Assembly (NCBI RefSeq): GCF_020360975.1
Contig: NW_025408685.1
Span: 186,001 to 250,000, forward strand
Origin: Hirsutella rhossiliensis
Taxonomy: Eukaryota > Ascomycota > Sordariomycetes > Hypocreales > Ophiocordycipitaceae
Direction: 5' to 3'
Length of the DNA stretch: 64,000 nt
How positions within the stretch are numbered: position 1 is the first letter of the stretch; the number at the start of each line of letters is the position of its first letter. Under the pieces are notes generated by a model. It had not been told where the DNA came from. It was given only the letters and a program-made list of their open reading frames with translations, and ran no database searches. The position numbers and the translations under genes were made by a program. This document shows positions 1-64,000 of this stretch, piece by piece.

Positions 1-594
1 AGAGCACTATATTTGTCGCGAAGACCATTGCGCCACGCAGGCAAAAGTGGAACGCGCTCCGACAGGTGCGCTGCAATTAACACATATATCTGACAACCGC
101 GTTTTTCCGACAATATTAGCCTAATGTGCGTGCCTAGATGTATGCCATGCGTGGTCTGCAGTGACTTAGGGAGGTCATCCTGGTACCCAGGGATACATAT
201 ACAAATTAGGTGGCGGGGCCTGGCGTTGGACCGACGCTAAGGGGAAAGGTGCGAATAGGTTTTTGGTTTGTGCGAATAGCAGCACTCCAGAGAAAACCCA
301 GGAAAGGGGCGGGAGCTCCTGATGTCGAGAAGAAGGTCCGAACGAGTTGAGGTCTCTAGGTCTCTCTAGGTAATACAGCTTGAAACCAGGTAAGAAGGGA
401 AGTCTGCAAACTGTTGTTTCTTCTTCCTAGACCACTGAGGGGTCCGGAGGATCTCCTATTCGAACGGGGACCCTTTGAGGAGTCCGGCATAACTATTACT
501 GGCTCGGGGACCTCGAGAGACTGAACTATCGATCTCATAGCTAGAAGAGCTATTCGATCGGGGAGATGGAGCTGACGTTGCTGACGTAGATGAC
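1..594. other. no gene recognised
   Basis: No convincing coding sequence or RNA gene is visible. A stretch near positions 15-37 (TGTCGCGAAGACCATTGCGC) recurs almost exactly at about 54,198-54,219, so part of this segment is a dispersed repeat. Confidence 0.5.
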
Positions 595-935
595 TTACGT
601 GGTGCCTTGAGGAACGAGGAACGAGTGACGAAAGGTTCTTAGGGTTCCTCCCCGGGGAGAAACAAAATTCGCCATGCCTTGCCTTGAGGAACGAGGAACG
701 AGTGCCTTGCCTTGAGGAACGAGGAACGAGTGACGAAAGGTTCTTAGGGTTCCTCCCCGGGGAGAAACAAAATTCGCCATGCCTTGAGGAACGTTAGTGA
801 CGAAAAGGTTCTTCTGGTTCCTCCCCGGGGAGAAAGAAAAAAAAACACCGCCATCAATGCCTTGAGGAACGAGGAACGAGTGACGAAAGGTTCTTAGGGT
901 GCCTTGAGGAACGAAAGGCCTCTTCTTATCGCGCG
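595..935. repeat. tandem cluster of the GCCTTGAGGAACG repeat
   Basis: Units starting GCCTTGAGGAACG recur at least five times here, several continuing through GAGTGACGAAAGGTTCTTAG and a CTCCCCGGGGAG palindrome to the next unit. The same unit occurs inverted at about 13,089-13,292, at about 9,350 and at about 39,526-39,543. The 18-base form GCCTTGAGGAACGAAAGG (about 901-918) is present in reverse complement at about 13,268 and 39,526. I do not recognise the family; it could be a short non-autonomous element or clustered ends of a larger one. Confidence 0.8.
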
Positions 936-1339
936 ACCACCCAACCCTATTTTTTTCCCCCCAAAACTCCCGTCCTCTGATTGGTCGGGTTCCTCCCTTT
1001 TGATTGGTCGGAAAGGAAATTATCATGGTTTGAAAGCTTCCCCGCAACCTCGACTGCTTACCGCTCCTTCCTCCGGCCTCCTTTTTTTCTGATGGAACGG
1101 CCCTGTTTCGTCCGCCCTCTCGGCCGCCTATCACTCCTAGCCGGGCCCTTTGCCTTTCTTTTGGGGTGTCTTGGAAGAAGACGTATAGAACTTGCCCCCG
1201 CCGAGGTTTTGTGAGAACGGTGGTTCTGCGGCTCGGGCCTAATGAGGAAATAGTTGGGCGTTCTATCTATTTATCCCCCCCCAGTCTCGTCTTGTCCCTC
1301 CCCGCGGCCCCGGGAGGTCATCGCCGAGCCAGCGTAGCG
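936..1339. other. intergenic, no gene
   Basis: Nothing coding is recognised. The motif GGTTCTGCGGCTCG followed a few bases later by AATGAGGAA (about 1,222-1,248) recurs at about 13,808-13,833, beyond the inverted repeat cluster on the other side of the Helitron region. It may mark a shared end sequence. Confidence 0.4.
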
Positions 1340-1414
1340 CCTCCCCGACGGTCCTCTCACTGAGCCTCTCTAGCCGTGCCTGCGCCGCCGTCATCTCCTC
1401 GGGCACCCTGTTCC

Positions 1415-2314
1415 CTACCAGGTCCCTCTCCGCACCTCCGACACGAGCATGATGCCGTCGAGCGTCGGGCACCGCGATAGCTGCACGTATAGGCTATACG
1501 GGTCGCACGGCGACGGTACCGCGCGCCCGTCGACGGTCGTCGTCCTCGCCCCCCGGAGCTCCAGCGCCACGCGCTCCAGCGTCCCGCCCTGCACCTTGTA
1601 GTCGGTGCAGGCGAAGGCCGCGGCGCACGGCAGGCCCCTCCGGCTAACGTCGTTCCGCTGCCACGGCCGCTTCCGCTGGGCCTGGATCTTGACGCTGATG
1701 GGCGTCAGCAGGATCGTCCCGGACGGCATCCCCACGAAGTGGAAATCCTTGGTCGTCTCCGAGGCCAGCACCATGCCGACCGGCGGCCCGAAGTGCATTG
1801 TCAGCTCCGCCGAGACCCGGTGGCCGGGGAAGGCCCGGTCGGGTATGACGTCGACCGCCGTGTACCCGGCCCCGTTCACTAGCTTCAGCCCCTGGTGCGT
1901 GTTCTGGTTCACGACGACCGGCATGCCGGGCACGAAGAGGAAGACGGCCGGCACCGGAGTCGCGCTGTCGTCGCCCTGGCCTAGCATCAGCACCGCCTCC
2001 TCCTCCGTCGGCGTGCCGTCCCTCCACTTATGCTCGGAGACGAAGATGCGCGCCGCCGTCCGTTGCCGGGCCCGGAACGCGAGGGCCGCCTCTAGGTTGA
2101 GGTTCCAGCGATTCCTGTTAAGCGGCGTCACCACCGTCACCCCAGTCTCCCACGGTATCCGCCTGCCCGCCCGGTAGCACCTCGAGTTGAGGAGGTCTAG
2201 GTCCGACCGGTCCTGCTCCCCCCGCCGGATCCGCCCGAGCAGCCGCCGTAGCTCCGGTCGCCGGCGGCGCGCATCTGCTCGTCGAGCATGACGACCGTCG
2301 TAAACTTCCTCCAT
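1415..2314 (-). pseudogene. Helitron 1 helicase, C-terminal half
   Basis: An open frame of about 299 codons encodes the second RecA-like half of a PIF1-type 5'-3' DNA helicase, the motor that unwinds the strand during Helitron rolling-circle transposition. Visible landmarks are TVVTPLNRNRWNLNL, the VPGMPVVVNQNTHQGLKLVN segment, the motif V region YKVQGGTLERVALELRG and the terminal motif VI segment LYVQLSRCPTLDGIMLVSEV. It is nearly identical in order and content to the copy at 9,790-11,574. The first half of the helicase lies in other frames at 2,197-3,016, so this is one piece of a broken gene. Confidence 0.85.
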
Positions 2315-3016
2315 AGCGCGTGCGCCTTATCGTGCTGCCGCCGCCGCTCGGCCGCGAACGCGCCGTCCGCGTCCCACGGCACCGCCGCGCTCGGCAGCAG
2401 GATCGACCGCTCCTGCACCGGCCGGAACTGATGGAAGTCGCCGCAGAGGATCACTACCGGGATGCCGCCGAAGTCCCGCGGCGAGCCCCGCAGCCGGCAG
2501 AGCTGCTCGTTCGCCGCGTGCAGCGTGCGCGCCCGAGCATGCTGACCTCGTCGATCACCAGCACCTCCTTCTCCTGCCAGTCCATCCGCGACCGGCCGTC
2601 GACGAAGCGTTCGCCCTGTCCCGGCAGCCGCACCCCGTCTACCTCCCTCGCCGACCCCCCCGCCTGGCCGCCCTGGCCGACCAAGAGGCCGCAGGCCGAG
2701 TGCAGGGTGATGCCGTTGATCCGCGCCGCCGCCGTCCCCGATGTCGCCGTGATTAGTAGCTGGCTCGATAGGTCCTCTGGGCGAACAGCTCGACGAGCGC
2801 CTCAATGACGCGCGACTTGCCGGTACCGCCCTCGCCGCCGACGAATAGACAGAGCTGGCCGGCGTCGCCGCTGTCGCCGGCGTCGCCGCCCTGCCGGGCC
2901 TGATCGAGCTGGCGGCATATGATGAGGAGGGCGATCGACTGCTTCTCGTTAAGCGTTAGCCGGCCCGCTAGCTCCGCCGGCGGCGACAAACGAGCTCGAC
3001 GGGCCGAGCCGCACAC
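2197..3016 (-). pseudogene. Helitron 1 helicase, N-terminal half
   Basis: Two overlapping frames carry the ATP-binding core. Walker A is seen in CLFVGGEGGTGKS (frame 3,016-2,753), followed in the other frame by Walker B in EVLVIDEVSMLG and motif III in VVILCGDFHQFRPVQERS, then the DEQMRAAGD segment that leads into the C-terminal half. At least two single-base frameshifts separate these blocks. Known for the family: this domain hydrolyses ATP to unwind DNA. As written here the helicase cannot be translated as a single chain. Confidence 0.82.
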
Positions 3017-3809
3017 GCATCCCCGCGTCGGCGTCCGCTGCCGTCACCTCGACGTCGTCCTCGCCGAAGCCGCCCATCACCCCGCGTAGCGCCGCACTCG
3101 GTCGGCCCCGGGCGCCGACGCCGCCGCGCCGCCCTGGATTCCTTGGATCGCCCGCTCCGCTCCGCGCGGCGCTCCTCTGCTGCGACTTGATGGCTCTTAC
3201 CTGCTCTTGCCGCGGCAGCGCCGCCCCGGAGAGGGTCGACCCCGCGAGGATTACCCGCCTCGGCCCCGCCTCGCCCGCCACCACCGTCGCATCGAGCTCG
3301 GCCGCCGACGAGAGCGCCGACTGCTGAAACCGGCAGAGCTGCTGCGTCATCGCCAGCAGCTCCGCCGACCGCGCCGTTACCTGGCCCGCGCCGGCGGCGT
3401 TCCGGAAAACGTCGATGAGCCGCGCCGCGTCGCCTGCGCCGCCGGCGCGGTACACCTGCCCGCCCCCCTCGGCCGCCTCCTCCGCGCCCTCGTTGGCGCG
3501 TGCCGCCGCCGCCGGCTCGCCCTCCTCGGTCGTAGCGGCCCATTGCCTGGCGTCGCGCTTGGCGTCCTCCGCCGACCGCCGGAGCAGCTGTACGTTGTCC
3601 GCGAGCCGCGCGATCCTCGGCGCCAGCGCCGCCCGCTCCCGCGCCCAGATATCGTTGATGTCGCCCGTCTCCTCGCAGACGAATGCCTCCCACGGCACGA
3701 ACAGCGCTAGATGCTGCACCGCCGCCCTTTGCACCGTTAGCCGGGCCACGGGCCGCGTCGCCGTCCGACGGTACGCCCTCGGCTTTGCTATACGTACCTC
3801 CGATGACAT
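2949..3809 (-). pseudogene. Helitron 1 inter-domain linker
   Basis: An open frame of about 286 codons, rich in Ala, Arg and Glu, leads into the helicase through the segment ASGPANA. It includes a conserved-looking stretch LALFVPWEAFVCEETGDIND and a predicted helical AARIARLADNVQLLRRSAEDAKRD region. In Helitron proteins such a linker joins Rep to helicase. The copy at 9,790-11,574 retains only the last part (GFGEDDMDVTAAD), matching GFGEDDVEVTAAD here. I assign no separate function. Confidence 0.6.
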
Positions 3810-3836
3810 GACTCCTCGTCTTCCTCGCCGAACTCC

Positions 3837-4193
3837 TTACTGAGGTACCCGTCTAGGCGTACGCTCGCCCCTTACCCGGCCGTCTGAGCACTTGCGCCCA
3901 GTCCTTCCCGGAGCCCAGCTCTCGTTAAAGGGTATCTCGCCCCAGGCCGCGCAGCCCTCGGCGCCTCCGCCATTCCGTTTCAGCCTTACGAGCGACGCGT
4001 AGTCGTAGAGACAGAGGCCCTGTAGGAGCCCGCCTCTATGCCGGTAGGCCTCGATGAAGGAGATCCTCGGCCCCGCCTCCTCGACGACGACCGTCTCGTC
4101 CGGCGCGTCGCTCGCCGTCGCCTCTACCCCGCTCGCCAGTCGGAGGTGCCGCCACTGGCGGAAGACGGCCCAGTAGAGCTGGTTCGTGTTCAC
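3837..4193 (-). pseudogene. Helitron 1 conserved segment between Rep and helicase
   Basis: The frame encodes NTNQLYWAVFRQWRHLRL, then VVVEEAGPRISFIEAYRHRG, then GLCLYDYASLVRLKR. All three blocks recur in the plus-strand fragment at 17,370-17,700, showing that this segment is conserved across copies of this Helitron family. It is out of frame with its neighbours on both sides. The function within the transposase is unknown. Confidence 0.75.
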
Positions 4194-4861
4194 GTACGCC
4201 CACGCCGCGCCGCTGCAAAACTCCGCGGATACCCCAGGAGGTCGGCGATCACCTCGACCTGGGATAGCGGGCGCTCCGTGAAGATTCGGTTCGCCGCCTT
4301 TAGTAGGAATACCCTCGTCTTGTTCCCCCTTATAGGGTCCGCCGCGGCCTCCTCTCCGGCTCCGTTCCCCCCGCTATCGTTGCGGTCGGCGCTGGGGATA
4401 CTGCTCTCTGCTGTCGGCTCTAAGGTCGGGAGTAACTCGGCCGCGGCGGCCACCCGCTTCCACGTAGGGTCCTCTACCTTAGTCGCATAGTTGGTGATGT
4501 AGTAGATCAGGGCCATGGTCTTGCGCTGCGTCGCGATGAACGAGATGTCGTGGTTGTGCCGCAGCCCTACCGCCATCGCCTTGTTCCACCGGTTCACCAT
4601 GCTATGTGTCCGCCGGATCTCCAGCACGCCGTCCGCCGTGAGCGCCGTCCTCTCTACTAGCCTCCAGGGCGCCTTAAAACGGCAGAGGTCGCCCTTACGA
4701 CCGGCCCCCGCGAGCGAGTACTTGACGCAGGTCGCGCTATGCGTATGGACCTGCGTCGCGCCGGCGCAGAAGTTGGCCTCCTCGTCGAACGCGTCCGTAA
4801 AGCGCTCGACGTCGTCAAGCCACGACGACATGTGCGCCGTGATCGACCGCTCCGCCTGCAC
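4190..4861 (-). pseudogene. Helitron 1 Rep, tyrosine-containing segment
   Basis: An open frame of about 223 codons. The segment ALIYYITNYATKVEDPTWKR carries the paired tyrosines (Y-I-T-N-Y) expected for a Helitron Y2 Rep nuclease; in the family these attack DNA and form the covalent 5' phosphotyrosine intermediates. Upstream are CVKYSLAGAGRKGDLCRFKA, resembling the zinc-binding part of Rep, and MVNRWNKAMAVGLRHNHDIS, a conserved Helitron block. The HUH motif is upstream in another frame (4,889-5,383), so a frameshift splits the nuclease. Confidence 0.85.
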
Positions 4862-4888
4862 AGCGTGGTGCCCTTCTGCGTCTAGCTC

Positions 4889-5655
4889 CTACGGCCTAGG
4901 GTTAGTTTCGGCCCCTTTATTCTGCGTTCGACGGAGCCGGGAGGCTACGCCTCTAGACGTCGTCCGCCTTACCTCGGAGAAGACGCTGTCTACGTAGCGG
5001 ATTATTCGCTCCCGGTACGCTGCCTGCTCCTCGCCGCCGGCGCCGGCCAGCGCCTCGCCGAGGCGCGCATTGCCCTTTAGCCAGAGAAGCCCGTGGAGGT
5101 GGAGAGCACCTCGTTCGTTCGTCTCTACCGCCCCGTAGTACGCCCCGACGTGCCCGAACACCGACTCGTCCCCGACGTCGACGTAATGCTCGAAGAAGAG
5201 CTTTATCTCCCGGTGAAAGAAGACGGCCGCGCTCATCGGGTCCGCTATCGCCAGCCGCACCCGCTTATACGCAGTCCCTAGCTCTCTTAGGAAGGCCTCG
5301 GCCGCTTCGGGTCGCGGGCGCGGTACGCCGCCAGCCGTAGCTTTACCGGGTTCGTAATATCGTTCGGGTTTAGCGTGAACCAAATGGCCGGCACCCCGTA
5401 TCTGACGATGAGAGATAGTATCTTCTTCCGCATACTTAGGCGGCTCTCCCTCGACATCGGCTGCCGGTGGCCAAACACCGATAGGGACCGGAGGAGCTCC
5501 TTTACCCCGTCGTCGCCGGTCTTGCCCGTGGCCTCGAGCTCGACCCTCGCCGCCTCGAGCCTCTGCGTCGTTAACGACTTTAGTAGACCCTCGACCTTTG
5601 CGAAGTTCTTCCTCGTTACGCCTAGCATACTGGCCTGGCGGTTCCTAGACCGCAC
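4889..5655 (-). pseudogene. Helitron 1 Rep HUH nuclease and N-terminal region
   Basis: Two overlapping frames (5,655-5,287 and 5,383-4,889). The upstream frame has LIVRYGVPAIWFTLNPNDIT, a hallmark of the Helitron-like N-terminal domain. The downstream frame continues with KLFFEHYVDVGDESVFGHVG and then ERGALHLHGLLWL, in which H-L-H is the metal-binding HUH motif of rolling-circle nucleases. The break near 5,300-5,380 is a frameshift. Together with the tyrosine segment downstream this identifies the element as an originally autonomous Helitron. Confidence 0.85.
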
Positions 5656-5668
5656 CCCATATTAAACA

Positions 5669-6546
5669 CTAGGAAGGCGAAGATGGGATGCGTCGCGAAC
5701 CGGCCGCCGTGGCGCCGTAGCACGACGTCGGCCCATGCTTGAGGTTCATGTTCCGGGTCGACGTGAGGCCCTCCGCGACCCGCTCCGCCTCGGCAGCCCG
5801 GCCCCGCCACCCGGTAGTCTCGCTTCCACGGGTAGCGGCCTCGTCGGCGAGCCTCGGCCCCCCCACGCCAAAGGGAAATAGCGTCGGGAAGGTCTTGGCG
5901 AAGAAGGAGGCGTCCGCCGAGTCGGCGAACTCGTTGCCGCGCCGTACCTGGATATAGGGCTCGTACTTGTCGCCATCGCCGCCGCGCGCCGCCCCTCCGG
6001 CCGCCGTCCCCACCCACGTCCTAGGCCTGCGCGGGCGCGCGCTCCGTCGGCCCGACGGCGTCGCGGGCGAAGCGAATCTTCTCGGCGTCCGCCACCCCTG
6101 GCGGCCCGTCGAGCGGGAACATGCCGGACGACGTCACCTCGTCGATTACTTCCCCGCCCTCTTCGGGCCTAGCGCCGTCCTCTTCGTCGTCGCACGTGGG
6201 CCTGACGTCGCGACTCCTCCGCGGGATCCCGCCCTGGCTTAACATGACGAGGATCTCCTCGATCTCGACCGCGCCCTCGTCGTCCATGGCCCGCTCCGTC
6301 GGCGGCACCACCTGCGCGGTCCGCGTCCTCTCCCGCGCTGACGGCTCGTTTCGCTCCAGGCGCTCGCATACCACCGACGGCACCCCGTGCGGCGGAGCCC
6401 CAGCTCTCCATCTCCGCCACGTCGATCTCGACCTCGCCGTAGAGCGGGTTGTTCTCCTGCCAGACGAGCGCCCTCTCGACCGCCCGCCGCCTTACCGACA
6501 GGAGGCCCGACAGGTCGCGTGGCCCCGGCTTCTCGGCCCCTGCCAC
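5669..6546 (-). pseudogene. Helitron 1 N-terminal region
   Basis: Overlapping minus-strand frames carry conserved Helitron N-terminal blocks: SGLLSVRRRAVERALVWQEN with NPLYGEVEIDVAEMESWG (6,546-6,400), and FADSADASFFAKTFPTLFPF (6,013-5,900), the FPTLFPFG-type block that precedes Rep. Between them is a variable acidic and arginine-rich stretch. The pieces are in different frames, so the region is broken. Confidence 0.75.
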
Positions 6547-7226
6547 GAGACATGGATCTCGTCCATAACCCGGACTAGCGGGTGCGGGAGCACCTTGGTC
6601 ACCAGCCCCTGCACGTCATTCGGGAATACCGTGATATGGCCCTTGACGTGCCTCGGATACCTCACGCTCTGCCTCTGCCCGCCGGGGATGCTATACCTCG
6701 TCACGAAGCCGTAGCACGAGTTGAGCGAGATCAGCTTCTCCTCGACCGGCGTGAGGCCCTTGAGCTCGTCGGGGTACGCGTGCTCGCAGCCGAGCCGGCC
6801 GTGGAGGTGCATGCCAGGCGAAGCCCTCTCACGCCCGAGGCACCGCGCGCACTCTGCGCATACCGGCACCGCCCGGCCCTCGGGGAAGCAGCTTCGGCAC
6901 GCGAATAGAGACCGGCCGCCCTCCGTGACGGGGCTCCGCCATGGCCACCTCTCCACGCCATTTCTTAGCTCCTCTCTTGACCGCTTCCGGTAACATACCT
7001 TGCAGGTCAAGACCGGTAGCGTGCCGGCGTCGTGGAACGCCCGGTAGAACCTCTGCACCGTTCGCACCTGCCTCGCGCGCGGCACCGGCATGCACCACGT
7101 CTGCTCGTCTGCGAGCCTCTCGCCCGCCACGAACTCCTCCTCGAGGTGCTGCAGTACGCTGGCTAGGTCCTCGGCCTGCAGCTCCCTCCGTCTTGGGGTT
7201 TTCTGGCCCACCCGGACCCGGAGCAT
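6492..7226 (-). pseudogene. Helitron 1 DUF6570-like N-terminal domain
   Basis: An open frame of about 244 codons with paired cysteines (TCKVCYRKRS, FACRSCFPEG, CAECARCLG) and then the block LISLNSCYGFVTRYSIPGGQ, RYPRHVKGHITVFPNDVQ and KVLPHPLVRVMDEIHV. That order matches the DUF6570 domain that heads many fungal Helitron proteins; the identification is from memory of the family. The start codon of the full protein is not resolved; more Arg/Ala-rich sequence continues upstream to about 7,870. Confidence 0.75.
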
Positions 7227-9340
7227 TTCCCTTCGGCCTGCCCGCCGGGGGTGCGGCCCTTCCTCTTCCGCTCTCCCCCGGGCTGCCGATTCATTGTCCT
7301 GCCTGCGCCCCGTTAGCCGTCTTCATGCGCCTTGGCCTCGCTCTGCGACCGTACCGGCTTGTTGGCTGTCCGTGCTTCCGACGCTCGGTCCCGCCTCGGT
7401 GGGGGGCGCCGCGTGGACTCCCGCCCTCAGAACCGGCCGAGCCCGGATGTGCCGCGGCGCCTGCTGGCCTCTAGGCGGGCCGCCCTCGCTCGGCGGCGGT
7501 GTGAGACCGGCTGCGATCGGTGTCGGCCGGGGCTGGATACGCCGCAACGCCTGCTGCCTTGCGTCGGCTTGGAGTCTCTGCTGCCTCGGTGGTCTTCCCC
7601 GCCTGCGCTTCGCGCCCTCGTCGACACTCGGCTGCGGCGTGGTGTGGCCGTTCCACCTATTCCCATGTCCGCTTCGCCCTGCCTAGGCTGGGCGATGTCG
7701 CCGCCGTTGGCAGTCGCACCTATCGGTCTCCAAGCGTCCCCGCCCGACCGTCCTCGACCGGCGTCTCCAAGGCGCCACGCGGTCCGTGGGCTTCCTGCGC
7801 CGGGCTCGCGCCCCCTGCTCCGCGCGGTCCCCTCCAGCAGCTGACTCCATCGCGATACTGGCTGCCACTACCTTTATAAACCTCTCATCTACCTCGTGCT
7901 GCTATGCCCTGACGTGGAGCCTCGTGAGTCGGACGTCGACGTATACGTCCTTTCCTGGGCTGCTCGTCTTGCGCTTATGTTGCTACTCGGCATGCAGCTT
8001 ATGCGTAACGGACACTTTACATTTACAATGACCTATGTACTCTATATAGAGCTCCGTAGTACGTCTATAAGCATGCTGCTGCTCTTCACATTATACCGGC
8101 GCCGACTTTCCATTAAGCCTACCGGGAACTGCCTGCTGCTATCGCATGCAACGGCCTAGGCCGGTCTTTACATGTAAGTCGCTACGGCACCTTCCTCTTA
8201 CTCGTGCTTTACATTCTACGCTCTCCTTGTTATCTGGAGCTATGTCGCTAAGCGCCTTGGTTCGAGGTTAGATGCTTGCATACTGGCTTTTAACCCCATG
8301 TCTTAAACGTGTCGCCAATGAAGCTGCCCTATTCTGTGACAATATGGCTTCCCGTATGTCGGTTGTCTTAAAAACCCTCTATCCCTAAGCAGACCGCCTT
8401 TTGCCCTTTTCCCTCGCTTCTCATAGCATTCTCTAGACAACGCTCTTTCCATGTTCTCCTAACCGCTAAAAATTTTCCCGTGTTTCCGTTAATATCTATG
8501 CTCGTGTTCTGTAAGGCGGCCCTGGCCCTTCACTTCCCGCCGGTTTCTTCCAACGATACAAAAATAGGAAGAGTTCCTGCTCCTATTCTGCCCCGCTTAA
8601 ACGATTCAAAACGGCAGCGTCGCTCTTACGCTATACAACCTCGCCATGTCTTCGTCCCCGTCTTCGGCCGCCTCTCCGCCGCATCTGAAGAGGCCCCTAG
8701 TACTGGCAAGAGCGTCGACGGTGACATGTCTATGATGTTCTTCGCCCAGCCCGACTGCCCCTCGAGGTTCGCCCACTAAGACGAGCACCGCATCAAGAAC
8801 CTTAACGCCGAAGGCTATCGCCCGTGTCTTCCTGCCCGTCCCCTCGTAGCTGCTCCCGGCCGAGTACGCGCCCCTCCGCTCGGAGCCGGATGCCGCCGAC
8901 CCGGCTGTCTCTCTCTTCTTTAGCCTAGGTAAACCTCTCGATTTACGGCCAGCCGGTCGTCGACCCCGACCGGTCCGAGCATCGGTTCTTCGTTAACAGC
9001 CACGTCCACTCCCATGCCCTCCCCTGGGGGGTTCGAGTGCCGCGACGGTCTCCACGCCGGCCCGGGCGATACCGTCGTCTACAATTCCCACGCTCGTCGT
9101 CCGCGACTATGGCTACCATCCATGCCCCCCGCCCTGTATGTGTCTCCTCCCCTGCCGCGTCGCTGACTTCTCCTTGTGGCGTCCTCCCGCGCTCCTTGGC
9201 CTCCCGACGGCCACTTCCCCTCGGCCCCTCCCGTCGTCTCCTTCCACGGCGTCGTTGCCGGCGCCGGCCTCTCCCTCTTGCGACGGGACCTCCAGCCCGG
9301 TCTCGACGCCGTCCGTCTCCGCTGCCGGCCGGGTAGTCGA
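7227..9340. other. Helitron upstream region, no gene recognised
   Basis: The first 600 bases are G+C-rich and open on the minus strand with Arg/Ala/Pro-rich low-complexity translation, probably the leader of the Helitron protein. The rest (about 7,900-9,340) holds only short frames, for example 8,480-8,779 on the plus strand, in which I see no known domain. Confidence 0.5.
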
Positions 9341-9789
9341 CCGTGTCTTCGTTCCTCAAGGCTTTTGTGCGCAACCCAGGGGGTTGCCTTACCTCGTTGA
9401 TTCGTCGGTTGTTCTTTTCTCGCTTTTCATTCGTCGATGTTCTCGCTTTTCATTCGTTAATAAATAAAAATAAATAATGCCCTGCCCCCTTGCTGCCCCT
9501 TTTAGTTCCAGCTGCGCAGTTCGCTTCCAACGCCTCCGTAGACCATACGCCGCCGCAGACCACATAGAGGAAGGTGCCCAAGCCGGCCCGGCTTCTAACT
9601 CCGCCATAGACCACACGCCTCCACAGACCACCCCCTTCGCCCGTCCTCCTGGCCCTTAACCTACACTCCTTTTACGTCAGAAGTGTGGAAAATGCAGGGC
9701 GCCTGCGTTACCTGCGGAGCCAGTCGGCCGCCTCCTGTGTTGTCTGCCTGCTAAGCTCCTCTAGCCGGGCCTGCGCTGCCGTCATCTCC
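9341..9789. other. repeat copy and 3' side of Helitron 2
   Basis: A copy of the GTTCCTCAAGGC unit followed by TTTTGTGCGCAACCC and GGGGTTGCCTTACC lies at about 9,350-9,392; the same compound sequence is present at about 13,089-13,142. From about 9,750 rightward the sequence matches the 3' coding end of Helitron 1 (about 1,365 on), so the 3' end of Helitron 2 should lie in this interval. The terminus itself was not identified. Confidence 0.5.
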
Positions 9790-11574
9790 TCAGGCACCCG
9801 GTTCCCCACTAGGTCCCGCTCCGCACCTCTGATACGAGCATGATGCCGTCGAGCGTCGGGCACCGCGACAGCTGCACGTATAGGCTATACGGGTCGCACG
9901 ACGACGGCACCGCCCTCCCTCGACCGTCGTCATCCTCGCCCCCCGCAGCTCCAGCGCCACGCGCTCTAGCGTCCCGCCCTGCACCTTATAGTCGGTGCAG
10001 GCGAAGGCCGCGGCGCACGGCAGGCCCCTCCGGCTGACGTCGTTGCGCTGCCATGGCCGCTTCCGCTGCGCTGTGATCTTGACGCTGATGGGCGTTAGCA
10101 GGATCGTCCCGGCAGGCATCCCGACGAAGTGGAAGTCCTTGGTCGTCTCCGAGGCCAGCACGATGCCCGCCGGCGGCCCGAAGTGCATGATGAGCTCCGC
10201 CGAGACGCGGTGGCCGGGGAAGGCGCGGTCGGGGATGACGTCCACCGCCGTGTACCCGGCCCCGTTCACAAGCTTTAGCCCCTGGTGCGTGTTCTGGTTC
10301 ACGACGACCGGCATGCCTGGCACGAAGAGGAAGACGGCCGGCACCGGCGTCGCGCTGTCGTCGCCCTGGCCTAGCATTAGCACCGCCTCCTCTTCCGTCG
10401 GCACGCCGTCCCTCCACTTATGCTCGGAGAGGAAGACGCGCGCCGCCGTCCGCCGCCTCTCCCGGAACGCGAGCGCCGCCTCTAGGTTGAGGTTCCAGCG
10501 GTTCCGGTTGAGCGGCGTCACCACCGTCAGGCCCGTCTCCCACGGGATCCGCCTGCCCGGCCGGTAGCATCTCGAGTTGAGCAGCTCTAGGTCCGACCGG
10601 TCCTGCTCGCCCCGGCGGATCCGCCCGAGCAGCCGCCGCAGCTCCGGGTCGCCGGCGGCCCGCATCTGCTCGTCAGCATGACGACCGTCGTGAAGCGCCG
10701 CCACAGCGCGTGCGCCTTGTCGTGCTGCCGCCGCTGCTCGGCCGCGAACGCCCCGTCCTCGTCCCACGCCACCGCCGCGCTCGGCAGCAGGATCGACCGT
10801 TCCTGCACCGGCCGGAACTGGTGGAAGTCGCCGCAGAGGATCACTACCGGGATGCCGCCGAAGTCCCGCGCCGACCCCCCGCAGCCGGCAGAGCTGCTCG
10901 TTGGCGGCGTGCAGCGTCCGCGCCCCGAGCATGCTGACCTCGTCGATCACCAGCACCTCCTTCTCCTGCCAGTCCATCCGCGACCGGCCGTCGACGAAGC
11001 GCTCGCCCTGGCCCGGCAGCCGTACGCCGTCAATGTCCCTCGTCGCCCCTCCCGCCCGGCCGCCCTGGCCGACCGTAAGGCCGCAGGCCGAGTGCAGCGT
11101 GATGCCGTTGATCCGCGCTGCCGCCGTCCCCGACGTCGCCGTAACCAGTACCCGGCTCGATAGGTCCCTCCGGGCGAGCAGCTCCGCGAGCGCCTCGATG
11201 ATGCGCGACTTGCCGGCACCGCCCTCGCCGCCGATGAACAGGCAGAGTTGGCCGCCGCCATCGCCGCCTGTGTCATCGCCACGCCGGATTCGGTCGAGCT
11301 GCCGGCACACGATTAGGAGGGCGATGGCCTGCTTCTCGTTGAGCGTTAGCTGCCCCGCCAGCTCCCCGGCGGCGCCAACGAACGAGCTCGACGGGCCGAG
11401 CCGCACGAGCATCCCCGCCGCCGTGCCTGTGTCTGCGTCGCCGTCGGCCGCCGTTACGTCCATGTCGTCCTCGCCGAAGCCGACGGCCAGCCCGGCTTCC
11501 CCTCTCGACTCTATCGTCGCGAGCAACCTCCGACCTTCCTCCCCTCCTCTCTCTTTGCCGGCTTGCCGCCGCAC
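9790..11574 (-). pseudogene. Helitron 2 PIF1-like helicase, near-complete but frame-scrambled
   Basis: An open frame of about 594 codons with no stop encodes a PIF1-type helicase: Walker A in CLFIGGEGGAGKS, motif Ia in VLVTATSGTAAARING, Walker B in EVLVIDEVSMLG, and the YKVQGGTLERVALELRG motif. The frame is misleading in two places. Between about 10,885 and 10,680 it reads out of frame (VGAGLRRHPG to VAALHDGRHA), and the true motif III segment VMILCGDFHQFRPVQERS lies in a second frame at 10,844-10,587; the frame is then restored. Near the C terminus it shifts again, losing the LYVQLSRCPTLDG segment seen in Helitron 1. No Rep domain precedes it, so this copy is 5'-truncated. Confidence 0.85.
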
Positions 11575-11897
11575 CTCTAGGCTGCGTTTAGCGGGGGACT
11601 ATAGTTGCGCCTCGGCGAAAGGCGACTCCGCTTCTCGCCTATCAGTCATTGCTCTATACGGAGGATACGGATTTCTACTATATAATCTTATACGCCGTTT
11701 CTTAGTTATATAAGCTATAAGGACGAGGCTCGCGGCGATGCTACTACTATCAGACTCTCTATTTAGGGCGGGTGGGTAGACGGTTCTGCATTTGGCTGAC
11801 GTTCTGCTCTCTTAAGTCGGCGGTAGGTTCTACAAAGGCCGTTGCGGCGTGTGAGGCTGGCCGTAAGCCCGCCTCTACGGCTTGCTTCCTCTCACTA

Positions 11898-12451
11898 GCT
11901 CCCTAGCTTGCCTTTGGCTTGCATCCCTTCTTGTGCACCTTCCAGTCCTCCTTTTGGTCTTGCCTGCTGCAGTACGAGACCGCCAGGCATCGGCTGCACC
12001 TCCTCGCCCCGCCATTCTCTCCGCAAACCCGGCAGACCTTCCTCTGTGCTCTGCCGATCCTGCCCTTGCATTTGCTTTGCGCTGCCCCGCCTCTGCCATT
12101 GTGTCCTGCATTTCCTGCCTCGCCCTAATTTCGCATCCTTCTTGTCCGCAGAACGACGACACGACCACGAGCACAAACGGTCTCTCTGCGTGTAGCCTGT
12201 AGGTACGATATCGGGCTTTGTAGAATGTCCTTTGCGACTCCGCCGCAGCTCTCGCAGCGTGCCCCTGCTGCCTTCCGACACGCTGCCTCGTGCTCCCGTA
12301 GGATCGGCCTTATCCACTGTAGGAACCGTGCGCTGGCTTCGTGGTTCGGCCTCGCCTGGCCTACCTGCGTCACAAGCATCTTCGGGATGCTATGCTTGTA
12401 CTTGAGCCCGTGGCCCCGAATTCGCACCAGAAGTCCACGGAAACGTTGCAA
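11898..12451 (-). pseudogene. MYND-type zinc-finger gene, broken
   Basis: Near the end of this segment a frame without a start codon encodes VCRVCGENGGARRCSRCLAV, then SYCSRQDQKEDWKVHKKGCK and a TAG stop. The C-x2-C, C-x2-C, C-x3-Q, H-x3-C spacing is that of a MYND zinc finger, a protein-protein interaction domain. Upstream, in other frames, are EASARFLQWIRPILREHEAA, RCESCGGVAKDILQSPISYL and VVSSFCGQEGCEIRARQEMQ, which resemble the N-terminal part of fungal MYND proteins. At least two frameshifts separate these parts. It lies on the same strand as Helitron 2 and just upstream of it, so it may be a captured gene fragment; equally, it may be a host relic. Confidence 0.7.
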
Positions 12452-12643
12452 ATGGCCATGCTGTAGTTGTTTTCCTAACTGCTCGATCGGTAGCTAGGGT
12501 AGACGCTTCTGCTCTTGTTCTCCTATTCGTGCCTTGGTGCCCCTCTTATACTCCCTTCCTCTCGCTTACACCGCAACCGCCGTCCGTCATCACCGCTTTA
12601 CCTGCCTTCTTGCTTTTTCTGCCTCTTCCCCGCTGCGGGATAG

Positions 12644-12967
12644 TGTCAGAACCTTGATGAGGTTCTCGTCGGATAGGTCACGGACACAGCAAGAATGGTA
12701 CGATCGGATGAAGTGAGGTATGATGTGTGTGTCTGTCTGTGTCCCCCATTTGGGGGTGCTCTGCCCCAAGCCCTATATCAAAGGGCGATGGCCTCAATCC
12801 CCTATGACATGCCATCACGTCATATCTCTGTAACTGTCTCATAGATGTCCTCGTGGCCTCATCGGCTGCGCTACCTGGTGCGCTATCGTCTGCGCTACCG
12901 TTGGCGCTGCCACTAGTAGCCTGACGCTATCGTAGCTGCATCTACCCGGATTCTACCGGATCTAACA
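12644..12967 (-). repeat. solo Copia-type LTR with 5-bp target duplication
   Basis: The segment begins TGTCAGAACC and ends GGATCTAACA (TG...CA) and is flanked on both sides by GATAG (12,639-12,643 and 12,968-12,972). In the orientation usual for such LTRs it reads TGTTAGATCC...GGTTCTGACA on the minus strand. With no internal region next to it, it is a solo LTR left by LTR-LTR recombination. A truncated relative in opposite orientation lies at 54,222-54,452. Confidence 0.93.
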
Positions 12968-13088
12968 GATAGTGCCCGAATGGCCGCTTTCTTTGCCTAC
13001 CTTCTTGCATGCTTTAGTTCCTAGCGCTACCGCCTGCTTGCGTTTTTTTCTCTCGCCCTGTCTTTGTCTTGATTGTCTCTCCAATCTT

Positions 13089-13292
13089 CAGTCTTCGTTC
13101 CTCAAGGCCCTTTGCGCAACCCGTGAGGGGTTGCCTTACCTGTTCCTCAAGGCATTTTGTTTCTCCCCGGGGAGGAACCCTAAGAACCTTTCGTCACTCG
13201 TTCCTCGTTCCTCAAGGCAAAAGGCAGACGCGGCATAGAAATCCTTTCGTTCCTCACAAAGGCAGAAATCCTTTCGTTCCTCAAGGCACAAT
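13089..13292. repeat. inverted cluster of the GCCTTGAGGAACG repeat
   Basis: Here the unit runs as CGTTCCTCAAGGC, the reverse complement of the 595-935 cluster, at least four times, including TTTCTCCCCGGGGAGGAACC followed by CTAAGAACCTTTCGTCACTC. Together the two clusters flank the Helitron-rich 12.5-kb segment in inverted orientation. Confidence 0.8.
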
Positions 13293-14496
13293 GGCACGCC
13301 CTTCGGGCTGAATTAAAGAGCTGCACAACTCCGTGCGTTCGTTCATTCACTTCTTGTTCTTTAGATAATTCTCATCAATTGCCTGATGCCATCTCTGACC
13401 CGTGTGGAGCCAATTGTCTGACAGTATTCGATTGCCGATGCGGATGGGCCATCTCGGCTTTAGGTGGGCGAAGGCTCTAATGACATGGCCTGTAGCTACC
13501 TGCTTTACCCCAAGTAAGACTCGTCATCCTAGGTCTCCTTTTATCATACGTTCCTTACTCGTGACCCTTAGTGGCGACATTCTCACAGCCCTTGCCTTTG
13601 CAGGGGATAGCCTTTGTTCGGAAGAAAGGTGAGAGCAGCCTAGATGCGGCTACATCGTGACTTGGAGGCCTGCACGCCATTGCATCATGGAGAATAGGGC
13701 GCATCCACGTTCGCTACTTGAGGGGCAAGAATCCACGGACAAACTGGGCAGTGCGTCAAAGCCACTTCGTGGCTGTAACTTACATGTAGTGTCTTGTCAG
13801 AACAGCGGTTCTGCGGCTCGTCCGAATGAGGAAGGTGGCAACGATAGTGGGCACAAAAAGACGGACCTAATATCGCAGCCCCCGCATTTATAGTGGAGTA
13901 AGCAAAAGGGGGTACGGCAGCCTATAGGGGTCATCGTTGGTTGTTGCGTAATAATAGAGTGACGATAGACTGTGGTATTGAGCGTCAAGGGCGGCGACGA
14001 TAGTGTGCTATCTATCGTTTGACGCGGTCGCGTTGTGGCGGCGCGCGCAAACTGTGTGACTTGTGTTGTAGTAGTAAATTGGCTGTGCAGCAATGTACAG
14101 CTGTCGCGCCCGTCGGCGCACTTGCCTAAATAGGACTAAACATCGTGCCCTTAGGCGGGAAGCATCGTGCCCTTAGTGTGGCCCATGTGGCGCCACATTT
14201 GCCCCACATTCTGTTGTGCGTTTACCAAAATGTGTTGTACGGATTACCACCTAGGCAACCCAAAAGGTACATGGCACGTGATCGGGTTATCCAGCAGGAG
14301 GCTCGGAAGAACCTGGCAGCGGCCTGGTCTTGATGAGGCAGAAGTGGCCGGATCTCTAGCAAATCTCATCCAGCTCAGCCCCTAACCTTAAACAACACCA
14401 CCGCAGCAGACAACTTGACAGTTGCCTGTTGCCTGCAATCGGCAACGCACGCGTGCAATCGCCCGGAATTTCCATCGCACGACAGTAGTGTCGGTC
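13293..14496. other. no gene recognised
   Basis: Only short frames without recognisable domains. It contains the second copy of the GGTTCTGCGGCTCG motif (about 13,808) and a short direct repeat CATCGTGCCCTTAG (about 14,141-14,179). Confidence 0.5.
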
Positions 14497-16362
14497 ATGA
14501 GCTCGGGAAGAAAGAGACATCGCGCCATCGAAAACAACCGCGCAGAATGCCCCTTCACTGTGGCCACAATCGCGGCGCGGTCCTGTGAGGAGCTGGACCA
14601 AGCTCCAAAAGCGTAAGCGTGGCGTTCCAAACAAAAGCAGGTTATATCTCGTCCAGGTGTCGCCATTCGAGCCCATTGGGAAGTTCAAGACGTGTCAGTC
14701 GTTGGACACGTTGTATACCGTCAAGCCGTACAAGCGATGGTCCGGTATGACCCGCTACAGAAGTTTTGTTTGTGAGTGCGATCCCAGAACTTCTCACTGC
14801 TTCACAGGAAAAAAGTTCGGTATTGAAGTCTTCCCAACAGTAGACAATGTCAAGTACCACAGCGACGATTTCGTGTACATTGCCAATGACAAAAGTGTTG
14901 AACGACAAGAGGCTGCTAGCGAGGATCCTCAACATCAACGCGTGCTGGGCCTCGCCGACTGTTGGGTGGCCAAGATCCTCGAGATCAGGGCATCGGACGA
15001 GTCTCACGTCTATGCGCGCGTCTGCTGGATGTACTCCCCGGATGAACTTCCTGCGAATATTGTCGATCACGAGAAGCTGGTATCAGAGTTGTCGCCTCAT
15101 TACAGCCACAATGAGTTGATAGCTTCGAACCACAGTGAGTTGAGACTGTCCTAACATGGGTATTCTCTGTGATTACTAGGACTTACAGATGCCCTAGTGG
15201 ATGTCATTAACGTTGTCAGTGTTGCTATGCGAGCAACTGTCCACCATTGGATGGGGTCGGGCGATGATCGAATTCCGGATGCGCTTCACTGGCGACAAGC
15301 TCTTGACTGTCACACCTTACAGCTTTCTGTAGGTATGCTGCCAAGTTGAAGGTCTCACATGATGAAAACTGACATATTCGGTACGTACAGTCGGTTGAGT
15401 CGTCGAGCAAGCACGGCAACAACTATCAGTCAGAAGCATCGACAATGGAACTGTGCACGACAGAGGAGCAAGTGGCCGCACTCGAAACGACTCCTGTACG
15501 AGGCAGGAACCAAGGTGCACGACCGCCGCTCAATGACGAAGGGTGCGAAAACGACGATTCCACACAAACGAACCATACCAACAGCAGCACGCCTAGGACG
15601 TTGGACCTATTTGCCCGAGCCCCATACGCCCTCACCAGAGATGTATCAAGGTTGGTTGAAAATGGCAATAACCTTCGGGAGGTGAATGGGGATTCGCATG
15701 ATGTTTCCGTCGAGACGCAGGTCACACAGCTCAAATTGGCGGTCGAGCCGACCGAGCTCCGGGCGCGGTATTCTGCGTCAGATATTTCCCATACGGAACG
15801 TACCCTGAAACACGATTATATGATCTTGCAAACCGGTGCAGGCTTGGTCCCGCTGCCGCCTGCCCATGGAGACGTCACTCATCGACCCTACGAGACTGCG
15901 ACGCCGACCTATCTCCCTTCCAAGACTCAGCACCAGCTTTTGGTGCACTTGCAACATGTTTTGGAAGAGACTTGCTTCGAGTTTGGAAAACGAGTGATGC
16001 CTGATACTCTTCACTAACGTGGATGGGATTGCGCGGAGTTAGTTGAGCTAAATCGCTGGATTGGTGAACTTTCAAAGCGCCAGAAAGGCTTCTCGGATAT
16101 GGAGAGCAATGGAAAGCAGTTGGACAGCCTCTTCCGCTCTGTTGCCAACATTCGGCATAGCGCTGTTCATCGGCGTCAAGTTAACACGAAGGGCATGGAA
16201 AAGTTCTTGCTGGATGCTGAGGCATTGGCAACGCTCTTAAGAGATTTCGGGCGCAGTATGGAGATTGCTATGCTCCGACAGAAGACGCAAGCGACTATGA
16301 ATGAACTGGAGCGTAACAAGCACGTTTTGCGGTCAAGGTCAAAAGAAGCTCTTCGGAAATAG
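14497..16362 (+). pseudogene. BAH-domain protein gene with two lesions
   Basis: The gene starts at ATG 14,497 (MSSGRKRHRAIENNRAECPF). A single-base frameshift near 14,605-14,612 leads into a BAH domain: SGMTRYRSFV, VKYHSDDFVYIANDKSVERQ, DCWVAKILEIRASDESHVYA and RVCWMYSPDELPANI. BAH domains bind nucleosomes or other chromatin proteins, so a chromatin role in the nucleus is inferred. Two introns fit: 15,135-15,179 (GTGAGT, CTAAC, TAG) and 15,329-15,390 (GTAGGT...ACAG); the reading frame stays open across both. The third exon meets an in-frame TAA at 16,015, after which the same frame continues to 16,362 through WDCAELVELNRWIGEL and RSVANIRHSAVHRR, a coiled-coil-like region that recalls a widespread fungal family of unknown function. 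With a frameshift and a nonsense codon it is probably dead. Confidence 0.68.
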
Positions 16363-16599
16363 CAGCCCAGAGAACGGAGCTACAAAACAAGGAGAATGCA
16401 GTTATTGCCGCGACGGAGAGACTAGATGAAGAGTACAAATTTTTGGCGGGGAAAGCTGTGGAGGATGCGATCGCTTTTGAGCAGCAGGGTGCACGGCGCG
16501 GTATTACCTAGTCTCCTGCCGGTTTTCTAGGCAGACATCTCAAATCTGGCCGATAATTGCCTTCTCGTGGGTCAGATTTAGACGACATTTGCCACTAGA

Positions 16600-17345
16600 T
16601 CTCAAAAAGCCTGGATGATTTGCCTTCCTCATTCAGCCCGAATTGGCCGAAACGGTCATCACGTAACAGTGCACGAGCTTTCGCCTGCTGCGGCTTAACA
16701 TTAGAAAGCAACACGCGGTGCAGCTGAGCCTGATGAACGACGAAGATCTCAAGGGCTACCGTGCATTGGCCATCTCTGAACCGTAAGCGAGGAGGATAAA
16801 ACAACAGGATAATTACGAGCCCAATAAGCCACAGCAGCTGGTGAGAATGATACCGATCAGGACCATGCTCTGGGTCGGAGTGACCTCGAGGCGGAGCAAG
16901 CGGCAACGCAGTCAGCGGATTTGACAGCGGCAATCCTTCGGCTACCAGACTGATATCTAATGGTATCGTCGGTGTACGTAGAGGGGAAGAGCGAGGAGGC
17001 GCTGTCGAGAGCGGTAAGAGATGTATGGATTAGTAGCGGGCTTCCGCGGTGAACTGGACGGCGAGCAGACTTCGTCGTCGCTGGTGACTTTAATCGCCAC
17101 GATCTACTCTGGGGAGGCGACGAGGTAACGGCGAGAAGAGAAGGGGAAGCGCAGTCGATCATCGACCTGATTAATGACTGTGGGCTCTGCAGCCTGCTAC
17201 CGCGAGGCACCAAAACGTGGCAGGGCCGAGACTCGGAAAGCACGATTGATCTAGTGCTTGCGTTGGCCGAACTGGCAGACGAGATGGTGATATGCAACAT
17301 ACACCCCATGGAGCACGGATCAGACCATATAGTTTTTGACGAGGG
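16600..17345 (+). pseudogene. LINE endonuclease fragment
   Basis: The plus strand reads SSVYVEGKSEEALSRAV, then FVVAGDFNRHDLLWGGDE, CSLLPRGTKTWQGRDSESTI, DLVLA and HPMEHGSDH. These are the GDFN, T-x-D and SDH motifs of the apurinic-like (EEP) endonuclease of a non-LTR retrotransposon, which nicks target DNA to prime reverse transcription. It has at least two in-frame stops and no reverse transcriptase follows; Helitron sequence begins at about 17,370. A homologous fragment in opposite orientation lies at 18,985-19,303. Confidence 0.8.
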
Positions 17346-17369
17346 TGGCGAACCGTGTGTTGACGGAGC

Positions 17370-18090
17370 GTCCCTGTTGCAGGCCGAGGTCGTCGCTCTT
17401 CTAGGATCTCCAGCCGAATTTACCAACAGCAGCGCCTGGGCGTACCTAAACACATACCTGTTGTACTGGCACGTCTTTCGACAGGAAAGTGGCGTAGGGG
17501 TCACAGATGATCCCCTGGGTGAGTCGGTTGTCGTCGAAGAAGCAGGCCCCAGGATCTCCCACGTCGAGGCGTATCAGCACCGTGGAGAGCGCCTGCGAGG
17601 CCTATGCCTGTACGACTATGTATCGCTCGTCAGGCTCGAATGCAACAACAATGGCGGGAACCTCTTTCTCAGCGGCGGGCAGAGAGTTGGCGACACGGCT
17701 GACGCTGAACAAAACGCAGTCTATCGTTTTCTCAATCATATGCCGCCAGCTCGATTTGATACGACAAAACGACGGAGGCGACGTCGGCCAGCTCTGCCAG
17801 TTCATCGGCGGCGAGGGCGGGACCGGCAAGTCGCGAATCATCGAGGCACTCGTCGAGTTGTTCAGTAGGAGGAGCCTTTCGAATCGCCGCTGATCATGGC
17901 GACGTCAGGGATTGCCGCAGTCCGGATCAACAGTATCACGATCCACTCCACATGCGGGTTCTCCAAAGACCAAGGGGCGGCCGCGAACACGGCGAGAGAT
18001 CCCGACGAGGTGCGACTGCCAAGCAAGCGGATCGGTTCGTCCATGGCCAGTTTCGGATGAATTGGCAGAAGAAAGACGCGCTGATTATAC
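17370..18090 (+). pseudogene. Helitron fragment (internally deleted)
   Basis: The plus strand carries SAWAYLNTYLLYWHVFRQES, VVVEEAGPRISHVEAYQHRG and GLCLYDYVSLVRLE, matching Helitron 1 positions 4,250-3,960. It then jumps directly to LTLNKTQSIVFSIICRQLD and GGEGGTGKSRIIEALVELF, the helicase Walker A region, and ends around the pre-Walker B segment near 18,080. The linker between the two blocks is missing compared with Helitron 1. Base composition is less G+C-rich than Helitron 1, suggesting an older or more mutated copy. Confidence 0.8.
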
Positions 18091-18984
18091 CATGCGCTAT
18101 CTTCGTCAGAACGTGTTTCCATGTCATACCGGTGCGCTGGTCTGTGAGCGGGGAAACGTTGCAACCCCGCGGTAGAGTGATGGTGAAGTCAAGACGTTCG
18201 TGGAGGGCTGGCATGACCAGATTACCAACTGTTGTAGAGACAAGTTGCGGGGGAACGGGTTGAGCGAGGAAACTCGGGGTGTCGCTCCTAGACCCTTCCG
18301 CTGCTGCCTGGTTGGGGGCAGCAATACTACTCGGCGCCAGCTCACTTTCTGGCTGCAGTGAAGACGATATTGCTTATTAAGAAGGGGTTGCAGTCCTTAC
18401 AGCTCAGTACTACCAAGCAGCGAGAAGTGAAGGTGCTGTCAGTCGCCCAAGACGAGGACTTGCTGCACTGTTGTGAAGCCAGAATCGGCCGCAGGTACGT
18501 AACGGGAACCCAGGCACCCATAATGGGCGAAAGGGCCTAGGAGCGACACCCCGCGTTTTTTGTGCCCATCCTTCTCCCCCGAACTTCTCTTGTGCGACAG
18601 CTGGTAATTTGACACGTTAAAAGGCTCGTACTGTACTGTATGTACATACCGGGTTCATGCAGAAAGACTGGCATCCATCACAATGGTGGCTGCAGTTTGA
18701 TGCAGGCAAACATCCGCTAATGCACAGGGAGAGGATGTGACGGGGCTACGATCTGCAGCTGCAGTGCCGTCCAAGATGACTCACACCACCCGGGACAGTC
18801 AGAAGCACCCACTTGCAGCAACGCACATCCACCTTGCGGTCACCACCTCGCATTGAGAACCAACTACAGTATTAGGAGCAACACGGAACTATGGGTGACT
18901 ATGTACATGTACCCAAAAGTAGAGCTGCTGAAATGCATCTCGAAGCGGACGCTGTCTGGCAATGTAGATTCTGGCTCCCGGTCA
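18091..18984. other. no gene recognised
   Basis: No domain or RNA gene is visible. GGTGTCGCTCCTAG near 18,280 recurs inverted as CTAGGAGCGACACC near 18,537, bracketing about 270 bases. Confidence 0.45.
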
Positions 18985-19303
18985 CTTTATCACCAACGAC
19001 TCCGAGACCCCGCGTCGCCCAGCTTCCCTTCCTTCCTCCTCCTCTCCTGTTGTACTTCATAGTACCTCGATACGATCATATCTACATTGCCTCCCCCACT
19101 CTTCCCCTCTGCGTACACCGATACTACCATCAGGTCTCGATCCGGCAGCCGCAGGAGTGGCGCCGTCAAATCCGCTGAATGCGTTGCCACCTGCTCCGCC
19201 TGAAGGTCACATCGCATCCAGAGCATGCTCCGGATCGGCCAGCCTGTCTCGTGCGTCGTCGGCGGTAACATTTTCACCTCGTCGCTGTGGCTTATTGGGC
19301 TCG
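18985..19303 (-). pseudogene. LINE fragment, inverted relative of 16,790-17,000
   Basis: The minus strand encodes LRLPDRDLMVVSVYAEGKSG, which aligns with LRLPD..LMVSSVYVEGKSE at about 16,940-16,995. Homology also covers upstream bases such as TTACGAGCCCAATAAGCCAC. It stops near 19,303, a few bases before the start of the Crypton-like element, which appears to have inserted here. Confidence 0.65.
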
Positions 19304-19598
19304 TAACAACCTTGGTGTCACAGGTCCCGGGGCCGGCTGACCGGTCATCCGGTAATCGGATTACCGCCCCGCCCCATGCAAAACCATGTCGTTTTCGAAG
19401 GCCCGGCCCTGCGGGGCTGGCGTTTTCTTAGTCGGATTACCGCCATCGGACGGCAAAATCGAAGGTCCACGCCCGCGGGGCCCTGCGCGAGACCTTCGAT
19501 TTCGGTCTCGCTCACGCGCGTTGCGCTCCACCTCCCTCCTCCCACCTCCCTCCACCACCTCCTCCATTGCCACCGTCGCGACGGCGACCGCCTGCACC

Positions 19599-22238
19599 AT
19601 GTCAAACGCGATAGAGGATCCCCGGGTCAGGGCGGCCATTGAGCACTACCTGTTAGATCTGGAGAACACCCAGCCGAAGAATACGAAGCGAAATTATCGT
19701 CCCAAGCAGGAAGAATGGAAGGCAAGCCCGCATGCGCGCCCTGCAATCTTCATGTAGATCCATGCATTGACTGCCTCACAGGAGTGGTGTCAAGCCAACT
19801 GGCCTGCGATCCCGGACGTTTGGCCGGCCTCGGTACCACAGGGCCAACAGCTACCGGGAGACCTGGTCGATGAAGGAAAGCTCTTGCTCTTCATGAAGGA
19901 GGTAGTGGCATCACGTCCTCCAAAGAAAGGAAAGAGGGTCGCCGATGAAAGAAAACGACACCTCGAGGCTCAGGAAGCCAAGAGGGCCGTGAAAAGACGC
20001 AGAGCACCATCAGGTAACAGATGTTGATCACGGGATGTGGTCGTCGGACTGAGCCAGCCCATCATACTAACACCCAGCTTCCCCAGCAGATACCATCGTT
20101 GTAGGCGGCGGAGGTAGCGAATACGAGTCAGACTCCGACTTGGAGTTGTATGAGTCCACGCTCAAACTACAGTATAATACTGTACGGGGCTACGTCTCGG
20201 CCATACAGAAGCTTTACGACGAGCAGAAGAGCCGGGAGTCAATCCTGCGGCCCGGCCACAGGAGTGGCACTGAAGGCGCTCAAACGCAGCATTCTTGCAA
20301 CGACTTGGAGCCGGAAGAGGAAGGAATACATGGACAGGGAGTTGGAACTCTGAGAGATGTGTATGCGCCGGCGCAGATACCCGACCACACCAACGTGGCA
20401 TGGTCCGAGAGAGAGATCGCCTGCGCCCTGAGGACGCAGGTGGACTTTCTGCTCGGGAACCACATGCTGCTGCGGTCCGGCAACCGCCTGCCGATGGAGT
20501 TGGCAGACTGCTTTCCCTGGACTTACCCAACGAGGGCTTCAAGGCCCAGGGTATACCACAAAGGCGCTGGTTGTCGTGATGAACTGTGGGAAGACCAACC
20601 AGCACGGCCGCATGGAGTATGGATCTGCTTTGCGGCATCGAGATCCGCGATCTTGTCTCATCGGCGCCCTCGCGTTCTGGCTTTTCTGGCGCTGGCAGGT
20701 AGAAAAGGCGGAAAGGTTTCCGTCTTCCAAAGAAGCGAAGACTGGTATGAAACGAAGGTGCTCCGCCGATCGGCGAAGGAGCCTCAAGGTAAGCGTGATG
20801 GCATTCACCGGAATCCCATAACTCAGAGGTGCATCGACCTTTCACTCACCGAATATACAGCTCCGTTGTCGGGCCAGACTGCCCGAGAATGGACGTCCAG
20901 GTTCTACAAGAAGGCCGGCATCAAGGTCTCCAAGGTCAGCCACGCGCCTAGAGTGGCGGCGACGCAAAACGCCGACATGGCCGGAGTGGATGAAGGCCAG
21001 GCATGTCATCTGCCCTAGGCAAGCCGCCAACCCCCTGGCCTGGGCTGACCCGAACTATACAGATCCGCCGAGCCGGTCGTTGGAATAACGGAGACCAAAT
21101 GACCGGCTGCTATCTGACTTCCCTGCCTTTCGAATTCATGAGGGCCGTGGCCGACTTTGACCCTGAATGGTCGGGGTCTTATTTCGTGCCCCGGGCCACC
21201 GTGAGGCCGCCTGTGGTGCTACTCGTGCAGGTCTGGCCTCAACTCGACAAATGGAAAGAGGCCCACAGTAGCCCTTTCTCAGATCTGGGGGTGGAGCAGA
21301 ACATGGCCGCCGGCGCCTTCTTGGAACTCCTGGAGTGGCTTCGAGAGGTGCTCCTGCAGGACGCTGTCTTCCTTCGCGAGTCCTACCCCGACCATCCTAT
21401 CTTTCAGGATCCGGTCTTCTCTTGCCCCGAGTTTGAAGCGTTCGCCAGCAAAGTTCAAGACACATGCACACGGGACCACGAAGACAGCCATACCACGGTC
21501 ATTCAAAAGCGATGCCGGTGGTTGCGGAGAAGCTGCGCACAGTACTGACTCAACAGGTCGCAGCCGAGCAGTTAGCTGAGCGAAGACATCTAGACCTTTG
21601 GGGCTTCTTACGAACTATGCACAAAGTTGGATGAGTTTGCGCAGGCCACCTACACCGTCACCTTCAGCCCCGGCCAAGGTGCTGCAGGTCAACATGCGGA
21701 GATCGCGGGAGCTCATCAACAGAGGCGCCGCGCTCCACGAGAGACGGTCCTCAGGTCCGAGATAGGCCCTTCGCAAGCGGGCGGTCCGACATACGCTCCG
21801 CTCTCTCTAGAGCAGCAGCAGGGAATGGTGCAAGCGGGCCAGGGGCAAGCCCCCAGGAAGAGCGCATGGCGAGCCGCCTGGGCCGCGCGAACCTCCGAGC
21901 TTCAAGCTCCCCGTTCTGTCAAATCTGTACAGGAGCTGCTGCGTCTCTGGCGGCAGGGCTGGGGCGAAATGCCTTCTGTGGATTCTCTTGAGCGAGACTG
22001 GGGTGCTCGATGGCGGCCATCTGCAGAGAAGAATTACTTTTCCACGCGCAAGATCATCGTCGATGAGGTTCGGAGGCGGGCCCAGTCGGACGGCTTAACT
22101 GAAGATATCGTGGCGAGGCAAATGGACGAAGAACGTGGACCCAGCTCTTTGGATAAGTTGTTCAAGGCCATCCGAAAGGACAGGCAAGGCGAAAAAGGGA
22201 CACAAACGTGCGTCGGGGCAATTCAACGTCGGTGGTAG
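19599..22238 (+). pseudogene. Crypton tyrosine recombinase with GCR1_C-like domain
   Basis: Start at ATG 19,599 (MSNAIEDPRVRAAIEHYLLD). A GC-AG intron (19,722-19,781) joins KQEEWK to EWCQANWPAIPDV, and a second intron (about 20,012-20,090, with TACTAAC) joins KRRRAPS to DTIVVGGGG. After a frameshift near 20,240 come ALKALKRSILATTWSRKRKE, QVDFLLGNHMLLRSGNRLPM and MNCGKTNQHGRMEYGSALRH. The HxxR motif is in KVSHAPRVAATQ and the likely nucleophilic tyrosine in AGRWNNGDQMTGCYLTSLP. The C terminus (DSLERDWGARWRPSAEKNYF, near 21,975) matches the DNA-binding GCR1_C domain. At least four frame changes beyond the introns show it is inactive. Confidence 0.75.
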
Positions 22239-22596
22239 CGAAAAGTCGATGGCGCAGTGATTTTGAACACCCGTCTGATAGAATGACGAGGACCTTGGCG
22301 GCGAAAGTGCCCCAGGCCGTCAGGGCTGCGTCGCTACAGTCAGCGGTAGTGGCCTGTAGACAGGGTATGCATCCGCTAAGCGCCGCTGTAGCTCCAGCGC
22401 GTCAAGGCTAGAAAATGCTTCAAATCACCGCAACCTCGCAACCGACAGGATGTAGGACCTTAGACAGGGTGCATTCTGATCGCACAAACGCAGGCTATCC
22501 AGTCGAACTGGTTTTGTCGTCGTCGGTCCCGGCTTTCGCGCTTTATGGCGCTCCGAAGATGACATCAACCCGGCAGAGGTGATGTCAAGGGCAAGC

Positions 22597-22659
22597 GGGT
22601 AATCGGCGGTAATCTGCGGGGTAATCCGCTGACCGCCCACCAAAGCCGGACCTGTGACA
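22597..22659. repeat. right end of the Crypton-like element
   Basis: Three GGTAATC copies start at 22,598, 22,608 and 22,620, about one helical turn apart, followed by GGACCTGTGACA, the inverted match of the left end. A diverged relative of this end is at 53,261-53,312. The spacing suggests recombinase binding sites, which is inference. Confidence 0.65.
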
Positions 22660-22856
22660 TCCACTTGATGTCAGCAGGCACAGTGAAGTGAACTCAGCAT
22701 TTCAACACGAGCAGATTTTTCACTTTGGCACTCACCACACTCACTCATACACACACACACACACATCTCGCTGCAACACAACCGCACGTAGCAACACAAT
22801 TCCATGAGACGAATCACGGCATTCAAGTCAAATCCCTGCAGGTGTATCGAACCCAA

Positions 22857-24074
22857 ATGTCTCCCTCTGTCATCGATATTGATCCCGACGGGGAGCTCAT
22901 CATTCACCTCGGAGATGAATCCGCAGGGGACAGTCACAGCACGGAGGAGTCTGTCGGCACCGACACTGATGACAAAATTGGTATGCAAAACGAGCCCGCA
23001 GCTCTTGGTCTGCTAAGACGGCTTTAAGTCCGTTGCTGATCGCCGCTAGATCAAACTGCAGCGCAAAAGGGGGGCGGTACCTCGGACAGCGCTGTGCAGC
23101 TGAGGGTATCTATGAAGCACATCTTGATCGCCTGCCACCGGGCAAAAGCTGTATTCGGGGGAGGGTTCAAGGAATCCAAACCAGAGGCGGATGGCTCCTA
23201 CCATTGGCGATTGGGACAGTACTTCGACTCAAAAGCTTTCACAACCGTCATGAGTATCATCCACGGCTATACAAGAGAGATCCCTGATCAAGTCTCTCTC
23301 TCTATGCTTGCAGCGATATCTGCAGTGACAGATGATTTGCAATGCCATGACGCTGTTTGGTTCATTGCAAAATCATGGCTTCGCAAGCTGCACGGGACGC
23401 TGTCAGTAACAACGTCCGATCTTCCCAAATGGATACTGGCCTCTTTTGTGTTCTACGAGCGTGAAATTTTCCGATCTATGACGCGCATGGCTATCCTGTG
23501 CAGCAGTGAAGTCATAGCTGCGGGGGATCTCCCTATATACCCCCAAATCATCGGTATGTTAAGGCTCCAGTGTCATCAAGTCTTGTTTTTAACAATATTG
23601 ATAGCTGCGATGGAAACAAAGAGGCAGGAACTATTCGACAAACTCATGTCATACATTCAATCAATCATAGATGATCTAAGCCGTGGCAAATCCCCCTTTA
23701 TTCAGACCCAATGCACTGAAAAGGGCAGCTCATGCAGCTCAATTTTACTAGGCTCTCTAATACAACAGTTGTTTTCTTCTGGCCTCTACCCCAAGCCACC
23801 AAGGCCTTTCAAAGGACTTAACCTTCATTCGACGCTACAGGCTGTTCGAAAATTTCATTCCCCGGCTATATTCGTGCCACAACCCAGCTCGGGCACTACA
23901 GACCTATTCTGGAGACGAGAAAGGCGAAATTACTACTCATCGGTCTCTTCCAGCCAGGCAGAGCCAGACACCCTTATCAAGCACGTTTGCTCCTTGAACG
24001 GGCTACTAAAGACAAAGGTGGAAGCGGTGGAAGCAGAACTTGGAGGTCTTGACCTTAAAGATTACACCAGTTAG
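22857..24074 (+). CDS. BTB/POZ-domain protein, apparently intact, three exons
   Basis: Exon 1 22,857-22,980, intron 22,981-23,049 (GTATGC...CTAG, phase 1), exon 2 23,050-23,553, intron 23,554-23,604 (GTATGT...ATAG), exon 3 23,605-24,074. The spliced product is 365 residues with no stop or shift. The N terminus reads SVIDIDPDGELIIHLGDE and, after intron 1, VQLRVSMKHILIACHRAKAV with FGGGFKES and YFDSKAFTTVMSIIHGYTRE, the BTB/POZ fold. BTB domains mediate dimerisation or Cullin-3 binding; the real role here is unknown. The remainder (QVSLSMLAAISAVTDDLQCH, DAVWFIAKSWLRKL, YIQSIIDDLSRGK) resembles the C-terminal region of a lineage-expanded family of fungal BTB proteins. The second intron is a multiple of three, so retention would not shift the frame. 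A hAT end starts 20 bases after the stop. Confidence 0.85.
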
Positions 24075-24093
24075 AGACCAATATAATCCCCCT

Positions 24094-24563
24094 CAGGGAC
24101 GGACATCTTACGAATCTATCGAATCGAACGCCAAGACTTGGCGTTCGAATCGAACAGGGCCTTTGCAGATTCGCATCGAATCGAACATGGCACCAGCAGA
24201 TTCGCATCGAATCGAATGCGTGAAAATTGTTGCCCCTTTGATTCGACCTCGAATCGAACGTGGTCCCAGTAGATTCGCATCGAATCGAACGCGTGTTCCG
24301 TAGATTCGATACCTATCGAATGCCAAGGTTCGATCGAATTCGATACGAATTCGATCGAACGTAGGACTTAGCAGAAATTGGGGTACCAAACGTGCGTTGC
24401 ACCGACATGTCTTTGTCACCATCACGAGGACTCCTACATCCCTCGACTCAAGTGCCAAGGGGTGCAAAGACATCATGGCTGCAGCAGATGAGACATCAAA
24501 AGCACGGTCAATTGCTGTCTTTACAAGCTGATTAAGTGTCACTCCGCCCCTTCAGCGACGCAA
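24094..24563 (+). repeat. hAT transposon end with TCGAATCGAAC subterminal array
   Basis: The segment starts CAGGGACGGACATCTTACG and matches the end of the hAT element at 61,104-61,555, which starts CAGGGATGGACATCTTACG, nearly throughout. Inside are repeated ATTCGCATCGAATCGAAC motifs (about 24,169, 24,201 and 24,272) and a palindromic TTCGATCGAATTCGAT region near 24,328. Homology stops at CGCAAGAGCA (24,563), so only one end of the transposon survives. Repeated subterminal motifs of this type are transposase binding sites in other hAT elements. Confidence 0.8.
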
Positions 24564-24584
24564 GAGCACAGTGATCTTGTTGGA

Positions 24585-24700
24585 CTGGACTGGACTGGAT
24601 TTCGAGGTCGGATCCAGTCCAGTCCAATGCAGAGCCCTGGAGACTCCAGAACCGCCAATGCAGAGCGCTGGGGACTCCAGAACCGCCAATGCAAATCCAG
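24585..24700. repeat. TGGAC tandem/inverted repeat and 31-bp duplication
   Basis: GGACTGGACTGGACTGG (about 24,583) faces CCAGTCCAGTCC (about 24,614), forming an imperfect inverted repeat. It is followed by two copies of a 31-base unit starting AATGCAGAGC and ending CCAGAACCGCC (about 24,627 and 24,658). Confidence 0.7.
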
Positions 24701-24789
24701 TTCTCAAAGTGGATCAGTTTAAAGTGGTCGAGAATTCGTATTTTCTTGAAGTCATCGCGTATTACCACGGAGTCAGTCCTTGTTCAGTG

Positions 24790-24941
24790 TGTTGACTTGA
24801 TATGAGACATGGACCAAGACATGTTTAGGCAGCAGTTACAAGTGGTGAGTCACTGGATAGTGGCACGGACGTGCCACTATGTATATATGTATGTTGAGAG
24901 CTGTCAGACAGAATTGAATAGAAGTAAGTTCAATCGCAACA
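24790..24941 (+). repeat. Copia 1 5' LTR
   Basis: 152 bases, TG...CA, preceded by CAGTG. Identical to the 3' LTR as read. The short length is unusual but the matched target duplication confirms the limits. Confidence 0.96.
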
Positions 24942-25048
24942 GGTTATGCACCCGGTTGCTTTTATTATGCTTCAACTGCACGATTGAACTCGGCATATGA
25001 GAACACTTTTCGTCAAGAATCGACGGTTGACAGCAAAGACCCGGCACT

Positions 25049-25926
25049 ATGGGCAAGAAAGACTACAAAGGAACCATCCTTGATGGAAGAGACTCCTTTG
25101 ACAGCTGGAAGATGGATCTTGAAGATAACTTGTTGAGTGACGATCTTATGAGCTGCGTCACCGGTAAGGCAACAGCGGAATCGTCAGATTTATCAACGCC
25201 AGGAGAGAATGCTGCGGACATTAAAAATGTCTCTCTTGCGAGAATGAAAATACGACAGAGTATTGACCAGATCCACAAGAACTCAGTCAACCATCTCACC
25301 GATCCACGAGCAATTTATCAATCCTCGTTAAGCGATATGCGACATCGAACAAAGCGCGCCTTCGACAGCTGATCCGAATGCTATACGACGTTAGTACGCA
25401 GACGAATAGAACTGTGCAGGAGAAGGTCGACGACCTAAAGCGACTTCGAGCTCAGATTAATAGCCAAGACAAGGACATTGTTATCCATGAACAGCTATTG
25501 ATTTGCTTCTTGCAAATGAGCATGGACGACGCTTTTAACACTACGGTCGAGATCTTGAACGCCTCGACAGAGACGTTGACAATGGAAAAGGTGCAGAGCT
25601 CTCTGGAAAGCAAAGAGTTGGAACTCGTCGATACTACAATCAAGGGGGAAACCGCACAATTCGCGGGTCGTGGCCGCAGTGCATGGAACAAAGGGAACAA
25701 CAGGTCCAAAGCACAGGATGGTGGCGATGATAGCAAGGAGGAATATCTGAAGAAGGCAGGGGGGTGCTGGTCTTGTGGCGGTATGCATTTCAAGCATGAT
25801 TGTGCAATTTGGCACCAAACCAAAGCAGGGAAGACCTGGCTAGCCTCTGAAAAAGCGAAGGCGAGAGAGGCCATGGATAGCAAAGGAAAGGCAAACGCGG
25901 TCAGGATCCTTGAAGACAGTGGTAGT
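25049..25926 (+). pseudogene. Copia 1 gag (and start of pol), frameshifted and interrupted
   Basis: Gag is the nucleocapsid precursor that packages the element RNA into virus-like particles. It starts at ATG 25,049 (MGKKDYKGTILDGRDSFDSW). A single-base shift near 25,325 moves the frame to the one carrying LIRMLYDVSTQTNRTVQEKV, and near 25,770 is a zinc knuckle CWSCGGMHFKHDC, with C-x2-C-x3-H-x4-C spacing, one residue shorter than usual. The reading frame is cut at 25,926 by the hAT element; it resumes after 34,785. Confidence 0.85.
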
Positions 25927-26446
25927 CAGGGTGGCGATCAATTCCACCTCCACCTCCACGTCTTCAATAATATTGAAGTGGAAGTCACGTGTTTCAATTC
26001 AATCAATTCAATATCACCTGCACATTGAGAGCTTCAATCCACGCCTCCGCCTCGAACGTTGACCACGCGTTGAAGCATGTATGTATGTATGTGTATTTTC
26101 CGTCCAGCGGCCGTGAGGCCGCTCAGGTCCCGGTGGGGCACAGGACGTGCTGAGCTAGTAGGCTGTCTACAGTCTCCTCTCGCAAACGTAAACAACCACC
26201 ATCCAGCATTTCATCGGCTCTGAGGCGCTCCGTGTTGAACCTGGTGCCCGTCAGCGGGTCGTGCAGGCGCGGCGGTGAGATCGCCATTCAGTTTTGGTCT
26301 CCAAGGGACCGTTGTCGGAGACTGCAGAGCGCAGCCTCAGTTGGCCCGGCCGGGCAAAGGGTGTTGCAGCACCCTCTGCCTGGCCGAATCCGGGGGGGGG
26401 GATTTGAACAAAGGAAAGAGGTGAGGGAAAGGTGTGATGCAGCCGC

Positions 26447-29400
26447 CTAGTGGCGAGGGCAAGCCCATTCAAAGAAGGAGGACGCCTTCGCCAGCTTGAC
26501 GAACCTGTCGAAGTCTCTGCCTATTGCGCGATTGACTGCTGCAGTAGGTGAGGGCGTCAGCCTCATCCGATGCCGCGGCTCGATCTTTCGGCAATAAAAG
26601 ACATGGTTTGGCTCTTTTCGTCGGCCACATGAGCACGTCAGTCGCGCATCGTCGTGGTTGAACCTCTCGTGGTAGTCGGCAAAGTCCCCGTGACGGGTTC
26701 TGGCTGCAAGCAGGTGGTGGAGAAGCGGTCGGGGGAGTTTGAGCTCCAGGGGGCAGCCGGTCGTCGGCTTAAGGTGCAGTGGCTTGTACTGTTCGGGTGC
26801 GGAGGCTTCCCACCAGGCTTTAAATGCACTTTTAGGCTGCTGCCTAGCAGCCCTGCGCAGATATGCCAGTGTCGGGACAGCGCCTGCGGGCTCGGGTTGA
26901 GAGGTTCCTGCTTTCGCTAAGGCATCGGCCTGCTCGTTGCCTGGGATGCTGGTGTGGCCGGGGATCCAGCGGACCTCCGTGGCACCGTGTGCTGTGGCCA
27001 GGGCCTGGAACTCGAGGAAGACATCCTGGGAGGAGTCTGCCGGCATGCCTCTGAGGCATGTTGCCGCCGCGATGTTGTCGAGACAAACGACTACCCTCTG
27101 CGATCGTGGAGGCTTAGGGCAGCGCGCAGGCCCTCGAGCGCGCCTTTCGCTTCCGCATCAAAAACCTCAGCGGGCCCAAGTCGGCCGCAGCCACTTAGGA
27201 CGGTTTGCCCATCCAGATGGATGGCATAGCCATAACCGACCGCTGCATCCGAGGAGAGCGATCCGTCTGAGTAGACGACCAGAGTGTGTGGTGGCACTGA
27301 CCGGAGCCAAATGCGGAAATCCGCTGCTGACTGGTCTTTCGGGGCGGTTTGCAGAGGCAGCGCCTGATCGTCGCCGAAGCGGCGAGGGAGGAGATTGGCC
27401 GCCTGCTGCAAGGCAGCAGCTGGTCACTGCGTCGAAGTCGGGTCCGGAAGCCTTCTCGCGGCACCTGGTACTTCAGTTTGATCGACCTGTGGATGACAGG
27501 GGCTTGGGCCGGACTGTACGTTTCGCAAGCGGATGGGCTTCATCGAGAGACTTGAGGCGGGCCGCGAAGCGCATGCGACGCCCTCGAGCAGTTGTATCAC
27601 CGGTGGAATGCCGCTCTCGATGGAGGGCATTGATCGGCGTCGTCCTCCAAACAGGCAGGATGGCTCGGATGGATGTGTGAAGCGACTTGTTCATCTTTCG
27701 GATGAGTTGCTGTATCCCGGATGGTCCTTCTTTGCTGGCTGGGTCCATCGCGGGCTGGTTAATCCGGGGTACCATGCCTCGGTGCCGTGGAGCAGCACCG
27801 GTTCGATACATGCTCTACGGCTCTGCGAACGGCACCGGGAAGAGGACCATGTTTGGTGTTTGCCAGACTTTTCAAGTGATAGGCCACGACCTGTGCCTTG
27901 GCTGTCCACTTTTCCACGTGTGTCTTGAACGACAGGGTGCTGTCGAGCCAGATGCCTAGCCATCGCAGTGCTCGGTCAGGGCGCTTCTCTGAGTCGCCGT
28001 GAAATATAGGCGGGCAACTTTAGGTTTGCTTCGACAGAAATGCATGACTTCAGTCTTCTTGGGGTCGAAGGCGATGCCGTTGGCGGCGCCCCAGGCCACA
28101 AGTTCGTTTACATAGCGCGACGCTCTCTCGGCTGTCTTCTCAGGGAGTTACCTATGCATAGGATACCCGTGTCGTCTGCGTAGCCGAAGCGCCCTTCGGC
28201 TTCCCTAGGCGGTAAATTGGTTCCGTGTACAACAGAAAAAGGATGGGCGAGACTGGTGATCCCTGGGGGAGGCCGCATTGGAGAGGCGAGCTGGGCGTGG
28301 TAGTGTCCTGGTATCTGACGCGCGCCGAGCGGTCATGCATGAAAGAACCAGCCCATCGAGCGAGATGTTCTGGCCACCCCTGCTCACGGAGGCGAAGGAT
28401 CAGCCTGTTGCGGAGGACAGTGTCGAAGGCTCCTGGATGTCCATAGTCACCAACGTGGCAACTTGTCCGCGGGCAAACGCCTCTTCAATGTCATGCAGCA
28501 GAGCGGCAACAAGGTCAACGGCAGATCTCTTCGGAGAGCGCCAGCTTGTTGTGAATGGAGGACTCGTAGTGGACGGAGGCCCATGCCAGGCGGCGTGCGA
28601 TGAGCCGCTCGAGACCTTTGCCTAGGCAGGACAGTAGGGAGATGGGTCGCCAGGCACGAGGGGTCGAGAGGTTCCTTCGGCCTGGTTTTGTTATCATGAC
28701 TACTTCGGCCTCTCTGAACGGCTTCGGGTGATGGCCGATGGTGAGGCAGCCTTCGTACAGCCGCTGGACGTGGCTTCCGATAATATGCCATACCGCCTTG
28801 AGCATTTGTACCGTGATGCTGTCGGGGCCGGGAGACGTGTTTCCTGTCCGTAGGTTGCGTCGCGCACTTCCTCAAGTGGCGCCTGTTGCGTGAAGGAAAG
28901 TGTTTCCGTTGTGTCGACGGGGAACAACGGTTTTGGGATTTCGTCTCCCGCCGTGCGCCGCTCGTGTGTTGTCCGCCGTAGGGCATTGGCTTTGTCAAGC
29001 TGCGTCTCGTAAACTACATCGCCTACTTGTAGGGCGGAGGCTGAAAGCGCCCGGTGATCTCAGCCATCGGACCGCTTTGAATATGGAGGCGCTGTCAGTG
29101 AAGCTGTCGATCAGATTGCGCCAGTAATGTCTTTTGGCTCGCCGCACGACTTTCTGGAAGTCTCTCTTGCAAGCTGGACTTCCCGATTGAAGCCGAGAGG
29201 GTAGACTCTCCTAATCGCGCGGTATTCCGCCGCGGCGAGGGCGCATTCTTCTGTCCACCAGGGCGCGCTGCGTGCCCCTTGCGGACGGGCGACCGGCGGC
29301 CTTGGCTGCCAGTTGGAGAAGTTCCACGAGCGCCAACGCCAGGGAATCAAGCTCTTGGGGAGACGAGGCCGCGGCCGGGATAGCTGTTGCTCCGGAATCG

Positions 29401-30153
29401 ACCATTTCGGCGAAACGAGCGAGCTCGTCGTCAGAGGTGAGGCGGACCTTTCCTAGCGGCACCGAGGCCGGAGCCAGGTCAGCGAGTGTCACGCTGAGCG
29501 TGAAGTGGTCAGAGCTGGTGGCCAGGTGTTCCTCCACGACAGCTTCGGATAGTGGTATGTTGGAGAAGGCGAGGTCTATTGTGTTGCCATGTGGGTTCGT
29601 TGGCACATCGGCAGGGTTGAGCAAGCTAAGGCCGTTCTCAGAGGCCCAAAAGGCGATGTCGTCACCTCGGCCATCGAGCCGGCCGGTTTGCCAGCTACTG
29701 TGTTTGGCGTTGAAGTCGCCTGCTACTAGGCACCTTCCTGGTGTGGTCCACTGGAGGAGCATCTCCAGTGCTTCATCGTAGTGCGGTTGTCGATAGAAGT
29801 TTACTACTGTTATGTTGTTGATGGTGAGCCAGAGAATGTCGCGGGTCGCCACAGGCCTCCTCTGATCTGTCATCAGGCAGGGACTCCGCCGGACATAGGT
29901 CATTACTCGAGGTCGGGTGCTGTTGTCGTCCCAGCTGTCGACTGGGAGAAGGTATCGTAGGCTGGGTGGGTTTTGTAAGACATCGGCCGTCCTTGGCTTC
30001 CGTCCACGGCTCCTGGAGGAGCACTATGTCGTATCGTTCAGAGTCGGCGAGGGCAAGGGCGCAGTCATGTGCTGGCGAGATCTTGCCTACGTTAGCTTGG
30101 AAGACTCGCAGGGTCTTCTTGTCGCTTTGGTTCACGCGGGGATGTCTCGTCAT
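26447..30153 (-). pseudogene. LINE ORF2: endonuclease, reverse transcriptase, RNase H
   Basis: Starts at ATG 30,153 (MTRHPRVNQSDKKTLRVFQA). The endonuclease shows VFQANVGK, IVLLQEPW, LVAGDFNAKHSSWQTG and SSDHF motifs. The reverse transcriptase shows FREAEVVMITKPGRRN, WRPISLLSCLGKGLERLIA, LPQGSPVSPILFLLY and FGYADDTG (the YADD catalytic box near 28,190). RNase H follows with VVYSDGSLSSDAAVGYG, EAKGALEGLRAAL, and, in another frame, VRWIPGHTSIPGNEQADALA. A C-terminal CSCGRRKEPNHVFYC finger ends the protein at 26,447. The domains lie in several frames, so multiple frameshifts inactivate it. Confidence 0.88.
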
Positions 30154-31835
30154 GGAGATAGTGCAATGGGGCTGATGCGTCGCTTCTTTGAAGGGGAAGC
30201 TGGTCTAGATTCGTTGCCCTCGCTCTGAGGCTGAGGTGTCGTGGTTACCATAATGAATGGCGGAGACATGGTCCTGGTCGAGCTTAGGACTGAGGTTTCG
30301 CTCCTGCCCCGTGACCTGTCATCTGGGTGCTCGGCTTCCTGGTCGTCGGGCTGAGCAGTGCTCGGAGCTATGGAATTGAGAATCTCGGAGGAGTCTCGTT
30401 CTAGCTGTTCGGGTTGGTCTATGCGCTCGAACTGTTGCTTCCGCTGAGCAAATAGTTGGGTGCCCATCTGTCGGACGAGGGTTTCTCCTCCTTCGTCAGG
30501 CGGCGAATGACGCCGTGATCGCTTGGGGCGTGCAGGGCATTTCGAGAAATCTGCGGAATGGGGTCCGAGGCAGTTTGCGCACTGCTCGAGGGCTACGCAG
30601 GTTTCACCGTCATGGCCGTTCCTTCCGCAACGCTTGCAGGACGGTTGTCGGTCACAGCTGTGTCGAGCGTGGAAATCCCAGCATTTGTTGCACTGGCTGG
30701 GCATGCTGGATCTGACGATGTGTCGGGCAAGTCGGCTGGAGCCAAAAAGTCTCCAAGGTCTCTGGGTAGGCTCGAGGAAGGACACAATAAGCGTCTTACT
30801 CGGAAGGTCGCTTGAATCGTGCCGGCTGGGACGGATGCTGATGGGTGTGAGCCCGGTCTGGCAGGCGATTTCGTCTTTGACGGCCGCCTCGTAGTTGACT
30901 TCATTGCCCTGCAAGTCCGTAAGTCTTCGGGGGCAGTTGGGCACGACGTACGTGTACCATTTGTGACTAATCTCCACCGAGGTCGCGTCTAGGTCCTCGG
31001 ACCATTCCGACTGTCGCTGGACGATGAGGTCCCTGATGGTAGCGTCCGTTGTTCGGATGGCCCATCCGGAGTTTACCTTGAAAGCTGCCGGGACCCGGTG
31101 CAAGTCGATGCCGACTTTGGCGGCGATGTGGGTCCGAATTGCGTAGCTGCTGTGGTCTCGCGCCGGCGCTTCGGCATCGAGCCGCACGAAAACACGGAGG
31201 TCTTCTTTGGTGGGGCGGGGATTGGTCGTCCCTGGAGACGGGAGATTGGTTGTTGTGGTCGTTGCTGTTGCGGGGCTGCGGCGGCCGTGGGAGTGGCCCC
31301 GAGGGCTGGCTTGCAGGGCGACCGGCGGCGACGCTGCTGTAGGTCGGGGCGGGTGCGGAATTGAGGTCGGAGAGCGCCTGCTTCCAAAAGTCGAGGAAGC
31401 TGTTGGAAAATTGTTCCGCAAAGCTGTGTTCAAGGCCGGACGTGTATTGTTTCGCAGTCTGTTCGAACGATTCACAAAAGGCTCGGAACACTGTCATTTT
31501 GGCGTTGTAGGCATTTGTTTGTTCAACTGCGAGCTTGTTGGCAGCTTCAACGATCGAGACCGGCTGGAGGTTAACGGACTCGGCCGAGCCAGGCCGGTTC
31601 GGGGTGGATTCACGCTGCGCTCCTTCCGTAGCGGCGGCATTGGAGAGTCTGATAAGGGCGAGGACGGCGTCGCCGCCGGTCGCCGAAACGCGGATGTGAG
31701 ACCAATGGGACGGCTCGCAATGGGGGAACTGTGTCGAAGCTGAGATGCACGGGCTAATCGCGCGAGGTTGGGCGGGGTATGGACACCCAGATCAAAGGGA
31801 TCTGGGCTGGCATGCGAGCTCGTGGCAGATGCCAT
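30150..31835 (-). pseudogene. LINE ORF1 (gag-like, zinc knuckles)
   Basis: A start at ATG 31,835 (MASATSSHASPDPFDLGVHT) is plausible. Two frameshifts (near 31,540 and 31,300) lead through FRAFCESFEQTAKQYTSGLE to the main frame with VFVRLDAEAPARDHSSYAIR and RDLIVQRQSEWSEDLDATS. The C-terminal part has a cysteine-rich zinc-knuckle array (CNKCWDFHARHSC, CKRCGRNGHDGETC, CANCLGPHSADFSKC), an RNA-binding feature of Tad-type ORF1 proteins, which coat the element RNA. The stop overlaps the ORF2 start as ATGA at 30,153-30,150, suggesting reinitiation-coupled translation. Confidence 0.82.
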
Positions 31836-32239
31836 GGCTGCTGCCGAAGCCAGCGCAAAGCGCGGCTGGAATGATTAACGTGCAGTTGTTAGGCGAGTTG
31901 GTGGGAAATTGCGCTACTTTCTTAACAATTGCATGCCAAGAAAGTAAGAAAACAGGGGAAGGTGACCACGCGTTGAAGCCGTTGAAGCAGGAGGTGATCT
32001 AGGGTAGCATCTACACTTAGGTACCTAATCGAGTCGCGTCTGACGCGCGTGATTCGCGTGATCACCCTCAAGGTTAGCCTTAGTTACCGTATTGAGTGTT
32101 GTAGTACTTCCATTCCATACTGTTTTCAGATGTAACGAATGTATAAGTACCTGGGCGATTGAACGCGTTTGGGCTGAAGTTCCCGAGTCGCGTCGCAGAG
32201 AAACCTTCCCAAACGAATGCATCCCCTTCCTGCGGCCAA

Positions 32240-34581
32240 ATGGAAACCGACGTTCCTACTAAGCCCCAGCGTGCTTCAGACGGAGGCTCATCCAGCAAGT
32301 CGTTTGTTAACATGGATGCTTTGCAAGACGAATGGAGCATCTTCCCATGGAACCATTTTCCAGGTTATACGATTTCCGAGCGTGCTGGCAGGCAGACTTC
32401 GTGGGTCTGGCAGCATGGTTTCGACATTCAACCTAGCGATTCTCCCACGAAAAGAAAATGGGTTTGCAAGCCCTGCCTCAAGAAGCCGAAGCAAAAAACA
32501 TCAGACTTCTCTGCCGCTGGCACTCAGAACATCGAGAATCATCTGTTCAAAGAGCACAGGCTTGTCGATCTGTCCGGGAAGAGGGGCGCCCGCTCTTGGG
32601 AAAGGAACCAGGACAAGACCCCGTCAAAGAATATTGTGGAGATGTTGAACCTCAATGCTTCAGACCCCAAAGAGCAAGGTATCGCGAACGCCCTCATCCA
32701 GCGCTTCGATAAGGACCATTTTCAGAGACTTCTTCTCGAGTGGGTGGTCGACGCCAACGTCTCCTTTCGCCAGCCCGAGCACTGTCGCCTCCGACATATT
32801 TTCGAATACCTGAATCCATCGGTCGCAGTGACGAATGCCCACATCTCGCACGATACCGTTCGAAAGCGAATTGTTGACCTTTATACCCGATACAAGACGT
32901 GCGTAATCGACAATCTAAAGAGCACCCGGGCCAAATTCACATTGCGTTCGACGGCTGGCGTTCCAGGAATCGGCACGCTTTATACGGGATTATATGTTTT
33001 ACATCGACAAGGATGGAGTTCCATCAAAGCTTGTCCTAGGCATGCCGGAGCTGAAGATCTCACACTCGGGAGAAAACATTGCAGCCCAGATCCTCGAGAT
33101 CCTAGAGAGCTATGAGATCCTCGACAAGGTGGGCTATATTACACTGGACAACGCTGGCAATATGGATACGGCGACAGAGGAGATTGCAGAGGCACTGGGC
33201 TTTGATCCGAAGAAGCGGAGGGTGCGATGCTTCGGCCACGTGCTCAACTTGGTGGTCAAGGCGCTATTATTTGGACACAAGGCCGACGCGTTTGAGGCAG
33301 AGATTAACGGGGAGCCTGTTCTTGACGCGGTCCAGCATGAAATCTGGCGAAAGAAAGGCCCAGTCGGAAAGCTCCACAACCTAGTAAATTGGATCCATCA
33401 GTCCGATAAGCTGACGTACCGGCTTCGTGCGCTTCAGGAAGAGTCCTTTTCACAGTCGGACGACCCCAAGGTTCGAGCGAAGAACCCTGTGGACGTTGTC
33501 CTTGATAACCTTACTCGTTGGCTTTCGACTCTTTATATGATACGGCGCGGCCTTGAGTTGCGGCCTTTCTTGGAAGACCTGACTGAGAAGGTCACGCTTG
33601 AGTTCAGGAAAAATGCCGCAATGGGATGAGAAGGGCAAAAGAGATGCCTTTGTCTCTCCGCGAGGAGAGTCTTCTCAGCGATAAAGACTGGAAGGTCATT
33701 GGGTTGATGGATAGGGTGCTTGTTGACTTCGAAGAAGCACTCCGAATGCTAGAAGGTGACGCCCAGAGCCGAGTTCGAAAAGGAGGCCGCATTGAAGCAT
33801 ACGGAAATATGTGGACGTTGCCTCAACCTACGAATTCCTGATGGACAGACTAGAGGAGTGGAAAGCAGTAGCGGAGAAGTTCCCGATCCAGAGCACCTCA
33901 AGGCTAACATTAATCTGGGCTGGGATAAGTTGAACGACTACTATACGAAGCTTGACGAGACGCCAGCATACTATGCTTCTGCTATTTTAAATCCGGTTTC
34001 GCGTTGGGGTTATTTCGAGAATACATGGACTGACAAAGCACAGCTCCCCTGGCTACAGGAGGCAAAAGGAATGGTGAGAAACCTGTGGGAGGAGGAGTAC
34101 AAATCGCTGCCGATCCTCCGATGCCTGACGAAGAGCGTCCGTACAAGCGACTGAAGGCAATGAGCGCGCTTGAGAGACACCGAGCCCAGAGGACTTCGTC
34201 GCTGCCCAACGAATCTTCCTCTTTGGAAAGTTCACTGAATCCGGACCATGATGAATATGACCGCTGGCTGTCGAGTGCTGACGCTGAGAATGATCCTCTC
34301 GTCACCAACCCATTTCAGTATTGGTGGCAGAGGCGGAAAGACTACCCACGGTTGTCGCGGATGGCTCTCGACTTGCTCTCGATCCTCCCATGTCCGCAGA
34401 GTGCGAGCGTCTCTTTAGTACCACTGGGCAAATGGTGTCACCGCTACGGACTCGATTGGAAGCCAGCACGATAGGGATTACGCAAACGTTACGGTCGTGG
34501 GTACGGAATGGCCTAATCGACGCCGTGGATACGTTGGTTGACGTGTCAGGGAGAATGCGAATAGCATTATATGGAGTCTAG
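32240..34581 (+). pseudogene. hAT transposase (BED finger, DDE core, hATC), broken
   Basis: The first in-frame ATG is at 32,240 (METDVPTKPQRASDG). The N terminus has a BED-type zinc finger (TSWVWQHGF, WVCKPCLKK, IENHLFKEHRL). The catalytic core begins with IHIAFDGWRS, in a shifted frame near 32,935; the second core block is VGYITLDNAGNMDTATEEI and RRVRCFGHVLNLVVKAL. The C-terminal dimerisation domain reads DPPMSAECERLFSTTGQM (about 34,390-34,440). Frame changes occur near 32,935, 33,620, 33,760, 34,100 and 34,380. The protein would cut and paste hAT DNA in the nucleus; this copy cannot encode it. Confidence 0.88.
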
Positions 34582-34806
34582 GGATGATACTGGACATGCT
34601 GCCGGCTAGGGCCCTCGGCGACCCCATGGGCCGTACGTGGTTCAACGTCTTCAATTCAACTCCATCGCCCCCATCTGAAGGCAGGTGGTTCAACTCAACG
34701 GGACCAATGATGAATAAGCTGTCAACGCAACTCAATAATGAGGCCAAATTGATGGAATTGAATTGATCGCCACCCTGGTGGTAGTGAATCTGAGAGATCT
34801 ACCTAC

Positions 34807-36235
34807 TTGCTTCCGAACACAAAGGAAACAGCCCCTCCACAATGGTATCTCGACAGCTGTGCTTCCGTCCATATCACCCCAAGGGAAGACCAATTTATCT
34901 CAAAGTTGTCCCCTACAAAGACAAGTGTTGAGATTGCAGACGGCTCCGAGGTTCGTTCAAGAGGGAAAGGAGATGTGAGGATCTTTACGTCTCACAGAAA
35001 GGAAGAGCAAGGTCGACAATAGTACGTGGGTGCACTACATCCCGGAGGCGACGAGCAGCCTGCTATCAGTCGGTGAACTGGAAGACAGGGAGCATGTATT
35101 GTCGTGGACTCTCCGGGGAAGACAGTCACGGTGACAAGAAATCAGGAGGAGGTGCTGTTTGGCCACAGACATAAAAAGGTGTGGCGCTTGAGCCAGACAA
35201 GAGGGCACCGAGCCCATACAATCCAAGAAAAGGATGGCGATAACGGGGTAGCGCTGAAGTCAATCCTGAAGAGGCCTGAAAGACTACTACATGCTAGGCT
35301 GGGACACCCTGGAAAGCATATGGAGGGCAAACTGAACGCCGTAATGGATGATCTCGGAGACAACTCATTCTGCCCGTCATTCTGCTCAAGCTGCACCGAG
35401 GCCAAAATGACAAGAAAGGTCTCAAGGAGCCAATGTCTGCGGTGACAGAAAAGCTAGAGAGAGTCCATATAGATCTTTGGGGCCAGTTGAGCTATCACTT
35501 CAAGGAATGAAGTACATGCTGACAATCACCGATCAGGCTACCGGGCGAGTTTGGGTTTATTTCTCTAGAGACAAAACGAGAATTACCGACAAGATCAAAG
35601 CCTGGGTAGTTGTTGCAGAGGCAGAGTGTCGCGAGTACGGAAAAGGCGAAAAGGTCAAGGCGATGCGCTTTGATCGCGGAAAGGAGTTTCTAAACGAGGC
35701 AATGAGGGTATTTTGCACGGGGAGAGCTATTCGGATCGAACCAACAGTGGGCTACCACCCGGAGGGGAATAGTATCTCTGAGAGGAGCATGAGAACCATA
35801 TCAGAGAGGGGGTCTGCTATGCGTCACGAAATGGATCTCCCTGCAGCATACTGGGAGTTTTCGAACGCAACAGCGGCCTATCTGAGAAATAGGGGAGTTG
35901 TCAAGGGAATGGCTAAAAGCCCATGGGAGTTATGGCGTGGAGAGAAGCCAAGATCAGGGCACTTGAGAGTGTTCGGATGTCCTGCCTGGGTATTTATTCC
36001 CAAAGAAAAGAGAACAAAGCTTCTGAAAAGAGCATGCCAAGGAGTTTTTGTTGGATACAAAGAGGAGACAGATAAAATCTATCTAGTCTGGAACCCAGCT
36101 GATAAGAAGGTCCACGAGGTTCGATTCGTGGAATTCGATGAGAGCAAGTATATGGACAATGAAATCAGCCAAGAATCACAATCGCAGTATGACGATGAGA
36201 AGGAAGAGAAAAGGGAGCAAGGGGGAGCTCACTGA
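34807..36235 (+). pseudogene. Copia 1 protease and integrase
   Basis: The protease site appears as WYLDSCASVHITP, where the usual D-S/T-G is D-S-C. The GAG-pre-integrase region carries LLHARLGHPGKHMEGKLNAV and the CSSC pair of the HHCC finger (near 35,390). The integrase core follows at about 35,460-36,000: MKYMLTITDQATGRVWVYFS, MRFDRGKEFLNEAM (DRGxEF in place of DNGxEF), YHPEGNSISERSMRTISERG, and the downstream HLRVFGCPAWVFIPK block. Frame changes near 35,020, 35,100 and 35,440 separate the pieces. The integrase would insert the cDNA with 5-bp target duplications, as observed. Confidence 0.85.
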
Positions 36236-38312
36236 TGATGACTCTGATGCCGAAGATTCGGTCAGGGGATAGGACCATGGACCAGGAAGCTACAGAAGCT
36301 GGGGAGGATGCCGGAGAAGCAGCGGACGGGAACCCGACCGGCCAAGACACTGCAGATTCGGAGGAAGAGCTCCAAGGAGACACAATCATTGTCAATACAG
36401 GGGAGGCGGATATAACCTCTCCTGAAAGGAGTCTGCCGAAAACAAGATCCCAGATTCGACGAGAGACCGTGGCACTCAAAAGAGCAGAGAAGCAGCGAGC
36501 AGAGCTGGAACGGCGGCAAAGAGAAGAACAGCGCATGGCAGAACGTCTGAAGAAGCGAGGGGAGAGTGGCAGGAAGGAAAGAGCCATGGTATCAAGGACG
36601 CTTCTCCAGCCTAATACAGACCTGTACGACTTCGACCCGAAAAAGCTTACCTTCCGACAGGCGATGGAAGGCAGTGAGAAGGATCAATGGGTAGGAGCTA
36701 TAGATGAGGAAGTTCAGAATCTCATTCGACGACAGACATTCTCGGAGGAAATCAACGAAGTTGACGTGCACGGAGAAGAAGTAGTTGATGCCAAGCTTGT
36801 GTTTGATCGCAAGAAAGACAAAGAAGGAAGATACTACGGTATAAAGCACGTCTAGTCGCGAGAGGGTCACACAGAAACACGGGATCAATTACGAGGAAAC
36901 CTTCGCACCCACGATCCGGCTCGATGCGATGAGGATCATTCTAGCTTTAGCGGCGAAGAAAGGCTGGAAGGTATACCAGATGGATGCTGTGGCTGCGTTC
37001 CTTGCAGCAGACCTAAAGGAAAGGATCTTCATGAAAGTGCCAACTGAGCTCCAGCAATATTTCGGGAAATACGTTCAGATCCTGAAGAGTTTGTACGGAT
37101 TGAAGCAAGCTGCAAGGATGTGGTATTTGCTAATATCAGAATATCTCAAGGAGATTGGTTTCTCACCGATGACAGTGGACCCGACAATATTCAGACATAC
37201 AGAGTCGGAGGTAATCATCGGCGTGCACGTGGATGACTTTATGATTACAGGGGGGGGAACGAGGATGCCATTGAACGGGTCAAGGAAAAGCTGAAGGGAA
37301 GATTTGAGATGAAAGACCTCGGAGAAGCAGAGAACATTCTCGGAATTCGGATTCAAAGGCACAAAGGAAAGCTGATGATTGATCAATCACAATTTGCGAA
37401 GGAAATCGTGGCAGAATTTCTCTACGACGACTCAATGAAGCACGCAACCCCCATGGAACCTGGAGCTATACGGAAGCTCGCTGAGGAACCGGGACGGCCT
37501 CTGAACCATGACGAATGGTTGAAATACGTGGAATTGCTCGGAAAGCTGATTTGGCTATGCAATACGAGGTTCGACATTATATTCGCAGTTAACAGAATGG
37601 CATCTTTCACGGTAGAGGCATGCTGGAACCACTGGAAGGCTTTGCTACGAATATTGGGTTATGTCGGCAGGACTATTCACCACGGTATCACATATGGCGG
37701 AAATAATGAGCACGCACAAGGAGTCGAAGGCAGCGATATCGACTATTACTCCATTGACCACAACATCGAAGGGCACGTCGGCTCTGCAGGCCTGCAAGAT
37801 GGAGAAGCGTTCTCTGACACCGACTACGCTACTGATCCAAGGGACCGGAAGAGTATCCTGGGGTTCGTCTTTATGGTCTACGGAGGCGCCGTCATGACGT
37901 ATAGCAAGAAGATGAAATCAGTGGCAAGATCTACGACAGAAGCAGAGTATGTTGGGATGGGGGAGGCCACAAAAGCTGCCCTCTGGGGACGTCGACTACT
38001 TGCAGAACTGGAAGGAAAGGGGGAGCAAACAGTGCCACTACTGCTTGGAGATAATAAGGAGCTGTACAGCTGACCCGAGGAGTATCGAACACGTCGAAAA
38101 TCAAGCATGTTGATATAGCATTTCATCACGTCGTTGATGAGGTCAAGGAAGGGAGAATCCAAGTCTACTGGGTTCCAGGGGAGAATATGCTAGCAGATGG
38201 GATGACCAAGCCTCTGCCTAGGGAGGCTTTCGAGAGGAACAGGAGGAGGATTGGAATTGGACCCATACGCTATGAATAGCGTTGCAGTTGAAGTCTGACA
38301 GCTCTAGGGGAG
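36235..38312 (+). pseudogene. Copia 1 reverse transcriptase and RNase H
   Basis: After an acidic linker, the reverse transcriptase starts with PKKLTFRQAMEGSEKDQW and continues past frame breaks near 36,845-36,880 to VYQMDAVAAFLAADLKERIF, KSLYGLKQAARMWY and VHVDDFMITG (the YVDD box reads HVDD, near 37,220). A G-run near 37,250 holds a single-base shift; the frame resumes with MKDLGEAENILGIRIQ. RNase H shows DTDYATDPRDRKSILGFVF, RSTTEAEYVGMGEATKAALW and LLGDNKELY, then a last shift near 38,073. It ends a few bases before the polypurine tract. Confidence 0.87.
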
Positions 38313-38464
38313 TGTTGACTTGATATGAGACATGGACCAAGACATGTTTAGGCAGCAGTTACAAGTGGTGAGTCACTGGATAGTGGCACGGACGTGCCAC
38401 TATGTATATATGTATGTTGAGAGCTGTCAGACAGAATTGAATAGAAGTAAGTTCAATCGCAACA
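38313..38464 (+). repeat. Copia 1 3' LTR
   Basis: 152 bases, TGTTGACTTG...CGCAACA, preceded by a polypurine tract and followed by the CAGTG target duplication. Identical to the 5' LTR as read. Confidence 0.96.
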
Positions 38465-38552
38465 CAGTGCCATGCACCAATAACCCGGATTATCTACCAC
38501 ACGCCCTCCTGGGGCTGTGCAGTAGCCTTATTATCATCGAGGAACTCGTCGT

Positions 38553-39525
38553 TCATTTTGGTTTCGGATTCATCCCCAGCTTGGTAAGTCTCCGCAAATC
38601 AGACTCCCCTTCTAGTTTCCCGATTTTGGTATCCTCAAAAGTATTCCGCACAGGTGGGCCGTACCAGGACCGGAGGCACTCGCTAGCTTCGATGATGTCT
38701 ATCTTAAGTCTCGATCGCCGGTCGGAACTCGGAAAGCAGTATCTTGGCGCTGCTGAATAGCCGCTCACATTCATCCGACATTGGTGGAACAGCTAGAACG
38801 TCTAGTGCCATGCGTGCTAGATCGGGCTGCGTATGGTAGCGATCGTTCCAATACTTGATAACGTCAAAGGTTTCGTCCTCACCAAGCCGGATAACATCTG
38901 TCTCAAGGAACTGATCGAGAAGGTCGATGGCAGGCAAGTCGGTTGACACGACCTCGTGACGAAGCTTCAGCCGTTTATGGCTCTTGACAGCCGCAAAAGC
39001 CTTCTCCTTCCTAATCGGAACAGACGACGCTGGAGCGGAAGAAGCGGAGACCGAAGCCATTTTTCTGGAATGCCTGCCCCGATACTCGTCTAGCCAGAGC
39101 TCTCTAACAAGCTTCGTAACATCTGGAATCCATGCCCGTTTTTGTTCGTCTGCCCAAGTCTCGTTGTACCACTGGCATTTGAGCGTCGGATTCAGCGAAA
39201 TGGCGGTATAATATGCCGGTGTTTCGTCCACCTTATTGAAGTACTGCTCGGCTTTACGCCAAGAAGCTTCTGCTGAAGCGGCAAGAAATGCAAAGTCGTC
39301 GGATTCAGCAGCAGCAGCAGTAGCAGCTCCACGACCGGTTTTCCTTCGAACAGCCGCCCTGTGGAGTTCCTCGAATTTAATCTTGGCCTGCTGGATCTCA
39401 TTTAGCAGCCAGTCAAGCGTCTGAAAGTGGTCTGCTAGCGTTGACTGCCTGCCTTCCGTCGATAGGGTTCCGTCATAGAATGTCTCCAGCTGATCATGAA
39501 GGTGTGCAAGCTCGTGACAAGGAAG
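38553..39525 (-). pseudogene. hAT transposase C-terminal fragment
   Basis: The minus strand is open from about 39,525 to 38,704 without an ATG. It encodes FYDGTLSTEGRQSTLADHFQ, QYFNKVDETPAYYTAISLNP and WADEQKRAWIPDVTKLVREL, followed by the hATC dimerisation block LDVLAVPPMSDECERLFSSA. One frameshift then leads to IEASECLRSWYGPPVRN. The catalytic DDE region is missing: at its upstream limit the gene abuts a copy of CCTTTCGTTCCTCAAGGC (39,526). It belongs to a different hAT family from the element inside Copia 1. Confidence 0.82.
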
Positions 39526-39543
39526 AACCTTTCGTTCCTCAAG
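39526..39543. repeat. single copy of the GCCTTGAGGAACGAAAGG repeat
   Basis: CCTTTCGTTCCTCAAGGC, identical to the 18-base form at about 13,268 and, inverted, at about 901. It sits exactly where the hAT transposase fragment is cut off, suggesting that this repeat marks an insertion or rearrangement boundary. Confidence 0.75.
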
Positions 39544-40669
39544 GCATTCCTGTCGATGGCATCACCTGGGTTTATGTCACTTACTGCGGGGGCCGACATT
39601 TAGCTTGCAGGCTCGTCTAAAGACTGTTTTTGGCTAGTGAAGGAGGAAAGTAAAATAAAAATAAAAACCAGGTGAATAGTCCCGTAAGTAGAGTATCGGC
39701 CCAATGCTGGGTGTCGGGAAAGAATGGGGGTTGGCAAAAGGAAGAAAAAACGAGGAAATGGACAAAACTTGTTAGATCTCTGGCAAGGGAAGTATTTGGG
39801 GAAAGAACGAGTAAGATAGCTACAGCAGCTTCACGCCTTCTTTGCCTGGCTGCGTGCTGGTCATGGCGTAGCCGTTGCAGTCTTCCCAGGGGCTTGGACA
39901 AAGGACAGTCGGATTTGCATTTTACGGGTCACATTTGCCCCGTGTTGGTGGGAAATAGAACACTCGCCCCTGAGTAAACGTGATGAGTCGGTTGGTTAGC
40001 CGGACCGAGTCTTGGGAGCCGCTCGCTTTAGAGCCCTGCCTGTTTGCCAATATTTCATAACTGTCATATCCAACCAGTATTGCAGAACATCAGTACCTCG
40101 GCAGCCGCGGACGCAGGTCTCACAGAGGCTACCTTCTTCTTCCGAGGTGGATGCCGACGTGGGCAGCCCTTCCCTTGTCACGAGGCTTCCTTCCTGCGAG
40201 CTTCGCCACCCCAGCACTTCCCATGCCAGGACGAGGGAAGAGAAATCAACAGGCAGAATCCTGCGTCACGCTCACCCCTGACCCCACTGCAGGGGAGCTA
40301 AGGGCCAGTCTGCATGCATGGTTCGGAAGAGGCGGTCCGCCCAGTCACCCTAGACTCTAGAGATTCGTCCCGGTGCCTATTTGGAAGTTGGCTGCTGGTG
40401 GATTTGGGATGTGATCGACGCGTAGATGCAGAAGCTGGAGGTGTCCTGGTCAGGGATACACGGACTATTTGATGCAAGGGATGGTTGAAGACTTAGGCTG
40501 ACTGGTAGACGTCCCCCCTAAAGGGTGGCTCACAGGCATCAGCCAAGCAACAGCGGACCACAACCCCGAAACAAGAGGAAGGTGCATGAGCCAACCCGGC
40601 TGAAAGCTGGCACGAAGTGGCCAAGGTCACATTGCGGAGGACTGGCGGGATAATTTGCTGGAGCTTGCA
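39544..40669. other. no gene recognised
   Basis: Short frames only. Base composition and codon pattern differ clearly from the viral segment that follows. No repeat shared with the right flank of the viral segment was found by eye. Confidence 0.5.
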
Positions 40670-41998
40670 TCAGGGGTTACAGACAAGCTCGACCCGGGAA
40701 GCCCATTCGCCCTGGGTGGAGAAGATGTTGTTCATCCCGCCGCCCGCCGACACCGTCCCCCTCTTGGCCATCGCCTGGGCCTTCTGGGCTATCCTGGCCG
40801 GGATCATCATGCCGGTCGCGCCCTGCTGCGGCGGGCCGTGGTAGTCCACGACGGCGACGCTGAAGGCGTTGTGGATCTTGATGCTGAGGCCGTACGACGA
40901 CTTGTCCGGGGTCGGCTTCCCGTCGATCATCTTGGCGTTGCAGGTGACCGAGACCGCGATGGTCCCCAGGCACATGGCCGACTTGCCGTTCAACATCATC
41001 ATGACGTCGTTCAGGGCGTTGGTGCTCTGGATGCGCCCGTCGTCGTTCATGTAGGAGAAGGTGGCGCTGAACGACGAGACGCCCCAGGAGGCGTTCATCC
41101 AGTAGTACCCGGTCGTGGCCGTGACCTGGGACAGGCACCCGTCGAACTTCTTCCCCAGGGTGTTGAACAGAGGCCCGAAGGCGTAGGCGGGCAAGCCGAT
41201 CCTGGCGAAGTGGAACCCAATCCTCCTGCCGCTGGTGTTGCCGACCCTGCTCTTCTGCATCATCACGTTCTGGGCCACCCCCTCGACGATGATCCCCTCC
41301 GAGGTCCACTGGTTGACCAACCACTCGCCGCTCATGTCGGCCACGACCACGTCCGCGTAGTAGCGCGGGGAGCCGGTGGTGTCGTACTTCTCCGGTCCGA
41401 TGCCGATGCAGTACCTGGTCGGGTCCAGGCTCGAGAGGTAGGCGTTCTCGGTGGGGACGATGGTCCCGCTCTCGTCGCGCCCGACGAACTTCATGTCCGG
41501 GTCCATGACGCTGCGTCTGGTGTTGTTCACCGGCTGCACCGGGAGGATCACCATCTTCGCGCTGGCGATGGCGTCCAGCTGCTCCCTGGTCCAGTCGGGC
41601 TCCCTCTGCTCCGCGCCGATGTTCCTCCCGGTGATCATCAGCGAGTTGGTCTCGGTCTTCATGGCCCCGAGCGTGTGCGTGCCCGTGGTCTTCCACTCGG
41701 ACGCCTTGGTGGAGTCGAACAGCTCCACCTTGTTCATCGCCTCCGTGAGCGCCTTCTCCCTCGAGGCCTCGGCCCTCTTTCTCATGGCCTCCCTCCTGGC
41801 CTTCTTGCCCGTCTCCTCGCCGGTGGTCTGGTCCCCGCCGATGGTCGGCTGGCCGGTGGTGGTCTCGCCCTTGTCCTCGGTCTCCTCCGGGGTGGCGCTG
41901 ATCTCCTTGTTGACGGTGGTGTCCACGGGCTGGTCCTGGACCTCGCTCGTGGTGCTGGTCTTCCCCTTGGTGGAGGTCTTCTTGTCGCTGCTGGCCAT
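40670..41998 (-). CDS. viral protein of unknown function, candidate structural protein
   Basis: The frame starts at ATG 41,998 and runs 442 codons to a TGA at 40,672-40,670. The last dozen or so residues may come from flanking DNA, since viral codon usage seems to end near 40,700. The N-terminal 60 residues are Lys/Thr/Ser/Glu-rich low complexity, followed by a basic helical stretch (ARREAMRKRAEASREKALTE). The rest has a varied, beta-rich look, with many Gly, Thr, Asn and aromatic residues (TTGYYWMNASWGVSSFSATF) and no enzymatic motif. Capsid candidacy is inferred from context: it is the only other large gene beside two replication genes and has the size of many capsid proteins. I found no diagnostic capsid motif. 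It could be another virion or DNA-binding protein. Confidence 0.5.
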   Translation of the reverse strand: MASSDKKTSTKGKTSTTSEVQDQPVDTTVNKEISATPEETEDKGETTTGQPTIGGDQTTGEETGKKARREAMRKRAEASREKALTEAMNKVELFDSTKASEWKTTGTHTLGAMKTETNSLMITGRNIGAEQREPDWTREQLDAIASAKMVILPVQPVNNTRRSVMDPDMKFVGRDESGTIVPTENAYLSSLDPTRYCIGIGPEKYDTTGSPRYYADVVVADMSGEWLVNQWTSEGIIVEGVAQNVMMQKSRVGNTSGRRIGFHFARIGLPAYAFGPLFNTLGKKFDGCLSQVTATTGYYWMNASWGVSSFSATFSYMNDDGRIQSTNALNDVMMMLNGKSAMCLGTIAVSVTCNAKMIDGKPTPDKSSYGLSIKIHNAFSVAVVDYHGPPQQGATGMMIPARIAQKAQAMAKRGTVSAGGGMNNIFSTQGEWASRVELVCNP

Positions 41999-42147
41999 GG
42001 TGATGGTGGTGACGATGGTCTTGTTGATGATCCTGATCCTCTGTCGAGTGCGTCCTCCACATCGTAGCAGCCACTCCTGAACCTGATCACCCCGGTGAGC
42101 ACGAGCATCACCAGCAGCCCGCGGATGGTCTTGTGCCTGGTTTTGGT
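41999..42147 (-). other. short spacer between viral helicase and structural candidate
   Basis: After the helicase TAG stop the same frame stays open and encodes a hydrophobic stretch (GLLVMLVLTGVIRF). An ATG at 42,108 could start a small protein overlapping the downstream gene. It may be a small membrane protein, a readthrough extension or chance; nothing decides between them. Confidence 0.3.
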
Positions 42148-43722
42148 CTAGATGATCCTCACCACCGCCTTGAGGCTCTCCAAGTCGACAATCTCCTTGC
42201 CCCAGTTCCTGGCCACGTAGTCGCGCCCGGCGTGGCTCAGCTCGAACTTGATGACCCTGATCCCCACTATGAACCCCATCCCGTGCTCCGGCTCGCACAC
42301 CAACCTGGACGACCTCGCGGCGAAGGCCCCGACCAGCCTCTCCATCGACACCCCGGCCCTGGTCGCCATCAGGGCCGTTGCTGACCTGCACTCTGATGGT
42401 GAAGATGATGGATCGATGATCATCCCCGCCGTGATGTGGTTGACGCTCTTCTTGAACTCCGTCTCCAGGGCGATCTCGAGCGAGACCGGGGGCCTCTCGT
42501 AGCAGTTGGACACCGACAAGGCCAAGCCGATGAACTGCAGCCTGATTCTGTTGGTGATGGCCTCCTTGGGGAACGGCTTGAGCTTCCCCAGCCTCTTGTC
42601 CATCCGGTAGATGATGACCCTCCTCCCGATGCTGTTGTTGATCGACCCCAGCTTGGAGAACCCCAGCTTGTTGCTGATGCCGATGATGGTCTGGGAGAGG
42701 TAGGCGGAGACCCCCTTGGACTGGACCGGGGCGTTGGACGTCCACCTCTTGATGTTGTTGTGGTTCATGTCCTCCTCGATGTCGCACTCGTCGCAGATGA
42801 TGAGCCTCTTCTCGGCCAACTCCATCACCGTCTCCGCGTCGGGCCACCTGGACCCCTTGCCGATCAGGTCCGTGACCGTCCATTTGGCGCCGGTGCCGAA
42901 GATCCTGCTGACGTTCATCGCCAAGACGCTCTTGCCCTCCTCGCCAGTGGGCCCCCAGAAGATGATGACCGAGGGGCTCTCGACCGGGTCCGTCAGGGCC
43001 TTCCCCATCCTCCACAGGAAGTCGAGCTTCTGGTCGTCTCTGAGCGGGAGTAGGATGGCGTTGAGCATCTCGCTCTCGAGGTCGGGCACCTCCCTGGCCG
43101 GGCACTCGAACGGGAACGCCATGATGATGGGCGCGGTCACGAACATGTACATCCTCCTGTGCTCGGGCCCCCTCTCGTTCTCGATCACCGTCTCGTGGGG
43201 CTCGTACTTCACTATCGGGCCGTCGTCCGTGTAGTCGATGTCGAACTTCAGCCTGTACGTGCCTATGCACACACTCTTCTTGATGGGGGCGATTGGGAAG
43301 GCCACTCTGGTCAGCAGCGGGTAGAACCTCTTGAGCGCCGTCACGTAGTTCACCGGGGCGTTGATGCCGACGACGTCCGACAACTCCTGCGCGGCCGTGG
43401 GCGACTCCATCTGCCACCACGAGGCCATGTTCCTGCAGTAGATGTAGTAGGTGATGTCCCGCACGACCACGGACCTGCGCTCGACCGCCCACATGACCAT
43501 GGACTTGTCCTGCTCCGACAGCTCGTTGTAGGCCGGGCCCGAGCAGGGGAAGTCGTCGAAGAACCACATGTTGCCCCCGTGGCTGTGCATCACCAGGCCG
43601 CCGTTCTCCGACCTGGTCTCGGCCTCCTCCTCGGCCCTCGCTATGGTGGTGGTCATCTCCGTCTCCACCGCTGTCCTGGTGCTGGTCGACCCCGACATGC
43701 CTGAGCTGCTGTCGCCGGTCAT
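42148..43722 (-). CDS. viral superfamily 3 (D5-like) helicase
   Basis: The first ATG is at 43,722, giving 524 residues; the frame is open a further 14 codons upstream to a GTG. SF3 helicases are ATP-driven 3'-5' replicative helicases of DNA viruses. Walker A is FWGPTGEEGKS (about residues 257-265 for the G to S core), Walker B is RLIICDECD (Asp-Glu about 311-312), motif C is QTIIGISNKLG (Asn about 351) and the arginine finger is in SIGRRVIIYRM (about 367). The preceding LDFLWRMGKALTDP block and the NNIKRWTSNAP segment fit the poxvirus D5/phage P4 branch. No primase active site is visible in the N-terminal 230 residues, so this looks like a helicase without a fused primase. Confidence 0.88.
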   Translation of the reverse strand: MTGDSSSGMSGSTSTRTAVETEMTTTIARAEEEAETRSENGGLVMHSHGGNMWFFDDFPCSGPAYNELSEQDKSMVMWAVERRSVVVRDITYYIYCRNMASWWQMESPTAAQELSDVVGINAPVNYVTALKRFYPLLTRVAFPIAPIKKSVCIGTYRLKFDIDYTDDGPIVKYEPHETVIENERGPEHRRMYMFVTAPIIMAFPFECPAREVPDLESEMLNAILLPLRDDQKLDFLWRMGKALTDPVESPSVIIFWGPTGEEGKSVLAMNVSRIFGTGAKWTVTDLIGKGSRWPDAETVMELAEKRLIICDECDIEEDMNHNNIKRWTSNAPVQSKGVSAYLSQTIIGISNKLGFSKLGSINNSIGRRVIIYRMDKRLGKLKPFPKEAITNRIRLQFIGLALSVSNCYERPPVSLEIALETEFKKSVNHITAGMIIDPSSSPSECRSATALMATRAGVSMERLVGAFAARSSRLVCEPEHGMGFIVGIRVIKFELSHAGRDYVARNWGKEIVDLESLKAVVRII

Positions 43723-43841
43723 GGTGATGTTCGTGCTCGTGTGATGGTGGAACCGGTTCCCCACCTACTCAGGCTGATCTAGCCGTCGATGTACTCGATC
43801 ATCAACCCGACCACGATCAGGGTCGCCAGCGGACTGAGCCG
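43723..43841. promoter_or_regulatory. divergent intergenic region between viral helicase and polymerase
   Basis: Only 119 bases separate the helicase ATG (minus) from the polymerase ATG (plus), so both promoters, if used, must share this space. It contains TGATCTAGCCGTCGATGTAC and CTCGATCATCAACCCGACCA, with GATC occurring several times. No clear TATA box is present. Regulatory function is inferred from position alone. Confidence 0.4.
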
Positions 43842-46067
43842 ATGGACCTGGACCAGTTGGCGAGGGTGTTCGGCACCCCCTTCGTGTCGACGGGCGACTA
43901 CCCGCTCAGCGACCTGGACATCTACCTGGTCAGGACTAAGACCACCATCACCAACCTGGACGAGCTCATGGACCTGGGGTGGGTCATCATCTCGAGCTGG
44001 ATCGAGGACGAGAGCATCAGCAAGTCGTGGGACAACATCATCACCGACGTGTCGTTCAGGTTGGCGAAGGGCAACTCGAGGGTGATCTTGGTCACAGATG
44101 TACCGATGGCCTTGGGCAGGGAGGTGGTGGTCAACCTGGACGCGGACGACCCCGGGGCCTCGCCGGAGATCATCACCAACATGAGGCAGTCGATCCAGAA
44201 GCTGAGGGCGGTCTCCATCTCGGGCTACAGCCCCCTCGCGCCCAGGGGGTTGGGGATGACCACCGTCAAGGAGGTGCCCAAGCTGTCGATCATGGGCCTG
44301 GACATAGAGGTGAGCACCCACAAGCGCAGGGGTGGGATGCCGCTCCCCCACGATCCCATCATCAGCATCGTCGTCTCGAACGGGGGCTGGTACGACAAGG
44401 AGTTCAAGGACAAGTGCTACTGCCTGTACGCCTTCGGGGTCTGCAGGGAGATCAAGTGGCCGGACGGGCGCAACGCCTGGGTCGCCAAGGTGTCCGGGAA
44501 CGAGGAGGCCGTGAGGGAGACGTACAAGATCATCAACATGCTCTGCCCCGACTTCGTCAACGTCCACAACGGGTTCAACTTCGACTTGAGGTGCTTGGCG
44601 GCGTCGAGTGCCCTGGACCCCATGATCGGCCCGACCTTCTCCGAGAGGCGGTTGGGCAACGTCGGCCTCGGCATCTTCTGGAGGTTGGACAACGGCACCA
44701 TGATCGTGGACTCGATGTACACCGCGGGCACCGAGCCGACCAGCAACTGGCCCTCGCTCTCCCTGGCGAAGATGTCGGAGAGGTTCGACCTGCCCCCGAA
44801 GATGGACAGCGGCACCATGTCGATCAAGGTGTCGGACACCGTCGACGTGACGGACATCGTCGAGTACAACGCCAGGGACGCGGACCTGCACGTGTGGTTG
44901 CCCAAGAACATGCTGATGTGCGAGAGGCTGTGCACCCTCGCCGGCGTGGCCAGGAGCACGATGTGGGACGCGATCGCCAACAACACCGCGGTGATGATGT
45001 TCTGCCTCCAGCAGTCCGAGGCCCTGAAGAGGGGGATGATCCTCGACTTGGGCAGGAACACCTCCGTGACCGACGACGCGAAGTACGAGGGCGGCTTCGT
45101 CGTGACCCCGGCCCCGGGCTGCTACGAGGGGGTGGCCATGTTGGACGGCAACTCCCTGTACGGGTCGGTGATGAAGCACTTGCAGATCTACGTCGACAGG
45201 TGCGTGTCGGCGCCCACCATCGAGGCCCTCCGCAAGAAGACGGCGGTCCACCTGCCTGAGAATGTGGATGAGGTTGAGACCGAGAAGGTGGTGTGGAACA
45301 AGGAGGTGATAGTCATGAGGACCAAGCGCACCTACATCTCGGTCTTGCAGGGCGAGGAGACCCTCCTGGGCGAGATGATCGGCATGCTCATCCAGATGAG
45401 GACCAGCGCGAAGAAGGAGGCGTCGAGGTACCCGACCGACACCATCGAGTGGCGCAGGTGGACGGTCCTGGGCCAGTGCTACAAGCTGTTGTTGGTCAGC
45501 GTCTACGGGGCGACCGGGGGCAAGCACAGCATCCTGTCGTCGAGGGTGTGCGCGGAGGCCATCACCTGCGCGGCCAGGTACTACGTCAAGAACATGATCT
45601 CGGTCTCGGAGAGCAGCGGCTGCACCGTCGTGTACGGGGACACCGACTCCATCTTCCCCTGGGTCGGGGGCAAGACCAGGGACGAGTGCGACGTCGCCGG
45701 CATGAGGCTGAAGGAGTTGGTCGACAAGAGCCTCATCGGGACGCCGTTCGAGAACGTGAAGGCCGACATGAAGGGCAACTACAAGCACATGCTGATCACC
45801 ACCAGGAAGAAGTACTCGACCGTGGACTGGGACGGCCTGGTGGAGACCAAGGGCATGACCCCCGTGAAGAGGGACACCCTCCCGATCGCCAAGTACGTCA
45901 CCAAGAACGTGCTGGCCATGATCAACAACACCAACCCATTCGAGACCAAGAAGAGGAATGTGACCGAGTTCCTCGGCAAGGTGATGACCACCATCAACAG
46001 CGACAAGTTGCCGGCCAACCTCCAGATGCTCGAGACCAAGATCAACTGCCAGCCCCACTACAAGTAC
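43842..46067 (+). CDS. viral family-B DNA polymerase, C-terminally truncated
   Basis: ATG 43,842. The replicative polymerase with proofreading exonuclease: Exo I GLDIEV (Asp154, Glu156), Exo II VHNGFNFD (Asp248), Exo III EYNARD (Tyr342, Asp346), Pol A MLDGNSLYGS (Asp435), Pol B KLLLVSVYG (Lys548, Tyr555), Pol C VVYGDTDS (598-603) and the KKY motif RKKYST (656-658), followed by ETKGMTPVKRDTLPIAK. The last block and the absence of an obvious terminal-protein insertion between Pol A and Pol B suggest an RNA-primed, delta/NCLDV-like type rather than the protein-primed polymerase of adenovirus or Polinton. Pol A has Gly where Pro is usual (SLYGS), and Pol B has Val-Ser for Asn-Ser. Viral sequence ends at about residue 742; the frame continues into unrelated DNA to 46,244, so the thumb is incomplete. 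Confidence 0.9.
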
Positions 46068-46920
46068 CTAATAGCAGCAGGAACAGCACTAATAGCAGCA
46101 GGAACGGCACTAGCTGTGGCCGAACGAATGTTAGCGGAAGGTTGGGAGGTAGCTGCGTCGGCTGCGGTAGGCGAGAAATCAGCGTATTGGGGTTCTCGAG
46201 GAAGGGTGAATGGCTGCGCGTTATCTTCAAAGAGAAGATGGTGAATCGAAAAGTCCGTATGAGATCGAAGCTCTTTTATCCATTGATCCCAATCTTGGGG
46301 CTCCGAAAGAATTGTTCGTCGTGATGCTAGGTTCTTCGACATCTTCGCTGACTGTACCGGTATAATTTGAGAAGCAACAAAGATGAAGAAAGGCTGGTTG
46401 CAATCTGCACACCGGAAGTTACAGAAACTCTGTTTCTCCCGGGCTCATAACTCTCACGAAGAGAGGATGCAAGTGGGCATTGATTGTGTAACAATGGGTA
46501 TGATTTGTTGTATTCCGTTGTGTCTGTCCCTCTTGCAATGCCCTCTTCTAGGCTCCCTATTTATATCCCTTGGTTCCCTATTGATATCCCCTTTTCAGTT
46601 GTATAGGTACAATATCTAGGAGGCTGGGCTCCTTTCCCCAGCCCCCCCCTTTGCATACTGACTTTCCCTAGTCGCCGAGGGCTCTTTCAGCTTCCCCCGT
46701 ATATGCAGTCTCTCTACAGGCTGTGTGGCTGCCTAATGCGGTCTCCTAATAGTCTTCTGCAGCCTCAGAACTCTCTGCAGGCTGCCTTTCTGTCTAGCCC
46801 GTCGGGGCCCTTAGCTGTATACCCCTTATGGTCACCCCGAGCTCAAGATCTCAGACGTGCTTCGCGACATTATTACCCATCGCTTTATCTAATATAAATA
46901 CTATACTCCCATGAAATACT
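46066..46920 (-). pseudogene. truncated LTR retrotransposon: leader and gag start
   Basis: The minus strand from about 46,342 encodes SKNLASRRTILSEPQDWDQW, IKELRSHTDFSIHHLLFED and PREPQYADFSPTAADAAT, resembling the N terminus of a fungal Copia gag. It breaks off at the polymerase junction (46,067) after two copies of a 21-base unit (AATAGCAGCAGGAACAGCAC, about 46,069 and 46,090; SAVPAAI repeated in gag). Upstream on the minus strand is a TATA-like GGATATAAATAGGG (about 46,555-46,570) and probable LTR sequence; exact LTR limits are not resolved. The rest of this retrotransposon is absent. Confidence 0.65.
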
Positions 46921-47014
46921 TTTTATTTTAACTAAGCAATTCTCCTTCTTTTATAGGTTTAAATTCTCTCCCCCTCCTACTAGCTAAAAAATATTCCTAC
47001 TTTTCTTCTATATT

Positions 47015-47267
47015 TGATGGTAGGCACCTATGTGCCTACAGATACGCATGCGCACAAGCTGTAGGCTGAGTCACAGTCACGACAGGTAGGGTAACCGGTG
47101 ATGACTTCAATTGTAACTAACTAGGGAAGAGGAAGCTATTCACAAGAAACGGAATGTGCACCCGGTAATGGCGGCATGCAGCCGGGGCTGCGTGCCCTGA
47201 TCGCGGGGTAGGGTGTCACGTGGGAGTCGTGCATGAACCGTGATGGTATTGCTACCGATGCACGGCA
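47015..47267 (-). repeat. Copia 2 3' LTR (shortened)
   Basis: Begins TGATGGTAGGCACC on the plus strand. On the minus strand it is preceded by a purine-rich AAAAGAAAAGAC tract and starts TGCCGTGCATCGG, lacking 25 bases present at the matching end of the 5' LTR. Confidence 0.88.
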
Positions 47268-47363
47268 GTCTTTTCTTTTCGTGATGGAATCCGAAGGCTG
47301 CCGTGCCTGCCCTTCATTCCGGTCTCAATGAAGGGAGGCTCGTCATCATGGAGTCGTTTGTCG

Positions 47364-48214
47364 TTAGGTGGTGTCTGCGGTCACGGGTCGTTGTACATAT
47401 CCTTCCACTCGAATCGTCAGCCTGTTCGTCTCAATCAACCGTTCCAAAGCACGGTTGGGTGCTGCTTTGGTCATCGCATCAGCCGGGTTGTCATCCCCAT
47501 TGATCCAACGGATCTCTGCCATCTCGCGCTGCTCGTAGGACTGCCTTAGCGCCATGATATCAATCATGAGTCGCTTCTCTTCGTGGTCCCGAGCTTTACG
47601 AGGCATTCGTATAGCGAGTATGAGTCGGTGCAGACAATGAGGGGAGTCGGGGGTAGGTCCAGCTGCTTGACAATAGCCTGCAGGGTGGTCGCGATGACAA
47701 TGGCCATATCGAAACCTTGGACCATGCCGTAGATCTCCGAGGCTAGCACGCTCCGGGTCACTCGCTTGCTCTTCGTAGATGACCAGTGCAGGACATTGCC
47801 TCTGATCGTGAAATCAGCAGGGCTCTGTTCCTCGTTGGCGAGCACAATAACAAAGCCCAGTTGTGAGCTTAGGTCTTTGTTGTTCGCGAACGAACCGTCC
47901 GTGAATACCATTAGCTTCGCAGTCGAAAAGGCCAAGGGAACATAGCGGAGTCCTCGTTGCAGGTTGTCGGTCTGCCATTGTATCCGCTTGTTCAGGGTCT
48001 TGTAGTCCGGGGCTTCCGGCTGCTGCACTTGTGCTGCGACTGAGTAGTCGAACGTGGCCTCGGGCTGGCAGATTGATGCGATATATGCTCCGCGCGCGCG
48101 CTGTTGGGCGTATTGCTGCGCGCGATCCGTGGAGGAGAGAAAGATGGTGGCTAACTTCTGGCCTTGGCCCTTCTGCTGGATGATAAGGTCGTCTTTTCGG
48201 CTAGAAGTGTGCAA
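47364..48214 (-). pseudogene. Copia 2 RNase H
   Basis: Two overlapping frames. The RNase H core shows LMVFTDGSFANNKDLSSQLG, SVLASEIYGMVQGFDMAI and LIVCTDSYSLYECLVKLG (D, E, D catalytic positions). The second frame continues IMALRQSYEQREMAEIRWIN and GDDNPADAMTKA, the usual C-terminal end of Copia RNase H. The enzyme degrades the RNA of the RNA-DNA hybrid during cDNA synthesis. A frameshift near 47,590 separates the parts. Confidence 0.85.
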
Positions 48215-48954
48215 CCATTAAACTCGAGGGGAGTCGCGGCCGATAGCTGGCTCCTTGGTTTCGAGCGGAGCTTAGCCTTCTGGATCTCTCTTCTGCGGCC
48301 GCGAACTCAGGGGAGGCGAGGAGGAGGGTGTCATCCGTCTGCATAGCGACCATGCCGAAGCCGGCGGCTTGATCATTGGAGATCAACAAGCAGGGGTCAA
48401 AGGTGGAATGTGTCATACCGAGGCGCTCACGATGATGCCTATAATATGTCACGAACCAATGGAGACCTGACTCTGCTATGCCATACAGGGAAGGATGACA
48501 TGGATGATGGTGTCTGGGGATAGCGGGCACTAATTCCGCTGGGAGGCGTGCGAGTATCGTACGATTCAGGGGTTTTGACTGAATATATGCTTGTGTGATA
48601 TCACGCAGGAAGACGGAGGCTTCACCTGCGAGGAGGGGCAATTGAGAGGAGTAGCCGCTGTGCTGCCCGTTGCACGGTCGGCGACTGGGTAAGGATATTC
48701 TCTTTATCACGATCGTTATAGCCTTGAATGACGAGACGGGATTTCGTAGGCCTTGTGGTTGGTCCGAGTCCTTTAACTTCGCGGACCATGCGTGCTTTAA
48801 AGAGTCTTTGGCCTTTGTGGGCCACGGGGTCGAAACGAATGAACTCAAACACACCCTGTGCGATTAGGTTGTTAATCTCTTGGGTATCGGACTGTTCAAA
48901 GGGGCACCTGGTGTGGTGATGTGCCTTCGCGGCGCAATTGAACAGCGTGATCAT
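48201..48954 (-). pseudogene. Copia 2 reverse transcriptase
   Basis: Two frames carry MVREVKGLGPTTRPTKSRLV with IQGYNDRDKENILTQSPTV, then VFLRDITQAYIQSKPLNRTI, SLYGIAESGLHWFVTYYRHH, and MQTDDTLLLAS. The catalytic YVDD box is Q-T-D-D here, retaining both aspartates. Frame changes near 48,640 and 48,260 break the gene. Confidence 0.83.
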
Positions 48955-49270
48955 AGTGATTAACTTCCTTCTTTGACAGGTTGGCTACGCCGGTCTTGGG
49001 CTTGTTCTTGGAGCCTTTGGGGCGTCCTCGTCGGCGTTGTTCAGGTAGGAGCACAGGGGCAGGGGCATCATCTTGATCGGGGTTAGGGGGTGCATTGGGG
49101 TCGACTCGTCGGGGACGGCTGCGAGTCGTCGTGGGGTTGTGATGAGGGGCCTGAGGATCACGGTGGTATTTCTTGACCGCTGTGATCCTGAAGTTGCGGG
49201 GCCATTGACATGATTGATTGTTATTTCGTGGCCGTTATTGCCGATAACGATCCACGGGCCGGTCCAGCCG

Positions 49271-50107
49271 TCAGCCTCTCCACACGAGGACCTCGCTCTG
49301 CAGGGGAAGCTCTGCAGCGCGCTCTACATTTGGTCCATTCCTCGTGTTGAGGGCATCTCTAACCTGACGGGCAGCGGCAGCACGGTGCAGAGCTGCCATG
49401 GCTTTCCGAATAGCCTCTGCGCGCTTGATCATAGGGGGAGAGGGCGGTGAATCGTGGTTGATTCGTGGGTATGCGCCGAAGACGAGGAGGGTAGGGACAA
49501 GGCCATCCGGGCCGGCTGTGTCATTGACTGCCTTTACAGCCATTTGGAGGAGGGCATCTGGGCTTCGACTCACCCAACTCTGCTTGGAGGATATCGTAGG
49601 CGCGGCGGAGGGGGCCGTGTGCCTTTTCTACCTTTCCAATCGAGTTGTGGGCTTCGATAGGTACCTGCCTGCAAGTGATACCCATCAGCGATGCCTCTTT
49701 TTGGAACTCCTCTGCTGCAAAGTTAGTGCCGGCATCGTGGCGCATAAAGTCCGGGGGGCCTTGGTAGGTGTCTATCCACAGCATCCGTAGCGTTTCCCAG
49801 GTGTCTCGGGCGGTCATCGAGGGAGGAACCTGGCGCCTTGGAACGCTGTGGCTTCGTCGATCACGTGTAGCACAGGCTTTCCGCCTATTTGGACTACATC
49901 CGCGGTTATCTCGAAATTGAACTCGCGGTCGTCTCTAAGGGTAAACCTGAAGCGTTGGGGGGAGGTGCCGTTGATTTGACAGTGGTGGCACATCCTCGTG
50001 ATCTCACGGATTGACTGCTCATCAATATCATCATGCCCGGCACACCTAAGCAGTCGGTGGAGTCTAGCTGTGGCCGGGTGACCGAATCGTCGGTGAAGTC
50101 GTCGCAA
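49271..50107 (-). pseudogene. Copia 2 integrase
   Basis: The HHCC finger is in LHRRFGHPATARLHRLL and ITRMCHHCQING (near 50,090-49,980). The DDE core follows: VLHVIDEATAFQGARFLP, PDFMRHDAGTNFAAEEFQKE and PIEAHNSIGKVEKAHGPLRR, in frames 50,107-49,814 and 49,817-49,521, with the C-terminal part in 49,573-49,271. At least two frame changes are present. Confidence 0.83.
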
Positions 50108-50255
50108 TTCGCGTTCGGTCAGGAATACTCGCAGTCTCTTCTTTACCTAGATGGAACCATGCGTGGCCCCATTTACGTACTGCGGGAACGCGAATGTCAT
50201 CGCGGACGACTTCGTTGGTCTGATTGTTGAAAAAGCCTCAGCCGGTCCATATCGG

Positions 50256-50486
50256 CTAGGGAGAGGAGGAACGGGTCTTAGTGGGAAGAACGTGGAAATC
50301 AACGGGCCCGAATGCCGTGCGAATCGCGGTCGCACCGACAGACACAATCCGGGGTCCATCTCCAAAGGAGATGCCTGTCTGGCCTGCGCGGGTGGTATCG
50401 AGGGTAGCGCAGTGGTCTTCGCGCTGCCAGGCATGGAATTGGTCTAGGCCAGCGGTTGACACGTCGGAAGCACCTGTGTCGAGCAT
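50256..50486 (-). pseudogene. Copia 2 aspartic protease
   Basis: The frame begins MLDTGASDVSTAGLDQFHAW. D-T-G-A-S is the aspartic protease catalytic motif that matures the Gag-Pol polyprotein. It continues TTRAGQTGISFGDGPRIVSV and GPVDFHVLPTKT. It is out of frame with the upstream zinc knuckle. Confidence 0.8.
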
Positions 50487-52272
50487 GATGCCCTGATAAC
50501 GCGTTGTGTAACGGTCATCGACAAGGAATTGTTGTGCCGGGGCCTTTGAGGAGCGCTATAGGCATCTTCCTTAGTCAGACGGTGTAGAACAGCGTAATCT
50601 GCGAGGAATGATTGCGTGAAGAACAGCGAGCCAATCGCTGGGTCTTCATCGTCAATTTCATCAGCAGTATCATAGTCAGGGACAGGGGTCTCGTCAAGTT
50701 CATGACCTTCGAATTCGGCGAGGAACATGGCGAAGTCCGGGGTCGTGTCGGAGGCATTGTGGGCATTAAGGAAATACATCCGTGATTGTTTCCGTTCTTC
50801 TATGGTATGCTTGGTAGACCAACAGCCAGCTTTGCCGCAGATGAAGCACACCTTCTTTCTCTGCGGCTGTCGTTTGGGGTTCGCGCTGTTATTGTTGCGG
50901 AAGGGGGGTCTATTCTGTTGATACTTGCGGTCGGTATACCATTGGGTGCTACCGTTGTCCGTGATCGCAAGTTCAATAGAGGCGCGGAGGTCGGCAAAGA
51001 GTTGTTCGCAATGGGCGGGGCTTTGTACAAGGCTTGCTTGAGCTCAGGCGTTCCACGGCAAGCGCGGATGACTGCGTTGCGGAGGTTGCTTTCGCCAGCT
51101 ATTTCCGGCCCAATCGCTCGTTGACACAATTGGAGCTTGTCAAGCATTATATCAAGCACAGCGTGGAGGTCCTTGTCACTGTGCTTGCTACGGACACTGT
51201 TGAAGGTGATAGTTGACCAGTCCGTATGGTAATGCTCCAGATTCACGTTGGTATCGAAATGTTGCTTAAGTTGTCGGTAAGCGGCGGCGAACGTGAGGTC
51301 TGGGTCAAGATAAAGGTCATAGTAGGTCTTTGCTCGACCTGTAAGGGCGCGGGGGAGAAAGGCGTGTAGCTGACTCTCGGGGACTTCAACCGAACGGCAG
51401 GTGGTTAGAAGTTCCTGATCTTATCGTCAAGGAGATCGTAAGGTTGACCTGAGTAGGTATCTTCCTTATTCCAAATCTTGACGAAGAGGGCGAGAGTCTG
51501 GGCATTGGTCGGGGTGTTCGGCACGTCTCGTGGTGGCAATGTGCGGTATGGGGTGTATTGTGGCGGATCTGACTTGGCTCTTGGGGGAATCGCCACTGAA
51601 TTGGGGTAGGTAATAGGGGGAGCTGGTGTTACCTGGGGAGCTATCCTTGTGCGGTGAGGGAAGGTGTAGCTCGTCGGAGCGTTTGTAAAAGCGGTTGGGG
51701 TGACGGATTGAGTGGCCTGCTGGACAGGTTGTACAGGCGGTTGGATAGGGGGGGAGGGGGAAAAGGATGGCCGCGGGCACGGGGTGTGCTCCTTCGTCGA
51801 TGGGGGCGACCGGGGGGTCCTGGGTTTCCAATATTCTTCGGTGACGAGGAAGCGAGAAGATAGTCATGTCGGCATCTTCTCAAGGGCCAGTGATCACTTC
51901 TTCGTACGAAGATAGTTGACGAATGCAGCTCGAATCGTTGGCTCAATCCTTCCGAAGAGTGCACTATTCCATCCTTCGAAGTGCTCTTGGAACATAATAA
52001 GAGTGTCGATTCTTCCTACATTGGCTCTCTCATAGTCGGTCCACGCACGGGCGAGTTGTGTGATCAGGTGGCGTGGCGTTGGCTCTTCCTCTGGGTTCAC
52101 AGGGGTATGCCAGAGGATAGGTCAATGTCTGACATGTCGATCGGTATGCCAGCATATTTGTCCAGCCATCCTTGCACTCTCTCCTGGCTTGGGGATCGCG
52201 AGCAATATAGATAGTAGGGACGGGGTATTACTACTGCCTCCCGGGGCACTGCTGCTAGGTCCTGCAGACATA
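50487..52272 (-). pseudogene. Copia 2 gag
   Basis: An ATG at 52,272 gives MSAGPSSSAPGGSSNTPSLL, a typical fungal Copia gag start. Gag blocks follow in several frames: RHLITQLARAWTDYERANVG, FEGWNSALFGRIEPTIRAAF (52,100-51,894), LEHYHTDWSTITFNSVRSKH, VLDIMLDKLQLCQRAIG, and ESNLRNAVIRACRGTPELKQ (51,246-51,040). Near 50,850 is CFICGKAGCWSTKH, a C-x2-C-x4-C-x4-H variant of the nucleic-acid binding knuckle. A Pro/Arg-rich region (51,867-51,466) lies between. Frameshifts are frequent. Confidence 0.78.
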
Positions 52273-52374
52273 GTGTCGGAGGTGAATTGTAGTGATCAAT
52301 TGTACCAATTAAGCACAATCGCGAGGAGTCGGGATGCGTTGCTGACGCAGCTAAGCTATGTCTTTTCCTTTCCT

Positions 52375-52635
52375 TCGAACGGTCGGTGAGTTGCTCGGCG
52401 GAACGGCAGTTAGGAATAGCAATAGGTTAGCCGTAGGTTCTGCTTCTTTCTTCCGAACGGCACAGTGAGTTGAAGGCGGATCGGAATAAGGAGTGTCTCC
52501 TGCTCTTAGCACAAACTTGTCGTCTTCGAACGGTCGGTGAGTTGCTCGGCGGAACGAATCACGGAGTTTGTCTCTTCTACCCGTAGAGGAAAAGTATCAC
52601 TTTCTCCGAACGGCACGGTGAATTGCAGGCGGATC
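52375..52635. repeat. Copia 2 leader A-B-A-B repeats
   Basis: Four related blocks of about 30 bases, each separated by 74-79 bases, in the untranslated leader between the 5' LTR and gag: type A (TCGAACGGTCGGTGAGTTGC...) at 52,375 and 52,526, type B (TCCGAACGGCAC...GGCGGATC) at 52,452 and 52,605. The order is A-B-A-B along the plus strand. Confidence 0.85.
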
Positions 52636-52700
52636 AGATCGGTGACTCTTCGTCACCTTGCTGCTCTGTGGCTCCTTCGGGACCTGGAACCACTGATCAG

Positions 52701-52986
52701 TGATGGTAGGCACCTATGTGCCTACAGATACGCATGCACACAAGCTGTAGGCTGAGTCACAGTCACGACAGGTAGGGTAACCGGTGATGACTTCAATTGT
52801 AACTAACTAGGGAAGAGGAAGCTATTCACAAGAAACGGAATGTGCACCCGGTAATGGCGGCATGCAGCCGGGGCTGCGTGCCCTGATCGCGGGGTATTAC
52901 CTTAGGGTGTCACGTGGGAGTCGTGCATGAACCGTGATGGTATTGCTACCGATGCACGGGTTACTCAGCAGGTTAGCATTCCAACA
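52701..52986 (-). repeat. Copia 2 5' LTR
   Basis: 286 bases; on the minus strand starts TGTTGGAATGCTAACC and ends CCTACCATCA. It retains the 25-base end segment and the ATTACCTT octamer missing from the other LTR. Confidence 0.9.
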
Positions 52987-54221
52987 AATAGTCGACTATT
53001 TTAGTGGAGTTTAGTGGAGATGTGGCGGCAGTGCGCTGAACGATACGCTGGAGACCGCCCGAAAATCCGACCCATTTCACGTTTCCGGACACAATATCAC
53101 AACCACGCAAACTACGGATACGCAAGTTAGGTCAAATGAATCGTCAGACGCAGGGCTTCACGTAGGTACAATTTTTAGTGTGCCGCGATGCGCAGCCGTC
53201 GGGCGCCTGCGTCGCGTTGCCGATATCACCAGGAAATCCGGGATATTACGGGCTGGGCTGTCATCTGCGGGGTCATCCGCCGATCACGCACTAAAAAGCC
53301 CCTGCGATATCCGCCAGATATTAACATAAGGGGGGCTTTGAACGGAGTAGAAAAGACTTTGGGTTGGCCTGATAGCAGGAAGGGTTTGCTTGCTAGAACG
53401 CCCCTAGAAAAGAGAGGACAGACAAGAAGAGGACACACGCATACGGAGACCACCCGGAGACCTTCAGCAAAAAAATACAACAGACCCTCTTGCCTCTGCT
53501 TTTCCAATCACTTTTGCTGACTGTCTTCGCGACAGGTCAAGGTGCCTTTTCTTACTCAGTGTGCCCCCCCTCCTATGTGAAGCCTAGGAGGGGTTTATGC
53601 CCGATTTTGAGGCCCCCCAAGTTAATTCGACTGATCAGGATATTCAGCTTTCTTGCGGAATTTAAACTCAGATATTCAGCTGATCATGGGCTGTGTCCGG
53701 CATAGTGGACCTGGTTGTACCGGATCCGGAGGGTCATGCCCGCACCGGCCTCGCTCTGCGTTCGCTGCGACTCGCTGCGAAAACATTCTGTATGCGATTT
53801 GAGTTCAAACTCGAGGCTTCGCCTCGAGTTCTCCTTCCTTTCTTCCTTAGCTCTAGATAGACATTACTTAGGCACCTGCTTGTTGAATAAACTCCGGGCC
53901 AACCTCTTACAATTGGCTGTCCTACGGAATGAAAAGCAAAGCAAGATATTGCCCCACCGCGCCGAGACTAAGACCCCTAGTCTCGCGCTCCAACCGGTGT
54001 TTGTAGCTTCTTCTAGACCTTCAACACTGCGGTCCCTGCCAGCCTGATCGTCACCTCCGAACCTTCGTGCACATGCCGCGATAATCGGTCCGAACTTTAT
54101 CATGCGCGGGTCACATGCTGCCTACCTGGTTTAGTTATTCATGCAAAAGGGGCCCACTGTAACTTAAAATAATAGGTGGGTTGTGGGAATGTGGAACTGT
54201 CGCGAAGACCATCGCGCCATG
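52987..54221. other. mostly featureless; contains a Crypton-like end and a hairpin
   Basis: TCTGCGGGGTCATCCGCCGA...CCTGCGATATCC (53,264-53,312) aligns with the right end of the Crypton-like element (22,613-22,661) at most positions, so a relative has or had an end here; no recombinase gene is near. A perfect 10-base-pair hairpin AACTCGAGGC-TTC-GCCTCGAGTT lies at 53,808-53,830. No coding gene was recognised. Confidence 0.5.
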
Positions 54222-54452
54222 TGTTAGATCCGGTAGAATCCGGGTAGATGCAGCTACGATAGCATCAGGCTACTAGTGGCAGCGCCAACGGTAGCGCAGA
54301 CGATAGCGCACGCGTAGCGCAGCTAATGAGGCCACGAGGACATCTATGAGACAGCTACGGAAATATGACGTTATGGCATGTCATAGAGATTGAGGCCATC
54401 GCCCTTTGATATAGGGCTTGGGCAGAGCACCCCTGGGGTGCAGAGACACACA
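54222..54452 (+). repeat. truncated Copia-type LTR
   Basis: Starts TGTTAGATCCGGTAG and matches the reverse complement of the solo LTR at 12,644-12,967 for about 230 bases, then departs near ACACAGAC. The 3' end and target duplication are missing, so this copy is truncated. Confidence 0.85.
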
Positions 54453-55571
54453 GACTTTTCACACCACGGATTTACCCATTGCAATTGCAAGGCGAATTCA
54501 GTGATTCTGAGACCTGCCAACATGGGTGCTTACTGTGAAAGTACCTTCATTTTCCAAGCGGGGATCGTTCTTCAAAGTACCTAACTTAGTGGATTCCACT
54601 GGGCTGCAGGCCAGTTTTTCACCTTCCCCACATACAGCCGGGAGCTTCCTTGCGATGACCCCAAGCCCACTACTCAGCTCAGCACCGTCATGATCCAGAA
54701 TATTAGCCATTTCCCAAATCACACTGTTCAAGGGTAATCGAGTGTCTATTCGGGCAAGACATAAATACATGTAACTTACCGTGATCCGTACTCGAAGCAA
54801 GTTTCTGCAGCGTTCGACATAAGTAAAGTAATTAATTACAAGTAAATAACCAAGCAAGTAAGTAATAAGTAAGGTAAGCAGGCCCTACGCCCAAGTAAGT
54901 AAGTAAAGCCTCCAGGGGCAAGTAAGATCCAAGTAAGGAGTCAACTATAATTACGCTACATCTGTCAATTTTGGCGTTTTGAACTTTTGAAGGAGCGACG
55001 AACCTCTTGGCCGACTTCTTCTACTATTCGTAGCCGAAACGATTCCGTTTTCTTGAGCCAATGTCAAAGCATCACGGAGGACCTCCGAAGGAAGGCCTTG
55101 CACTGTTACTATGGAAGCATTGCAGTTGCAATGCCTCAGAGATTGGGCTCGCGGTGGTGTGATTTCCCGGACAAAACCCAGAATGGACCGGTCGTTATAC
55201 GAAGTACCCTGCTGTAAGATGATTGGCTACATTGCATAATCCACTTTGGAAGTAAAGCAAGTAATTCGGGGTCGCAAGTAAGTAAGGAATCTGGCTAGTA
55301 AGTAAAGTAAGAAAGCTCGAAAATTTACTTGTGTCGAACGCTGAGTTTCTGAACTTGGGCCCAGAGTGGGTCGATAACCCAGCAAGATGTGGAACCACTC
55401 GACTAGTGGATCTTACGGTGCGGATCGACCAGGGACGGCCGGCGGCGGCGTGAACTTGTCGACAGAAGGGCATGATCATCGATCTTATATTCTTGGCGTA
55501 TTCAGGCCTCCTAGCTAAATTCACAAGAAATCAGCAAAACAAGTGCGCCTTACAATACGTCTCTGTCGACA
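54453..55571. repeat. AAGT/GTAAGT-rich intergenic sequence
   Basis: Two patches, about 54,820-54,940 and 55,250-55,325, are dense in AAGTAAGT and GTAAGT units in imperfect array. GTAAGT is also the consensus 5' splice site, but no gene structure uses these. No coding gene was recognised in the interval. Confidence 0.6.
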
Positions 55572-57834
55572 ATGCTGCGACACGACATACTTTTCTGGCT
55601 GTGCTTGGTAGCGATATGGCCTGCATCTACTCAGGCCCAACACGCAAACTCAACCTGCGAACGCAGGGTCCAGCATCTCGCCGACCCGCCGTACCAGAAT
55701 TACTTTTACTCCGACTGCCACGTCGATGCCCAGGCCGTCGTGACGAGCCCGCTTCCCGATAGCAACCTCACCATCATCAGCCCGCGCCTCATCGTAGCCT
55801 GGCCAGCAGGCAACAGCGGCATCTGCACCTTTTTTCGACCACAGAATGGCGTCAACGGGAGCCTTGCCATTGGCCTCGTCAACTCTACGTTGGGGATCCA
55901 TTGGGGCCTGTGTACTGGGAGGAACCTCGCTCAAGAATTCCATTGTCGGTGTGGAGGGTGTCTTCTCCTTTAACGACTCGGCGGAGTTGTCGCTGTCTAT
56001 ATTGGGGAGCATAAGGAATATTCGAGACTTCACCGAGGGGCCTAGCATGCTCAGTCCCGTTATTCAAAGAGGCATCAAAGTCACCAAGTTCAACGAAAGT
56101 GGCGTCAGGATCTCGCGCATGTGGCTCGACAACGTCACAACAACCACCTTGACCTTGACACCATGGAGCAAAGTCAATGGCACCATTCGCATCGGGCACA
56201 ACTCGTCCATCAGCTTCGATGCCGGCCTCTACCACTTCTCTGCTTCCTACAACTACCCTCAGCTGACGCAGCTAGCTCCCTGCAAATTCTCAACAATAAG
56301 TCCCAGTTTCTGGCCATGCGGGATCCCGGCCAAGTCACGTCGTTGTCATTCTTGTCGTACACAGAAAAGCTGCTCGCGGGCGGCTGGCGCTTCCTCACGT
56401 ACTTTGGCCGCGACAGCATGATCACCGCCTTCCTTCTGCAGCCCGTCCTGAGCCCGGGAAAATCGTCGGCCATAGAGGCGGTTCTCGGCTCTGCCCTGGA
56501 AGGGTCAACAGGACAGACGGTTCTGTCTGCCACGAAGAGACCATTGGCGACTACGCGACTTTCCTCAATATGCAAAAGAACAAGACATCCACGGCTGCGG
56601 GATTCGTGTACCCCATGATTGACACGGATTTCCTCCTCCCATACTCATGAACCGCTATTTTCAAGCCTTGCCTGCGCGAATACGACCCTTGTTGGGCACC
56701 AAGGCCGGGTCCGTAAACATCGAGAATAGAAATTTGAGCTGGGGCGACCTGAGTTACACGACGGCACGTAAGATTATGAACTTGACGGCAGCGTTCGAGC
56801 ACAATCAGACGGTGGCCAATCTCGTTCACCTCAAAGATGGCGAGGTCGTCGGGCAGTGGCGGGACTCCACCTATGGACTTGCAAACGCCCGCATTCCGTT
56901 TGATGTCAATTGCGCCTCGTGCCAGCGGCGCTGTATGCCATTTCAAGCTGGCTGCGATGCCGGGTGTCTATCCCAACAACACGCATACGAGACTGGGACT
57001 CTCGGGCATCAAAGAGGGCTAAGGTATGGGAAGACGAAACCCTGCGATTCTTTCAGTTCAACGTCTCGGTCCATGAAGCGTCGTCATTGGTGGAAGAATA
57101 TGTCAACAAGAGTACCTTCTATGACGGCCCGGCACACACGGAATCGTTCACTACGTACTCGTCAGACGGCGTGGTTGTGGACTACGCGCTGGCAATCAAC
57201 AGCTCCGAAACTCCAGGCAAGATTGGCATTAGCCACACAGACACCGCCTTTCGCCACTTCCTCTTGAACTCGACAGATGACGAGCAACTTTCAACCTTTA
57301 TCAACGCCTCGGCCAACGCAGTGCTACGTCCCTTCCCCGCTGGTCTGAGCACGCCCGTTGGAGCGGTAGTGGCCAACCCAGCACTCTCCGGCGACAGTGT
57401 GCTGGCGGCAAACTTCAGCAACTCCGCGTATCACGGGACCGTTGTCTGGAGCTGGCATCTTGCGCTCATGGCCAAAGGCTTCGAGATGCAGCTCGATCGC
57501 TGCCCAGCCCCAAGCTCCCACAACACTTCACGGTCCAGGACGGAGATGCCGGCTTTCTGCAAGGAAGTTGGCGTTTATACAGCATTGCGAAGCGCGTACA
57601 ATCGTCTGTGGGACGTAATAGAGATAACAAGGGTCAGCTCCAGTCGGAGGTATGGAGCTGGACATACTTAGGATCGGCGAGTCAGGGCCAGAAGGGATAC
57701 AAAATTTCGCCGCTCGGGCTGCAGCCGCCTCCGGGTGTCAGTGGCGGCACCGAGAGCAATATTCGGCAGTTGTGGAGCTTGTCCTTTTTGGCCCTGCAAA
57801 GGAACAGAAGCTACCGTTGATAGAAGTCGCTTGA
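55572..57834 (+). pseudogene. secreted six-hairpin glycosidase-like protein, broken
   Basis: An ATG at 55,572 starts a signal peptide (MLRHDILFWLCLVAIWPAST, cut near AQA). The mature part continues CERRVQHLADPPYQNYFYSD and, in shifted frames, SFNDSAELSLSILGSIRNIR, GGWRFLTYFGRDSMITAFLL, DSTYGLANARIPFDVN, FAASTLS-opposite NSAYHGTVVWSWHLALMAKG and QSEVWSWTYLGSA. The GWRFLTYFGRDSM block recalls amylo-alpha-1,6-glucosidase-like, six-hairpin glycosidases; I judge this from memory of the family. At least five frame changes (near 55,920, 56,270, 56,530, 56,930 and 57,600) exclude function. It is the clearest host metabolic gene relic in the window. Confidence 0.65.
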
Positions 57835-57879
57835 CGCTTACCAATATGTCGCTCGTTGGATTGTTACTATCGCCACTTA

Positions 57880-58059
57880 CAGGGATACAAATCTATCGAA
57901 TCGAACGCCTATCCCGTAGATAGGGCTGATATTTGAAGATTTTGAAGTCGAATCGGCCTCGGGACCCTTGAATTGAATGAAGCCGAATCGGGTAAGGTCT
58001 TCAAATTCGATGAATCAAAAATCATGAGTCTTTATTCAATTCATTCATCAAAATCTTGA
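57880..58059 (+). repeat. hAT-like end fragment
   Basis: CAGGGATACAAATCTATCGA with ATCGAACGCC resembles the end of the 24.1/61.1-kb hAT family, but only about 40 bases match. The following bases are rich in TTGAATTGAAT-type motifs. It may be a deleted relative. The MULE begins directly after. Confidence 0.45.
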
Positions 58060-60871
58060 GGGCCTAGTTAAATAACCACCTCCTCCCACTAATCTGCCAC
58101 CCAAAAGTGGGTCAATGTGGCGCATCGCCGCACACAACGTCCGGCCGGCCCCAGTGCACAAACGAGACCCAAGGCACAAGGCCCAAGGCACACAACGCAA
58201 GTGAAGCCGGCCGCGATGCACAGAACACATAGAAATTCCACTTTTCTAGGAGTCATTAGACCCGCATCGTCAATTCAAGAGCACTATAACTACAAGGGCT
58301 ATAAAGGGCATTCCTCCGCCATCTCCCTTAGCGCAAGGGCGTTAGCCTCATCAAGCCGCTCCATCGTATCAAAGTCACAGTCGCCTGCCAAAGGGTCGTC
58401 TTCATCCTCTGCTTCTTCCCCAAGTGAAGGCATCGTGACCCGCTGTGAGGTCCACTGTGAAGCCGGCTGTGTTGCCTGCGTTATACGTACGTGGATTGTG
58501 CCCTGGGTCTCGTCGGCAAGCTCATTGTCAGAGTTATTATCTTGCCAGCTTCTCGGCGCAGCTGTGCCCGGCTCGTACGAATCGCCGTGTTGACGAAGGT
58601 ATTCTAAGCCGCGTGCGGTGGAAGTTGTAGCAGCAATAGCAGCAGCAGCGGCTGGCCTGCCTCTGCCTTTGCCGGCGGCCTTGCCGTCAGCCTTGCGCTT
58701 GCGAGTGGATTTCTTCGTGCCCGGCAGCGCGGCCGGCGCTGTGGAAGGCGGCGATGCTTCGGCACGTTCAATAGCCTCAACGACCTCGAATTCGGAGGCA
58801 TCGCGGCGGGTGGTTTCTCGAGGTTCAATGAGCCCTTGGGCCGGCCCTTGCCACGCACAGGCAGCGGCTCTTGTGGCACATCGTCGGGCCGCTGTGGGCG
58901 CTGTCGATGCCAGAATTCGTCTACCTCGCTCATCTCAAAGGGTATAACGCCGGCGCCGCCGCGGGCGCTGCCTTGAAGCCGGCCAAAGATATCATGACGG
59001 CACGGCAGGCCGAGTGTTGACTTGAAGGCACAGTGATGCTGACGATCACAGCGGCCAGGAGGCGGTTCCGCCTTTTCGTCGGTAGCGGCAACGTTCCTCG
59101 GCACAGCACGGCATTCAGCCCCTATCTGTAGGAGTGGCCACCTAGCCAAATTGGGCCGGATTTTCGAGAACAGTGGCTGCAGCACTGCTATTGCAACCTT
59201 GTGGCCTGTGACCTGCTGGTGACTTGAGATTTCCTCTGCCTGATGCCTCCAGAAGGCCTGTAGGCGCTGGAAAACAGAGGTCAGGTCGCCCGTTGAGGAC
59301 CAGAGGAACCTCTTCATCGTAGAGTGCATGCCTTCTATAATAGAAGTAGTCCTATGGCCAAGGTGCCTATGCCGGTCAACGAAGCACAAGACGAACTTTT
59401 CCTTCCAGGGGTCTAGCCACGTATTTATAGCGTATGCCACAGCGGCCGGGGGGTGCCCAGCGGTCTTGAACGCCTGTAGCCGTGTGTTAAAGAGGTCATC
59501 TTCAGGGGCGTTGACGAAGCTGGCCCAGTCTTGGAGGAAGGCTGTGAATTCGGGGACCCTGACGGTGCGGTTGCCTTCCTTCGTTGGACCAGGGAAATGG
59601 GCCTTCGTCTTCGCAAGGATATTCTTGTTGATATGCCAGCGGCACAGTAGGTGAAGCACTGCAGCTAACTCCGGGATAGAAAGGAGGGCATTCATAAGCG
59701 CAAGCTCCCGGTCCGTGACTATCACCCGCGGCAGAGGAATTCCTTCCTGTACAGCTAGCTCAACGAGGCACTGCAGGGCCCACTGGTAGTGACCCTCTGT
59801 CTCTCCTGTGAGGAACGTAGCGGCTATAGAGAAGGTCTTCCTCTCTGACGTGGAGCCACAGAAGTTGAGGACAGGCATCCTGAACCTATTGGTCTTATAC
59901 GTACAGTCAAGCAGCAAGGCGTGCCAGAACTGACGCCAAAGGTTGATGCCAGAGCGCGGGGCCACAAAGAGGGCAGTTAGCCGATTCTCCCCGTCACGTG
60001 CATCGCGAAAGAAGCCGAAGGACGAGTCTTTGAGAAGGTCATAGAGGAATTGTATGGGCGTACGATTGGCAAGTTCCTCGCGCCGGTGTGCCGCGAGGGC
60101 GTTCGCGATGTGTGCCCCCTGTATGCCGCCGAGACTAGGGTCTTCGTGGACTAGGCCACGAAGGTGTGCCGCGATGAGATATGGGCGGAGGCCGCAGTTG
60201 TATAAGTGTATTATATGCTTGCGGCGTTGGCTGATGACTTCGGCACGGAAGCCGCTGTGTGTGATAGCTGGAGTAAAGGGATGATTGTGAGGCTCGCACT
60301 TCGCGGTAGGCTGCACAGTCCAGCCGCCTCCCGCTCCAGGCTGCTTCTTAAGCCCAAGGGCGAACTTGCAGTCGGTGCATTGTGACGATGTGTTCGGCCG
60401 GCTCTTCGACTCGTGTACGCCTGGGTCGTGGTTATCAACGTACGGGCCGTACTTCGTGCAGACGAGCAACACATAGGTCGGCGCACGAGCCGAAGGCTTC
60501 GAATTCCGGCGCCTAAGGCCAAAGCCTATCTCCCAGCCTACGGTCTTGCAGGCACGAGTAGCCTCGGCCTCGGACTCGTAGGTGGTAGAGAACACAGTGC
60601 TCATGGACTCCATAGCGGCGAGTGGTACGGTGACGTGGGTGGCACGGTCGTGACGGGGCGGCGCGGCGGTGATAACGGCGTTGCAACCGATTAAGGCGTT
60701 GTTAAGATATCGCGAAAAGCTTCACTTACGGTTGACTGTGTGACGTTGCGCGGCGTGCCTTGTGTGCCAGGGAGGTTTTTGCGTTACGCCACCTTTACCT
60801 TAAAGGTGCGCCACATTGACCCACTTTTGGGTGGCAGATTAGTGGGAGGAGGTGGTTATTTAACTAGGCCC
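58060..60871 (-). mobile_element. MULE transposon with perfect 65-bp terminal inverted repeats
   Basis: The ends 58,060-58,124 and 60,807-60,871 are perfect inverted repeats of 65 bases starting GGGCCTAGTTAAATAACC. They enclose one intact transposase gene. Mutator-like elements have long inverted repeats and 8-10 bp target duplications. The flanking nonamers (AAATCTTGA left, GAAATTAAC right) do not match, so the insertion duplication is missing or the flanks were rearranged. Perfect ends and an unbroken gene suggest a recent copy. Confidence 0.93.
58604..60613 (-). CDS. MULE transposase, intact
   Basis: 669 residues from ATG 60,613 with no stop or shift. The N terminus carries a cysteine/histidine FAR1/WRKY-GCM1-like DNA-binding region (CTKYGPYVDNHDP to CTDCKFAL and CEPHNHPF). 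The DDE catalytic core has LLLDCTYKTNRFRMP (Asp236), RVIVTDRELALMNAL (Asp301), CRWHINKNI (C-x2-H near 324-327) and TTSIIEGMHSTMKRF (Glu427). A SWIM-type finger follows near residues 535-555 (CAFKSTLGLPCRHDIF). The basic, Ala/Pro-rich tail ends in a Leu run. Known for the family: the protein binds the long inverted repeats and cuts and pastes the element. All expected catalytic residues are present. Confidence 0.92.
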   Translation of the reverse strand: MESMSTVFSTTYESEAEATRACKTVGWEIGFGLRRRNSKPSARAPTYVLLVCTKYGPYVDNHDPGVHESKSRPNTSSQCTDCKFALGLKKQPGAGGGWTVQPTAKCEPHNHPFTPAITHSGFRAEVISQRRKHIIHLYNCGLRPYLIAAHLRGLVHEDPSLGGIQGAHIANALAAHRREELANRTPIQFLYDLLKDSSFGFFRDARDGENRLTALFVAPRSGINLWRQFWHALLLDCTYKTNRFRMPVLNFCGSTSERKTFSIAATFLTGETEGHYQWALQCLVELAVQEGIPLPRVIVTDRELALMNALLSIPELAAVLHLLCRWHINKNILAKTKAHFPGPTKEGNRTVRVPEFTAFLQDWASFVNAPEDDLFNTRLQAFKTAGHPPAAVAYAINTWLDPWKEKFVLCFVDRHRHLGHRTTSIIEGMHSTMKRFLWSSTGDLTSVFQRLQAFWRHQAEEISSHQQVTGHKVAIAVLQPLFSKIRPNLARWPLLQIGAECRAVPRNVAATDEKAEPPPGRCDRQHHCAFKSTLGLPCRHDIFGRLQGSARGGAGVIPFEMSEVDEFWHRQRPQRPDDVPQEPLPVRGKGRPKGSLNLEKPPAAMPPNSRSLRLLNVPKHRRLPQRRPRCRARRNPLASARLTARPPAKAEAGQPLLLLLLLQLPPHAA

Positions 60872-61103
60872 GAAATTAACTCAAAAAATCACTGAAGACG
60901 AGGATCGGAGCAGGGCTGACGTCCCAAGGCTGTTGGACCGAGCTGCTTTCCGCCTTCTTATCGGGAAGGTTCCACACTATGTTCTGAGCAAGCTAGCTCC
61001 GGAGTGGGAGGCAGCAAAAGCTCTAAGATGGAGGCAAAACACTGAGCTCGAGAAGGAGCGTAAGGTATTGGGCCTTCTCAACGAACCTGGATGTCCCTTC
61101 GCG
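60872..61103 (+). other. short open coding-like stretch cut by a hAT insertion
   Basis: The plus strand is open for about 75 codons, encoding KITEDEDRSRADVPRLLDRA, LIGKVPHYVLSKLAPEWEAA and ELEKERKVLGLLNEPGCPFA. It looks like real protein sequence but I do not recognise the family. The hAT element begins at 61,104 within it. Confidence 0.4.
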
Positions 61104-64000
61104 CAGGGATGGACATCTTACGAATCTATCGAATCGAACGCCAAGACTTGGCGTTCGAATCGAATAGTGCCTCTGCAGATTCGCATCGAATCGAACGCGT
61201 GAAAATTCTTGTGCCTTCGATTCGACCTCGAATCGAATGTGTCTCCAGTATATTCGCATCGAATCGAACGCGTCTCCCGTAGATTCGATATCTATCGAAT
61301 GCCAGGGTTCGATCGAATTCGTATCGAATTCGATCGAACGTGGGACTTCAGCGGAGATCGGGGCATCAAACGTGCGTTGCACCGACATGTCTTTGCCACC
61401 ATCACGAGGGCTACTACATCCCTCGACTTAAGAAGTGCCAAGGGGTGTACAGACATCATGGCTGCAGCAGATGAGACGTCGAAAGCACGGTCAATTGCTG
61501 TCCTAACAAACTGGTCAAATGTCACTCGGCCCCTTCAGCGACGCAAGAGCATCAACCCATTGATCTTCGTTGAGGCTAAACAGCGGCAGTGAAGGCGTGT
61601 AGATCCCAGCTTTACTCCACGATCGAATGCATTGAGCCATCGCTACGATCTCCCTCCGCAACCGGCTTCGCAATGGTGCCGTCATACGTCCTGCACTGCT
61701 AAACGTCCTCTCGCTTTCCGCGGACGTCGATGGAATCGTAAGCATGTCTACTGCCATCAAAGACAGTCGCGGATATCGGCTCCGGTTGATCTTCCACCAG
61801 TCAATCGGTCTGCTTCTGTAGTGGTGGCTGTTGACGACGTCCTCGGCACAATATCGAGCATATTCGTCATCACCAGTCGCTCCCGCCGTAGACGGTTTCG
61901 TCTTTCGGTTACTCTTGCGGGCACCTGACGCTCCGAACGAGCCCTGGTTGAATGGCGAACCAGCTACAGTCCTAGCAAGTCTCCGCTCAATGTAATCCAT
62001 GGAGGCCTCATCAGACGTAGCGAGGATCTCGTTGTCAACGTCGCGCTCCCTATACTTCTCCCAGATCTCCAAGAGCTTTGCTTCGTATTCCAACCGCCAA
62101 CTCTTCGTCTTCCGAGAGGGTACTGAGACCACAGTTGATCGAGAAGGCGCCACTTTTCGCAGGATTGAAGACAACAGCCCCGACATATGCAGCGCTAGTC
62201 AGCCGGCTGTAATATTTATGCAGCTTCTTCCATCCGAGCTTGATATAGACCTTGAGAAGCCTGCGGGTCCTGCTATCGAGCCCGTCATAAATGGCTACTT
62301 CGACGTCCTTCTTCTCCCTGGTCACTGGATCCTCAACCTCTTCGAAGATTGTGCCTTGATAGCACTTTCGAGGTGGTCAAGTAAGATCTCAAAGACAGGG
62401 AAGTATTCATCGAAACTGCCACATGTGGACCTACCACCGGGAACACCGCTGCCCTGAAGTTGCTTGTTGGCAATCTCGAAAGGCTTCAGAAGCTTGACAA
62501 GTACCCCGATAACTTTCCAGTCGTACGCACTTAAGCGGTATTGCAGAACTGCCGGCTTCGTTCTGTCACAGAGGCCCTCGGTTTCCCACCGGTTCTGAAC
62601 GTCATTGAAGAAGGTATTGAGCGCCGGGCGGAGTCGAAGAGCCCGTTCCATCATACGCATGTCCGAGTTCCACCGGGTGGCATTGTTGAAGGCCCAGTGA
62701 AGTGTTGTTCCGTGGCCGGATTCCTTGCGTTGAGACGGAAGAAACTGTTCGTACAGCTGTGTGTTTCGCAGCTGAAGACCGATGTTATGGAGCATTCCAG
62801 GGGCGCCGTTCTGACTGTACTCCCTGAAGGTGGCAGCATTGATCTCCTCCGGAGCCGGGTGGGACGATATGAGGTCCTCATCTGGGATTTCAACGGCAGT
62901 GTTTGCTCCTGGGTCTTCGTCCGTACCGTCCTCCATCTCTCCATTTAGGGCCTCGTCGATAGCTTGATCAACTGGCTCCTCGTCGTCATCTAGATCGTCC
63001 CCATCGGCAGCAACAATTGCAGCAAAATTCTCTCGCTTCGAACCGTACAGCATTGCCCGTACACAGAGGTTGATGATATGCGCAGCGCATCGGATCCGTC
63101 GCTCTCCGGGTGAGAAGCCATGCTCAAAGGCAAGGTCTTCCATGCAGGTGTCATTGTTTGCAGCATTGTCCAGTGTGAAGTAGCCGACCGTGTCTGGGTT
63201 GTTGACTTGCCAGAATGCCAGTGTATCGGCGACCTCATCGGCAAGCGACGCACCGTTGTGTTTGCCGAGAGAGGTCGCAGCCCAAGGAGGATGCGGTGTT
63301 GGGCAAAGTCGTGATCAATGAATTGAGCATTGATGCCCAGAAATGCGGTGTAGGACTTGGATGACCAGCCGTCGAAGGAGAAGTGAACCTGTGATCGAGC
63401 GGTGCGAAGTACTTCCATTACGGGCCCGACGGCACCTCTGTATTCAGATTCGAGCATGCGAAGTAGCGTCTTCCCAGAGGGTATATGGGTCGCATCAAGG
63501 AGCGGATTGCCGTAGAGAAGGAGCCGTTGGAACCTCTCGGTGTTGACGATATCGAATGGCAGATTATGGTACGTGATCCAGTCGAGTAGGAGCACCCGGA
63601 GCCCCTTGCTGTTGAATCTTCCACGCAGCTTGCTGACAAGGAACTGGTCGTGCGGATTATTGAAGTCGGCACCAATGAAGTGGGTGATGGGCCGGCCGTC
63701 CAGAGATGAGGCTCGCACGCCTCCGGCAACGTCGTTTGGGGCCTGCCAAGTGAACACTCATGTTGCTGGTATATCTCCGAACGGCACACACTTACCAGAA
63801 TTCCGTGGGCGTTACGAAGGTGCTTCTTGATAGCGGCTCCTGTTGAGCAGACGAAGCAGAAGTCTGACTTCTTCTTGAAGCCTCGGGCGAAGCAATCCGC
63901 GCAGATCCACTTCAGCCTGTTGCCCTGGCGCGAGGTGGACCGGTCCTCAACACGATACCCGTATTGCTGCCACCACGCCCTCGTATCCTGGCCGCCAGTA
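61104..64000 (-). mobile_element. hAT transposon (61-kb family), right part beyond the window
   Basis: Starts CAGGGATGGACATCTTACG at 61,104, preceded by CCTTCGCG, the expected 8-bp duplication candidate. The end carries repeated TCGCATCGAATCGAAC motifs (about 61,180-61,275) like those at 24,094-24,563. The minus-strand transposase gene fills the rest to the window end; the other terminus is outside the window, so the duplication cannot be confirmed. Confidence 0.85.
61515..64000 (-). pseudogene. hAT transposase, frameshifted, N terminus at window edge
   Basis: From the window edge the minus strand encodes a BED-type finger (LKWICADCFARGFKKKSDF, IKKHLRNAHGI), followed by a probable intron donor GTAAGT near 63,797. 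Then LLLDWITYHNLPFDIVNTER, SQVHFSFDGWSSKSYTAFLG (first Asp), and in the next frame VGYFTLDNAANNDTCMEDLA (second Asp), RIRCAAHIINLCVRAMLYG, FNNATRWNSDMRMMERALRL and, after two further shifts, MLTIPSTSAESERTFSSAGR, the hATC dimerisation domain. Frame changes near 63,250, 62,330 and 62,100 indicate an inactive gene unless some are introns. Confidence 0.85.

Follow-up and report, generated by a model that had tools for sequence, protein, structure and literature searches.

The locus raises the question of what kind of replicon left its DNA-copying genes between two repeats of the worm-killing fungus Hirsutella rhossiliensis. Such genes of a small virus-like element matter because dsDNA viruses of fungi are hardly known: a 2023 paper states that, so far, fungi have no known dsDNA virus, and nonetheless cites giant-virus genomes presumed to derive from fungi (PMC10640383). 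The segment described here, found in a window of 64,000 nucleotides (the whole stretch of DNA analysed; Table 1), is probably part of the replication cassette of dsDNA virus-like replicons of about 24–34 kb, which would form an undescribed lineage in filamentous Ascomycota, and it would have joined the chromosome illegitimately. The cassette would combine a single-stranded DNA-binding protein (SSB), a D5-type SF3 helicase and a nucleic-acid-primed family-B DNA polymerase (PolB). In the intact replicon, as folds and motifs suggest, the helicase ring would unwind the DNA, the SSB would cover the exposed strand and the polymerase would copy it with proofreading, while the primer maker would be encoded outside the piece.

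Table 1. Features of the segment and its flanks, in window coordinates.
Feature	Position	Strand	Remarks
Endogenous segment of a probable DNA virus-like replicon	40709..46067		5,359 bp; both ends truncated
Left flank, host repeat	40000..40708		at least 41 matched places including its own (query 40000–40690)
Right flank, different host repeat	46068..46800		at least 42 matched places including its own
Probable single-stranded DNA-binding protein (OB-type fold)	40709..41998	-	430 residues within the insert; C-terminal tail lost
D5-type SF3 helicase	42148..43722	-	524 aa; no primase domain recognised
Family-B DNA polymerase with 3'-5' exonuclease motifs	43842..46067	+	742 aa; PF00136 E 4.2e-36

An earlier note on this DNA described an endogenous segment in a fungal repeat region, and host repeats are found on both sides, with the start refined from 40700 to 40709. 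Both junctions are base-exact. At the left one, repeat copies L210 and L211 match up to 40708 and diverge beyond it; at the right one, copies L212 and L213 of the other repeat, which is covered nearly whole at three of its matched places, match from 46068 on. Exact breaks inside repeats present at dozens of other sites of the same genome, together with further family members on long contigs (101, 326, 420 and 948 kb) in other ascomycetes, make an assembly artefact or a contaminant joined to the fungal contig a most improbable source, even with the sharp composition change at the segment and the single assembly of this genome behind the evidence. A DNA fragment would have entered the chromosome by illegitimate joining, coming to lie between two truncated repeats that are unrelated to each other, rather than by an integrase of its own, because the genes at both ends and the flanking repeats are cut mid-sequence and no target duplication is seen at the two junctions. 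Polintons and adintoviruses have an integrase and a target duplication; the 5,359-bp piece, truncated at both ends, holds no integrase frame. A transposon with ends of its own was rejected: the inverted repeats near the segment (the 25 longest of 86 were inspected) are imperfect and lie off the junctions, where two different repeats meet the segment. Further copies in the same genome were not found, and the segment is single-copy save for one 43-bp match at 91%. Read by eye, this match sits near a transposase-like frame.

The three long frames lie where they had first been placed, the polymerase divergent from the helicase and the third gene co-directional with it. Apart from the helicase's own end they contain no stop, against an average of 49.6 and a minimum of 29 in 200 composition shuffles. 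The foreign codon usage is likewise borne out in a comparison with three host PolB-like frames only: GC3 is 0.98, 0.95 and 0.99 in the segment frames and 0.74–0.82 in the host ones, and AGG makes up 75 of 94 arginine codons as opposed to 27 of 154.

The polymerase carries complete exonuclease motifs (ExoI DIE, ExoII NGFNFD, ExoIII YNARD) and polymerase motifs (A DGNSLY, B KLLLVSVYG, C YGDTDS), as well as KKY. Its alignment took 36 of the at least 44 matches; conservation, scored only at the two end residues of every motif, is full in 37 of 37 rows, barring gaps at motif B. The final 61–78 residues of the relatives are absent from the segment copy in the C-terminal comparison. By profile, the polymerase is not of the protein-primed type, unlike those of adintoviruses and of Polintons, adenoviruses and bidnaviruses, from the last three of which the first reading had also set it apart. 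A protein-primed polymerase was considered and rejected: PF00136 matches all 37 family rows (best 1.5e-38), and PF03175 matches four of them weakly (best 1.2e-5), the window row being without it. A NADAR domain is present in three of the 37 rows; the window copy has no match to it.

The full set of SF3 motifs claimed for the helicase is present: GPTGEEGKS, RLIICDE, QTIIGISNK and SIGRR correspond to Walker A, Walker B, the motif C sensor and the arginine finger. Residues G257, K264, D311, N351, R367 and R368 are invariant in 39 rows (the alignment took 38 of at least 52 matches), and the structure matches are D5-type folds. Six Pfam families were found across the 39 family members, and no primase is among them. 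The segment helicase differs from the P4-type and SaPI5 primase-helicases in having no recognised primase half.

The third gene had been taken for a candidate structural gene of 442 residues. The long frame is there, with a true size of 441 aa, 430 of them inside the insert; its predicted fold points to ssDNA binding and not to a capsid, with a structure match of moderate strength. Nine of the first 11 PDB rows are ssDNA-binding proteins, and the other two are phage-related, one being named DUF2815. CP312R, one of the PDB matches, is described as an ssDNA-binding protein in PMC9963768. In BFVD, the matches are uncharacterised proteins of giant viruses and ssDNA-binding proteins of phages, the best being in giant viruses. 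SSBs bear aromatic tips, which the [YF]M or [YF]MK ends of 18 of 28 relatives bring to mind. The product is probably an ssDNA-binding protein, as its modelled fold suggests, and not a capsid. A capsid or other structural protein is highly unlikely given these structure matches and SSB-tip-like ends and the neighbouring helicase and polymerase genes, although the protein has a long disordered charged N-terminus, as some capsid proteins do, one UniRef record among its relatives is named 'Capsid protein', and the SSB match is moderate only. The family (alignment of 22 of 28 matches) has no sequence-profile match to known SSBs in the libraries searched, and it differs in this, and in its long N-terminal extension, from the T7 gp2.5, Enc34 and DUF2815 SSBs.

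Polymerase trees unite the segment's family and the C1 island of this genome, a distant relative described below, in one clade (SH-aLRT 100 in IQ-TREE, 1.0 in FastTree). The FastTree rows comprised 35 of 37 family members, 31 of the 77 frames obtained from 80 IMG/VR loci, 20 of 80 archaeal loci and three host frames; the IQ-TREE rows (quick mode) comprised 12 family members, C1, 14 IMG/VR, eight archaeal and three host sequences. The clade is deep, and neither host delta nor the two delta-type polymerases from IMG/VR fall within it. The label 'delta/NCLDV-like' thus holds loosely, but the polymerase forms its own deep clade with C1, as compared with host delta and those two rows only. A domesticated host polymerase was rejected, the three host PolB-like frames lying across a branch with SH-aLRT 100. 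In what was tested, PolB and helicase do not nest within any known family of plasmids or transposons, and library profiles yield generic PolB and SF3/P4-type primase-helicase matches only. The earlier proposal that a fungus here carries part of an unclassified DNA replicon is supported. The PolB matches in IMG/VR are all distant, with no more than 34% identity along a short stretch, and no close relative of the SSB, the helicase or the C1 Rpb1 was found. This absence is weak evidence because eukaryotic DNA viruses seem scarce in this collection, a delta-type polymerase motif matching only two stretches. One IMG/VR match to the C1 Rpb1 (L198) looks by eye like a large phage contig. In prokaryote genomes, the best 80 among the PolB matches listed are archaeal-type enzymes with at most 29% identity. 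No description of the family was found in open-licence PMC papers, and the main text of a 2020 PolB survey contains no word starting with 'fung' (PMC7544198).

Relatives occur in at least 16 other named organisms, with at least 44 matches for PolB (own record included), at least 52 for the helicase and 28 for the SSB; for PolB and helicase, scoring was confined to the candidate proteins with the most words in common, and the counts are lower bounds. The relatives of the three genes recur together, judging from sequence records. Among the matches listed and with the own contig included, 19 same-size longest contigs are common to PolB and helicase, seven to PolB and SSB, and seven to helicase and SSB. 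In Oleoguttula, Saxophila and Circinaria the locus tags are direct neighbours or differ by two, and the gene models of Cytospora and Cryomyces, read by eye, continue from helicase into SSB. Among the matches listed, the relatives show 95 distinct contig sizes, 57 below 24 kb, 29 at 24–34 kb and nine longer; the 86 that do not exceed 34 kb (a figure read from contig sizes) and the truncation of both terminal genes fit the earlier suggestion of a fragment of a larger genome.

C1, an island of about 30 kb, is a fuller relative of the segment. Its PolB aligns with 643 columns of the family profile, the thumb end among them (E 9.9e-39), and its helicase with 215 columns, which take in the part ahead of the SF3 core (E 1.8e-13). 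Gene order and orientation are those of the segment, helicase (-) then PolB (+), although other frames separate the two genes by about 6 kb. Pfam matches in C1 include RNase H (7e-29), PIF1 (2e-41), Rpb1_2 (6e-8), Rpb2_6 (1e-16) and a TFIIS ribbon (7e-5), and the RNA polymerase-like genes lie there, the window piece having no RNA polymerase or capping gene. The lineage may itself transcribe its genes, perhaps in the cytoplasm: C1 carries genes resembling Rpb1 and Rpb2 and a TFIIS-like ribbon, though C1 is not of the segment's subfamily. Two assignments in C1 were rejected: a 256-aa protein as SSB, guessed from position (profile comparison not significant), and a capping enzyme on a 715-aa protein, where KPDG and a methyltransferase-like stretch were seen by eye, with no Pfam or PDB support.

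These genes bear on whether the segment derives from a large capsid-bearing virus, a true giant virus of the Nucleocytoviricota like the one integrated in Rhizophagus. Nucleocytoviricota hold some of the closest known replication genes (vaccinia D5, ASFV C962R primase-helicase, ASFV CP312R SSB and giant-virus PolB); the D5-type helicase, the CP312R-like SSB with its best BFVD matches, the PolB and the RNA polymerase-like subunits and TFIIS ribbon of C1 agree with such an origin. In Nucleocytoviricota the D5-like helicase is fused to an AEP primase domain, and the segment matches the helicase half. Precedents are a 1.5-Mb giant-virus region in another fungus (PMC10640383) and giant-virus genomes from crustal fluids thought to infect fungi (PMC9894930). 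A giant virus is nevertheless unlikely: the helicase has no recognised primase domain, the PolB forms its own clade outside the delta-type rows compared, and the replicon is apparently of about 24–34 kb by its relatives' contig sizes (nine of 95 above 34 kb, among the matches listed), against 70 kb or more for Nucleocytoviricota (PMC10640383). The A32-type packaging ATPase PF04665 was searched for in a single genome and gave no match there (control matches in two of 14 genomes), a weak test that bears on the C1 island alone, at Pfam sensitivity, the window piece being too short to hold A32. The double jelly-roll major capsid PF04451 likewise had no match in the H. rhossiliensis genome, the control matching none of 14 genomes.

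A remnant of a capsid-less cytoplasmic plasmid, living as the yeast killer virus-like elements do yet of independent lineage, is a sub-case of the virus-like replicon reading rather than a full rival, and is less likely than not. C1 packs its RNA polymerase-like genes into about 30 kb, and no capsid family matched (Pfam or PHROGs) in 18 of its 27 sense frames of at least 130 aa, an absence that is weak evidence. No terminal inverted repeats were found at C1, where one stray inverted 12-mer is shared between the end regions. Yeast cytoplasmic linear plasmids use a protein-primed PolB. The pGKL-type plasmids resemble the segment and C1 as small DNA replicons of an ascomycete host, and C1 in their RNA polymerase-like genes and possibly the capping enzyme (seen by eye only in C1); the segment differs in its nucleic-acid-primed type PolB, SF3 helicase and SSB. 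Yeast virus-like elements are handled within protein-primed polymerase trees and known only from Saccharomycetales, according to PMC10328495, so the segment would belong to another lineage. Put more broadly, a deep unnamed cytoplasmic lineage of about 25–33 kb in filamentous Ascomycota, with PolB, D5-type helicase and SSB as a complete set for replication, its own two-subunit RNA polymerase at least in the C1 branch and no capsid of known type, can be proposed tentatively; if real, it would be a third solution besides giant viruses and yeast killer plasmids.

The segment, its relatives and C1 offer a concrete handle, namely genes for screening, a suggested genome size and host groups. Giant-virus-like replication parts in a plasmid-sized genome also bear on how giant viruses are linked with cytoplasmic plasmids and with small relatives of their own. 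An example of such small relatives is the mriyaviruses, which, according to PMC10962738, are 35–45 kb giant-virus relatives, many with SF3 helicases, the gamadviruses among them having a T7-type OB-fold SSB, and which have neither DNA nor RNA polymerase. The segment's lineage shares with them an apparently similar genome size, the SF3 helicase and, with gamadviruses, a probable OB-fold SSB; it differs in the PolB of the segment and the RNA polymerase-like genes of C1.

The nematode-killing ascomycete Hirsutella rhossiliensis, whose assembly comprises 81.8 Mb in 40 contigs and includes the window as C19:186001-250000, carries a single copy of the segment. The three long frames claimed for it in the earlier note were found as described: a family-B polymerase (PolB), an SF3 helicase and a third gene, formerly the candidate structural gene and here a candidate ssDNA-binding protein (SSB). 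These frames contain no internal stops, whereas 200 shuffles of their composition gave 49.6 on average. Compared with three host PolB-like frames, their GC3 is 0.95–0.99 versus 0.74–0.82, and AGG makes up 75 of 94 arginine codons versus 27 of 154. The third gene encodes a protein 100% identical to HRG_11162 of the same species, and the protein search with PolB returned a H. rhossiliensis record already named "DNA polymerase family B protein". The segment is read as the replication cassette of virus-like DNA replicons that form an undescribed lineage in ascomycetes; searches of open-licence papers turned up no description of this lineage.

Features of the segment (window positions), of the C1 and C5 pieces in the same genome (G000) and of a window duplication
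Feature	Location	Strand	Remarks
PolB	43842-46067	+	
SF3 helicase	42148-43722	-	
Third gene (candidate SSB)	40709-41998	-	
C1 island	G000:C1:10918300-10948800		~30 kb, AT-rich; loci L196, L174, L172, L173, L195
715-aa protein, C1 island	L195:258-2405		
F-box-like proteins, C1 island	L172:3318-4418; L173:5905-7248		two, similar-looking (by eye)
C5 piece	G000:C5:4699518-4702440		~3 kb, GC ~41%; locus L197
Direct duplication	1368-3026; 9759-11418		1.66 kb, 90% identical

Each flank of the segment is a different repeat, with at least 41 matched places for the left and at least 42 for the right (own included). When each repeat is aligned with two of its other copies, host sequence is seen to extend up to 40708 and again from 46068; beyond the junctions, the copies run on differently on either side, and no target duplication was seen in this comparison. 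The window PolB lacks the last 61–78 residues, which are present in 35 of 36 aligned relatives. Likewise, the third gene lacks the C-terminal tail of its relatives, the end being [YF]M or [YF]MK in 18 of 28 matches (own record included). With both of these genes cut short, the segment is taken to be a fragment of a larger entity, apparently joined into the chromosome through illegitimate repair.

Among 5.8 billion proteins, at least 44 PolB, 28 SSB and at least 52 helicase matches were found. They include 17 named organisms with the window's own: Hirsutella, Fusarium albosuccineum, Conoideocrella, Circinaria, Saxophila, three Xylaria, Monosporascus, Macrophomina, Friedmanniomyces, two Oleoguttula, Cryomyces, Hortaea, Pseudogymnoascus and Cytospora, to our knowledge all filamentous or black ascomycetes. 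The PolB and helicase tables have 19 longest-contig sizes in common, and the SSB table shares seven with each, which indicates that the three genes occur together. The 95 distinct sizes (57 below 24 kb, 29 at 24–34 kb, nine longer) show a step at ~34 kb, read as the replicon size. Such a replicon may be a free virus or a plasmid-like element.

PF00136 was matched in all 37 aligned PolB members, and PF03175, the organellar and viral type, weakly in four, the window copy not among them. The best-scoring solved structures for the profile (best 60 of 109) are archaeal-type, alpha and delta polymerases. The window PolB is read as nucleic-acid-primed. A yeast-type cytoplasmic plasmid is ruled out because its polymerase is of a different type. 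The cassette would work in the manner of the giant-virus DNA-copying core; polymerase clade, primase fusion, capsid, ATPase and size were compared with giant viruses, and none of them established membership. A NADAR domain (PF08719) lies on the polymerase record in three of the 37 rows (P0004, P0005, P0009) and is absent from the window copy.

Within its own genome, the window PolB matched contig C1 at ~10927.9–10929.5k better than the host polymerases, and the reverse search agrees. The surrounding island has 31–40% GC per kilobase versus 48–62% outside and holds 28 frames of at least 130 aa, one antisense and one across the left edge. Its Pfam matches are to RNase H, PIF1, Rpb1 domain 2, Rpb2 domain 6, TFIIS ribbon and APH, with one to DUF7730/2EXR below cut-off; the PolB, D5-type helicase, RNase H, Pif1, Rpb1-like, Rpb2-like and TFIIS-ribbon frames are intact. 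The order helicase(-) then PolB(+) is that of the window, yet the two lie ~6 kb apart. Against the family profiles, the C1 PolB aligned over 643 columns (E 9.9e-39) and the helicase over 215 (E 1.8e-13); for the protein in the SSB position, the profile of the window SSB gave no match. Two trees unite C1 with the window family in one clade (FastTree 1.0; SH-aLRT 100); C1 sits on a long branch and has an odd make-up, and its highest identity is to an archaeal row. The island may be an almost complete, though distant, relative of the element in the window.

Of the 27 C1 sense frames, 18 were searched (17 in Pfam, one more in PHROGs), and none of these gave a match to a capsid family. In the own genome, neither the A32 ATPase nor PF04451, the double jelly-roll major capsid protein, was matched, the control for the latter search also staying silent. 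The viral_contigs collection yielded the delta-type polymerase motif in two stretches only and thus seems poor in eukaryotic DNA viruses, so absence from it says little.

The C5 piece, with an Rpb1-like protein 36% identical to that of C1 and a TFIIS-ribbon protein, is a third endogenous fragment in this genome. In the C1 island, the 715-aa protein has an N-terminal TFIIS ribbon, after which KPDG and a stretch resembling a methyltransferase can be read by eye; it is a possible capping enzyme, an identity that found no database support. The two F-box-like proteins, which have no Pfam match, and several small Cys-rich proteins of the island are perhaps host-derived. Elsewhere in the window, the direct duplication falls within its GC-rich part.
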